Positions 1 through 64,000 of a stretch of 64,000 nt of DNA are shown here, piece after piece. The translations under genes and the position numbers were made by a program. Source of the stretch: Molossus alvarezi (Eukaryota > Chordata > Mammalia > Chiroptera > Molossidae); NCBI GenBank assembly GCA_037176705.1, contig CM073886.1, positions 19,763,501 through 19,827,500 of the forward strand. The letters are read 5' to 3'. The first letter of the stretch is position 1, and each line of letters starts with the position of its first letter. The notes under the pieces are model-generated. The model was not told the DNA's origin. It made no database searches and saw nothing but the letters and a program-made list of their open reading frames with translations.

Positions 1-713
1 TGGAAATTCTGATTCAGGTGGTCAGGGTCAGAATCGAGGAATATGTATTTTTAACCAGCATTCTAGGTCATTCTTATCTTCAGGGAAGTTTGAGAAATTC
101 TAGAGTAGAGGGAGGGGCTGGAAATAGAAAGGAATTCTAGGTGAAAACATTGGTAGAAAATTAGTTGCAGACTCAGAATTTGGTGGGAAGACCTGGCAAA
201 GATGATTTTGGGTAAATCCATAGGAGATGGTGTAATAAGTGGAAAAGGGGAGGAAGAAAATATAGAGAGCATGATATTATGGCCACTATAGACCAGCTTC
301 TATTTCAGAAATGAGGTTTAAAGTCCATTCTGTTAGCAGGCTTCCAGAAACCAGAAGTAACCATTCCTGGGAGTGGATACTGTTTCTATGATTGCATTAC
401 TTCGTAGCTAGCTTGCCCTAGAGGATAGCACAGTGGCAAAGTAGCAAGAAGAAACGGAAAGCTACAAGAGATACAGTGATTCGAGTCTCTTTCCTCTTTG
501 CATTGGTACCATACCCAGTGCATCTTAGCTGTGGCTGGTATTAGAATCACCTGCCAAGCATTTTCCTACCTCTTTGTAGACCCTGCCCTAAGACTGATAC
601 AGCCAGGACCCACAGCAGCAGGGCCCCAGTGTGACCAGGAGCCCGGCGCTAGCCCTCTTAACCTCTCCCTCTGAATCTGAGGAGTAGCCAAGGTGAGAAC
701 CATTCCACCAGAC

Positions 714-1158
714 AAGTGGTTCTCATTCTGAATTGCATGTTAGAATCATCTGGAGATCTTTAGCAATGACTGATGCCTGAGACCCACTCACTGAGATCCC
801 CATTTAGTTGCTCTTGGGTGTTACCTGGTCACTAGAAAAATTTTTTTATTTTAATTCTCACCTGAGGATATTTTTTCATTTTATCTTCAAATAGAGTGGA
901 AAGGAGGGGGGCGGAGAGAGAAGGAGAGAGAGACATCGATGTGAGAGAGACACATCAATTGGGTGCTTCCTGCATGACCTGACCAGAGCTAGGGACCACA
1001 CCATGACTGAAGTATGTGCCCTTGACCAGAATCAAACCCAAGATTCTTTGGCCTTTGGGCCAATGCTATAACCACTAAACCAAACCAGGCAGGATGACAC
1101 AAGAAATTTTTAAAGGATACCAGGTGTTTAGCATGTGCAGCTCAGATTGAAAACTACT
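714..1158 (+). repeat. MER5-like hAT fossil split by a SINE
   Basis: The left part (714-840) begins with the hAT-type end agtggttctca and contains the 'agaatcatctggag' block typical of MER5. The right part (1094-1158) ends 'gattgaaaactact', as the far end of MER5 does. The minus-strand SINE 841-1093 lies between them, so the SINE inserted into a pre-existing MER5 copy. Confidence 0.6.
841..1093 (-). mobile_element. Ves-type tRNA-derived SINE
   Basis: Read on the minus strand, this begins cctgcctggtttggtttagtgg, a decayed form of the Ves tRNA-like head. It passes through a degenerate B box and a pyrimidine-rich TCTC tract, and ends with tatcctcaggtgagaatt and an A-rich tail. It is inserted in a MER5 copy. 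Confidence 0.8.
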
Positions 1159-1928
1159 TGGCCAGACTTTCTTGATCAACCACTAAATAAACCAGATGGC
1201 AGAAAATTAGGGGCAACAGCTTTCAAAGTTTAAATCCCCAGGTCGGTGTTGAGATGAAGAACAGACCAGGATTAGCATAAGGGGACAGTCCCTGGTGCCA
1301 GCCTCCTTTCTGAGGCTGAAGTTGAGAGATGACCCCACTGTCTAGAGCACCTGTATTGCTCTGATCACCTAATGTTCCTGAACATCTTTGGGGATAACCA
1401 CTTCTCAGCTACATCATTAAGTTATTGATCATACTTCTCTGGCCATTTGGGATAAATGATTTCACAGAGATGGCCCTAGATGATCCATTTATGGCTAAGA
1501 TAAGATAGATCGTTTGTCTTCAAATTAGAGTGGAGAGAAACAGAACCACAGATAAACACAAGATATAACAATGGACGTAGACACCATCATGAAACCTTCC
1601 CTTATAATTCTACCTGAATTCCTCTGTTGGCTTCGCAAGTCGGTTGCCTCTCACCAGGCTATTATTCAGCAGGAATTTCCTATTTATTATATTTATGATC
1701 ACTCTATAAAAGGATAGTTTAGAGGGAGGAGGGGTCATACAGGTTGACTCCATGGAATTAATGAGCCCTATAGAAAGCCACTTTTCTGAGACGTTAGGGT
1801 AACCTCAGTCTCAGAAAAGTATGCCTTCATCCATATACCTTTGTTAGGATGACCTGGGATGTAGTGGCATTGTTTGTGTGGTTAAAAAAAAAAATCAGTA
1901 CAGAATTAATACATCCCATTGACTACCA

Positions 1929-2060
1929 TTTTTTAAAATCCTCACCCAAAGATATTTGTCCATTTATCTTCAGATAGAGTGGGAAGGAGGGAGGAACAGA
2001 GAAACAGACATTGATGTGAGAGACATATCAATCGGTTGCCTCCCACAACCAAGGAGAACT
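1929..2060 (-). mobile_element. truncated Ves-type SINE (3' part)
   Basis: On the minus strand the 3' half of the SINE is recognisable: the purine-rich complement of the TCTC tract, 'ccactctatctgaa'-type sequence, and a mutated terminal hairpin next to a T/A run at 1929-1945. The tRNA-like head is missing or too diverged to see. Confidence 0.6.
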
Positions 2061-5037
2061 ATTGGTGCACGCCCACCGCTCGGATGTAGATTTGATTTGA
2101 CACTCAAAAGTCATCTGAGGCAACCCTTTGGAAGACAGTGAGTCATCAAAGGGGATAATCACTATCTTTTGTTCAGAAATTTGCTCAGGAATCATAAAGA
2201 TAGTGAAAAATAATTAAAAGGCATAAGTTATAAATAATTAAAAAGAAAAAATATATATAAGAAGAAAAAAAGGAAAGGAAGAAAGAAGGAAATGGAGAAA
2301 TGGTGGTATGTGTGTTTTTGTTTGTTTGTTTTTTTAAGTACATAGGGTTAGAAAGAAGAGTGCTGTGGATAGCCATCATATTTTCTAAAATTCTGGAACA
2401 ATGAAAGAAAAATGTCTAGTTTGTTTACAGTCATCCTTGTAAGTTGCATTTTAAAAGCTTCCCCTATTCATTCAGTCACCATTTTGCACTTATTTGTGTT
2501 GGGTGCCTCCATGGCTTTCTACCTGTATAGCAGGCTGGACAGTTCCTTAGAGAAAAGGCAGATGTCACAGTATCTTCTAGGGTCAAGGAGTATGAACTAG
2601 ATAGAGCCACCTAACTAATGAGCCCCCCTCATAGATAAGCCAATGGCTGTTTCCAAGAGCTTGCCCCCATGGATAAACCAGGTCACCATTCTTTGTTATA
2701 GCGTTCTTCCTGTGAGCCTGTTATATAAATAGAGGTCCTTCCAAGTGCTTGTTTGGTCCACCCAAGAATATCATACCTGTACTATGGGATACCTGTGTCT
2801 CACTGCCCCTCGAGTAAGTCAAATGGGAGCAAGTCAAAACAAGTATTCACCCAAGACATCTTCATTTTCAGGGCCATTAATTTTACTGCTCCTCAAACTT
2901 TGGAATTTTGATGCCAGGTATTGATGGGGCTCAGAAAGTTTGCATCAGAGCAAAAAGAGAGCAAAAATCCAGTGACATTCACGTTTATTGTTTGAAGAGA
3001 GTGATAAATGAACTTAGCTGTGACTTTTGTTATGTGAAAGAGAAACATAGAAAATATCAGTCTCAGAGCATGTATAATTTTGTTTATATTTTGTTGATGC
3101 AAAAATGATTAGAATTTGCAACTGAATGTTAACGTCTGGTGAATTCTCAAGCAGGAGCTCTATTTATATTCCACAATGTACCTCTTGCAACAGTACAACT
3201 GTCTTAAGATGTTTTAAGAAGTACTCAATCACCAGATACTATTTGAAGCAGTGAAACATTTGAACAAGACCAATCAAACTAAGACCCTCCCCCCCAAAAA
3301 ATGCATTTGTCTTGGTTCTTCATGATCCATATGCACAGTAAAATCTAACAAATGAGAACGAGAAGGCTCTATACTGCTGCTGGTGGAGCATTTAAAAGCC
3401 TAGCCAATCTTGTTGGGGCATTTGTATAATCTGCCTGACACAGATGTTCTTATTTTTAGAGAAATAAACGGTACGTCTGAATTAGAATGCATTACATTGT
3501 GGAAACGCCACAGTTGAAAACATCTTAAGAGAGTTTTATCAGCTTTCTAGATTTACTAAATCAAAGTAAAATGGCATTTTCCATTTTTATTTTCTTTTAG
3601 TGCACCATTAAAAATAATTTGGCAAGACAGGGCTTATTTCAACCGATGAGTCCTCATACCTTCTCCGTGTAGCCTAGTTTGGTGAGGAAGTTATTATCCA
3701 TTACATGACACCATATAACATTCTCTTCTGAAGTGACAGCATTTCTTTTTCTTGCCTTTTTCTAAAATCGTTTTTTTAAAATATTATATTCATAATAATA
3801 AAGTCTGGAATTTAATGATTTCCCTAGCTTGTTGCAATATGCCCATTTTTTTTCTACTAGTCTATATATTTTTTAATGTAATCTCCATTCAGCCTAGAAA
3901 CCTGTATGAGCTCAGTTTGAAATGCCCTAGCCTTAGCAACATCTCCTGGCATGACAGTTTGGTAACACGGAGCATTAATTCTCCCATGCAATAGCTTGTA
4001 CATGGTCTGTATTCCGACATCACCATGATTTTGCTGACGAGGTCCCCGCATGCCTGTGTTGTGATCTTTCCAAACTCTCTAAGTCCGAGATAGACCAACA
4101 CACTCCTCGCACCATCCATTCAAATGCAACACCCTTCCCTGCCCTCATCCGAATACATCCAACCAATTGGCAGACAGCACATGTCCCCCTGAGCGAGCAG
4201 TATTGTGAATTTTATCTTCTCTTCCAGAAATCAGTTCGTCTTCGTTGCAGCAGATGAAATTTCTTGTAACACCTCTGCAGGTAACAAACATTGCTACTTC
4301 TTGATGCATCCATCCACGTCTCAGTATCCTTTTTTTCCCCCCCTTTTCCTTCACATGCTGCAGTTGGTCACTCTAGAAAGTTTAGTTAAAAAAAAAAACA
4401 AAAAACAATAACAACGTTCATGTATCTTTGGAGTATAGTGGGAGCTTTTATTCTCTGCTCTCTAAAAAGACATTAGATAGTTGGCTAACTTTGATATTTT
4501 ATTTTCAGTTTTAATAATACCTGATCTAGGAAAGTAAGACAATGTTGAATGAACACAATAGAGTGTATGGTATAGTCAATACGCTTATGTTAAAATGCTC
4601 AGCAGGGGACATGAAGGATAGAGACGTGTGACTTCTGTATTTTTCGACTTATTATGTCTGAGTTCACACAGATTTATATGTGAATTATTTGGGATCTTTA
4701 TGGAATGACTGGTATATATTATAGGCCCCCAAAGAAAAGCTAGAGCATTAGGGACTATAATTACCATTGTCTTATAAGAAGGAAATCTGCCTTAAAGATC
4801 CTCTCTTTTCTTTCTTTAAGACATATTACAAGTAACAGGACTTAGAGAGACGAGGTCTTCTGTGCTGGAGATCAGGGCATTGGCATATGGAACTTGCAAT
4901 TGCATGATGTGTCCATCACAAAAACGCCTGTCTTTTTGCTTTGATGTGGTCACAACGGTTAAATTTGAACTTTCATTAGCATGAAATTACTTGATTAAAT
5001 GTCAAGATAGGTGATTGCCTTAACTAACCACAGATTT

Positions 5038-5095
5038 TTAAAAATTTCTTTCATTTATTTATTTGTTTGTTTATTTATTTATTTATTTATTTGCT
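5038..5095. repeat. (TTTA)n-rich simple repeat
   Basis: Tandem ATTT/TTTG units. The sequence 5100-5220 next to it is diverged and might be a decayed minus-strand SINE, but I cannot show this. Confidence 0.7.
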
Positions 5096-7164
5096 TTGAA
5101 GCCTAAGCTATGACTGCCACGACCCTAGCTCTTACCAGTGTGCGCTCTTAGCAACCAGGGTGCACGTGACAGCTCATCCATGGACAGTTGAGTGCGCCAT
5201 GACCTTCAAAAGTATACATTAAACTGAGCCTGGCAAATAGACCGTCATCTGTTACCCATCACATGTGATCAATGGAGCCATAAACGGGGGCGTATTTGTT
5301 TCACTCTACTTATAGTTTTTGGAGAGAAAGCACTAAAAGAAGGACAGGGAACTAGGAACATGTCCCCAGCTCTCTCTTCTCTAAAAAGCAGGGCCACAGA
5401 AAACTCTGCCTCAGTTGCATTGATATCGTCGGTCTTGATGTTTTTAGTGGAGTCAAGTCTCACCTGGGGAGTTGAAGGGGCATGCATGCTCGTATTTTAA
5501 AGTGACAGCTTACTCCATTTCTATAAAACCCCTTGGATAAGGCTCAACCTTTAGCCTTAAATGTCTCTGTTTCCTCCCACGAGAGGTGGTGATGTCCATA
5601 ACCCTTCACTGATGCCTAATAGTAAAAAATTGATAGTTTGCCGGCGGTGGCAGGGGAATGAGCCTGGGATACAAGAGTCATTTAACATTTTCAAAAACTT
5701 GATAATGAGCATGCAATTAAAGGAGACATTGCTTGGGATGGGGAGGAATGTTGGTTTAAAATGTTAATGGACATCATTTGTGGGTACACTGGTCTTCCAG
5801 AGCATCTGTCTTCCCCGTTAGACTGTGTGCACGCCCCAGTGGGTCTTAGCGTATATTCTGATCATGGATCAAACATTGCACAGTTACCACCCAAGAGGTG
5901 GATATTGATTTTTGTCTCGTGACTTAACAAACCCTGCCTTGTAAGCAAGTGGTTCACACATAATATTCCTACAAGAGGCTGCAGATAATGCAAGTTTGCC
6001 TGGGTAGAGTGAGTATTTTCACCTACCTTATCTAATTTAGGACGGCTGCTCAGTACATTCTTAATGAATTGCTATTGATCACATTTCAGATTGAGAGAGC
6101 TATCCCTGTTGCTTTGATGGCCATATTAATACTATGTTGTATGCTTCATAAGGTTCCATTTTAACTCTGAATTTTGAATCAAGCATGAAAAAGGGGACAC
6201 ACATAACAATCAAAAGTCAAATTATTTGCCAGCCAGTCCTACCTTCTCACAGAGTGAAAGAACTATCAATGAAGGTTGTAGCTCACAGATTCAATGAAGC
6301 CTTCTGGGGCCTTATGTCCCTCCCCTGGACGAACCCAAGACGCCCACACTGTCTCAACATCATACCTGTCAGAAGGTCTCCCCTCCATATACAGAACACT
6401 TCTCAGGGTGGGTCTATTGAATACCGGTGTCTCCTGGACTTCAGTGTTTGACAAAAGGCACCATTTCTCTTTTTAAATAAAGAAATAAACAAGATGCTTA
6501 AAATCTCAGTTTTGAGGGCTTGATGACTATCGTAACTGGAATTCTTATTAAGAGGTATTGTCCGTACACGGCTACCTAGGAGGGCAGAGCTAGCCAGGCA
6601 GTTCTGTCTGGGACTCTGGGTAGAGATGGTGAAACTGACCAAACAATAGCCATAGTGAGACTGGAGAACTTTCCTTTCCGTTCCCAAAGGAAAAGTGGTG
6701 ATTTTTACGTGGGTCTCCTGGAGAGGATACCAAACATCGGTTCTCCTGTTGCTAGCTACATAGAAGAAACATTTTATTAGCATCTGTACTGACAAGGAAA
6801 TTTATTTTTTTGATTCATTGGCTCCAAAAACCCAATTAGGTGTTTTGTTTTGTTTTGGTTGTTCCTGTGGGTTTCCCATCTAGTGCCTCCACCTTGAACA
6901 CCTCAATAGCTTCTTGTAGTATGACACCAAGATCCTTTGATAAGCTGGATTCTGTAAGAGATAGGCAAAGGGGCAAGGACGTTCTCCCCTCTCCTTACAT
7001 CCAGGGTCTCCTTGCCACTGCGATTCTTTGGAGCTTTTCCAGGACAGGCCAGCGATTGTAGTTGTAGTCGAATGTGGGTCTTGTACAAACATGCAGATTG
7101 AAAAGCAAGTTACTTCTCTTGACAGAGCAGCTGGAAATTCATGTTAGTAAATTAATATGTATTG

Positions 7165-8075
7165 AGTCATTGCTGGGTATCAGCAACTGTCCTCAGCCCT
7201 CAGGACGTAGCATTAAATAAATGAGGAGAAGCACTTCCTTCAGAGAGCTTCCATTCTAGTGCAGAGCAGACCCCAATCATGTACATGAATAAGTGTATTT
7301 TACACTTGCATGCAAAGTTATGGAATAGATATAATGAATCAAAAGGCAGGGGAGGGGGCCCTGGCTGGGTAGTTTGTTAGAATGTTGTCCCAATACGCCA
7401 AGGTTGTGGGTTTGATCCCATGATAGGGCACATAGAAGAATCAACCAATGAATAAATCAATAAGGGAAACAAGTCAATGTTTCTTTCTTTCTCTCTCTCT
7501 CTCTAAAAAAAAAACAATAAATAAAATTATTTTTAAAAAGCAGGGGAGAGGATGGAAAGGACCATTTGTGCAACTTTACATTCACTGATCAGAGTAGACG
7601 TCTCTGAGAGGGTGACATTTGAGCAGGAAACTGGATTAAGTGAAGGTGCGAACCAGGTAAGTAATTGTGGAATTGAGAGCATTTCAGGCTGAAGAACAGC
7701 AAGTGCAAATGCCCTGAGGTGGAGGCTGCTTGAGATATCCAAGCACAGTAAGATACCCAGTGTGTCCAGAGCATATGAGTAACAGGGAGAATTTTAGAGA
7801 TAATATCATGAAGGCAGCCAGGGGTCAGAACGAATTAGGACTTAGAGGCTGCAAAAACCATCTGATAGTTCAAGTGTGGCAGGAAGGCTCTGGAGGGTCC
7901 GCTGTGATCTGACTGATCGCTTTAATGATGTGTTTGACTGCGTTGTGGCGAGTGGAGTGCACCTGGCAAAACAGAGGAAAGGACCCGGTTACGAGTCTCT
8001 TGCAGCTCTCCAGGGAGCGGTGACCGCGGCCTGAGTTAGGATGATGTCTTCGGGGGAGCTGAGAAATGGTTGCTT
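7165..8075 (-). repeat. L2-like ancient LINE fragment, interrupted by a SINE
   Basis: The sequence contains the widespread pattern of the L2 3' region read in reverse: a 'tgctgggtatcagcaactgtcctca' segment, 'gagcttccattctagtg', 'gagagggtgacatttgagc' and 'gcatttcaggctgaagaacagcaagtgcaaatgcc'. A Ves SINE (about 7352-7540) splits it. The family assignment is by memory of the pattern and could be a related ancient repeat. Confidence 0.5.
7352..7540 (+). mobile_element. Ves-type SINE (older subtype)
   Basis: Starts ggccctggctgg and carries a decayed A-box region and a B box 'gtgggtttgatccc'. It has a TTTCTCTCTC tract and an A/T-rich tail without the terminal hairpin of the other subtype. Target duplication: aaaggcaggggag-like sequence precedes it and aaaagcaggggag follows. 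Confidence 0.75.
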
Positions 8076-8369
8076 TGGGCTGTATTTTGACAGGTGTACA
8101 AACAGGATATGCTGGCAGATTAGAAACTTACCCGGTTCGCTTTGTGTTAAATGCCCGTGCACTCCGTCCTTCCCATGGAGGGCTAAGGCGTTTTGTCGCC
8201 ATGGAAAGCCGCCCCTTCATCTCAGCCGTAACCGTCCCTCACATAAGCTTTGCTGAATTTTCTAGGATATAGTCATAACTTGCTATCACGTATTGGGCAA
8301 ATTCTGTGTGCTAGCAAGTATGATTAATCATGTTCATGTGTGTTGGGGGGTAGACATGCATATATAATT

Positions 8370-8530
8370 TATTACAGAACTCAGTGAGGTAGATGTTACT
8401 ATCACCCTTGCTTGGCAGGTTAGAGAAGAAAAATAAAATGCTCAGGCCAAGAGAGGTTTGGTAACTTGCCCTTAGTCACACTGGAGTCTATCCAATACCC
8501 AAGCTGTCTTTCCACCGGACCACGCTGCCC
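8370..8530 (-). repeat. MIR
   Basis: Contains the reverse-orientation MIR core: 'gaggtagatgttactatcaccc', 'aagagaggtttggtaacttgccc' and 'agtcacactgg'. Confidence 0.6.
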
Positions 8531-9003
8531 CAATGTGCTCCTTTTATCTTGTCTCTGGAACATTGACCTTCACCTCCAGATAGACTTTCCCTGCTTTCTT
8601 CAGCTGTGCTACCTTGCTCCTAAAAAACTAGTATTTGTGCATTTGGGGGCATAGTTGTGGAAACTTCAAGACTACGCAAGGGAATGGAACGGTTCTCTAA
8701 ACAATTGTTTCCCTGGGTGCTGACTTGGCGTGGTCCCCACTTCTCGCCACAGGTGTGTGTTGAGTCTCAGAGGTGCCGAGCACTGACGTGGGTGTGGGAT
8801 GAACTGAGGAAGGGAGCGGCTCCCTTGTCAGGAGTCACTGTCTGTATCCTGGAAGACAGCATTAAACAAGCAAAGTGTGGTCCAGGTTCATTCTCCAAGT
8901 CTCTTGTGCTGCAAACAAGTGGCTAAAAATCACCTAACAGGATAAGGTGCTCCCTGAAAACTGCCAGATGCTCTGAACTAATTCAAAGAGCCCGGGCTCC
9001 CAG

Positions 9004-9017
9004 CTGCCCCCTCCTGG
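9004..9017 (-). promoter_or_regulatory. CTCF-like motif, - orientation
   Basis: On the minus strand this reads CCAGGAGGGGGCAG, 13 of 14 matches to CCASYAGRKGGCRS. It is intronic and outside recognised repeats. Occupancy is unknown. Confidence 0.4.
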
Positions 9018-9451
9018 GGGAGTGTGTGCGTGCGCTTGTGTGTTTATAGGGCGCAGGTGGAGGCTAGGTCTTAGTTCATCAGCAGATCTTGTCCCCTCCA
9101 TCAAGCCAGACACCACCTTAGTGTCATGAGAAGCCAACCTGGGGACACACTCCCAGTCCTTCCGAGTGCTGGTCACAGATGAGGTGTAAGAGTAGGGTCT
9201 GTGGAAAGGCCTTGGCCAAATGTACACATCTGTAAAAGCTGCTGAAACTATCCCCTGTGGGACAGGTTGATGTACACTTTAGTAAGTAATTATTAGAAGC
9301 GATATTTAGCAAGTTCAGAGGCACAGGGGGATGTTGGCACCCCTTCCATTCTTCTGTCTCCCCCAACCTGCACACACGTACACACACAACATACACACAT
9401 GCATGCACATAGCACATACATCCATGCAGCTGCACTAGGACTTCAGATAAT

Positions 9452-9673
9452 ATTTATTGATTGATTTTTATTGATTTTTAGAAAGAGAAGAAGGGAGAGG
9501 GAGAGAGGCAGAGAAACATTGATGTGAGAGCAAAACATTAATTGTGTGTCTCCTGCACACCTCCTACCAGAGATTGAGCCCACAACCTGGGCATGTGCCC
9601 TGACCAGGAATCAAACTGGCAACCTTTTGGTGTGTGGGACAATGCCCAACTAACTAAGCCACACCAGCCAGAG
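9452..9673 (-). mobile_element. Ves-type SINE (older subtype)
   Basis: On the minus strand this reads 'ctggctggtgtggcttag' through a B box, 'gggcacatgcccaggttg' and 'caatgtttctctgcctctctcc' to an A/T-rich tail. It lacks the terminal hairpin. Confidence 0.8.
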
Positions 9674-10075
9674 CTCAGATAATATTTAAAAGAAATGTCC
9701 AAATTGGTCATTCCTCTAATTGTGATCCTTCGGCAAATGTTATCTAATTGTCTTCCTTTGATGTTGTGATTTGATTATTCAGCAAAGTTGTCATGCCATG
9801 AATTGATTTGGAGTTAATGGGTCTGTTTCCAATAAAATGTGATATGTTTCATTATAGGTGAAGTACAGAGTGCTCAGGGGACATATATCAAAGGAGCTAA
9901 GGAAAAATGATCATAGCATGCATTGTCAGCTTACTGTATACTAGGCAAATTCAAAGTTTGTAGGGCGATGACAATACCCTACAGATAAAATGTCTCTATC
10001 ACTTCACACATGAAAATCAAAGATATTTAGATAGATCTGAATTAGCCTGAGTAAGGGAGTTCTATAGCAGGACAG

Positions 10076-10098
10076 AATGAGAGAGAGAGAGAGAGAGA
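10076..10098. repeat. (GA)n microsatellite
   Basis: Uninterrupted GA dinucleotides. Confidence 0.8.
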
Positions 10099-10099
10099 A

Positions 10100-10280
10100 C
10101 TGGTTATCAAATGTTGGAGTGCATGAAAATCACCTGCAGAAATATTTGCAATGCAGATCCAAGGTCATCCTGCCCTCCTCCACTTCAGAGCCTCTGGAGA
10201 GGGAGCCTGAAATCTGCATTCTTACAGGTCCCTCCAGGCATTTCTAATAGAGGAGTCTCAGACCACAGCTCAACACTGAG
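10100..10280 (+). repeat. MER5-like hAT fossil
   Basis: Starts 'actggttatcaaatgttgg', contains 'gaaaatcacctgcag' and 'cctgaaatctgcattcttacag', the order found in MER5 elements. Confidence 0.6.
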
Positions 10281-11124
10281 CTGATCACTCAGGAGTCTTT
10301 TTATTTCGGTGGCAAGCAGAATATTCAACTGGTTTTCCTAGAGTCACGCTTGGCAATGTGATGGCCAACCCTCATGTGTGGCTACTGAGCCTTTACCAAG
10401 TAGCTGGTCCGAATTGAGATGAGCCTCATTTCAGGATAGCCTCCTGTGTACAGCATCTAGCTGTGCAAAATACTAGATTTCAAAAACTGAGTACAAAAAA
10501 AACCAACTATGTAAAATATTTTATTCGTAATCTTTCTGTCAGTTACACATTGAAATGATAGTACTTTTAATATAGTGGGTTAAATAAAAATATAAAAATG
10601 AACTTCACCTGTATTTTACCTTTCTAACGAGGCTACTATAAAATTTAAAATGTCACGTGTGGCTTGCATTGGCGTTTCTCTTCATACTTTTATGAAACAG
10701 GACCATTGTAGCACCACATTTATTTTTTTCATTTTGTTGAAATGAATATCAAAGGTGTTTTCAAGCCTCAGACACTGTCTGTGAGAGGTGAAGGATACTC
10801 ACCCAGAATTGAAACATTTTGACAGATAATCTGGACATTGTTAGTGCTTCTTGACTTTGTGTTTTAATTTGGCCTCCGAGTAATCTACGTCCTTCTCACC
10901 TTGCTTATTAACCTCTCAGAGTGTGTGATCCACTCACAAGGGGCAGGGGCATGCCAGTCCACAGGGCTTCAGATGGGCAGCCCGATTCGGGGGTAATTCT
11001 GACTCAAGAGCTCCTGAGGCACTGCTGTGGAATCCCACGAGGAATGGAGCGGTCGGGAGCTGCTGTCCTCTCCGTCTTAGCAGCATCAGTGACAGACATG
11101 TGTTTGTTTCTGACTGGTCCTGTC

Positions 11125-11290
11125 TCAGCTTCACTGCAACAATTTACAGTCGGTCTGCACTGTTATTGTCTCTGTTCATGGATGGAGAAACCGGCTCAGA
11201 GACGAGGTCAACTTTCGGAGATTGCTTAGCAAACAAGTAGCGAAAGCAGGATTTGACTCTAAGAATTCTGACCTTGTGGAATTCTTAGCT
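11125..11290 (-). repeat. MIR
   Basis: Reverse-orientation MIR pattern: 'gatggagaaaccggctcagagacgagg', 'gcttagcaaacaagtagcg' and 'caggatttgactct'. Confidence 0.5.
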
Positions 11291-13189
11291 TCCACTTGGT
11301 TTCTCTGCAGAGGTGTTGACAGTCCCATGAGGGCTAAGAACTCAGAACTGCCTTTGTGGTTTCCTCATATTTAAACCGTAGTCGGGGTGCCATGTGATCT
11401 CAAAGCATGATGGGAGATTCTTCGTGACTTTGGTAGGGCAGCCGTCAGGACACAAAGAAGGTGAGACGGGCTTTCTAAGAGGAGGGAGGTGGTGGCCCTC
11501 GACATTAGAGAGAGTGTGGCTGTGTGTCTTTCATTGTCGTGGAGGAACTGTAGAGACTTATTGTCTTCTTGATTCCCGGACAGTGGCTGCTGCTGTTCTG
11601 TGATGAATCCAGAATCGAGGTTCCTACCTCAAACCTGAGTTATTGGGATTCCAAACAGGAAGAGGTTTTAATTGCATTAGAATGCGTAGAAAGGATGAGG
11701 TCGTCTGATCGGCCATGGGTGGCATGGTCTGGTTCTCACAGACTCTACGTGCACACAGTTCAATGTGGCCAGCATCTAGGTGCAACAACCAAGTCCGTGA
11801 CTTCCTGTTGAGAAGGTGAAGAGCCCAGAAGATGCTTTCCCTCCTTCTCCCGAGGACAAAGACCATGAGGCTGAAAACTGTGCCAAGTGATTTATGAAGA
11901 CGGCTGTTGCAAATCCAGGCTAAGGAAGTGAGCAGCAATAGAATGCAAAAGTCTCAGAGTCGAGCTGAGGTCACTGCATGCTGTCCATCTCGGAGAATCT
12001 CTCCCATTTCGACTGCTGTCTTTCTTGGAGGTTTAGCTGCAGGTGGACCTACTTTCTTGGTTTCGCATTATGGGGCTGGCTCACCTTCTCTAACTTATGT
12101 GTCTTGTCTAGGTCATTTGCCTGGGAGAAGGCTACAGCAGTCACAGAGGAATATTTTTTTAGTTGAATACATTCACTAGGCAAAATGAGCAAATGAGGTC
12201 TGAGGCCACAGGTAAATAAGTGGGAGTATGCCCCAGCGAAACCATCACTCTCCAGAGGGCAGGCTGTTAGAACCATGGAGCTGTGGGGTAGTAAGTGCCC
12301 TGTTTGTATGCTGTGTGGTCAGTGTGGGCCTTGCATGGACTAATTTTCCCAAGTACCTTATATCCTAGGAGGGCGCTGTAGCCCCTAATGGCATTGCAGA
12401 GACTGGCGGCCATGCAGTCTCCTCCGTAGTGAGGTATTCTATATTAAAATGCCTACTCTGCAGTGCTTCCCTGTGTGGTGAGGACACAGCTTTTATACCC
12501 TGCGGCATAGATCTGAGGGGAGAGGATATTTTATTCATCTTTCTGCCCCACTGGGATTCCCCCAGCTATCTCTGGGATCAGAGGCAAGGGGAGGTGATAC
12601 TAAAGTAAGAATAACAGGTCCCAGGGGCATAAAGACCCTTCACTGAAATGCATGGAGTGAAGTTAAGTACAGTGTTCTTACTATATATCCCTATACGAAA
12701 GTCACTTAACTCTTAAAACCCAGGTGTGGGGGTACCAACATCACCCTATTGTGTTTTATGAGCACCCAGCTTGTTTCAACTGAGTGAGAAGATGTTATTA
12801 ATAAGCAGTGTTTACATTTCTCAGTAGCGTTGACAAAATCATTGACAAATACGGGTTCATATTTCCCATTCAACAGGTAGCATGCATAATTATTTAACCA
12901 TAAGTTCAAATACAGCAACATTACCTTAAGTGCAAATGTAGTAATTTGAATGGTATCTGTGACTCACATATTAGATGGATCTTGACTCCCAAAGCATCTG
13001 TAAGTTGACTGCTAGAGCTACACATAATCATCTTAGAAGAGGATCTTTCCATTCCTTCTACAGACCAAACGTCTGGGCAAGAATGAGAGACTGGCTTGTG
13101 AAAATCTATATAAGGACCCTTATATCATAATCTCATTGTATCTGCAGACGGCTTTCAAATGTCTGGTTTCTTTCCATGCACTTTATCTG

Positions 13190-13330
13190 TGAATTAGGCA
13201 GAGCTCAGATAGAACGATACCATTTTATGAACAAGGGAAATGAGGCTCAGAGAGATTGATTTGCTCAAGTCACTGAGCAAAGGCAGAACCTGAATCTGGG
13301 TCTTCTTGCCCCAGGGTTTTTGCCCTTCCC
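13190..13330 (-). repeat. MIR
   Basis: Contains 'gaaatgaggctcagagagattgat', 'gctcaagtcactgagcaaagg' and 'aacctgaatctggg', the MIR core in reverse. Confidence 0.6.
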
Positions 13331-13884
13331 AGGGCCTGGGGTGGGCCTCCTGGTTTTAAGTTGTTGCTAAGGTCAAAATTAGACAAGGTCTCATGATGCT
13401 GCAAGCTGTTACCTTTTATTTCTTTGTTCATTTGGGTTTTCTCCCTGAAGGGTTTTTTGTATTTTTTGTATTTATTTTTTATTGTTGACAGTATTACAAT
13501 TGCCCCCCATTTCTTCCCCCTTTTACCACTCTCCACTCAGCCCCTGCCCTGCCCTGTCTTCACTGCGGTATTGTGTGTCCTGCTGGGTTCTGATGAGCTT
13601 TATGACAACACGGCCAGTGTCTTGTGAGCTCTCAGGGGTGATGTGGAAGTACACACTGTATTTCCAGAGTCCCCAGAAACGTTCCTTCTGAGTATCTTTA
13701 AGGGGGCTGAACGTCTCTGAGAGCAGCTGACCTCAAGTCTTTGGAAAGCTCATCTGAAAGACTCTTTGCTGCTGACAGAGTCACAATGATGGGTACAAGT
13801 TCTTCCCGGGCCTCCCCTGCCCTCTCCACTCCTCCCTCTCGCTGCCTCCACTCTCGCAGAGGCGTTGGCTGGCCCCATTCCTCT

Positions 13885-14424
13885 GCACTGTGACCAGCAC
13901 TGTCCTAGACACGGGGATTCAGGCAGACACAGTAGACTCTGCCCCAGCCTCCTGGGGCTGGCATTCCAGGCAGGGGGCGGTTAATGAGCAGGGAGAGGAA
14001 AAGGTAAACAGAATCGGTAGGGATTTCCCACATGCCGTGAGGGTGAGGAGGGGGTGAAAAAGTGTGCTTAAGAAAGAGGGTTCAGGAACAGAGGCATCTT
14101 TCTGGGGAGGTGACATTTGATCTGATACATAAAGAAGGAAGGGAAGTGATTCCAGTGGAGGATGAGTGAGTGCTAGCGCCACAAACAGAGAGTGGATTTG
14201 CACATGTCCAGGGGTGTTGAAGAGGCTAGGGTGCCTGGGGCACAGCAAGCATGGGGTAGAGGGGTATATGAGAGGGTTGAGAGAGGGACAGGGGTGACTC
14301 GTGCAAGTTTGAATTTTATTCTAGAATCAGTGGAAAACCATCGGAGGGTTTTAAGCAAAGGAGTGATAGAAGTAGATTTATATTTAGTTGGATGGATGGA
14401 TAGATAGGTAGGTAGGCAGGTAGG

Positions 14425-14468
<44 letters not shown>

Positions 14469-14700
14469 ACAAAAGCAACAAGATTTAAGGCCAGTGTTGA
14501 TCAGGTTCTGGTGAAATGCTGGTTGGTGATATGAGGATGGTGCTAGTGTGAACGAGTGGTGTGGACACATGTAACATTTCATCTGTAATTTCTGATGCCT
14601 GGGACGTGGGGAAACAAGGAGCATCATGACTGATTGCACTGTTGTCTACTCTGGCCAAGGCTGGGTGGTGTGGAAGGTGACCATAGGCACAGATCACTCA
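13885..14700 (-). repeat. L2-like ancient LINE fragment with embedded microsatellite
   Basis: Contains 'cagcactgtcctagacacgggg', 'tctggggaggtgacatttga' and 'ggttttaagcaaaggagtga', the same ordered pattern as the copy at 7165. A GATA microsatellite interrupts it at 14390-14468. Family name moderately certain. Confidence 0.45.
14390..14468. repeat. (GGAT/GGTA/GATA)n microsatellite
   Basis: Tetranucleotide repeat that changes from GGAT through GGTA to about 12 perfect GATA units. The long pure GATA block predicts length polymorphism. Confidence 0.9.
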
Positions 14701-15800
14701 TAACATGGCAGCCTCAACATATTCTCCCATCACTCTGTTGGGGTCCCTGGGAATTGCCGTTCTTCCTTGGGGCTGTGCTTAGCCAGCTCTGAGGACAGGA
14801 GGTCACCAACGTGCCTGGCATGTCTGTTGCAAGAGCAGAGCCGGAGTCCACGGCTCCCCTAATAACCTTGTGTGTAAATCGTAGTGTCACACAAGGGCGT
14901 GTGCAGAAATTAGCATTTGAAAAGCAGCCTCCTTGCTTTCAGTTTGAGCTGACATGGTCCCTTTTCCTCCGTGGAAATGAAATTTATTAATCATAATAAA
15001 ACGATCAGATTCTGAAGGTAGAGGTCACCCTGAGGAGAAAAGGCGCCTGCTCGTTCACCAGGAATAGTTCAGCGCCGTTGTATTTTTCTTCCGCCCTGGA
15101 AAAGAACATTGCCAACTGGTTATCTTGGGCTTTCCACAAAGGTTGAAGTTCTGCCCAGCGTTAAAACAAATAAGAATTCACAATTAAAGTTTGTGGGAGG
15201 AAAGGGTGGGAGCTACCAGTAGGTTGTCTCCCCCAAAGAGGAAAATTTTGCTACAGTTAAAATCATTCCTCAAATTTAAAAAATATAATAATAATTGCCC
15301 TGAATCTGCATCTTCACACTTGTTTTGAAGGAACACCATGTGATCGCATCACTTGGTGCATTGCCAAGGGTTTTCAGTTTGCTTTTGCAGTTTATGTCTT
15401 GTTCATACAACCAGCTTTGCCAGGTAAAAATGCCTTAAAAAGAATCCTATTCACAGGTGTTTTTTCCCCCTTTAGACTAATGACAACTTTACTTTCTCAT
15501 GAACTAAAAATCCATGGCAAAAATTATATCTCATTTCTTTACACGTATTCGTATCTACTTCTAATTATGGGGGTCAAGGCCTAGCTTTTATGAGTGACGT
15601 CCCCAAATAAATGATTTCTTCAAAAATGTCATCCTTGAACTTCCGGTCAAGATGGTGGCGTAGGTAAACGCGGTATCGCGTCCTCCCACAACCACATCAA
15701 AGTTACAACTAAACTAAAGAACAACCATCATTCAAAACCGCCTGAAATCAAGCTGAATGGAAGTCGTACAACTACGGAACTAAGAGGAAAAAAAAAGCAG

Positions 15801-16373
15801 CTACATCCAGACCGGTAGGACGGGCGGCGGCGCGAGGGGGGCGGCGGAGCGCGCAGCGGCGAGACGGGCTGGACCCACACCCAAGCGTGGTGGATAAAAA
15901 TCAGGAGGATCCCGCGGCTGGGAAGGTCCTTCCTGAGGACTGAGGGGTCCCCGTCCCACACTAGGTGCCCCGTTCAGGGTTCCAGTGCCAGGAAGAGAAG
16001 TCCCCATAACTTCTGGCTGGAAAAACCAGCAGAAACTGAGGCTCAGGGAGGCTGAAGCGGCTGGAGCCCCAGGCAGCTCCCTAAAGGGCCTGCGCACGGA
16101 CTTATCGGACTCTCTCCCTCTAAGCTCGGAGGGGAGGCAGCTCGAGGGGCACCAGAGACACACAGGGAAGAACTGAGCTGTTTGGCACTGGAGCGAGGGC
16201 TGGAGAGGGGCCTTCATCGGGGACAAACGTGCTGTAAGAGGCCTTTGTTCCTTTGGTGAGCCCTTCCCGGGGCGGCAGACAGAAGCCATATCTGGGACTC
16301 CAGCAACCTGGCTCGCACTGGTAGCCCCGCCCTGCTGACTCCCTGAGGCCCCGCCCCGCCCCGCCTCACACAA
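15801..16373 (-). other. antisense 190-codon frame in the HAL1 5' UTR
   Basis: A long antisense frame covers most of the HAL1 5' UTR. In the second copy the corresponding antisense frame persists in two overlapping pieces (40063-40491 and 40466-40732). Primate L1 has a known but unrelated antisense ORF0. No homology to it is claimed. GC-rich DNA often lacks stops by chance. Confidence 0.25.
15985..16176 (+). other. 63-codon ORF in the HAL1 5' UTR
   Basis: A sense open frame beginning MPGREVPITSGW upstream of ORF1. The same 63-codon frame is open, with seven amino-acid differences, in the other HAL1 copy at 40331-40522. No domain recognised. It may be an upstream ORF or only a chance frame in GC-rich sequence. 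Confidence 0.3.
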
Positions 16374-16533
16374 CTTTCAAGCTGTTGTCACTTGCTTAAC
16401 CATAGGATTGGCCGGTCTTGGAATCTGCTTCAGGTTTTTCCTAAATTCTTTCAAACGAGCAGCACCGGGTCTCAGCGAGCCCCATACCGCTCATTAAGTA
16501 ATACACAGAAACAAACACAGGGAGGCAGCCAAA

Positions 16534-17475
16534 ATGAGGATACAAAGAAACAGGTCCCAAATGAAAGAACAGAACAAAACCCCAATAAAAGAACTAAGCG
16601 AAAGGGAGATAAGCAACCTAACAGATACTGAGTTCAAAATACTGCTTATAAGGATGCTCAATGAACTTGGTGAGAACCTCAGTGAACTTAGGGAGGGCAT
16701 CAAGAGCATAAAAAAGTACCAGTTAGAAATCATGGATACACAGTTAGAATTAAAGGAGGCATTAACTGAAATAAAGAATAATTTACACAGCTTCAATAAT
16801 AGAGTATGTAGATCCAAGGAGCAAACCATCGATTTGGAATATAAGGAAGCAAAAAATCCCCAATCAGAAGAGCAAAAAGAAAAAAGAATCCAAAAAAATG
16901 AGGATAGAGTAAGGAGCCTCTGGGATAACTTCAAGCGTGCCAACATTCGCATCTTGGGGGTGCCCGAAGGAGAAGAGAGAGAACAAGAAATCGAAAACCT
17001 GTTTGAAACAATAATGGCAGAAAACTTTCCTAACTTGGTGAAGGAAACAGACATACAAGTCCAGGAAGCACAGAGAGTCCCAAACAAGATGAACCCCAAG
17101 AGGCACACACCAAGACACATCATCATCAAAATGCAAAAGGTTCAAGACAAAGAGAGAATATTAAAAGCAGCAAGAGAAAGGCAGATAGTTACCTACAAGG
17201 GAGTACCCATTAGGCTGTCAGCTGATTTCTCAAAAGAAACTTTGCAGGCCAGAAGGGAGTGGCAAGAAATATTTAGAGTGATGAAAACCAAGAACCTACA
17301 ACCAAAATTACTCTATCCTGCAAAGCTGTCATTTAGAATCGATGGACATACAAAAACTTTCCCAGACAAGAAAAAGTTAAAGGAGTTCATCACCACCAAA
17401 CCATTATTATATGAAATGATGAAGGGTCTTTTTGAAGAAAAAGATAAAATGTATGAACAAACAAAATGGCAATGA
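16534..17475 (+). CDS. HAL1 ORF1 protein (L1 ORF1p-like RNA chaperone), open
   Basis: 313 codons without interruption, ATG in context aaaATGa, stop TGA at 17473. L1 ORF1p binds element RNA as a trimer and is needed for retrotransposition. This one has the same parts. A basic N-terminus is followed by a heptad-rich coiled coil (roughly residues 30-128). An RRM-like domain begins with RILGVPEGE near residues 139-147 and includes RHIIIKM at 194-200. The C-terminal domain carries DFSKETLQARREW at 231-243 and YPAKLSFRID at 261-270. The length is close to that of mammalian L1 ORF1p (about 340). The open frame suggests recent insertion. The second copy at 40886 has a nonsense codon and a frameshift. 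It is not a host gene, and whether it is translated is unknown. Confidence 0.85.
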   Translation: MRIQRNRSQMKEQNKTPIKELSEREISNLTDTEFKILLIRMLNELGENLSELREGIKSIKKYQLEIMDTQLELKEALTEIKNNLHSFNNRVCRSKEQTIDLEYKEAKNPQSEEQKEKRIQKNEDRVRSLWDNFKRANIRILGVPEGEEREQEIENLFETIMAENFPNLVKETDIQVQEAQRVPNKMNPKRHTPRHIIIKMQKVQDKERILKAARERQIVTYKGVPIRLSADFSKETLQARREWQEIFRVMKTKNLQPKLLYPAKLSFRIDGHTKTFPDKKKLKEFITTKPLLYEMMKGLFEEKDKMYEQTKWQ

Positions 17476-17817
17476 ATGCATATCTATCAACAATGGAATC
17501 TACAAACAAAATGAACAGGAAGAACAGAAACATTCTCATAGATACAGAGAACAATTTGGTGGTTGCCAGTTGGGAAGGGGATTGGGGGAATGGGTGAAAA
17601 AGGTGAAGGGATTAAGAAGCACAAATTCATTGCTAGACTGACAAACCTCAAAGGGAAAGGGGTTGGGAGGGTGGGAAGAAATAAACCAAAGAACTTATAT
17701 ACATAACCAATGGACACAGACAATAATGTGGGAAAAGGTGGGAGGGGGGCGGGAGGGGGGAGGAGGAGGTCAATGGGGGAAAAATGTGGAACATCTGTAA
17801 TACATTTTACATCCAAC

Positions 17818-17823
17818 AATAAA
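17818..17823 (+). terminator. HAL1 poly(A) signal
   Basis: AATAAA just before the element's poly(A) tract, in the same orientation as RBFOX1 transcription, so it could also act as an intronic poly(A) site. Confidence 0.5.
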
Positions 17824-17850
17824 GATTTGGAAAAAAAAAAAAAAAAAAAA

Positions 17851-17884
17851 TATCCTCAGGTGAGGATTAAAAAAAAAAAAAAAA
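17851..17884 (+). mobile_element. Ves SINE 3' tail joined to HAL1
   Basis: tatcctcaggtgaggatt plus an A run, identical in type to the terminal hairpin and tail of the Ves SINEs in this window, sits between the HAL1 poly(A) and the shared target duplication. Only the last 18 bp of a SINE are present. Confidence 0.6.
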
Positions 17885-19044
17885 AAAAATGTCATCCTTC
17901 TTCTTATTTTAGCACACCCTCTGTCTTAGACTTGCATGGTTTTCCTCCCAGAGGGAGGGGTCTTTGAAGGCCATTTCTGATGAGCTCAAGGACTGGAGGG
18001 TGTCCCAAGGAATGAAACACAAGGGGGAGGGTTGACGTTTGTTTCACTGAGAGATTCCCCCTAGAAAAGAAACATCCCTTCGCATCACTGCTTTTGAGGA
18101 TCAGGTGAACACAGTGTGACAAAGCTGAAAGCCTCATCTGGATTATTTGGACGTGGTCTCTTGGAAACAGGCAAGGAGGGCTTGGGAATAAGACATGTCC
18201 AGTGCGAGCCGGCGGAATGTTTTCACTGCCTAAAGTGTGACTTGGAGCCCGGGAGTTAGAGAGCTCTTCGGCCGGCTTCTTCCCCTTTCCCAGGCTCTGA
18301 GGTGTAAGCAATCATGCCAGACTCATCCAGTAAATTTTTATTCACCAACCCTGGATCAAGAAGATTGGGAACAAAATGGGGAAGAGAACGGGCAGGAGAG
18401 GAATAAAGCAAATGTGAATGAAACTCCAAGAGCTGGGAGGTGGCTTCATGTTGGCAGTAGCTGGTAGCTCAGACCATTTCCTCCCGCCTTGTTCCTTCGT
18501 TATTTAAGGGAAAGTCCAAGGGTCACAAACTGTTGATAGCCCACACCGATTCCCTTTGGTGACTGGCACACCCATTCCCCCAGCTGCTGTGAGTGTTGGT
18601 CGCTAATGGTGCTCAAGTGTTCCCTTCTTCAGAGAATTACCCTCTGCCCAAGAAAGTCGCTTCCACTCAGAAGTTCTCCTCTAGCCGTCAGGGAAACCCA
18701 CAGCTAATGTTTAACATACTCAAGCGTTGAAAAACCAACCCTTTTGCCTCCAGGTGGGATGAATTCTGGGGAGACCCATGGGATCAGGTGAAAGCAAGTC
18801 TCTAGCTCAGACCATTTCTCTTGTTTCCCTTGCTCTGGAACTGCCCGCCTCTCTCGCCTTCTCCTTCTCCACATGCACAAGAGTCTCTCTGCCAGGCTCT
18901 TCTTCCAGGGAACCTACGTTAAGATGGCATCTCAGCTTTGGTCATTAATGACAGAGCAGTGTTCAAACTATCTCCAAGAAGATATCTGGCAGGTCCTTTA
19001 AGTCAGGGTGCATGCTTACCCTTACTTGATAGAGAGAGTTCCGG

Positions 19045-19165
19045 TGACTCTGAGAACTGTTAAGATCAGCTCTGACTCTGTCTAGCTCTGTGACCTTGAG
19101 CAAGTGACTTAACCTCTCTGAACCCTTATTTCTGATCTGCGGCATCATTCAATCCCGAACACTTA
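19045..19165 (+). repeat. MIR
   Basis: Contains 'tctagctctgtgaccttgag', 'caagtgacttaacctctctg', the MIR core. Confidence 0.75.
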
Positions 19166-19667
19166 GTGGGTACCAAATGCATCTGGCTTCCATCTCTTCT
19201 TTATTTTTATTCTGAAACCTGTAGTGGAAATCATGGCAGTGGAGGGAGGGGGATGGTAGAGAAAGAGAGAAAAATTCAAAGATAAGGGAATGTTATCAAG
19301 AAATATTGTTGGAAATGTGTCCCTTTCCAGAACCTGGACATAGATTGATGAGATAGAAATCCTACGGTGATAGGATTAAAATCAAATCAGCTCTGATTCT
19401 TGAGTGGGGTGGGGGCACCCCACAAACCCTTCGAGTATGCTTCTATTTGAATGTATTTGCTCTTCACATTCTAAGATGTTGGACCCTAACTGCAGAGACT
19501 AGGTCGCTTCACCCTCTTTGATTCACTCTTTTTCATTTGATTGGTGACAGCTAAATTAGGAGAAAAGGACATTCTCTCTTGAGTATTAACATGTCCTTAG
19601 GTGGTACTGGCCTTCTGAAAGCCATTCTTTCAAGTGGTTTTTTGCCTACCTCAATCTTCAGGGTAGC

Positions 19668-19677
19668 TGCATGCATG
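19668..19677 (+). promoter_or_regulatory. double TGCATG (RBFOX site) upstream of the 20092 exon
   Basis: Two overlapping TGCATG hexamers (19668-19673 and 19672-19677) sit about 415 nt upstream of the 76-nt exon. UGCAUG is the known RBFOX recognition element. Sites upstream of an exon are usually associated with skipping. The function here is inferred. Confidence 0.4.
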
Positions 19678-19716
19678 AGCAGTTAGAAATGGTCATATGA
19701 CAGAGAAGGGGAAAAA

Positions 19717-19720
<4 letters not shown>

Positions 19721-19750
<30 letters not shown>
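19721..19750. repeat. (GT)n microsatellite
   Basis: About 15 GT units, 340 nt upstream of the RBFOX1 exon at 20092. Confidence 0.9.
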
Positions 19751-19752
<2 letters not shown>

Positions 19753-20068
19753 TCTCCAAAAAAATAAAATGTATACACACTAAATAGCTGATAGCTCAAT
19801 TGATATTTCTTTCTTTTTAGACTTAACCCATTGGAATTTATAGTTATTTAAAGTATGTGTACGTTTTGGGGGACACCATAGATATATATAGCCAGTCATG
19901 TTACGTGGACAAAAGAATGTGCTATGCACAGATGGAACTTTCTCATTTTAGGTGACAGATAGGAGTATATTTCTTATTTATGAAGGTGAATAGGGCCCCT
20001 CCATACTGTCTTGGTATTTTGCATTTTATGGTTGCTATTATTATTTTGTAACACACATTATGGATTAA

Positions 20069-20242
<174 letters not shown>

Positions 20243-20370
20243 TGACGGTTGATGTCCTCTCACTTTCCCCTTAATTGAATTTGTCTCTTGTGCTAATCTA
20301 ACAGCAGCTAAAATGCCACATTAATCCTCCCAGTAAACTTGATAAATGTCTTAATTTCTTGGCAATGTAG

Positions 20371-20376
20371 TGCATG
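20371..20376 (+). promoter_or_regulatory. TGCATG (RBFOX site) downstream of the 20092 exon
   Basis: A TGCATG hexamer about 200 nt downstream of the donor at 20168, inside sequence rich in AT and homeodomain-like TAATTA cores. Downstream UGCAUG normally promotes exon inclusion by RBFOX proteins. The regulatory role is inferred. Confidence 0.4.
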
Positions 20377-20771
20377 TAAGTTATTATATTTCTAATTTTG
20401 CAAGTCTCACCTAGCAGAGCACTTACCTTAATGGAATAATTAGTCATTTTGATAATTAAATCCATCACTAACAGAATGCAGTGTCAATGCAGAACTTTTT
20501 TTTTTCTTTTTTTTTTCCCTCCCTTGCTGCTCATTCACATAGCCCCAAGGTTCCAGCCCCAGCACAGACTTCAGAGGAGCTAAGCTGCACACTTCCAGGC
20601 CTCTGCTGTCAGGCAGCTGAGAATCTGACTGCCTCTCCTCCCCTATTACAATTCATGTTTAAAGTCATAGTCGCCCAGGAAAGAAAATAGAGAGGGGCAC
20701 ACTTTGTGTGTGTGCCTAGTACATAAGGAATTAGGAGGAATCAGCTGGGTTTGGGAGTTGTCTTTTGTTTT

Positions 20772-20810
20772 GGGGGGGGTTGGGGTTTTTGTTGGGGGGT
20801 GGGGGGAGGG
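20772..20810 (+). promoter_or_regulatory. G-quadruplex-forming tract in the last RBFOX1 intron
   Basis: The transcript strand carries runs of G of about 8, 4, 6, 6 and 3 separated by short T-rich spacers. This is well above the four-run threshold for a G-quadruplex. It lies about 600 nt into the intron between the last two coding exons, so the nascent RNA could fold. Confidence 0.55.
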
Positions 20811-21588
20811 CAAACATGGGAGGTGAGGGTGGGTGAATTTGCCTGTACTTGTTCAAACTTCTATGCACTAAAACTCTTGAGTACAGTAAGACGTGCCCAT
20901 CACGTGAGAGCGTATGCAATCATTACAAAGCTTTTGGCATGCAGCTTCCTGCTTGGGATCAAGAATATCAGTCCTTATCCTAACACTCAATCCCCATAGG
21001 CATTCATTTGAATCGCCAGTACTTTTAGAGAAAGGAAGTAAGACAAGTGCCACCTCGTAGCCGTCTAAAGCCATGGCCAGACAATTGGCTGGAGCGTGGC
21101 CATAGATTCAGCCACGATCTGGAAGCCAGATCCTTTTGCACAAGCTCAGTGACACCAAGCAATTCATCTGTACAACTCCCCTCTTAAGAGCAAATTCCAT
21201 ACAGCTCATTGAGCCAAGTCAAGTGAGAAGTTGATTTAAATTCTCATCCTGATTTTGCATTCAACAACTCTGCTTCAACACCTAGTCCGCTTGAGTTATG
21301 TGTTGGAAAGGAGAGTTGAATTGCTGCATTCAGTCAGTCGTCTACATCCAAGCTCTTGAGTGTATGAGTGAGCTTTTCCCGATGGAACATAGTGTTAATG
21401 AATCAAACAAGCAAACAGAATGAGACAGTGAACATCCTTCCATGGTCCAGGGTGTATCCAAGTCCTTTTAGCTCCCAGGACTGGCCGACAGAACTGGATT
21501 TTACAGGGGCTTTCTGTCTAAGGAGCTGTTGGGGGAGGTCAGGATTGGCCCTATCTGTAGTTCTTCGAGAATGACCTGGGATGGGTAG

Positions 21589-21831
<243 letters not shown>

Positions 21832-23565
21832 ATGACAAAACCATAAAAACCTTCCAATGTGGGGAGAAAGGAAGCTTTCCGAGGCCTGGGTATTGCAATA
21901 CATGCAGTAGTGCATCATTTTAGCAACTCTAAAAACTAAAAAGAGGAAAAAAAATTACATTTTTTATCTTATACCTCAGATATTTTGTTCTGTGTATTTT
22001 AATATTGTGGGTCTTTCATTTCCGAAGGTTCCGTAGTTTGGTTGCTGGCTGTAGGAGTTTTTTGTGGTTGATCTAGAGAGATGCTAGCTATGAATACAAA
22101 CTGGTTTAGGGCCATATCCAGAGTGCTTTATCATGTAAATGAATTATATATGCTGAATATTAAGCTACTGGGGTTATCAGCTGTTCGGGAAGAGTGTAAG
22201 TGACTACAGTAGTCATTTTTTTCTGCATCTGCATTATTTTATTTTATGACAGGGGAAGGGTGGGAGGGACTTAGGGGATTGGGACTGGGGTTTGACTGAA
22301 AGAAAAAAGTTGTAACTAATGAATCTAAACGACCCACTGCACCAACAATATAGCAACGGTCCTAAGTTACTCATTGTTAGTTCAGGCCAAAGGTTATGCT
22401 GTTAAGGGGATGCTTCTAGCAGCCCTTGTGCATCCAAGTTGAATGAAGCTGTGCAAACCCACCCTTTAACCATCCCCTCGGGCAGTATTCAGCTTCTTAA
22501 CCAGCCGCTAGTTATTTAGGCAAAAACTGCTAGTTAGGCCATTGACAAGCATTCTTTTTATATTTCTTCCAGTATAATAAATTATTGATATCATTGCTGA
22601 CTTTTATATTATGGGAGGGAAAAAATAACATTAATAAAAAGGTGATAAAAAGCACTGTTTCTATTTTTTTCTTTTTTTCCAAAAAAAGGAAAGTAATAAA
22701 AACTTAAATTCTTTGTACCAGTTAAAAAAAAAATGTATAAAATTTACATCTGTGCAGTGGAGTTGTTCAGTTCTAGAATCAGTCTATGAAGCTTTCGTTT
22801 TAGCCTAGTAGAACAACTGTTAAAGACAGACGTATAATTTTTATGGAATTACATGATAATCATCTTCGGATTTATAGAAGCATTTTACAAGTATTGCAAT
22901 CATTGAGTAGAGATAATCATGGTATTTTCATCAGCTTGGTACTTTTTGAAACACGACTGTGTTATGTGATCAAGCTGCAATTTTTCAGCCTGTGAGAGCC
23001 TGCCCTACTAGCTCCTTCCTGGTCCCAGGGGATACCCTCCAACCAGTAACTTTAGTTCTGTCTCCAAGGCCCAGGACACTTGTCAGAAGGAAGCAAAAAA
23101 GTAGGCCTACCCTCCTCCTCCCCAAAGAACAAAGCCCCCCCGCCTCTGAAGCAGGGCCAGAGCGACGCGGCCGAAAAATTGCAGCTTGTCTCGATGACTT
23201 CTGTTGGAACGCCTTCCATGTTGTCCTGTTTACAAGTTAACCTAAGTTGGGGTATCTGTCACGGGTCTTCCTGTTTTTGTATTTAAATTAAACGAACAGC
23301 AGCAAGCTGTCCCCAGTAGTTCTGCTGCTCTAGGTAAATCTTCATGTGTACAGTGCGGGCCATGTCTGGCAAGCACTTTAGTAAGTTATCAACTCACCGC
23401 TGTGAACCTGCCAATCCGCTGTAACAACTCTGCTTTCAAACAAAACCAAACAAAACTTTAAAAAAAAAAAAGTGTTTGTGATCCAGCATTCTTGTCACCC
23501 TATGTGCATGCAGTAAGATCGGTTGGATATTAAACCATCAATAAAGTTTCACAAGATTTGAAAAC
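21832..23565 (+). other. RBFOX1: RBFOX1 3' untranslated region
   Basis: This is the AT-rich 3' UTR following the RBFOX1 stop. It is free of young SINEs and L1s, unlike the flanks, which suggests constraint. Candidate proximal poly(A) signals AATAAA occur at 22576-22581 and in the AT-rich stretch near 22630-22705. The best terminal one is at 23540-23545, so I place the end near 23565. A TGCATG motif (23505-23510), the RBFOX binding site, lies just before that signal. The exact cleavage site cannot be read from sequence alone. Confidence 0.8.
23540..23545 (+). terminator. RBFOX1 poly(A) signal AATAAA
   Basis: A canonical AATAAA lies about 1.7 kb after the stop codon, at the end of the unusually repeat-poor 3' UTR. 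It is followed by a likely cleavage zone within 10-30 nt and by G-rich sequence (poly-G near 23621-23634 and a G-rich tract at 23686-23712) of the kind that can aid 3' end formation. Confidence 0.7.
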
Positions 23566-24360
23566 CAAGTTTCTGTAGCTTCGATATCTAAGGCAGATGA
23601 CGGTTATCTTGAAAGGAGAGGAAGGGGGGGGGGGACTGCTTAGCAGCCCAAAGCATACAAAATGTTCTTTTCACCAGACTTCTTCGGGTGGGGGAGGGGA
23701 GGGGCAAAGGGGTGTTTTGTGGCATCACTGAGACATTCTCATTCCCCCACCTGGGAAACAATGTGATGACAATAGGTGCCCGAGTGATGTTTTGAAAGGC
23801 AACAATGTAGTAACATGCTCCGGCATCCTACCCCGAAGGGGAGAAAGACAGAAAGAACGGGGGGCGAGGGAGAAGACACAGATTTCTCCCGATGGCCTCA
23901 AATGTCACAATCAAGAATTTGCATTGTATTTGGAATCACAAACATAGAGTTCTTACTGTGTTGGTTCAAGTAAAATTAATTTGCAGTTTTGATTTTCCTC
24001 GACGAGCTGTACTTTTCCCCCATGATTGTATGTAGTTTTAATAAAATCATTTAGAGCGAGTGGGTGCCGAGGGATGTTGCAGAATCTCTGTCTAGGCACC
24101 CCTCCCAGATGCCAACAAGTCATTTTAAAATGTATGTCAGAGATGTAAACAAACATTTTGGATTTTTTTAAACAGTATTTATTTGGAATGTTTTCATTTA
24201 TCTAAATAACTATTGCTATTATGAATTATGAAAAAAAAAGATTAATATCATGTGTGGCATATAGTGACTTTTAACACACACATCATGCAATCTGCAAACC
24301 CAGAAAATGTGTATATCTGTCTTTAGAAATTAGTGTTTATATCACTTACAGTGGTTTGTG

Positions 24361-24396
24361 AATAAAGAAAACTGGTTTGTAATATCAAAAAATAAA
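24361..24396 (+). terminator. possible distal poly(A) signals
   Basis: Two AATAAA hexamers occur 30 nt apart (24361-24366 and 24391-24396) in sequence still free of obvious repeats, about 0.8 kb beyond the main RBFOX1 signal. They could serve a longer 3' UTR isoform, or be chance matches in AT-rich DNA. Confidence 0.3.
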
Positions 24397-24502
24397 AGCT
24401 TAGTCTGAAAAGGTACGTGACAGTTGGTGTTCTGAGTCCTTTGGCTTCCGTGTGTTTTCTTCCATGGTGCCTTCTTAGCCACGCGTGAATCTGTACTCGT
24501 GT

Positions 24503-24516
24503 CCACCAGGGGGCGT
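24503..24516 (+). promoter_or_regulatory. CTCF-like motif, + orientation
   Basis: CCACCAGGGGGCGT matches the core CTCF consensus (CCASYAGRKGGCRS) at 13 of 14 positions. It is about 0.95 kb beyond the RBFOX1 poly(A) signal, a plausible position for a domain boundary. Confidence 0.55.
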
Positions 24517-24734
24517 GCTGCGGGGCTGCCCAGGTGAGCAGGCGGCTGGGGCCTCCCGCAGGTGCGCTGACTCTGGGGCACACAGGACTGTTCCCCAGCC
24601 TGGACATGTCAGTCTTTGGGTCCAAACAAAAACAAACTGCACTTCAATGAAACATCTGTTCTAGTTGTTCATACAACTTTAGGGTGGCGGAGAGGCTGGT
24701 ATGATGAAGATGAAAAAAATAGTGAGTACTAGGT

Positions 24735-24850
24735 TTACATTTATTGAGTGTCTACTATTTGCCACGAACCCAGCTTAGGCTCCTGTGTTCCTTATTTCAT
24801 TTAATGATTCGATACTTCTGTCAGGGTTGAGTTATCTACCCATTTAGTTA
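24735..24850 (-). repeat. MIR/L2-like fragment
   Basis: Contains 'tttattgagtgtctactatttgcca' and 'ttatttcatttaatgattcg', the shared MIR/L2 3' end in reverse. Confidence 0.5.
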
Positions 24851-24934
24851 TCTTAATGACATCGACTATCTCATCCAATTTTCTTAATACTTCTATCAAG
24901 TTGGTGACACACATAATGGTTTTAAATATGCAAG

Positions 24935-25115
24935 GTCTGGAAGCAGATGTTGGGAGTTTGGATCCTGATTCCGTCCCTTGCTAGCTGCAACCCAGGGCAA
25001 GTCAAACCAAAGCTCTGTGCCTCAGTTTCCTCATCCATAAATCGGGATGATGGTAGTACCACCCTCTGAATATTGCCACATGGGATAAATAAAACAGTCT
25101 ATGAGACGGGCTCGC
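24935..25115 (+). repeat. MIR
   Basis: Contains 'ttgctagctgcaacccaggg', 'gtgcctcagtttcctcatcc' and 'aaatcgggatgatggtagtacc', a well-preserved MIR. Confidence 0.85.
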
Positions 25116-25124
25116 AGCTGGACT

Positions 25125-25290
25125 TCATAGATTGTAAGCTATTATTATTTACCATGGGGAAACTGAGGCACAACGAGGTTAACTTACCTGAGGTCACACA
25201 TCAAGCAAGTGTAGGGCCAGGACTTCCAAACAGGCATACTTAGTTTTCCTCCTGGCCCAGTCAGAGCTTTTAACTGTGGACTTTAGAAAT
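25125..25290 (-). repeat. MIR
   Basis: Contains 'atggggaaactgaggcacaa', 'cgaggttaacttacctgagg' and 'tcacacatcaagcaagtgta', a MIR in reverse directly after the forward copy. Confidence 0.75.
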
Positions 25291-25464
25291 GAGAAGCCTT
25301 ACCCTGAGGGCAACACCAATCTACAACGCAGATGGTCTTAATGGCAATTATTACACCATTTCACGTATGTTTAATGATCCCTGTTCTGTAAACGCTTTGT
25401 AGCACAGAGAACTACGAGGGTTATAGTCAGCTTCCGCTGCCCTATGTCAACTTGATCCTTGAAG

Positions 25465-25580
25465 GGAGTGTCAGCCTCATTTATAAATGAAGATAGGAAG
25501 AAACTGTAGGCCATATGATTTGCCTAAAGTCAGGTCTAGCAACTGTTGGAAGCGAGGTCCCCATGAGAATCTGTCTGAGC
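25465..25580 (-). repeat. MIR, diverged
   Basis: 'cctcatttataaatgaagat', 'atgatttgcctaaagtcagg' and 'aactgttggaagcgagg' follow the reverse MIR order. Confidence 0.45.
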
Positions 25581-25696
25581 CGGGAGCGTGTGCCCTCTTC
25601 CCCAAATTCTGCTCCATTATTTATGATTACGGTGGTGATGGTGGTGGGGGTCATGTGAAAGTAGAGAGTCAGGTATTCTACCTCATGTGAGGCTAG

Positions 25697-25945
25697 CCCT
25701 GGCCGGTTTGCTCAGCGGTTAGAGCGTCAGCCTGAGGACCAATGAGTCACAAGTTTGATTCCAGTCGGGTACGAAGAGCACGTACCTCGGTTGCAGTTCT
25801 TCCCTGGCCCTGACCAGGGTCGTGTGGGAGGCAACTAGTCAATGTGTGTCTCTCTCTCTCTCCCTCCCTCCCACTCTATCAGAAGAGAAATAGAACAATA
25901 TCCTCGGGTGAGGATTAAAAATAGTAATAATAACAATACAAAAAT
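25697..25945 (+). mobile_element. Ves-type SINE (hairpin-tailed subtype)
   Basis: Starts ccctggccggtttgctcagc, with A and B boxes for RNA polymerase III, a 'gcacgtacctcggttgcag' middle, a TCTC tract, 'ccactctatcagaag', and the terminal tcctcgggtgagga hairpin before an A-rich tail. Target duplication atgtgaggctag at 25685-25696 and 25946-25957. Confidence 0.9.
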
Positions 25946-25957
25946 ATGTGAGGCTAG

Positions 25958-28210
25958 ATTAATTAAAACACAGAAGTCACAAGCTTTATCCTGGCATGTG
26001 GCAGGGAGGGAGATAATTATCTCCTAAAATGCTGCTTTATAACTGAGTCCCTACCCTGTCCAAACAGGAAGATGTAAGTATGGATTGAAAAAGCAGTAGC
26101 TCACGTGAGAATCTCCAAAACCAGGCTCCTCTCTAAAGTGAAGGTAAGCATGCCTATAAATTTCACGTGAAGTGCAAAGTAAATAAAAAGAATGGCAGAA
26201 CTGAAAGGGATTCTTTAAAGACTCCGCCAATGGGTGCAAATGCCTGTCACCTGCGGCGTGGGCAGAGGTAAGCAAATAAGCCCACAGGAAGCCCACGTGG
26301 CCGCACATGCTTTGTGCATAAATAAAAGCTGTTACTTGTTTTTTCATGGACCATGCCCAGGAGGTAGAGCCTCATCCCACTTGTAATTTTTTTTCTTAAA
26401 ACAATGTTTTAATTAAACAGTAAATCCTTCTGCATGTTAAAAAAAATAATAATAAATTAAAAAAAAAAAAAAAAACAGTGCAGGTGCAATGCAGTCCCAT
26501 CCCATCATCCCACTCAGCTCCCTGAGGACCTTGATAATCTATGATGGCATCTGAAGGCGGTTTCTAATTGCCGGAAAGTAGCCGATTTTTATAAAAAGGG
26601 AGCTCTGGTGAAGACTCCACTATCCCAGGCAACCAGGCATGCACACACATGTGTGTACGCATGCGCTCATGTCCAAGTGCATGAGGTACACATGCAAACA
26701 GCAAACGCTCTTTACTGCTGTGATAGTGTCCCTCTGGTGTTTGACCCAGTGACCTCCTATCTTGGAAACACCTGATGAGCTTGTGCAACAAGCAGATCCC
26801 TGGGTCCCGTCTGCATTCGGCACCCCAAAGTTGAGGATCCTCCCATTGTATGGGAGGGACCATCATCCACTGAACTTTCTGATGGCGCTCCTGTTGGATT
26901 CTCCCTGCAGCTCTGACCCTGTGGAGGTCAGGAGAACCAGTCACTGTCCGTGTGCACATGTGCACACATACACAAGCACCTACCCCCCCCCCATATATCG
27001 ATGCACATTCTCAAGCTCGCTCATGACAACCTGATTATTTTTTCACTCATAAAGCTAAGAATTAGGACGGAAAATAATATTCTCACATGAGAAGAGATAG
27101 AACAGTCATTTTGTGGGAAAACACAAAAAGGCTGTGTTTTGTTTTTTGTTTTGTTTTTAATTCACTGTTGGACAACATGTGTGCTCACGCACACACAGAT
27201 CTATATTATATATTTGGGAGATTTGTATGTAAATTTACCAGATGCAGTCTTTTCAGAAGGAAATGAAATTCTCATTGTGTGGTTGCTGAGGATTCAATCT
27301 GGTGTTTGATATTGGACCAAAAGCCAGTTCATCTCACAGCCCAAAGCAGAGTCCTTCAGTCCGTGGATAGAGCCAGGGTTTCCCACCGCCGTTATTTAAA
27401 GTTCTAGGGGATGTAGACTTGGGGTTGCACAGGAGCACTGGGCCCCTTGGCACTTTGAGAGAGTCTCCTGGGAGAGCCCAGTCTTACCTCATACTCTGTG
27501 TACTCGTGGCCCTGATGACTTGGAGGTGGGCCACTAACAGAGTGTCTGTCCCTGGGGGCTAGATAGTCAGGGTGCTTTGATCACAGATATCTGGGCTCGA
27601 GAAGGGAACTTACCAACCATCCCAAAGGGGAAATACTCTCTGGGTAGCAAGGCAGTAAGTATTATAAAGAAAACACCAAGGATTTTTTCAATACCAGAGG
27701 TATCATTTCCTAAAGGGAACCAGGGTTGTAGCTTGTATTGAGAATGAAACCAATAATAACAAGACTAACTAACATTGTTTACCTACAATTCCAGGCACTT
27801 TATGCAATACATTTAATCCCTACACTTACATACACACATCTGTCTACACATAGACAGGTATGACAGTCATCTCAAAAGTCTCTTAGCCTCTGAACTTCAA
27901 TTATTTCATCTATAAAATGTGGATAATAATAGGGTTCTTGTGAGAATAAGATGTGTTCACATGTCAAGCACTTAGCCTGACGTAGGGCATTTTTTTCCTT
28001 TTAAATCTTTTCTATCTGTATACTGTAGATGAATCCATACACATTTTTGAGAGTCAAATAATACATATTCTATTTCTCTGATACATTTCATAGAGAACTA
28101 CACAATTGTGTATATCCAAAATAAAACTCTCTATATACACATGGATACCAAAAGCTTTTTTAATACATAATATTTTTATTTTTATGTATTAGCATAAAAC
28201 ACTCTGTTAG
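25958..28210. other. intergenic sequence, mostly unassigned
   Basis: One MIR (27865-27995) and short simple repeats (A runs near 26460, purine/pyrimidine alternations near 26640 and 26950). No coding sequence or other element recognised. Confidence 0.5.
27865..27995 (+). repeat. MIR
   Basis: 'tcttagcctctgaacttcaa', 'ttatttcatctataaaatgt' and 'ggataataatagggttcttg' match the MIR core and 3' half. Confidence 0.7.
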
Positions 28211-28212
28211 TG

Positions 28213-28213
<1 letters not shown>

Positions 28214-28250
<37 letters not shown>
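28214..28250. repeat. (AT)n microsatellite
   Basis: Perfect AT repeat of about 17 units, able to form a cruciform. Confidence 0.9.
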
Positions 28251-28254
<4 letters not shown>

Positions 28255-28460
28255 TCATTCTTGTAAAGCACTTATATACTGACCGAATAAGCCATTGGCA
28301 AATGGGACTTATTACTATTATTATCTCATTTGATTCTTCAAAGTAGGTACTGTCCTTACCCCAGTTTGCCCACAAGGAAGCAGGAGTGTCAGCAAGCCTG
28401 GTGACTTGTCCAGAGTACACAACTCCGAGCAGTCGAGCAGAGCCCTAGACATGAGCTTCC
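28255..28460 (-). repeat. MIR
   Basis: 'actattattatctcatttga', 'ccagtttgcccacaaggaag' and 'ggtgacttgtccagagtaca' follow the reverse MIR order. Confidence 0.55.
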
Positions 28461-29419
28461 TGACTGCAAAGTTCTTGCTGGCATACGTGACCCAATACAT
28501 TACATACACCTTGGCACTCAATCCTTGCGGCAACGCAGGTCAGCGCCTTGCCCCCTATCAAGCTTATGAGAGTTGGAAAAAGAGCCAACCCCGGCGTCCC
28601 TGGCTTGACTGCACACTCCCCCAGAAGGTCTGGCTTTCACAACTGCCGAGTGGGGGCTCCTTCAGAAGGGGGATACCAGGAGGGTCTCAGAGTTCACCTC
28701 TGAGGATGCAGACCACCTGGCATGATCATGCCCAGGACACAGAGCAGGTGCCCATGACTCTGACACTCAGGCTCTCTGACTGAAACAGAAGAGGCCACGT
28801 TACCTGAGTGAGGCAAAGAGTCACCGAGAGCAAGAGAATCCCCCAGGCTCGACACAGAATAAAACCCAAGGGCTTCAAGGTAGAAACTGGATGAGCAGAG
28901 ACCCAAGAAGTAGGGCCACGGCTGTGCTCCGGGCAGGTGACAGAGGGCAGGGAGCAGAGTGCACATGGGCAGTCCAGGAGCACGCAGACTCTGCAACCCT
29001 TACAAAGAGAGTTAACCACAGCACATCAAAACATCCAAACAAAGAAAAACCCCAGAAAACCCCGCTGAAGAGCAGACAGCCACAGCTGCGGTGAAGGCTT
29101 TCTGCTCACATCTAGAAAGTCAGACTTTCTGCAACCACACCAGAAAGTTGTCCAGAGCCGGAAAACAGGTCAGAGTCACTGCCTCCAGCTAGCCCTTTAT
29201 CTCCCCCAAACACTCCCAGGCGGGAGCCGCTGAAATTCATTACGGAGCAGGATTTCAGCACCGTGGAAACTGCTGCTCAGCTGGACGGCTGTCAGCATCC
29301 CGGGAGCTGCTGCTTTCCTCCTTTGTTATTTTCCTAAGCTGCGGGACTTGGTGATGTATTGTTCTTTTGACTGTGTTTCCTTTTTTTCCAAAACCTGTTC
29401 TCCTCCTCTCCCCCTAAAG

Positions 29420-29421
<2 letters not shown>

Positions 29422-29475
<54 letters not shown>

Positions 29476-29487
29476 TGAGAGAGAGAA
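29422..29487. repeat. (GT)n(GA)n compound microsatellite
   Basis: About 22 GT units followed by a GA-rich tract. Confidence 0.9.
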
Positions 29488-29799
29488 CGTGCTCTGTGAG
29501 AAAAGGAGGTAAGAAGGGAAAAAGTCCATAAAACTTTCCATGACAATTACAACATTCCGACTCTGAAATTCAAAGTCGTTTGCATGTCGCAAGGTAGAAG
29601 AAGAACAAAATCCTCCTCTCTCTTTGTTTATCGTTTTCCCATCACCTAAAAACAAAACAGAACCACTCAGCCTGCTGATACTGTTATTTCTATGAAGCCA
29701 TTGAAGACGTAGGCAGTAAGTAGCTAGAATGGGAAAAGCAATGGACGCGAAATTCAGTGGTTAGGGGTCTTTTTCCTCTTTTTAAAAATGTTTCCAGGT

Positions 29800-29975
29800 G
29801 AACCCGAGTCTCAACCCTGCCTCTGCTGTCCTCTATTGTCTTCCCAGCTGTGCAACCTTAGGCAACTTAATTAGCCTCTCTGGGGCTTGGTTTTCAAGTG
29901 GGTGAAATGTTTCGTGGGATCTAGCTGAGAATGAAATGACATCGTGCAGCACTGAGGGGGTTGGGTCCAGAAAAG
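29800..29975 (+). repeat. MIR
   Basis: 'cccagctgtgcaaccttagg', 'caacttaattagcctctctg' and 'ggtgaaatgtttcgtgggat' match MIR. Confidence 0.7.
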
Positions 29976-30234
29976 TCACTCACCTTCCACTTGGGGTACA
30001 AAAATGAACCCCGTGTTAAAAAAGCAAGATGCTGGGTAGCTTCAAAATAGGTGGGAGTTTCAGGTGAGGTTGGATTTGGAAAACCAGGGAGGATGCTGTA
30101 CTATGGAAACCGGTCTTGAAAATTGGCATGGCTCTTTGGCGTCTGCGTGGACCCCACGACAGTCCTGCCAGGGAATACCCGAGGAAGCTCTGCTGTGCTG
30201 TGCAGGTCCGCACGCGCATGTCCCCCAGGGCAGA

Positions 30235-30425
30235 GCGACACTGCGAGCATTGGGCCCTCCTGCCCCCGGTGCGAATCCCTGCAGCACCGCTCGGTTCCGG
30301 GCCGAGGCATTTAACCACACGCAGCCCCTTTCCTCGGTAGTGAAACAGAGGGAACGCTTTTACCACCTCCAAGGTGGTTGTGAGAACACACACATGAAGT
30401 GCTCGGAGCCTAGAAGATGTTCTCT
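30235..30425 (+). repeat. MIR, diverged
   Basis: 'aatccctgcagcaccgctcgg', 'gtagtgaaacagagggaacg' and 'ggtggttgtgagaacacaca' follow the MIR order. It overlaps a long chance open frame at 30064-30690. Confidence 0.5.
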
Positions 30426-30779
30426 TCTTGCCTTTTCATTAGCCTCAAGGTATTTTTTCCTGGGGATTTCTGTCATTTCCTGGTTTCGAGGATTTAAAAT
30501 GAAACAGAATGCCACAAACAAACACAAATTTTACAGGGCCCCCAAGACCCAGTCTTTGCCCGACAGACACAGGGCTCTAGGCCAGAGGGACCCCTTATGC
30601 CACAGAAAGAAAGCAATATTCCAAATCGAGCTGGGCTCAGAGGACGTATGTGAGTATTTGATAGGTGCCAAAATGCCAGTAAATCTCTGAGGCCCCTGCC
30701 ACCAGTTTGGCTTCTCTCCCAGCAGAACACTGGGTCCGACCCACCATATCTACGCCGATCCATGTTAAGACTGGAGAGA

Positions 30780-30985
30780 AGGCCCGACCAGTGTTGCTCA
30801 GTGGTTGAGTGTCGACTCATTCACCAAGAGGTTACCGGTTTGATTCCCAGTCAGGGCACATGCTCAGGTTGTGGGTCCAGTCCCCAGTGGGGGGCATGCA
30901 GGAGGCGGCCAGTCGATGTTCTCTCTCATCAATGTTTCCATCTCTTCCTTCCTCTCTCTCTAAAACCAATAAAGAAAAAAAAAAA
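30780..30985 (+). mobile_element. Ves-type SINE (older subtype)
   Basis: Starts ggcccgaccagtgttgctca, B box 'accggtttgattcccag', middle 'ccccagtggggggcatgcag', TCTC tract, 'ctctaaaaccaataaa' tail. Target duplication aagactggagaga at 30767-30779 and 30986-30998. Confidence 0.9.
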
Positions 30986-31544
30986 AAGACTGGAGAGAGG
31001 GAGAAGTAATTAATAAAGGCAGCTTGCAGCAGCAACCTCGGCCTTCGAGTGAAAGGTCACAGCTCATTCCTAGACTTTCCAATAGGGCACAACCACTTTC
31101 CTTTGTACCCCAGCCCCCAAATGTCTTCCAAGTTCCTCCCTAGAATGTGCCTCAGGGAACCTCCCCATTTCTAAAGAGTTTGTGATTCATTTTTATAAGG
31201 CTTTTCCCTTGTAACTTTCATGAGGAGGGGTCACAGCTGCTCAAGGAAACAGGAGCGCAGCGGCTGAGACTTGGAGGGACCTCAACTCTGCATCATCAGA
31301 CTCTGCTGTGGCTGCCCTCACCCCTGTGGGCTCGCACAGCACACGTTTCGCCATCTCCTCCTCTGCACCTGGACGATGTCCTGCTGACCCCTAGACCTTC
31401 CTGGCCTTAATTCTACTATTTTTGAAAACTAACCCTTGGACTTTTTGCTGCTCAAATGAAGACTCCCTTTCTGATCAATGCTACTCAGCAGATTCTGAGC
31501 ACATCAAAGACAAAAGAGAGCTTAAGACATTTATTTTTCTTTCT

Positions 31545-31690
31545 CTCAATGGGTGGTCCAGAGACTGCATGCATCAGAATCACCTGGAAAGCCTGTTAAC
31601 AAGGCAGATTTCTGAGTTCATCGACAGACCCTCAAAATTTGGGTAGCTTGCATTGAGCCTGGGTCATGTGCATGTAGCTTGAACTTTGAA
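31545..31690 (+). repeat. MER5-like hAT fossil
   Basis: 'gtggtccagagactgcatgc', 'atcagaatcacctggaaagc' and 'ctgttaacaaggcagatttc' match the MER5 order. Confidence 0.65.
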
Positions 31691-31854
31691 ACTGCCTTTG
31701 ATCTCATCAGCTCAAGGGATTCTCGAACCCAGCTCCACACTCAGACCATGTGGGATACTTTGGGAGAAGAGCCATGCCGAACTTCATTCCCAGGGGTTCG
31801 GGTTGAATTTATCTTGGTGAGGCTGGGTTGCTGTAGCTTGGAATCTGTTACTGT

Positions 31855-31990
31855 CTTATTGTCATTTTATATCTGAGGAAACAGAGACTCAAGGAGAAGC
31901 AACCTGGGCAAGAAGTTAGCTAAAGTTTTGGGATTCCAACCCAAGTCTAAAGAATTTCAAAGTCCTTACTCTTTCTACTGCATTATAAAC
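31855..31990 (-). repeat. MIR
   Basis: 'tatctgaggaaacagagact' and 'gggattccaacccaagtcta' match reverse MIR. Confidence 0.5.
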
Positions 31991-32133
31991 CCAGTCTGAA
32001 GGTAAAAAAAAAAATACTTTCTAATCTCTAACAGAACTCCAAGTTTGGGAACTTAAAGTATGAGAAAGTAGAAGGTAGATCATAATTTGCCTTCTGTGGT
32101 CAATCTTTGATCCCTTACTCAGGCTACTTAGAG

Positions 32134-32325
32134 CAGTGGTTCTCAACATTCCTAATGCCGTGACCCTTTAATACAGTTCCTCATGTTGTGGTGACCGCCA
32201 ACCATAAAATTATTTTTGTTGCTACTTCATAACTGTAATTTTGCTACTGTTATGTCTTTGGTGACCCCTGTGAAAGGGTCGTTCGACCCCCAAAGGGGTC
32301 ACGACCCACAGGTTGAGAACCGCTG
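32134..32325 (-). mobile_element. SPIN/URR1-like hAT nonautonomous transposon
   Basis: 192 bp with matching ends cagtggttctcaacattcct and, in reverse complement, cagcggttctcaacctgtgg. The interior contains the 'gggtcgttcgacccccaaaggggtcacgac' motif. It is flanked by an 8-bp target duplication acttagag (32126-32133) / acttaaag (32326-32333), the size made by hAT transposases. The sequence matches the family known as URR1/SPIN, which I recall as spread horizontally among mammals including bats. No transposase is encoded. Confidence 0.85.
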
Positions 32326-32333
32326 ACTTAAAG

Positions 32334-32536
32334 GAAGAGCTCACCATACAATGTTAGATAAGAGCCGATTTCCTCAGGCGCAGGGACAGAGAACCTCAAC
32401 TGACAACTACAGTCATCAACAGAGGAGGAAGTCATTGGGCCCCAAGCGTAGGCATGCCCGATTCCACAAACACGTAATGTCATCAGAACTCTCCCTCTCT
32501 GATCACCCCTCTCTCACTTCAAGTTTTACCTTCATA

Positions 32537-32569
<33 letters not shown>

Positions 32570-33950
32570 TTTGTGCTTCAAATCAGCTCCCTCCAGTTGC
32601 TGGGGTGGTTGCCATCTGGCAGACTCCAGCCTATATTGTTAACTTAGAAAAACAGTTTAAGTAATGGCTTCTTTCTCAAAAGAAACAGATAGTGAAGCGC
32701 TAAACCAATGTCAGGGAAGGATCCTGATTGGTCCTCCTTGAACCAATCGCTGTGCCTGGGAGGAATGGAGCAGATGACTTGACCGGGTTTGAATTAGCAT
32801 CTTTATCTAATCTTTTCATCTTTATCTCATAAAACAAGATGCCCCTCCATGGAATATGAGTGTGACATTGCAAAAAAATATTAAAATGAAATAAGAGTAA
32901 AATGTCCTTATGTTGATGAAAACCACAGGTGTACGCACTCTGCTGTCCATAACCTTGAATTCCAGCCCTGGGGCTTGATGGCATTATTAAAATACAAATT
33001 TCCGCCCAGATGTGAACTGAGTAATCCTAGAACACCCCATTCCCATTCCAAACTTTTCTCCTCCACGTCAGTGCTCATAAAATTGGGGAAGAAACACTGT
33101 AAGTAAGGCTCAAAAGCACAGTTGAAATTTAATTTTCTCAACATAACCATGACCGTAGCTGTTAAGAGTAAGCATTCTGCCCATCTGGGAAAGTGCTCAG
33201 CTAATTTTTGAAACTTTGAAGAAATGAAGACCACAGACCTTGCCCATCCCGAAGTCACTCTTTGTGAGTTTGGCTGCCTGCTGAGCTAATGACCCACTGA
33301 CTGGGTTTTAGGCTTTTGAAAGCTGAGTTCTAACATGAAACTTTCATCTCAAAGATAGCAGCCTGTCTCTAATGAATTTTTTATTTGTTTACTCATTGCT
33401 TCTCTGGGGTAGAAAAGGAACACTCAACTTTTTAATATTAAAAATAAAACTTTAAATCAGGAACTAATCCAACGCCAAGCTGTTTAAATTCACTGCATCC
33501 AAGACCGCTTTGCTGCTGGAGAAACTGCTCTCTGAAATAAAGGAGGATGGGACTATGGGGAAAGAGTGACATGCCATATGTGTGTTCTTCTTCTTCTAAT
33601 CCTTTCGCAAGCATAGAGGTAAATTATTCATGTCAAACTGTGTCCTATACATCATGTGGGTTCCAGGAACACATCCGCCAAACAGCTGTGCTCTCTTCCT
33701 CAGGAGGGGCAGCTCTCAGAGACTCCACCTCACTCTCCTCTCTGCCCCGTAAGCCCCGTCTGTGGACCCCTGTGGATCTAGAGCCCATCCACAAGAGAAA
33801 GTGCTATGTGTAGAAGTTTGGCGTGGACGTGTCCAGGTGCCACGCAAGGAAGCCTTGCACCCAGAGGCTTCTCAGAGGGCCAGGACTGTGTTCCGTGAAG
33901 CGTCTGGATGTTGTTTACTTGTCTTCTACATGTGGGAAAATAAAGCACAA
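32334..33950. other. intergenic sequence, unassigned
   Basis: A short TA/CA repeat (32537-32570) is the only element recognised. No coding sequence. Confidence 0.5.
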
Positions 33951-33954
33951 TAAA

Positions 33955-34224
33955 TAATACAACCGGATGCAGGAAGATGCACCAGGATATGGGATTGGCT
34001 ATTGGGAGACAAGGCAGATGAGTGATGACCTGAGGCCAGGGTAGGGGTGGTGAGGGAGCAGGAAGGATACAAAGGGACACCAGGAAACCCTGGAGGGGAG
34101 GGGGTGCTGGATAGGTTCACTATCTTGATTTCAGTGATAGTTTCGGTGCTATACACATATATGAGAACTCATCAAATGGTAGATTTGTATGTAGTGCATT
34201 TTATGTCAAAAAATATATTAGCAA
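33955..34224 (+). repeat. old L1 3' end
   Basis: 'ggttcactatcttgatttca', 'gtgatagtttcggtgctata' and 'catatatgagaactcatcaa' are typical of old L1 3' UTRs. A SINE follows directly. Confidence 0.6.
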
Positions 34225-34453
34225 GCCCTGGCCAGTTTGGCTCAGCAGTTAGAGCATCGGCCTGCAATCCAGAGAGACCCAGGTTCGGTTCCCGCTAAGG
34301 GCACGTACCTCGGTTGCAGTTTGTCCCCGGCCCTGGTTGGTTGTGCGGGTGGCAGCTACTCGATGTGTCCCTTTCAAGTCGATGTTTCTCTCTCTCTCTT
34401 CCTCTCCCTCCCACTCTATCTGAACAAAAGATTGAAAAATGTCCTTGGGTGAG

Positions 34454-34484
<31 letters not shown>
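34225..34484 (+). mobile_element. Ves-type SINE (hairpin-tailed subtype) with AT tail
   Basis: Starts gccctggccagtttggctca, contains 'gggcacgtacctcggttgca', the TCTC tract, 'ctatctgaacaaaagattga' and a mutated terminal hairpin, then (TA)n at 34454-34491. Approximate target duplication atatattagcaa / atatattagtaa. Confidence 0.9.
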
Positions 34485-34494
<10 letters not shown>

Positions 34495-34589
34495 TAAACC
34501 TGTAAACACTCATACATGTGGATTTCAAGACATAGTTACTAGTCTTTGAATCCCTAGTCTGCACTTACTAGTCTAGTAGTCATGTATTT

Positions 34590-34715
34590 ATGCAACTTTA
34601 TCTCTAAACCTCAGTTTTCTTATGAGAAGGTAGGAATAAGTATTTCATGGAGTTGTAAAAATCAGTGAGATAATGAAAACTCTAGTGTTCTTACAAAGAA
34701 GCCCTCAATAAACCA
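34590..34715 (+). repeat. MIR
   Basis: 'ctctaaacctcagttttctt' and 'atcagtgagataatgaaaac' match MIR. Confidence 0.55.
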
Positions 34716-35893
34716 CATACACTGTTGATTGATTTAATATAACTCTCTCTCTTTGTCTCTCCCCCGCCCCATCATGGCCCCTCCCCATACATCACAACTT
34801 AGATATATTTCCCTACACTTCTGCTGGGAATGCTGTTAATCTATCACTGCAGCCCCCAAAATGTAAAGGATCTAGCAATAATGCAAAACCACACATGTCG
34901 ATGTATAAATGTTAACACTGATGGATAGCAGGTGGGCTGTGAATGCTTTCTATCCATAGTTTTTATGTATCGCCAGCCACCTGGAGCTGATCTGTGCGTC
35001 CAACAGGTCAAAACTATGTTGTTCACTTGAAAAATGTTCTGGTTGGCTTCATAGATGGATTGATTCACCAAAAAGATATCACAAAGTTCTCTGGGAATGT
35101 ACACAAAGCGATCATCACTGGTGACATTGCACACGCCTTCCCTAGATGCCAGGAAATGTCGAATGCCAGCCGACGGGAAAAAGTGCAGTCCAGTGCCCCT
35201 GCACTTCTCAAGCAAGTATTTTAACCTATATAGTGACATTGTTGGTAGCATGTGTGCTTTGGTGAGTGATAATGGACATCTCCCACATACACACACACAA
35301 TGAGTTAATCAGTCAATGTTAAAATTAAAAATAAATATGTAGTGCTTTTCTCCTAAGTTTAGACAATAAAAAAAAGGATGTCTGCTTTCACTACTTCTAT
35401 TCAACATTGTATTAGAGGTCCTAACAAATGCAATAAGCTGGAAAATAAAACAAAAGTTATAAAGTTTGAAAGAAAGAAGTAAAAATCTATGCACAGATGA
35501 CAGGACTTTGCATGCAAAATCTCCAAATGAATCTAAAAAAATGCTAGAACTAATAAGGAAATGTAGCAAGTTGTAGAAGACAGACATTATTATACAGAAG
35601 CTACTGTGTCTCTGAAAAGTAACAAAGAACAAGTGGAAGCAACATTAAGGTAAATATTATTTATAAAATCAAGCAAGATGTAAAATGCAGATGAACTTAA
35701 CAAAAGATGTGCCCTGAAAACTAAGATATTACTGAGAAAGGTTATAGAAGACAAAATACAGAAGTTGCAATGTTCATGTATTGAAGGCTCCACAGTATGA
35801 AGATGTCAGTCCTTTCCAAATTTATTTACTGATTCAGTGAAGTCCCATTCAATATCCCTAAAGACTTTTTCTAGAAATTAACGTTTCTAAATA

Positions 35894-36026
35894 TACAGGC
35901 TGGGGCAAAAGTAGGTTTACAGCTGTGAGTGCAGGAAACACAGTTTATTCTTGGGTTGGTATTTACTAAATATTGTAATGTTGTCCCTACAAACAACTAT
36001 AAATCTACTTTTGCCCCCACCCTATA
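35894..36026. mobile_element. mariner-type MITE
   Basis: Imperfect inverted repeats of about 30 bp: the left end caggctggggcaaaagtagg pairs with the right end, whose reverse complement reads tagggtgggggcaaaagtag. TA dinucleotides flank both ends, and the length of about 130 bp lacks a transposase. It lies inside the old L1. Confidence 0.8.
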
Positions 36027-36693
36027 TTTTGAAATGTGAAAGACCAAGAAGAGCTGAAATAATTATGAATAAAAAAAATTTAGAGGAAACTGATGGCGGT
36101 TTCCGAGAGATGGCAGTGGGCAGGACCGGAGGGAAGGTGAGTGTATGAGAGAGTGTGAGTGGACTTGAAGGTGGACGACCAAACCCAAGCAGTGCAGAGA
36201 CGCAGAGCAGGAGGTTCCTGTGCTGTGGACGGGAGCAGCCAGCTACCTAGGTAAGTGCATCATCAGGGTGCTTCTCCATGCGCCGCGGGGAGGTCCCACC
36301 ACTTTCGAAGATCCCGGGTCTTCCCTGAAAGGAGGCAGTGGGAGCAGCTAGAGCCCAGCAACCTGAGCCCACCAGCGCACCTGGCACCATCAGGCCAGTG
36401 GACACTCTGTGTCAACACACCAGTGCACAGTAGTGGAGCTGCCAAAGTGCCTGTTGCGGAAGCTGCAGGCAGCCGGGAGCCCAGCAACATCACCCACAGC
36501 AGCAGCCCGATCAGAGTCCAGATATACCCCCAGCAACAGAGGCTGGGGAGCAGACATCCATCCCCAGGCAACAGAAGCACAGACCAGCAGCTGAGACCCA
36601 TCCCCAAAACCTACAGCAAAAGTTGAGCAGGAGTTGAGCCCCATGGGGCAGCAGCACACCCCAGCCACCAGCGGAGAGACCTGGGGCTCCACA

Positions 36694-37010
36694 GAGGCCT
36701 ATGCAGTCCAGCAGCTCACAAAAGCAGTGAGAAGCCTGAGCCCAAGAGGGACCCCTGCGATCCAGCTGCCCGCCCACACGACCTGCAGGGAGTGGGGGAA
36801 CCAGAGAGGCCTGTGCGATCCAGTTACCTGTGGGACCTGTGGGGTGCTGAAGCGCCAGAGAGGCCTATGCCACCCAGCAGCCCATAACATAGGCATAGAG
36901 CCGGGTCCCCAAAGGGACTGTGCAATCCATTTACCCACGGGACCAGTAGTGTGCAGGGGCAACCGAGAGGCCTGTGCGACCCAGCTGCGCACAAGATAGG
37001 CATAGAGGTT
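36694..37010 (+). repeat. tandem subrepeats in the L1 5' UTR
   Basis: A unit built around 'gaggcctgtgcgatccagct' recurs at about 36694, 36746, 36806, 36860, 36912 and 36967, a period of 52-60 bp with strong divergence between units. Mouse L1 promoters also use tandem monomers, though unrelated in sequence. Confidence 0.65.
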
Positions 37011-37698
37011 GGTAAAATGGAGGCAGAGTGAATGGAAGCTATACAGATTATCTTCCAGGACCAAACAGGAATTACAACTAAAATAAAGACAAATCATCAG
37101 AAAAAAAGCAACAGAAAAGCAGAAGGACAGGACCATATAACCAGGGACACTGGTAGGATCTGCAGAGGTGCGAGAGGGTGGTGGGCTGGGAGCCCATGCA
37201 CAGCAGCAGTCTTAGCTGTGAGCAGTGCCCTTGGGGAATAAAGACCAAGCCTGCTCCACAGCCCAGAGAGCCAGGACAGAGCGCTAAAATAGCCACAGCC
37301 ACTCACCTGGGGGCTACTGCAGAGGGAGGACAGACTGGGCTGGAACTCTGTGGGGACACCCGGGATTTGGAGGGCACTCAAGAGTTTTTGCTGAGTTGCA
37401 GCCACAAAGGACAGTGGCTAGTGTGCTCCTTCCCAGAGCTGTGGGGAAAAGCAGCAGCCCCCCAACCACCTAGGAGATTCAGCCTTTGCCAGGTGAGGCA
37501 AAGAAATGCAAATTGAGGCTCATTAACAACCAGCATCTATCCCACCCTCTGGAAATCCCTTATGCAGAACACCAGGGCTACATTCCAAGGCACTGAGTAA
37601 CTGAGACTACTAGCCACCAGGAAAAAGCTAAAGGATAACCGAACTTTTCCTGGGCTTGCAAATCTACCCAGAAAAGTAAGACTTGACAATGGTGTTTA

Positions 37699-38684
37699 AT
37701 GTGGGCCCACCCAGGCTCATCCAAACCCAGTAGAGGGATCCACAAACAGCAGAACACCAACACCCACAGGAAAAATTTGGAAGGCTCCAAAACCCACCAA
37801 GATAGCCAAAATGGTGAAACAAAAAAACAATCCCAAATGAACGAACAGGAGAACTCTATCAAAGATGAGATAAATGAAATGCAGTTAAGCAAATTATCAG
37901 AGGTAGAGTTCAGAGCCATGATCTTGAGGAAGCTCAACAGCATGAGTAAGGACATCAGCACCATAAGTAAAGATACAGAAACATTGAAAACCAACCAAGT
38001 GGAAATGAGAAATGACATAGCAAGAATAAAGAACACATTGGAAGTACTAACCAGCAGAGTAAAGGAAGCTGAGGACCAGAACAGTGAATTAGAAGACAGG
38101 GTAGAAAAAAATCAACCAATCAGAAAACCAAAAGAAAAAAAAAATTAAAAAACAGGAAGATAGCTTAAGAGAAATGTGGGACAACTGAAAAAGTAATAAC
38201 ATTCGCATCCTAGGAGTCCCCAAAAAGGAAGAAAATGGACAAGGGTTAGAGAATATATTTGAAGAAATAGTTACAGAAAATTTTTCTAATTTGGTGAAGA
38301 AAGAAGGCATTCAAGTTCAAGAAGCACAGAGAGCCCTAAGTAAGAAGAACACAAACAGGCCCACATAGTAATTATAATTCCAAACATTAAAGACTAACAG
38401 AGAATCCTAAAGGCAGCAAAAGATAAGCAACAAGTTACGTACAACGGACACCCCATAAGGCTCTCAGCTGACTTTTCAACAGAACCACTACAGGCCAGAA
38501 GGGAATGGCAAGAAGTAATCAAGGTCATGAAAAACAAGGATCTGAATCCAAGACTACTCTATCCAGCAAGGCTATCATTCAAAATAGAAGGTCAAATAAA
38601 GAGCTTTCCAGACAAAAAAAAAGGCTAAGGGAATATATTAACACCAAACCAGCACTGCAAGATGTGCTAAAAGGATTGCTGTAA
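37699..38684 (+). pseudogene. L1 ORF1 remnant
   Basis: Opens MWAHPGSSKPSRG and reads 149 codons including a coiled-coil-like stretch. A frameshift in the A run near 38137-38150 and later nonsense codons break it. The downstream frames still show NIRILGVPKKEE and the RREWQE block of ORF1p. It is homologous to, but clearly different from, the HAL1 ORF1. Confidence 0.8.
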
Positions 38685-38734
38685 TTAGGAGAAGAAATAG
38701 GAAGAAAAATAGAACCACACAAAACAAAAATGGC

Positions 38735-38986
38735 TCCCTGGCCGGTTTGGTTCAGCGGTTAGAGCGTCGGCCTGCAGTCCAGAGAGACCCGGGTTCGGTT
38801 CCCGCTAAGGGCATGTGCCTCGGTTGCAGTTTGTCCCCGGCCCTGGTTGGTCGTGCGGGTGGCAGCCACTCAATGTGTCCCTTTCACATAGATGTTTCTC
38901 TCTCTCTCTCGTCCTCTCTCTCCCTCCCACTCTATCTGAACAAAAAATGGAAAAATGTCCTCGGGTAAGGAAAAAAAAAAAACAAG
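38735..38986 (+). mobile_element. Ves-type SINE between L1 ORF1 and ORF2
   Basis: Starts ccctggccggtttggttcag, ends aatgtcctcgggtaagg plus an A run. Target duplication of the type aaaacaaaaatggc (38721-38734 and 38987-39002, with one extra A). Confidence 0.9.
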
Positions 38987-40330
38987 AAAAACAAAAAATG
39001 GCAATAAATAAGTACATATCAATTATCACCTTAAATGTGAATGGTTTGAATGCTCTGATAAAAAGACACAGAGTAGCTGACTGGATAAGAAAGCATAACT
39101 CACATATATGTTGTTTACAGGAGACCCACCTCACAACAAAAGACTCACATAGGTTGAAAGTGAAGGGATGCAAAAAAAAAAAAAAAAAAAAAACTTTCAA
39201 GAAAACAGAAAGAAAAAAAAAGCTGGGGTAGCAATACTCATATCTGATAAAGTAGTTTTCAAAATGAAGTCCATACCTAGAGACAACAAAAGCCACTACA
39301 TAATATTGAAAGGATCTATCCAATAGGAAGATATAACCTTGGTAAACATATATGCACCCAATATATATTAAAAATCTTCTGGAGGACTTCAAAGGAGAAA
39401 TCAACAGCAACACAATCATAGCAGGGGACTTCAACACCCCACTAACATGACTGGATAGATCCTCTAGACAAAAAATTAGCAAGGAAACACAGACTCTAAA
39501 TGAAGCACTAGATCAGATGGATTTAATAGATATCTACAGAGAATTATACCCCAAAACTGCAAAATTTACATTCTTCTCAAGTGCACATGGGACATTCTCA
39601 AAGATAGACCACATGTTAGGGCACAAACTAAGTCTCTACAAGTTCAAGAAGATTGAAATCATATGAAGCATCTTCTCAGATCACAATGGCATGAAACTGG
39701 CAATCAATTGCAACAAGAACATGCAAAGACATTTGAAAACGTGGAGGCTAAATAGCATGTTACTGAACAATGATTGGGTTACCATGAACATCAAGGAAGA
39801 AATTAAAAACTCCCTGGAAACCAATGAAAATGAACACACAACAACACAAAATCTATGGGATGCAGCAAAAGCATTTCTGAGAAGGAAGTTCATAGCACTA
39901 CAAGCCTACTTCAAGAAGCAAGAAAAATTTATAATAGACTATCTAACCTCACAACTTAAAGAACTAGAAAACAAACAAAAAGAAAACTCAAGAGCAAGTA
40001 GAAGGAACAAAATAGTAAAGATCAGAGAAGAAATAAATGACATGGAGACATCAAACTTACAATTAAACTACAGAACAACCATCATTCAAACCGCCTGAAA
40101 TCATCCTGAATGGAAGTCCTACAACTACGGAATTAAAGCAGCAGCCACATCCAGACTGGTAGGAGGGGTGGAGGGGCGGAGGGGCGGAGGCGCGAGGTCC
40201 AGTGGCGAGCCGGGCTGGTCCCACACCCACGTGTGGCGGATAAAAATCAGGAGGATACCTCAACTGGGAAGGTCCTTCCTGAGGACTGAGGAGTCCTTGT
40301 TCCACACCAGGTGCCCCGCTCAGGGTTCCA

Positions 40331-40522
40331 GTGCCAGGAAGAGAAGTCCCCATAACTTCTGGCTGGAAAAACCAGCGGGAACTGAGGCTCAGGGAGGCTG
40401 AAGCAGCTGGAGCCCCAGGCAGCTCCATAAAGGGCCCGCGCACGGACTTATCGGACTCTCTCCCTCTAAGCTTGGAGGGGAGGCAGCTCAAGGGGCACCA
40501 GAGTCATACAGGGAAGAACTGA
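40331..40522 (+). other. 63-codon ORF in the HAL1 5' UTR (second copy)
   Basis: Same frame and length as 15985-16176, also open, with seven substitutions. Function unknown. Confidence 0.3.
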
Positions 40523-40885
40523 GCTGTTTGGCACTGGAACGAGGGCTGGAGAGGGGGCTTTCTCCAGGACAAACGTGCTATCAGAGGACTTTGTTCCTTT
40601 GGTGAGCCCTTCCCTGGGGCGGCAGAGAGCCGCCATATCTGGGACTCCAGCAACCTGGCTCACACTGGTAGCCCCGCCCTGGTGACTCCCTGAGGCCCCA
40701 CCCCGCCCCACCCAACTTTCAGGCCCACCCAAGCTGTTCCTACTTGCTTAACCATAGGATTGGCCTGTCTTGGATCCTGCTTCAGGTTTTTCCTAAATTC
40801 TTTCAAACGAGCAGCATCTGGTCTCAGCGAGCCCCATACCTCGCGTTAAGTAATACACAGAAACAAACACAGGGAGGCAGCCAAA

Positions 40886-41825
40886 ATGAGGAGACAAAGA
40901 AACAGGTCCCAAATGAAAGAACAGAACAAAACCCCAAGAAAAGAACTAAACAAAATGGAGCTAAGCAACCTAACAGATGCTGAGTTCAAAATACTGCTTA
41001 TAAGAATGCTCAATGAACTTAGCGAGAACCTCAGTGAACTTAGTGAGGGCCTCAAGAGCATAAAAAAGGACCAGTCAGAAATCATGGATGCACAGTCAGA
41101 ATTGAAGGAGACATTAACTGAAATAAAGAATAATTTACACAGCTTCAATAGTAGAGTATGTAAATTGAAGGAGCAAACCATCAATTTGGAATATAAGGAA
41201 GCAAAAAACGCCCAATCAGAACAGCAAAAGGAGAAAAGAATCCAAAAAAATGAGGATAGTGTAAGGAGCCTCTGGGACAACTTCAAGCGTGCCAACATTC
41301 ACATCTTGGGGGTGCCAGAAGGAGAAGAGCGAGAACAAGAAATCAAAAACCTGTTTTAAACAATAATAGCAGAAAACTTTCGTAACTTGGTGAAGGAAAC
41401 AGACATACAAGTCCAGGAAGCACAGAGAGTCCCAAACAAGATAAACCCCAAGAGGCCCACACCAAGACACATCATCATCAAAATGCAAAAGGTTCAAGAC
41501 AAAGAGAGAATCTTAAAAGCAGCAAGAGAAAGGCAGCTAGTTACCTACAAGGGAGTTTCCATAAGGCTGTCAGCTGATTTCTCAAAAGAAACTTTGCAGG
41601 CCAGAAGGGAGTGGCAAGAAATATTCAGTGATGAAAAGCAAGAACCTATAACCAAGATTACTCTATCCTGCAAAGCTGTCATTTAGAATCGATGTCCATA
41701 TAAAGACTTTCCCAGAGAAGAAAAAGTTAAAGGAGTTCATCTCCACCAAGCCGTTATTATATGAAATGATGAAGGGTCTTTTTGAAGAAAAAGATAAAAT
41801 ATATGAACAAACAAAATGGCAATGA
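40886..41825 (+). pseudogene. HAL1 ORF1 remnant
   Basis: Starts MRRQRNRSQMKEQ and reads 157 codons, to a nonsense TAA at 41357-41359 (a Glu codon in the other copy). A 2-bp deletion near 41626 then shifts the frame. The remainder matches the open copy's RRM and C-terminal blocks. Confidence 0.85.
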
Positions 41826-44800
41826 ATACGTATCTATTGACAATGGAATCTACAAACAAAATGAACAGGTAGAACAGAAACATTTTCATAGATACAGAGA
41901 ACATTTTGTTGGTTGCCAGATGGGAGGGGCGTTGAGGGAATGGGTGAAAAAGGTGAAGGGATTAAGAAGCACAAACTCATTGCTAGACTGACAAACCTCA
42001 AAGGGAAAGGGGTTGGGGGGGGGGAATAAACCAAAAAAACTTATATGCATAACCAATGGACACAGACAATAGTGTGGGAAAAGGCGGGAGGCAGGTGGGA
42101 GTGGGGAGGAGGGGGTCAATAGGGGAAAAATGTGGAACATCTGTAAGACATTTTACATTCAACAATAAAGATTAAAAAAAAAGAAGAAATAAATGACATG
42201 GAGACCAAAAAAACAATTCAAAGAATCAATGAAACAAAGAGCTGGTTATTTGAAAAGATAAATAAATTGATGAACCCTTAGATAGACTCACTAAGAAACA
42301 AAGAGAGAGAACCCAAATATATGATATCAGAAATGAAAGAGGAGAAATAATAACTGACACCAAAGAAATACAAAGGATTGTTAACAAATATTATGAACAA
42401 TTATATGGCAATGAATTCGACAATCTAAGTGAAATGGACAAATTTCTAGAAACACATAGTCTTCCAAAACTGGACCAGGAAGAGACAGAAAACTTGAACA
42501 GACCAATAACAACAGAAGAAACTGAAGATGTAATCAAGACTCTCCCAGCAAACAAAAGCCCAGGTAGCTTCACAGGGGAATTTTACCGAACATTCAAAGA
42601 AGAACTAATACCCATTCTCCTCAAACTATTTCAAAAAATCCAAGAAGAAAGAAGACTTCCAAACTTGTATGATGAGGCCAGCATAATTCTAATTCCAAAA
42701 TCAGAAAAAGACACTACAAAGAAAGAAAACTACAGGCAAATATCCCTGATGAACATAGATGCCAAAATCCTGAACAAAATACTAGCACATCGAATCTAGC
42801 AATACATCAAAAAAATTATTCATCATGACCAAGTGGGATTCATCCCAGGGATGCAAGGCTGGTACAATATTCATAAATCAAAAAATGTGATACACCACAT
42901 AAACAAAATGAAATTTAAAAAATCATATGATCATATCAATAGACAATGAAAAAGCATTCGACAAAAATCCAGCACCCATTTCTGATAAAAACACTCAGCA
43001 ATCTGGGAAGAGAGGAATCAAATCTCGACATAATAAAGGCCATATATGAAAGACCTACAGCCAACATCATACTCAATGGGCAAAAACTAAAAACATTTCC
43101 CTTAAGAACAGGAACAGGACAAGGATGCTCGCTTTCGCCACTCTTATTTAACATAGTACTAGAAGTCTTAGCCACAGCAACCAGACAGGAAAAAATAAAT
43201 CAAAGGGATCCTAATTGGAAAGGAGAAAGTGAAACTGTCTTTATTCGCAGATGACATAATATTATATGTAGAAAATCCCAAAGATTCCATCAAAAATCTA
43301 CTAGACTTAATAAATGAATTTGGCAAAGTAACAGGATACAAAATTAACGTCAAGAAATCAACGGCATTCTTATACACCAATGATGAACTAACTCAGAGAA
43401 AGAGAAACTAAAAAAACAATCCAATTTACCATCGTGGCAAAAAAAATTAAGATACCTAGGAATACACTTAACCAAAGAAATAAAGGACCTATTTGCAGAA
43501 AACTACAGGCCATTTAAAAAGAAAAAAATAGAGGAAGATATAAAAAAGTGGAAGCACATAACTTGTTCATGGATTGGAAGAATTAACATCATTAAAATGT
43601 CTATACCACCCAAAGCAATCTATAGATTCAATGCAATCCCCATCAAAATACCAACGACATACTTCACAGAACTAGAACAAATACTTCAAAAGTTCATATG
43701 GAACCAAAAAAGACCCTGAATAGCCACAGAAATCTTGAAAAAAAAGAACAAAGTTGGAGGGATCACATTACCAGATTTCAGGTTTTACTACAAAGCCACT
43801 GTAACCAAAACAACCTGGTACTGGCAAAATAACAGGCAGATACATCAATGGAACAGAATAGAGAACCCAGAAATGGACCCAAGACAATATGCTCAATTAA
43901 TATTTGACAAAGGGGGCAAGAGCATACAGTGGAGTAAAGACAGCCTCTGTAATAAATGGTGTTGGGAAAATTGGATAGCTACATGCAAAAAATGAAACTA
44001 GACCACCAACTTACACCATACACAAAATTAAACTCAAAATGGATCAAAGAGTTAGATGTGACTCATGAATCTATAAAAATCCTAGAAGAAAATGTAGGCA
44101 ACAAAATTTCAGACATCATACGCAGCAGAATTTTCACTGATACATCACATAAGGCAACAAAAACAAAGGAGAAAATGAACACATGGGACTACATCAAACT
44201 CAAAAGCTTCTGCACAGCAAAAGAATCAACCACCAAAATGGAAAGGCAACCCACTGTATGGGAGAGCATAATTGCCAATGATACATCAGATAAGGGGTTA
44301 ATTTAAAAAATATATAGAGTGCTCATACAACTCAACAAAAGGAAGACAAAGAACCCAATTAAAAAATGGGCAGAGGAACTAAATAGACACCTCTCCAAAC
44401 AGGACATACAAATGGCTAAGAGACATATGAAGAAATGTTTAACATCACTAATCAACAGACAAATGCAAATTAAAACAACAATGAGGTATCACCTCGCACC
44501 TGCCAGACTGGCCACCATCAACAAATCATCAAACAACAAGTGTTGGCGAGATTGTGGAGAAAAGGGGACTCTAGTACACTGCTGATGGAAATGCAGACTG
44601 GTGCAGCCACTATGGAAAACACTATGGTGTTACCTCAAAAAATTAAGAATTGAACTGCCATTTGATCCAGTGATCCCACTTCTAGGAATATACCCTAAGA
44701 AGCCTGAAACACCAATCAGAAAGAATATATGTACCCCTATGTTGATAGCAGCACTATTTACAATAGCTAAGATCAGGAAACAGCCCAAATGTCCATCAGT

Positions 44801-45672
44801 AGACGAATGGATAAAAAAGCAGTGGTACATATACACAATGGAGTACTATGCAGCTGTAAGAAAGAAAGATTTCTTATCCTTTGAGACGACATGAAGAGAC
44901 CTGGAGATTATTATCCTAAGCGAAACAAGCCAAGCAGAGAAAGACAAATATCACATGATCTCACTGATTTGTGGAATATAATGAACATAATGGTCTGAGA
45001 AATGGGGTAGTCCCAGAGATGTGGAAGTGGGGTACAGACTGACAATCCCCAGAAGAGGGGGTGGGGAGAGAGAGATAAACCACAGAACTTATATGCATGT
45101 ATATATGAACAATGGACATGGACAACAAAGCTGGAAACAGGGCAGGGAGTGAGGGGGGCGCAGGTATCAGTGGGGGGAAAAGGAGAAACATCTGTAACAA
45201 TAATTAATTAATTAATTAATTTTTAAAAATATAGAGAAAACAAGTTAGGGTGTTGTATAAGGGAATATGTTCATGACCTTGCAGTAAGCAATGTTTCTTA
45301 GAACACAAAAACACTATATAAAAAAAATAGGACTGATCAAAATTTAAAATCTTTGTCTATCAAAAGGCACTAAAAATAACATAACTAGGTAAAATGTAGA
45401 CTAAGAGAAAATAGTCACAACACATATTCAGGACTTGTATCCGGAATATATTTTTAAATGGGCAAGAGAATTCATCAGACATAAAAAAAGAAAGTATACT
45501 TATGTTCAATCAACTCAAGAAAAAGTGTCTAACATCATTATCCACCAGAGAAATGCAAATTAAAACCAATCTAAGACATTGCTAGCATGGCTACAATGGA
45601 AAATGACCACCCCCCACACACATGATAGTGAAACTGGAATAATTCCCACACACTGCTCTATAAAGCATAAAA

Positions 45673-46553
45673 GACCTAAAAAGACACCTCTCCAAATGGG
45701 ACATACAAATGCCCAAGAGACATATGAAAAAATGCTCAATGTCACTAACAATCAGAGAGATGCAAATTAAAACAACAATGAGGTATCATCTCACACCTGC
45801 CAGAATGGCCGCCATCAACAAATCATCAAACAACAAGTGTTGGCGAGGGTGTGGAGAAAAGGGGACTCTAGTACACTGCTGATGGGAATGCAGACTGGTG
45901 CGGCCACTATGGAAAACAATATGGTGTTTTCTCAAAAAATTAAGAATTGAACTGCCATTTGATCCAGTGATTTCACTTCTAAGGAATATATCTGAAGAAG
46001 CCTGAAACACCAATCAGAAAGAATATATGTACGCCTATGTTTATAGCAGCACTGTTTACAATAGCTAAGATCTGGAAACAGCCCAAGTGTGGATAAACAA
46101 GCTGTGCTACATGTACACAATGGATACTATGCAGCTGTAGGAAAGAAAGACCTCTTACCCTTTGAGACAACATGGAGGGACCTGGAGAGTATTATGCTAA
46201 GCACATTAAACCAGTCAGAGAACGACAAGTATCACGTGATCTCACTTATTTGTAAAATATAATGAACAAAATAAGGTGATAAACAAAATAGACCCAGAGA
46301 CATAGAAGTAGGGTTCAGAATGACAAACTTCATAGGAGGGGAGGAAGAGATAAACCAAAGAACTTATGCATATAAGCATAACCAATGGACATGAACAACA
46401 ATGGTGGGGTGGGGGGTGGAGCGGGAATGGGAGGAGGGTGTCAATGGGGGAAAAAAGAGAAACATCTGTAACAAAAATAAATTAATTAAATTTAAAAAAT
46501 AATCTTAAAAAATAAAAAAATAAATATATCCATATTTTTTAAATTAAAAAATG
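45673..46553 (+). mobile_element. 5'-truncated young L1 (3' end only)
   Basis: Begins in the last part of ORF2 (aaaaagacacctctccaaat) and continues through the 3' UTR to an A/T-rich tail. Target duplication aaagcataaaa at 45662-45672 and 46554-46564. Closely similar to the 3' end of the L1 at 36091-45226. Confidence 0.9.
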
Positions 46554-46703
46554 AAAGCATAAAATTGTACAATCACTTTGGAAAACTTTGCGGCAATTTC
46601 TTCAAACCAACAAACATTCATGCACTATATGACTTCGCAATTCCTGTCCTAGGTATTTAACCAAAAGAAATAAAACCATGTGCCCACAAAATGCCTTTTT
46701 GCC

Positions 46704-47145
46704 ACATTAACTTAATCAGTCCATGCTGTTAAAAGAAGTAACGTAAACTGGGTGGCTTGAATAATGAAATCTCTTTCTCACGGTTCTCAAGAACGGAAGT
46801 CTGAAATCAGGGTGTCAGCATGGTAGAGTTCTGGGTGAGGGTGCACCTCCTGGTTATGTCCTCACATGACGTTTCCCCAGTGTGTGTGTGGGAATGCAGA
46901 CGGGTGCAGCCACTATGGAAAACAATATGGTGTTTCCTCAAAAAACACCACATAGTTTTTTGTGGGGTGGGGGGAGAAAGAGCTCTTAATCTCCTGCATG
47001 TTCCACTTTTTATAAATGCATCATGAGGTCTACCTTTAAGACCTGTTTTAAACTTAAATACCTCCCAAAAGCCCCACATTGGGGATTGGAGATTCAACAT
47101 ATGAATTGGGGGGAGGGGGGCACAATCATTCAAATCACAGATTGT
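46704..47145 (-). mobile_element. MLT1/MST-type LTR (ERVL-MaLR), solo and diverged
   Basis: On the plus strand it reads 'aaactgggtggcttgaataa' near one end and 'attggggattggagattcaa' with 'catatgaattggggg' near the other, the complement of the MLT1/MST LTR order. No viral genes are present. An L1 microfragment is embedded at about 46889-46944. Confidence 0.7.
46889..46944 (+). repeat. L1 ORF2 microfragment inside the LTR
   Basis: About 55 bp (ggaatgcagacgggtgcagc ... ggtgtttcctcaaaaaa) match an internal ORF2 stretch seen at 45886-45941 and 44588-44643, with no poly(A) of its own. Confidence 0.75.
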
Positions 47146-47515
47146 TCGCAACAGCTTTATTCATAACATAGTGGAATCGGACATAAAATAGAATACTACC
47201 CAGCAATAGAAAAATACCAAAAACTTGAACAAAAATAGGGAAATCCTCAAACATGTGTTAAGTAAAGGAGGCTGAGCACAGGACACACTGCGTGATTTGG
47301 TTTATATTGTTGTAAAACAAGCAAAGCAGATATGATGATAGAAAGTAGGTCAGTGATGGCTTTGGAGGATGGGATGTGGGATAAGCCTTGATTAGGAAGG
47401 TAAATGAGAATCTTTCCGGTGTGGGGGTTACACAGATTCGTGCACTTGTCAAATCTGGTTGACCTGGATGGTCAGAAACTGTGTTTCACTTTATATATAT
47501 ATTATACTTTTTTTA

Positions 47516-48300
47516 AAAAAAAGACCTCTTACAAGGCATTGCAGTGATCTGAGGTCATCAACTCTTAGAAGACTGACAATGGAATTCCTGAGTGTTGGTT
47601 CACATTTCCAATCTCTTCATCCAGGTAAAGGTCTGGACAAGGTGGCTGGTGCTCAGAATAATAAAATACAGTCTGAGGGTCAGAACGCCATGCCTGGGAT
47701 GGGATGAGGGGAAAGAGAGGTCCTTTTTCTAAACTAGAGCCATTCTCTATGAGTCTGGGGAACAGGGCTGGAAGCTGTGCCCATCAATGAGTACTCTTGC
47801 TGGATTATGACAAGTGAACTCAATTTGCACCCAGGTTCATAAGGGGTCACAGTTTTCTTCAGACAATTTTTATACCTTGTCTACTGTAAATAATTCTTCT
47901 GCCTTCATATGACCTATAAGAAACCTTGGCTGAAAGTTTATGGGAGTGTTCTGGCCCTACCCTTTTGCCAAGCAATCACAGAAATCCACTTATAAAGCTT
48001 TTTAAAAACCTACAGTAGACTGAGGGGGTACAGACTGTATAAGCTCTAGACCTCTATTCATAACCACAAGTACTTATTTGGCTCTGAGCATGCACCATAA
48101 AAAATACAGTGCTATTTTCATACATTAGTTATAAGATAAACTTTCCCAAAATGACACAGCTCATTAACTAAGGATATTTCTCAGTAGATTCGTTATATTA
48201 AAAAGGCACTGTGTCTACCATGCTAACCAATTGTGTTGTACTAAAACTACACATAGATTAATTAAATACATTACTTGCCCAAAAAATGTGACATATGTGC
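47516..48300. other. intergenic sequence, unassigned
   Basis: No gene or repeat recognised. Confidence 0.4.

Positions 48301-48303
<3 letters not shown>

Positions 48304-48343
<40 letters not shown>
48304..48343. repeat. (CA)n microsatellite
   Basis: About 20 perfect CA units. Confidence 0.9.
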
Positions 48344-48345
<2 letters not shown>

Positions 48346-48902
48346 TTGTAATAATGAAAGGGTATAAATTACTAAAACTTCTCTATCCCAGAGCCAAATT
48401 ATTTTTGTTACTGGATACATGATTTTAAACAGAACTGAATGAAATGGTCCATTCACAGCTGAACCAAACACTTCTGCAGATAATAGCCCACTGACTCCCT
48501 TGCATAGCAGGGCCTCCACATACTCTGGGTGTCTGGCACTAGGGCAAACATTGGCTTTCGATGTTGGTTTTCGCCTGGGACTGCAGAAGTGAGTCTGTCA
48601 CCTGCCCTCACAGCCTCTCAGAGAAAAATATCAAATGAATGTCCTAAATGAAATCTTTGTGCTCACCACCTTTTACCCACCCACCCCCAGTCCATCCTGG
48701 GCAAATACTTATGATATGAATTTAAAACCTCACTGTCATTTTCAACTCCTCCCTCCCCCTAAAAATAAATTGATCAGGCAGCTAAAATGCCAAAGATTGT
48801 CTTTAGCAGTAAAACTGCACCCTTACTCAAGGCACTTGGAGGGAAGAAGTCCCCCACCCCCATCCCAGATGATGCTGGGCAGAGAAAGAAACCTGAGATT
48901 CA

Positions 48903-49116
48903 TGCCCAGCTGATGTGGCTCAGTGGATTGAGCGCCATCCCTTGGACTGAGAGGTTCAAGTTTGATTCCTGGTCAGTGCACATGCCCTGATTACAGGCTT
49001 GATCCCCAGTAGGGGGCGTGCAGGAGGCAATCAATAGATGTTTCTCTCTTACATCCATGTTTCCATCTCTCTCTCTAAAAAATAAATACAAACATATTTT
49101 TAAAAAAACAACAACA
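48903..49116 (+). mobile_element. Ves-type SINE (older subtype) with CTCF-like motif
   Basis: Starts gcccagctgatgtggctcag, B box 'caagtttgattcctgg', middle 'ccccagtagggggcgtgcag', TCTC tract, A/T tail. Target duplication ctgagattca at 48893-48902 and 49117-49126. The CTCF-like core is at 49006-49019. Confidence 0.9.
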
Positions 49117-49262
49117 CTGAGATTCAGGCCTTTCTGTGTCACTTCCTGGTTGAATGACTTTTGACATGCTAGTCAGTCTCCCTGTGCCCGGTTATGTTTG
49201 TACACAAGAGTTGTTCTGAGAAGTGTGTGAGTAAATCAATGTGAAGTGCTCAGAGAGGCCTG
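49117..49262 (+). repeat. MIR (right of the SINE)
   Basis: 'tgtgtcacttcctggttgaa', 'tgacttttgacatgctagtc' and 'gaagtgctcagagag' follow the MIR order. Confidence 0.5.
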
Positions 49263-49544
49263 ACCCTTGTGCTATCCAGTTGTCACCTCCTGCAGTCCTC
49301 TGTGCTTCCGCGCCCCATCTGTCAGTAACCTTCGTGGCCTCCAAAACACCTGTCAGCCCCAGAGCTGCTCACCATCGGGCCGGTCACTACACCCACAGGC
49401 TACCACCCCCGCCCCATGTCACACCTGCACATCTGCAGGCGGGCACTTCTCTGGGTGCGCTGTCATTCCAGCCACTTCCGGGACACAGCTGGCTGATGCC
49501 TTGCTGGGGGGAGTGTTATGTGACCGTGTCTAAGAACTTGAGAT

Positions 49545-49765
49545 TTGGAGCAAGACAGAACTGTATTCTTCTGTCAATGTTGCCCCTTTTTAAGAGGCTC
49601 TGGGGAAGCTTCTCAGAGCCTCAGATTCTCTTTGGTTAAACGGAGATGTTAACACTCTGGCTTTAGTGTCTGCTGGAAGAATTACATGTTATACATGTGA
49701 GTGTATGACCTAGTTGGCATAATGCATTTGAAGCATTTCATAAACAATAGAAAATAAATAATAAT
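49545..49765 (+). repeat. MIR
   Basis: 'cagagcctcagattctcttt' and 'ggttaaacggagatgttaac' match the MIR core. Confidence 0.55.
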
Positions 49766-49879
49766 AATTACAGCAGCAGTAGCAGAAAGGAATTAGTATG
49801 CATGCATTATAGACAGAAATAAACACATAGAAATGAAAGAAAATAGAAATACTGATGCCTAAAAAGATGACAGGCAGTG

Positions 49880-50010
49880 TGATAAAAATGGAACAAAACT
49901 GGACCCAGTTCTGTCATTTTGTAGCTCTGCCACCCTGGACAAGATTCCTGTGAGCCTCAGTTTCTCTATTGGCCAAATGGGTTCAATGTCACACACTGTA
50001 AGCACCAAGC
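49880..50010 (+). repeat. MIR
   Basis: 'tgtagctctgccaccctgga', 'gtgagcctcagtttctctat' match MIR. Confidence 0.65.
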
Positions 50011-50969
50011 TGGCATTGGGAGCTCATCCCATGGAAGACATGGACTGACAGAAGCCACCACGGTTGGTCTTCAGGAAGAACCACAGTCCACGGCTGTCAG
50101 TCCCAATGCCTGACACAGCCCACTGCACCCATGTGGGAATGCCCTCCTGGCACAGAGATGTGGCTGAAGAAGTCCACTGACACCGATGGAAATTAACAGC
50201 AGGGAACATTGACATGGAGAGTCAAAGAGGAACATCTCTGCAGTGGGAACGGGGTGCCTAGGTGAGAGGGGTTAGGAACAAATCCCTCAGTCTTGCAGGT
50301 TGTTGTTGCCACATTAGAAGGGCATGTTCATAACACTTTCCACTACTAATGGAAAGTCATTTCTGAACGTAAAATAAGCAGAAATGAGTTTATGTGCAGT
50401 CTATGCAAATACTATAAGCGGTGGTCCAAGACAGCAAATTTTGGAAGCAAAGTAAGTTGTGAAATATTCAATTTGAACATGCAATTCTGCATAGTGCTAT
50501 TAATCTTGCTAGGAGATATAAACATTGTATTATTCAAATACTGTCCAGTGACATCCATTTGTATATTACAGGGCTTGACTATTCTTTATAGGATATAGGG
50601 ATTTGAAAAACAAAATATGGTTGATAGAACATTGATAGATAAAAAGACAGACAGAGATAAATGAAGAAAGAAAGGAAGTTAAAAAGGAAGGAAGCAGAGA
50701 GGGAAAGAGGGAGAGCCATCCTTAAAACAGGACAGGTGTTCGTGCATGAAGCAACATGAGCCCTAGTGTTGAACTTGAAGATGCCTTTGGACTCAACAAT
50801 TCAACCAATGACAATGCAGAATAAAAAGCATTTTTCCATGTCTTGATCTCTTGTCGCAAAACAAAGATCAGAATGTTGGCTAAGGCAATTAATGTCTTGT
50901 GTTTTAAAATTTCAATTTAAGAATAATAATTTTAAAATATTCAACGTCTGGAAATTCTTTCCATTGGAA

Positions 50970-51115
50970 AAAATTTTTTTTCTTTATTGCTTTTAGAGAG
51001 AGAAGAAGGGAGAGGGAGAGATGGAAACATCAATGAGAGAGAACATCGATTGGTCGCCTGGCGACCTCTTGGTGCAGGGGTCGACGCTCAACCACTGAGC
51101 CACAGCGGCAGGGCT
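50970..51115 (-). mobile_element. Ves-type SINE, internally deleted
   Basis: On the minus strand: gccctgccgctgtggctcag, then directly the 'cgatgttctctctcattgat' region and a TTTT/A tail. The B-box middle is shortened. Confidence 0.8.
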
Positions 51116-54100
51116 GTCTTTCCATTTTTAAAGTGATTTTTTATTTGGAGTTTATTTTTAGTAATGTTTTCTATAATCAGATGTCTATATCAGAAATAAT
51201 TCTTACATGTTATTAAAATATCTAATCATATCCGAATACATATATTAGTTCATAACCATAATAAACCAATTTTTGTTACAGAAAACCTCTACACCAATTA
51301 TCATAACCTTATTCCAAAACCATTGTTCATTTTGTTATCATTATAGTCATATATTTTTTTAAGCATACAAATAACGTTATAGAAAATACTGATGACTTGT
51401 AGGACATCCCTGAGGATGTCCATCTTCTTATTCTGAAATCCTGAAGGTTAACATCTGTCAGGAATTTGGACACATTACTGAGATTAAATCATAACCGAGG
51501 TTCACTTTCCACAAGCTAAATTGTCTGTGGTGAATAACCAGCTTTTGATCTGGTGGCAGAGACAGACAAACACATGTGAAAATAACACTGCAATTAGAAA
51601 TTAAAATTGTGCTGGGCATCTTGGGTAGGAACTGTGATCGGGACAACAGCTTGGTTCCAGAACGTTCCCCAGTGATTGGACCTGCACCCCCTTCTCTTCT
51701 TTGGGGCAAAGCTCTGTCTTAGGGTCCAATGGAGCTGCAGGCCCCCACCTCCCCACCCATAGATGCAGACCTCTGACACAAACTGACCAATCGGAATGCT
51801 CCATACATGGGACTCAGCCTGTCTGGGGTTTGGGGCGCTGGAGTTAGGCAAGAGGAGACTTTCCTTTTCCACCTGCAAATGTGAGCCTGAGAGCCCAGAG
51901 CCATAGTGGCTGTGGTTCCCGCACATGGAGAAGGCTTGTTTGAGAAGCCAAGGGCTCATCCAGGGAATTATCAACCGCAGGAAAGGAAGAGAGAATATCG
52001 ATACTCCTTCATTCCTCATCTCCTATTCTCGTTATCCTTACTACACAAGCCACCTGCTCTTTTAACTGCGTCTAGACAGAGTTAGGTTTCTGCCTACCCA
52101 GATATTCTTTACTAATGAGGACTGATGGACAGAATCAGAGGGAAATATCATGGTGCCATGAGAAAGAACCAGAGGCCTTATTTAAGTAAACTCCTTAGAT
52201 GGTCTGTGTCCACTGGGGAAGACAAGCGGATGATGACCGTGTGGTGTGATGTGCATTCCTCTTGGCATAAGCCTGTTCCTGAGAGCAAACAGAGGAGCAA
52301 ACCTATCTTACATAACCTTCCCATCTGTGCCTCACTTCCAGGTACTGAGAACCAGCTTTGTGCTCGTGCTAGGGAGATGCATCCATCATTTAGTTCAACT
52401 CAGCCTACTTAGGGGGTCAGGTGGTCTCTGAAGGGATTTTGAGGCTTGAGGGATGCTGACATGTGAGTTGGGCATTCCAGATGTGTGAGACTAAGAGTAA
52501 ATGTGTGGGAGACAGCCCTGTACAAGGCAGCAAGTCTGTCCTGGGGCACAAAGGGTAGTGCCAGGGGAGGCAGGAACTGAGCCAGGGTGCCGGGCAGAGG
52601 TCCCCGTTTGACCCAGTGAAAGACACTCCACTCTGTTTCCCCTGAGTCTCTTTCACACAGATGAGGTGGCATCAAGGTGGCCATTTAGAGGGCTGGGCAG
52701 GCTTTAAGGCTGGCTTCTCTGTGAGCAGCCAGGCTGCCCAAACCGAACAGAAAACAAAGCAGATCTTAGTGCGCCGGCTTAATGGGAAACATGAGCCATC
52801 TGTGGGTGTGCCTTCTAGTTCATTTGCTTCATTGGCAAGTATTAAATAGCCCTATGAAGATCCAGAGAAATTATGGAAATTGGTATTAACATTAAAATCA
52901 GAGTACAATGAGAACATTTCACTGCATAATTGTTTGGCAGGTCCTGTGAAGAAGCAGAGGGTTTCCAGCTCTGTGATTTATTGGTCACAGGTTGTCTGAC
53001 TCTGTAGAATCTCCAGGGCCAGGAGCACATTCTGGGGGGTTGCCCCTGAAATGACAGTACACTTGGATCATGGTGAGGAACTTACATCATCTTTGTCTAA
53101 TTCCTGGCATCCCCTCTATGAGCTGCGGCATCAGCACTGCAGAGGCCAACCAGAGCTCTATCCAGAGGAAGGGAACAGGCACAGACACTGGAGAAACCTC
53201 TGTGCCACACGCCGGTGTCATTGTCAGGGAGAGTGTGCCGTGTCTGCTTGTAATTAGCACTCCAACAGGCATCACAGAAAATGGCTAATCGCTGACATGG
53301 CCCACAGTGCTTTGTAAGTAAACACCATATTGCAATAGACATGCAATTAATTACACAACACTTTGATCAAACATGTTCCAAATGAAAATGTGTGTGTGTG
53401 GGGGGAGGATAAGGTATCAGATTTGCATGGCCAAATCCTCCCTATTTTCTTTTTCTCTAAGAAATAATAAATGACTCAATTTTTGAATGTCAACAGCTGT
53501 CTCCAAGAATCTCTTGGCTCTAGGCCTGCGGCTGCCACTGTTTCTGGGAAGTTCTGAGTCCCTGGACCAAAAGCCTCATATATGAACTCTAGACCTTGGC
53601 TATCATAGCATGTATTATGAGGGACCATGCTCACATCTCCCCCTTAATGGGTAAGTGCTCCATTTCCCAGCCTCTGTAGGATTTGGCTGCTCATTACTGT
53701 CATTTATTTGTACCCTTCCCTGAAGAGTGACCTTGAATGGCAGGTCCCGCCCCCTTAAAGATGCCTAGGGGACTATGCACACCTCTCCACTGGAGTGATG
53801 CCTACCCAGTGCCTGAGCAGCATATGTCTATCAGCCCAGGCCCTTTGCTGGTGGGGAGAGAGCACTGTGGTGTCGTCTACCCTCCAGAGATGCCTGTGAG
53901 GTCAGGCTGAGGCTAAACTTTTCCGGGAACCTCATCTTTGCCTAATTTTTTTATTCTGGCCTAGTCTTCTCTCATTCTTTACAGCTTGCTCCGAGTTCCT
54001 TCACTCAATAAATCACTTGCCCGGAAAGCGAAGGGAACGCAACTTAAGATTACTATCATATCTTAAAAATGAGGATTCAACTAAGTATGGTCGATTTTCA

Positions 54101-54289
54101 TCTACCATATCAGGCTGCATATTTACAAAAATGCAGCAGAAAGTTTCCTTTGCTTGCAGTTTATACTTCCTGAGTCTGAAGAGTGGAGGGTGATTGGAGG
54201 AAGGGATATTTGCACTGAACCAGAAGGGATAAGAGAAGTTTCAGAGGAAAAAAAAAAGATAAGCAAGCAGGTTGATGATAGGAACTCAA
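51116..54289. other. intergenic unique sequence
   Basis: No gene or interspersed repeat recognised. A GT-rich run occurs near 53389-53400. The interval 53080-53360 has homeodomain-like cores (gtaattagc, caattaattac) in repeat-free DNA. Confidence 0.45.
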
Positions 54290-54660
54290 CATTTGAAGAC
54301 ACGGCAATCAACCCCATTAAGCAAGTATTTATTCTGTGCTTACAGTAAGTCAAGACACACCTAGGAAACAAACGTCCAACATCTAGTTCCTGCCCATGAA
54401 GGAGTGCATTCCTTACTGCGGTAGATGGACAGAAGGAAGCAAGATGACAACGATATTTATTGAGCACCTACTACATGCTCCATAAGTAGGTATCAGTATC
54501 ACATTTGATTCTTTTTGTAAGACATTTGTAAGACAGTATCACATTTGATTCTTACAAAAATGCTGTGGGGTGATTTAGGTTAAGGCATACAGAGGTGAAG
54601 CCACTTTGCCAATGTCACTCAGCATCTGGTAGAAATGTGGCAATCAAGAGCCCTGGCAGG
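54290..54660 (-). repeat. L2-like fragment and MIR with local duplication
   Basis: 54290-54440 contains 'aagcaagtatttattctgtg' and 'ctagttcctgcccatgaagg' (L2-like order). 54450-54660 contains 'tatttattgagcacctacta', 'aggcatacagaggtgaagcc' and 'tgccaatgtcactcagcatc' (reverse MIR). A block 'cagtatcacatttgattctt' occurs twice, at about 54494 and 54535. Confidence 0.55.
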
Positions 54661-56209
54661 TTTACTGACAAGGGAGGAACAAGATTAGATGAGGCACAGA
54701 GAGGTTACATAAGAGAAAAGATGGCCTCACAGCTCTAAGTCCCATGAGCAACAAAGTACACCCAGAAGAGGAGGGAAGCTGTTCACTGTATAATATCCAA
54801 ATTGGCAGACATCACTGATAAGCCAAAGACATTGGCAAAGCTTGTCTGCTTCGCTTTATGTACTAAAGCCTCGTTGCTTCTACTGGGAAAACTAATAACA
54901 TAACAAATGAAACTATTGTTCAGTTTCATTAAAAATAAATCTGATAAGATGGGCAGAATTGAATTAACCAATCTCAACAGAGTTCTTGTTATTGGAGCAA
55001 ACAACATATTCTCTCTAATAGAATAAGTCCTGGTTCATTTTGGCTGGCCTGAGCACTCCTTGCTATAGATTTGGTTCCCAGCCTTTGGCTCTAAGCATCC
55101 TTGCACTAATGTTTGCATTAGCAGGTCAGCAGAATGGATCAGCATCCTGGATCTGGCAAGGGTTCTGGATGGATCAGCATGGCAGACGCAGGGGCCTCCG
55201 TTACCCTTGGCAGACAAAACCTGTCCTCCCCTCCAAGGAAGTCAGATTTAGAACTCTGCAGCTTGCAAGAGAGAAATGACCCTTGTTCCAAAGAGGGTAA
55301 GGTTGGGCTAGCATCCTGTGATGGGCTGTTCTTGGAGTCAGGGATGGGGAAAGCAGACATTCAGTATGCCTGCTTGTTTTGGCTGGCTCTGATTGAACTT
55401 AGTGCCAGCAATATTTCTATTCCTTTGCACTGGCTGAAGTTCAAAGGCTCAAGATTGAACAACAAAAAGGAGCATGCAGGTATGTTTGTGGACCTGCACA
55501 TATACACGCAAAAGCACATTTGCATCATTTTCCCAAAAAGGGATTTGATAAGGCTTAATATACACAGAAATACAAAATGAAAAATTTAAAGAAATTGAGG
55601 TCAAATGTAGAATGCGATAGAGAAATAATATTGATGAATATTGACTAATTAAAAAATTAATACAATATATATCTAACTGTATGGCTGAACCACCTTTTAA
55701 ATTTTGCTCTGAATCCACTTGCAAACATGGAAACATCAATACGTGCACATGCGTGCACATGTGCACTCATGCACACACACACACACACACACAGAGATGC
55801 ATATATATGATCAGTTCATGATTTATAGCATTCACTAGATAAAACCAAACCAGATATTAAGGAGAAGCATAGTTTCTTCTGGTCCTAATGACTGAGAGCA
55901 TTTTTTAATTGTGCATACTTATCCACAGGAAACTAAATTAAAATATTAATGAATGGATGAATGAATGACTGTTCTAATTAATAAGCAATTGATGTGTCGT
56001 AGATGACAAAGACATTAAATGTCATCCTGTCCAATACTCCCTGCCAATTCTAATGCTTGAAAGGCTTCTTCCAATATACTCTCTGCTAGCACAGAATCAA
56101 TGATGCACTTGCTGTTTTCTGAGACAATCTCTGCTCTCAAGTTCTTTCTTTTAAGGTGAATTTCTGTCATTAGAGCATTGGTGTGGGAGTGTCTATAAAG
56201 GAAGAAATA
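54661..56209. other. intergenic sequence, unassigned
   Basis: A (CA)n tract at 55773-55792 is the only repeat seen. No coding sequence. Confidence 0.45.
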
Positions 56210-56375
56210 GTGACTCTGCACTCAGATCCGAATTCAAATTGTGCACTTGCTATTTTCCAGCTGAGTGACCATGAAGTAGTGACACTACCTCTCTGAGCAT
56301 CAGTTTCCCCATCTGTGAAATGAAGGTCCTAGTAGCCATTGGACCATAAGAATTAGATACAAATATGTGTGCCTA
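56210..56375 (+). repeat. MIR
   Basis: 'tccagctgagtgaccatgaa', 'tctctgagcatcagtttccc' and 'catctgtgaaatgaaggtcc' are a well-preserved MIR core. Confidence 0.8.
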
Positions 56376-57221
56376 ATGTCTAGTTTATTCTTTCAGTTCA
56401 CTCACAACGTATTAATTAAAATATGTGTGCCATTTCTAGGTTCAATGGTTATCAAGGGAGGTCAGGCCCCGACTTCACTACAGACCCTCTGTTCAGGCTG
56501 GTGACATTCAAATTGTCCACATACAGAAACTTCACACACATTTATTAACAAGCTTGCCTCTACTATGAGAGAAGTTATGTATCACCTTTTTATTCTGATT
56601 CTTTGGTGTGAATCTGATGAACCTTCTATTTCTAACTTTGTAGTCAGGAAGTTACACTTATAACAATGGGGAACAAACTGGTTGGCTGGCTGGGGGTCTA
56701 ACTATATGTAGATGTGACCTCAAATGATCTCTTTATCCCTTCATTGTGGTTTAGATAAACTCCAGTGGAACTGATCATCTCACCTGCACTACTGGTCATC
56801 TGAGTAAAATAAATGTTTCAATTTTACAATTCAGTCCCAGCTGGCCAAGGGGGTAGCTCCCCCATTCAAATGTCTTCTAATAATTCAAATAGAAAGAAAA
56901 GAGACAAAACCAGCTGGGTCAATAGGATAAAAATGTACCTCTCCCCTGATAATTTTTTAAAAGAAGAACGTGAACCAAATACTTGTCATGAAAAAAAAAA
57001 CATGCAGTTTGGTTGTGAAAGGATTAGACCTAAGTCCTACATGCATGGTGGCCACATAAATAAAGAAATTTTAGCTATGTTCTGATGGAGTGTAGACAAG
57101 TTATGAAGACAACTGATTCAGTTTTCAGTCTTTTTCCCTATTGGGACACCTCTGTGTTTTGAACTCTGGAATTGATATGTTTGCAATCAGTGCAAAACCC
57201 ATGCATAGAACTGGGAATAAA

Positions 57222-57324
57222 TACAGGCTTACCATTGTCAGTACTTTTTCTTGTGTTATTATTTATTTATTGCTGTATTATTTCCAATGCAAACAACTGT
57301 AAGCCTATTTTCCCCCAACCTGTA
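57222..57324. mobile_element. mariner-type MITE with damaged left end
   Basis: TA|CAGGCT ... AACCTG|TA; the right end 'ctgtaagcctattttccccc' matches the MITE at 35894 in the same orientation. About 14 bp of the left inverted repeat are missing. Confidence 0.7.
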
Positions 57325-57359
57325 CAATCATAATGATTATGAAGACAACTGTAAAGATA

Positions 57360-57575
57360 ATAAAAGCTGCTGTTTATCATGCATGTTATTTGTGTGAAGG
57401 ACCATAATGAGAAGCTTTCAGAAGTTTTTAATCCTTGCCAACCCAGTGAGGTAGGCACTATTACAATCACCTTCATTTTATAGGAGAAAAAACTTATTCA
57501 CAATAGAGTCAAGTAACTTGTTCAAGAAAGTGCTGTTGATAAGTGGAAAAGCAGGAGTTTGAACCTCTATACCAG
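57360..57575 (-). repeat. MIR
   Basis: 'ccagtgaggtaggcactatt', 'cattttataggagaaaaaac' and 'gtcaagtaacttgttcaaga' match reverse MIR. Confidence 0.75.
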
Positions 57576-57664
57576 TTTCCATTAAGGCTTGCCATTAGTT
57601 CACTTCAGGACGTTCACTTCAGGACCTTGGACAGATCCCTTCCCTGTGGATGATGGTTTCCCAG

Positions 57665-57905
57665 CAGGTAAAAGGAAGTTTAACTCATAAGGACAACAGA
57701 ATGGTGGTTACCAGAGGCAGATGGCGGGGTTTGCAGGAATGGGGGTCAGGGGTGAAGGGAGAATGAGGAGAATCAACAGAGTCAAATATATGGTGAGAAG
57801 ATAAGAGTAGACTTCACACAAAGAGAAGCACACAATGCAGTATTCAAACTGTACACCTGTAATCTATATAATGCCATTAACGAATGTTACCCCAATACAT
57901 TTAAT
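57665..57905 (+). repeat. L1 3' end
   Basis: 'agaatggtggttaccagagg', 'caaatatatggtgagaagat' and 'atgttaccccaatacattta' are typical of a laurasiatherian L1 3' UTR and tail. Confidence 0.75.
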
Positions 57906-58073
57906 TTTAAAAAGAAGAGTTTGGGCTACCAGCTGGTTAGTGTCTTTTCCACCTATGACAGAGGATGCTTTAGGGTTTCTTTCAGCTATGTGATGCACTT
58001 TAGGTGGGCTGTCACCAAGCTTAAATTTTTTAGTCATCCAGATCTAGAGTAACCACTGGGTGTTAGGAAACAA

Positions 58074-58339
58074 CTCTTTTTTTTAAATTTTTTATTTTAT
58101 CCTCACCCGAGGACATTTCTTCATTTTTGTTCAAGTAGAGTGGGAGGGAGAGAGAGAGGAGAGAGAGAGAGAGAGAAACATCAATGTGAAAGGGATGCAT
58201 CTAGTGGCCACCTCCCACAAGATCCCAACCAGGGTTGGGGACAAATAATGACCAAGGCACGTGCCCTTGACCATAATCAAACCTGCAACTCATTGGTCCA
58301 TGGCTGATGCTCTAATCACTGAGCCAAACCAGCCAGGGC
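58074..58339 (-). mobile_element. Ves-type SINE (hairpin-tailed subtype)
   Basis: On the minus strand: gccctggctggtttggctca to the terminal tcctcgggtgagga hairpin and an A-rich tail. Target duplication aggaaacaa at 58065-58073 and 58340-58348. Confidence 0.9.
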
Positions 58340-60362
58340 AGGAAACAAACCTTTTATTAAAAACTTTGGATTCCTTCACCATATGTGAATGTGTGTGGAA
58401 TGCAGTGCTATTTTCCAGTACAGAAAGTCTCCCTTTAGAGTCAAGAAAGGAGCCTGGATCTTTGTAAGACTTGATAAAGACAATTAGATCTGAAAGAAGC
58501 CAGAATCTGATTTCTTAAGGCCTAATCTTAAGCTACACTTGAAATATTTTTTTTACTAACTCATACCCACATTTGTCTAGGTGACTTTACAGGTTTTATT
58601 CCTGAGCTTGAAATAAACTGTAAATGGGTCAGCAGCTTCCAGGAACAAATCATTGACTCTCTCTTACTCTTGTTCTTTCTTATATGCACCTGCATTGCTT
58701 TCTTACTTGTATTTTCTGATTTTTAGAATATGACTTTCAAAGTTGCTGGAAGTAATTGCGTTTCTCTCACAGAGAGAAATCAAATGCAAATATAAACTGC
58801 TCTCTCAGCTCAGTTCTGAATCTAAGCAGACCCAACTGCTGTTGGATATTGCTTTGTATGCTAGGATGCAAGGTCTCTTTGAATGGAATAAACAAGGAAA
58901 ACTTCCAAGTGGTTTACTGCTGCTAACACATTACTGAGCTGGCAAAATTCACAAACCAATATTGCAAAGTAGCCCTTGGCACACGCTATTTTCAGCAATT
59001 TGTACTCTCTGTCACTATTTCCTTTTTCATGCCATCCACAAAGCACACCCTGGCTTTCTTTTCAACAAGAAATGTGTCTTTCTGGAAGGTTGATCAGAAA
59101 AAAAAATGGAAAGCACTTGCTGGATTGGTTGATTGGTGGAGAGAAAGTGCTACCTTAGCATCCCAGAGTGGACAGTTCGGGGTTTATACAGGACAGATAT
59201 GGGAGGTGTATATACACAGTAGGAACTGGAAGCTAGCACATGCCAGCTAGGATATACAAAATATTTTGTCATCTTCATTAGAAATGGTTATATTTGAATC
59301 CCCATTGCCTGATTAATTGGATAAAGAGAAGTAACAGTGTCATTAAATGAAAATCTCTCTGTTTGGTTATTAAAGGTTAAACTTAATCCATCTATGCATG
59401 ACGGCTGTATGCAAGGACAAGGGCTGAGAGTCAGGGTATCTGAGCCCATGTATTTACTAGGTCCGTAACCATGTGCAAGTCAATCCCCCATCCTTCGATC
59501 TTGGTGTCATCGATTAGACAGTCAGACAAGATCTTTTCAGCACTGAAGTGCTTTGGCTTGTCAAAAGGAACATTCATCAGTTCATTCACTCAACAAAAAA
59601 TGTGTATTATATGCTGGGCACTGAAAGAGACAAAGTTCTCAAAATCATGGGGGCTTATATTCAAGAAGAGGGGAGAGCTAATAAATGAGTGAGCAAATAC
59701 CTGAGCAAGGTGGCTGCAGGCAGAAATAAGTGCCTGATAAAAATTAATCGGCATGGGTAAGGGTTAAGTTTAGTCATACATTAAGTATACATTGCCTATT
59801 GATTAAGACAGGTGGTTTTGAACAGGGATAACAGCGCCTCCTACTGACATTTTAGGGTTTCGCGTGGTAGTTTGCTATTTTATGGTGTAGCTGTGCCAGA
59901 TAATTGGCATGTTGAAATACAAATTATTTTACTATAAATTAACTTTTGTTCTCTTGTGTATTATACCATAAGCATTTATTGCAGCCAAAATTGTGTAGGC
60001 ATACATATTATTTATGAACTTCACTTCAGGATTGTGGAAGGGGAGTTAGGCATTACTTTTAATAAGAGGAGGCATTGCGTTTGATAGGTTTAAAAATGAC
60101 TCATCTAGAACTTTCATAAACAGAACTATATGGAGTCAGCATTCTTGTGCAACTGTCAGTCATTAGGAAATAAATTCCTACAGGGAATAACGGACACACA
60201 TTTTTAAAAGCAGCAACTTTCAGATGATTGTCTTCCAGGTTGGACCACCCCACTCACAGTGCCCTACATCATCTGGATAGTGATATGGACTGATTATTTA
60301 TACAAAAATAACCTTGCATATGCTAAGGAAGAGTACCCCCAGTATTTATGGGACTACTTGCA
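58340..60362. other. intergenic sequence, mostly unassigned
   Basis: A diverged MIR (59420-59520), an L2-like fragment (59580-59760, minus, 'tcattcactcaacaaaaaatg') and the CTCF-like motif at 59834. No coding sequence. Confidence 0.45.
59834..59847 (-). promoter_or_regulatory. CTCF-like motif, - orientation
   Basis: On the minus strand this reads TCAGTAGGAGGCGC, about 12 of 14 matches to the core CTCF consensus, with the following TG also fitting the extended motif. It faces the + oriented motif at 24503. Confidence 0.35.
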
Positions 60363-60365
60363 TTC

Positions 60366-60515
60366 TTATTTTATTATTCTTTTCCTTTATCGATTTGAGA
60401 GAGAGAGGAAGGACGAGGATAGAAAGAGAGAGAAACATCAATGAGAGAGAACATTGATTGGCCACCTCCTGCATGCCTCCCACTGGAGATTTGACCCACA
60501 ACCTGGGCATGTGCT
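60366..60515 (-). mobile_element. Ves-type SINE, 5'-truncated
   Basis: On the minus strand the element is recognisable from 'gcacatgcccaggttgtggg' through 'gaggcatgcaggaggtggcc' and the TCTC tract to an A-rich tail. The tRNA-like head is missing. Confidence 0.75.
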
Positions 60516-60924
60516 GATTGAGAGAAAACCACCACAATTCACCACCTTTTTCTGCACTGTTGGTGTATCCAAGCCCGGAACCCAATAAAGTGGATCAGAA
60601 TTATTCTCCAAGATTTTCCAAAAGCAACTGAGAAAAGAATTAAGCATCTTTCCAGGAGTAGTAGTCTGGAGTGAGCGGGGAAGGGGGTATCATAAGGTTT
60701 AGGAACTATTAACAGACATGTTTCCCTGCAGAGAGAAAGCCTGTTTGAAGGGAAAGATTGAAAGTGATATACAGAAAGGTATCTTCCTTCTTTTATCAAT
60801 TCATTCAGTCAGTGATTTTTTCATGCTATTATGTACAGACATTAAGCTGATGCTGGAGATAAATAATACCTGCAGCAAAATAATAATACCTCCCTTCTCC
60901 ACCCCCTTCATACCAGAATCACAG

Positions 60925-61347
60925 GACCTTATAAATGTCCATTTATATGGAGGGGAAAGGACTTTGCAGATGTGATCATATTAAAAATCTTGTGATGAGG
61001 GAGAGTCTCCTGGATTATCCAAATAGATGGATCTGGTACGATCACAGAGGTCCTTGTAAGAAAGAGACTGGAAGTCCAGAGGCAGAGAGAGATTTGAAGA
61101 CGCCGGTGTGGAAGCTGCCGGCTTTGAAAAGGGCCACAAGCCAAAGAATGTGGGCAGCCTCTAGAGTTTGAAGAAAACAGACTCACTCCTAGAACCTCCA
61201 GAGAACTCTGTCCTGCCAACACCTTCACTGCAGCCCTGTTGCCACTGGAGACGAATTTGACCTTTGATCTCCAGAACTGTAAGAAGAAATCTGTGTCGTT
61301 TCAAGCCACAAAGTCTGTGGTCAGTCGTGACAGCGGTCACAGGAAAG
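60925..61347 (+). mobile_element. MLT1-type LTR (ERVL-MaLR), diverged
   Basis: 'ggactttgcagatgtgatca', 'tggattatccaaatagatgg' and, near the end, 'tctccagaactgtaagaaga' and 'gtttcaagccacaaagtctg' follow the MLT1 LTR order. No viral coding sequence. Confidence 0.7.
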
Positions 61348-61884
61348 AGGAGAGCCTGGCCTAGAATTGCCGACGTTCTAGTAGGGGAGGAAGCCCTTAC
61401 ACCTATAAACAAGCAAGACAAAATTATGGAAGTCCAACGACTGATAAATGAATTGATGAAATAACAGATGGAGAAAGTAAAAGTCCCTGGTTCCAACTGT
61501 TCCCCCGGCCTAGCTACTTCCCTGAAGCTATTCACACTGGCCCAGTCTCCTTTCACCAATCTCATTGTTTTCTAGGTTTTTTTTTGTTTTTTGTCCAATT
61601 GAGTTTCTATCCCTGTCAAACAAAAGAGCCCTGCCTAATACAATCTGCACTTAGGGTCCTGCAGGGGCTCTGATGCTTGCTGAATCAACCTGGAGGCAGT
61701 TTTTCAAGAAAGTCTTAATGATGTTTACTATAACTAGGCTGTTCTTACAGGGGAAATGTGCTTCTCCAATGCAGAAACATTTTGAGCAACAACAATTTTC
61801 TGTGAATTCCTTATTAGACAGACAGGAAACCTGTGATGCCTTGGGCAAGCCGCTTAATCAAAATTCTAACTTATTCATTCTTTC

Positions 61885-62215
61885 TGGTTCATTTCCAGTA
61901 TTCATTTAACACCTACTATGTACCAGGCCCCAGGAAGAAAACAATGAACAAGTCCCAATTCTTGCCAAGACTTAACGTGAGAGATTCCACTTGAAGAAAC
62001 TATTACAATATGGAGTGAAAATAACACTAGTCATCAGTGCTTAGGACCGCATTCTATGTGTTAGCCAATATCCTAAGCAATTAAAACGTCTTCTGTGTTG
62101 CAATGGTTATAACTATTTAGTAGGGGGCATCATTATACCTAATTTACAAATGAGGAAACTGAGGCAGAGGTAATACACCCAGCTGGCAAGTGATGGCTCC
62201 AGGACCTGGATTAAG
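61885..62215 (-). repeat. L2-like fragment and MIR
   Basis: 61885-61995 contains 'aacacctactatgtaccagg' (L2-like end). 62020-62215 contains 'caaatgaggaaactgaggca' (reverse MIR). Confidence 0.65.
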
Positions 62216-62257
62216 TACTGCCGTCTGCTGTCTTTGGGAAAAAAAAGAACAGGGAGC

Positions 62258-62452
62258 ACTGGCTGGTTTGGCTCAGCAGTTAGAGCATCAGCCTGCGGTC
62301 CAGAGAGACTCGGGTTCAGTTCCTGCTAAGGGCACGTACCTCGGTTGCGGTTTGTCCCTGGACCTAGTTGGGTCATGCGGGAGGCAGCCACTCGATGTGT
62401 CCCTTTCACGTCGATGTTTCTCTCTCCTCCTCTCTTTCCCTCCCACTGTATC

Positions 62453-62487
<35 letters not shown>
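62258..62487 (+). mobile_element. Ves-type SINE with (AAC)n tail
   Basis: Starts actggctggtttggctcagc, B box 'gggttcagttcctgc', 'gggcacgtacctcggttgcg', TCTC tract, 'ccactgtatctaaac', then (AAC)n (62456-62489) instead of the hairpin. Target duplication aaaagaacagggagc at 62243-62257 and 62488-62502. Confidence 0.9.
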
Positions 62488-62489
<2 letters not shown>

Positions 62490-62502
62490 AAGAACAGGGA
62501 GC

Positions 62503-64000
62503 CACAGATGCATAAGATAAGGAGCAGCTTGGGAAGCAAAATAGCTGCAAGAGGAGACGACTGGTTTGAGTTTTTCTGGATGATTAAGAATTAATCAGGT
62601 GGGTTGAGGCCGGAGTTTCGGGCAGAAGAAAGCTAGAGGGAGTGGCGTGCAGACTGAGCCGAGTGGGATTTGACTTAAGCTAGGGAGTTGGAGGAGCGGT
62701 CAGGACCAGGTGGGCATGAAGAGTTTTGTATTGCAGGTGAATGGGTGCCACTTCTTCCCTTTACCCTAATGCCTTTGTCCGTGGCTCCTGTAATGTGCCT
62801 CACTGTTGCGCATCATTTTCTCAGCACCTTGGTTCTAGCGGGTGTCTGATTATCCTCCCACCCACATGAATTTCTTTCTCTGCCTGCTGATTGCCTGCTG
62901 TGGTAGCCCTATTCACTTTGCCACCAGTTACGAAAACCCAACTGGGAAGAACAAGGGTAGGTCGCCGATATCAAATAGCATTGTCATGGGTCTCATTTGC
63001 CATCTTTCATCTTGGCTTCATCCCAACGCTTTCTTTTCCATTCCTGATAAGGGCCATTCTCTTGGGCTTCCTTGTTTCCTTGCGGCCATTCATCCATCCG
63101 TGCAGTCATTCAACAAACCTTGAGCGAACATCGACTATGATACCGAGGCTGGATTATCTGAGAACACAGATATAAAGAAAATGCGACCCTTGCTCTCAAG
63201 TAGCTGAAACAAAAGAGGTAGCCATAAAGATTATTCATAAGTAGCATGATGTGGGAGGCTGCTGGAGTGGGGAGGGGACTCACTGATTTCAGCAAGGGAA
63301 ACATATTGAGGGGGATTTGGTACCAGTGTACCTGCTACCACCTCTTAGCTTCAAACCTACTTTTTATATTGTGTGATGAGATGCTGAGTCTGGGTAAATT
63401 CCATTTCTGCTTTGGCCGGTGGCTCCCGGTTAGACCCTGCAAATGGAGATTCCCCCAAGGAGACTGCAAAGCTGGAGGAGAAAGAAGGGACCTGTTAGAT
63501 TAGTATTGGCTTCCTCTCCGCTGTCTGTTTCTATCTGCATCATCCCAGCCAGGCCCCTCCACTCCGTTCATTCCAGTAGTAGCAATTGATTCCAGTTTTT
63601 AGTTTCTTCATGAATTACACAACCAACCTCACTACACCCCCTCAGAGACACAAGCCCCATTAGCCAGTGGCCCCTCCTCAGATAAGATCCCCCTCCCACT
63701 TCTGAGCTCAGAGACCAGCACCAAACAGCGCCTCAGACAGAGCCCAGTCCCAGCTCAGCAAGACTCTACCTCCAAGCTTTTAAATTTTAATAATTCCAAC
63801 CTCTTCCCTTTGTTCCTTCAGCCCTACGGGTGGTAGCTGCTCACCTGTGATATCTCAGAGTTCCTTTTGCCTTTTTAGTTCAATACCTACTTAATAATTC
63901 TTTATATTAAGTCCTCTCTGTTAAGATAACTAGTGTGAATTCTGTCTCCCGACCAGCCCCTACTGATACAGCTTCCAAAAAAGTTTTGCTTACCACAGTT
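62503..64000. other. intergenic sequence, mostly unassigned
   Basis: An L2-like fragment (63095-63240, minus, 'cattcaacaaaccttgagcg'). The end of the window (about 63780-63972, finishing 'ctactgatacag') resembles an old LTR-type repeat that I cannot name. No coding sequence. Confidence 0.4.

What the first reader, a model, noticed from the sequence alone, without database searches (positions are those of the whole stretch)
15637..17884. HAL1-type ORF1-only retrotransposon with an open 313-codon ORF1
The element has a 5' UTR, open ORF1, 3' UTR, poly(A) and a perfect 15-bp target duplication, but no ORF2. HAL1 elements are known ORF1-only L1 derivatives. An uninterrupted ORF1 and intact flanks suggest recent mobilisation by L1 ORF2p supplied in trans, and possibly continued activity in this bat lineage.
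Basis: partly seen in the sequence, partly recalled or inferred. Interest (0 to 1): 0.75.

Follow-up and report, generated by a model that had tools for sequence, protein, structure and literature searches.

The report
Half-L1 retrotransposon copy in a bat
This is a well-preserved copy of a known kind of jumping gene, an L1 element that has lost its copying enzyme but kept its RNA-binding protein gene; it has at least one sister copy nearby, and its tail carries a scrap of a different bat jumping element.

Summary
In detail: 15637-17884 is an inserted unit with an open 313-codon L1 ORF1, no ORF2, an L1-type 3' UTR, poly(A) and a perfect 15-bp duplication. So this is a HAL1-type family, not a private deletion. 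Corrections: ORF2 is lost at about 17490-17494, not 17475/17476; its first codons (from 17466, overlapping ORF1's stop) and last few bases remain. The tail is A20 + TATCCTCAGGTGAGGATT + A21; that 18-mer is the 3' end of tRNA-type (Ves) SINEs in the window, so the insertion looks chimeric. Recency is partly supported: copy 1's private amino-acid changes avoid conserved sites (4 of 21), those of the dead copy do not (9 of 14), suggesting a young insertion (about 1%, up to 2.4%) from a lineage with a selected ORF1; N:S ratios do not confirm this. Present activity is not shown. The closest ORF1 relative is from Molossus. HAL1 elements are long known; this is a new member. Copy number and polymorphism are unmeasured: the genome search did not complete.

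The parts
15622..15636 (.). 5' target-site duplication AAAAATGTCATCCTT
   Evidence: perfect 15/15 match to 17885-17899
15637..16533 (+). 5' UTR, 897 nt, GC 57.5%, CpG o/e 0.65; L1-like 5' end with AAGATGG core at 15649 (recalled as the L1 YY1-type site)
   Evidence: BLASTN hits elsewhere in the window only in copy 2, apart from one that overlaps its last 7 nt and runs into ORF1
16534..17475 (+). ORF1, 313 codons: predicted long helix 31-102 (coiled coil), RRM-like and C-terminal domains, C-terminal extension
17466..17490 (+). remnant of ORF2 start, overlapping the ORF1 stop (MAMNAYLS...)
   Evidence: aligned to window L1 ORF2 start at 38990-39022; 46 of 2000 shuffles score as high
17491..17830 (+). 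L1-type 3' part: from the last ORF2 codons (TGGAATCTA, 17494-17502) through the 3' UTR, polypurine G-rich run 17751-17769, AATAAA at 17818
   Evidence: 3' UTR similar to two L1 3' ends in the window, 74% and 70%; ORF2 end ...MISLICGI* read at 44901-44985
17831..17850 (+). first poly(A), A20
17851..17868 (+). TATCCTCAGGTGAGGATT, 3' end of a Ves-type SINE inside the insertion
   Evidence: same end, with up to 5 mismatches to TATCCTCGGGTGAGGATT, on SINE-like copies at 25899, 34440, 38956 (+) and 58098, 1937, 853 (-)
17869..17884 (+). second poly(A) (continues into the five A's of the duplication)
17885..17899 (.). 3' target-site duplication
40026..40049 (.). 5' target-site duplication of copy 2 (24 bp, in an older L1 ORF2)
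40050..42181 (+). second copy of the same element: 59 nt shorter at the 5' end, ORF1 with 2 stop codons and a 2-nt deletion, plain poly(A)
   Evidence: 90.8% BLASTN identity through the junction
42182..42205 (.). 3' target-site duplication of copy 2

Best explanation
A HAL1-type, non-autonomous L1 derivative. An L1 of this bat lineage lost nearly all of ORF2, leaving its first codons and last few bases, and the shortened element then spread as a family. Its RNA makes ORF1p; the endonuclease and reverse transcriptase (ORF2p) came in trans from full-length L1s (inferred, not shown). Copy 1 was inserted by target-primed reverse transcription (read from its anatomy). Reverse transcription probably began on the 3' end of a Ves SINE RNA and moved to the HAL1 RNA within shared A tracts, leaving an A20-Ves end-A tail (inferred). 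The source lineage's ORF1 was probably under constraint for part of copy 1's history (inferred from where its changes fall).
For: Unit bounded by a perfect duplication; open ORF1 with L1 ORF1p domains; same junction in a second, separately inserted copy; L1 3' UTR homology and ORF2-start remnant; no other coding match; copies 1 and 2 and Molossus P0001 form one clade, support 98/93, inside a 5-row clade with two more Molossus proteins, 100/99, apart from Myotis and Cnephaeus ORF1; ORF1 has fewer changes than UTR rates predict, 57 v 78.9, P=0.006; copy 1 private changes at conserved sites 4 of 21 v 181 of 296 sites, p=1e-4, dead copy 9 of 14; Ves end inside the duplications.
Against: The N:S ratio is not clearly below neutral (37 N + 2 stops: 18 S, expected 2.8:1, p=0.22). 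Copy 1 carries more private amino-acid changes than the dead copy (22 v 14; 16 v 14 if polarised by P0001 alone). The copy 1 v copy 2 contrast depends on the threshold (Fisher p=0.012, 0.053, 0.090 at 0.5, 0.7, 0.9), and comes from copy 1's excess at variable sites (18 v 5, p=0.011) rather than from conserved sites alone (4 v 9, p=0.27). At near-invariant columns copy 1 departs at 2 of 76 and copy 2 at 6, but 29 other relatives range from 0 to 16, so this does not separate live from dead. The ORF2-start match has a shuffle frequency of 46 in 2000. Supply of ORF2p in trans was not tested.
Confidence: 0.9

Rival explanations
1. Private deletion: a normal full-length L1 inserted here and later lost ORF2 at this locus only.
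Against: The same junction recurs in a second copy with different flanks and its own 24-bp duplication.
Confidence: 0.02
2. Old, dead family: the open frame is luck, and the family stopped moving long ago.
For: 8.4% difference between the copies; 22 private amino-acid changes in copy 1; near-neutral N:S; 0.28 chance of no stop after 30 substitutions; the closest named genome, Molossus molossus, is reported without LINE ORFs intact for RT and endonuclease (PMC10239488, passages).
Against: Copy 1's changes avoid conserved sites; no frame shift; perfect duplication; long pure A tracts; more CpG kept in the stretch of 5' UTR that both copies have (o/e 0.61 v 0.39), though the paired CpG count is not significant.
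Confidence: 0.3
3. Tail by 3' transduction: the source HAL1 sat inside a Ves SINE's internal A tract and its transcript read through into the SINE end, which was then copied along.
For: Also explains A20-Ves end-A inside the duplications.
Against: Needs a source copy in that exact place; template switching between two A-rich RNAs needs none. Chimeras of L1 with other RNAs, Alu among them, are documented (PMC13174262, passages). The choice was not tested.
Confidence: 0.35
4. Domesticated ORF1 gene, as in L1TD1.
For: Open ORF1; changes avoid conserved sites.
Against: Flanked by an intact duplication and poly(A); second copy dead.
Confidence: 0.02

Closest known systems
HAL1 (half-L1) retrotransposons (Smit 1999; Bao and Jurka 2010, both recalled and seen only as citations in other papers, e.g. 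PMC5753468)
   Same: ORF1 only, L1 3' end, poly(A), target-site duplications, more than one copy; said to arise independently several times in mammals (PMC5753468, passages)
   Different: ORF1 here runs into the ORF2 start codon, with a C-terminal extension for which a search with residues 268-313 gave one candidate, Molossus P0001 (that search needs shared 5-residue words); copy 1 has a Ves SINE end in its tail. Other HAL1 sequences were not compared.
Full-length L1 of bats
   Same: ORF1p domains and 3' UTR
   Different: No ORF2 here, so no reverse transcriptase or endonuclease
3'-LINE-1 chimeras (U6/L1, Alu/L1; PMC13174262, passages)
   Same: Two RNAs joined in one insertion with a duplication
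   Different: There the L1 is the 3' part; here the L1 derivative is the 5' part and a SINE end is 3'
SVA-like composite elements (recalled)
   Same: Non-autonomous, joined from parts, moved by L1
   Different: Only 1 of the 2 copies seen here has the SINE end; no sign that it is a heritable part of the family

Membership tests
HAL1 (half-L1) | encodes an L1 ORF1p | tested here: met
HAL1 (half-L1) | lacks ORF2 | tested here: met
   only ORF2's first codons and last few bases between the duplications
HAL1 (half-L1) | L1-derived 3' end with poly(A) | tested here: met
HAL1 (half-L1) | target-site duplication | tested here: met
   15/15 and 24/24 in the 2 copies
HAL1 (half-L1) | multi-copy family sharing one junction | tested here: met
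   2 copies in this window; genome-wide number not known, the genome search not answered
HAL1 (half-L1) | mobilised in trans by L1 ORF2p | not testable with these tools
   inferred; copy 1's site reads TTTTT/GA on the cut strand, close to the TT/AAAA-type motif, copy 2's reads TTCT/CT, less so (sequence)
HAL1 (half-L1) | recent or current activity | tested here: inconclusive
autonomous L1 | ORF2 with endonuclease and reverse transcriptase | tested here: not met
L1TD1-type domesticated gene | host gene without insertion hallmarks | tested here: not met

The most novel reading that the evidence does not exclude
The ORF1-only lineage has outlived its own full-length parent: its ORF1 stayed under selection while functional ORF2 copies became rare or vanished in free-tailed bats, and copy 1 is an early step toward a composite HAL1-Ves element that uses a SINE tail for copying.
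Probability: 0.06. Interest if true: 0.6.

Novelty: new member of a known kind. Interest (0 to 1): 0.33.

Why it matters
HAL1 lineages are natural tests of what ORF1p does without linked ORF2p. If ORF1 is selected in a lineage that depends on ORF2p from elsewhere, ORF1p must help its own RNA in cis. Free-tailed bats may be a good place to ask: in Molossus molossus SINEs are reported as 80% of insertions younger than 25 million years (PMC9409754, passages), but no LINE ORFs with intact RT and endonuclease were found (PMC10239488, passages). That the window comes from a free-tailed bat is inference.

Tried and rejected
Genome-wide copies: the genome search (own) was asked 12 times with the same request and never answered. 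Junction pattern in viral contigs: 0 matches; ORF1 in viral contigs and genome contigs: 3 and 83 pattern stretches, none a relative by tblastn. Rfam at gathering thresholds over 15500-18000: no match. N:S ratios as proof of selection on ORF1: not significant. CpG decay as a relative clock (sites CG in one copy, TG/CA in the other; copy 2 decayed v copy 1 decayed): 5' UTR 12 v 4 (p=0.077), ORF1 4 v 2, 3' UTR 1 v 2, all 17 v 8 (p=0.11). Near-invariant columns as a live/dead test: uninformative. Literature: no paper on HAL1 in free-tailed bats appeared in the rows listed by searches; several lists were capped (20 of 42, 20 of 27, 13 of 13, 3 of 3, 15 of 49, 4 of 4, 10 of 1155, 10 of 22). Bao and Jurka 2010 and Wichman 2019 are not held, and Repbase was not searched, so a bat HAL1 entry may well exist. 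Private deletion and domesticated gene were rejected on copy 2 and the duplications.

Full report
What is there. The stretch 15637-17884 is one inserted unit of 2248 nt. It is framed by a perfect 15-bp duplication, AAAAATGTCATCCTT, at 15622-15636 and 17885-17899; the five A's could be poly(A), so 10 nt are certain. It has a GC-rich 5' UTR of 897 nt, an open ORF1 of 313 codons at 16534-17475, an L1-type 3' UTR with AATAAA at 17818 and a G-rich polypurine run at 17751-17769, and a poly(A). ORF1 carries the L1 RRM-like and C-terminal domains, matches human L1 ORF1p structures, and is predicted to have a long helix at 31-102, then the two globular domains (mean pLDDT 74.5, pTM 0.48). The best heptad pattern near the N-terminus was not reached by any of 500 shuffles of the first 131 residues. 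Five other frames in or across the element have no Pfam match up to E=0.1.

Where ORF2 went. ORF1 in fact runs into the start of ORF2: the ATG at 17466 overlaps the stop, and its frame reads MAMNAYLST, where the L1 at 38998 in the window reads MAINKYISI. The local alignment runs to 17490; 46 of 2000 shuffles score as high, so position and frame carry part of the argument. On the other side, TGGAATCTA at 17494 fits the last codons of L1 ORF2, whose end in the window reads ISLICGI and stop. So nearly the whole of ORF2 is missing, with its first codons and last few bases left.

A family, not a private loss. BLASTN of the element against the window found a second copy at 40048-42194, 90.8% identical through the junction; between its duplications it spans 40050-42181. 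It lies in the ORF2 of an older L1, has its own perfect 24-bp duplication, lacks 59 nt at its 5' end, and its ORF1 has 2 stop codons and a 2-nt deletion. Copy number in the genome is unknown, because the genome search did not answer in 12 tries.

Relatives. Of 2432 proteins found (120 listed), the best is Molossus molossus P0001, 87% identical over 92%. In a 22-row tree both copies and P0001 form a clade (98/93) inside a group with two other Molossus proteins (100/99); the Cnephaeus and most Myotis rows form a separate clade (100/100) together with one row of unnamed source, and one Myotis row lies further out. A search with the last 46 residues gave one candidate, P0001, but that search needs shared 5-residue words. 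I did not see P0001's DNA, so it could belong to a full-length L1. The host is thus probably a free-tailed bat or near kin; this is inference.

How old. The copies differ by 178 of 2124 sites (8.4%), less in ORF1 (57 of 940) than in the 5' UTR (85 of 827) or 3' UTR (36 of 351). ORF1 has fewer changes than UTR rates predict (57 v 78.9, P=0.006), but the N:S ratio is near neutral (p=0.22). Polarised by relatives, copy 1 has 22 private amino-acid changes and copy 2 has 14; with P0001 alone it is 16 and 14, with 7 of 37 undecided. At sites where at least half of the relatives agree (181 of 296 sites), copy 1 has 4 of 21 and copy 2 has 9 of 14; copy 1 is depleted (p=1e-4), copy 2 is not (p=0.69); the contrast is p=0.012, and 0.053 and 0.090 at stricter thresholds. 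It comes mainly from variable sites (18 v 5, p=0.011), not from conserved sites alone (4 v 9, p=0.27) (the 18 counts one site with too few relatives to be scored). At near-invariant columns copy 1 departs at 2 of 76 and copy 2 at 6, but 29 relatives range from 0 to 16, so that test decides nothing. With mammal-like rates recalled as 2.2-2.7e-9 per year, that is about 4 million years, up to about 11. CpG decay agrees in direction only. If all 22 changes were neutral the figure would be 3.2%.

The tail. After A20 come TATCCTCAGGTGAGGATT and 21 A's, five of them in the duplication. A scan with up to 5 mismatches to TATCCTCGGGTGAGGATT gave 11 rows: 2 are this element read on both strands, 6 close SINE-like copies after 2 to 6 A's, and 3 are not SINE-like by eye. 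I name the SINEs Ves, and tRNA-type, from recall. Copy 2 lacks this end. The simplest account is that reverse transcription started on a SINE RNA and jumped to the HAL1 poly(A); transduction from a source copy inside a SINE is the rival. L1 chimeras with other RNAs are documented, with the L1 as the 3' part (PMC13174262, passages); here the order is the other way round.

Verdict. A new member of a known kind. HAL1 elements are described as ORF1-only L1 derivatives with poly(A) and duplications that depend on L1 enzymes (PMC5322556, PMC5753468, passages), and HAL1 families under 1% diverged are listed in marmoset and guinea pig (PMC3183009, passages). Continued activity remains open.

Noticed in passing
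17831-17884: Tail contains the 3' end of a Ves-type SINE between two A tracts, inside the target-site duplications: a HAL1-SINE chimera.
   Followed up: partly
about 37800-45200: An older L1 with broken ORF1 and ORF2 carries two nested insertions, a Ves-type SINE near the ORF1-ORF2 junction (about 38735-38973) and HAL1 copy 2 in ORF2; another L1 3' end follows at about 45700-46490.
   Followed up: partly
P0021 (Molossus molossus protein): Starts as ORF1 of this lineage and ends in LICGI, the end of L1 ORF2: perhaps a second, larger internal deletion, or a spliced gene prediction.
   Followed up: no
P0002, P0004 (Cnephaeus nilssonii proteins): Each holds two ORF1-like stretches one after the other; may be tandem ORF1 or an annotation effect.
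   Followed up: no
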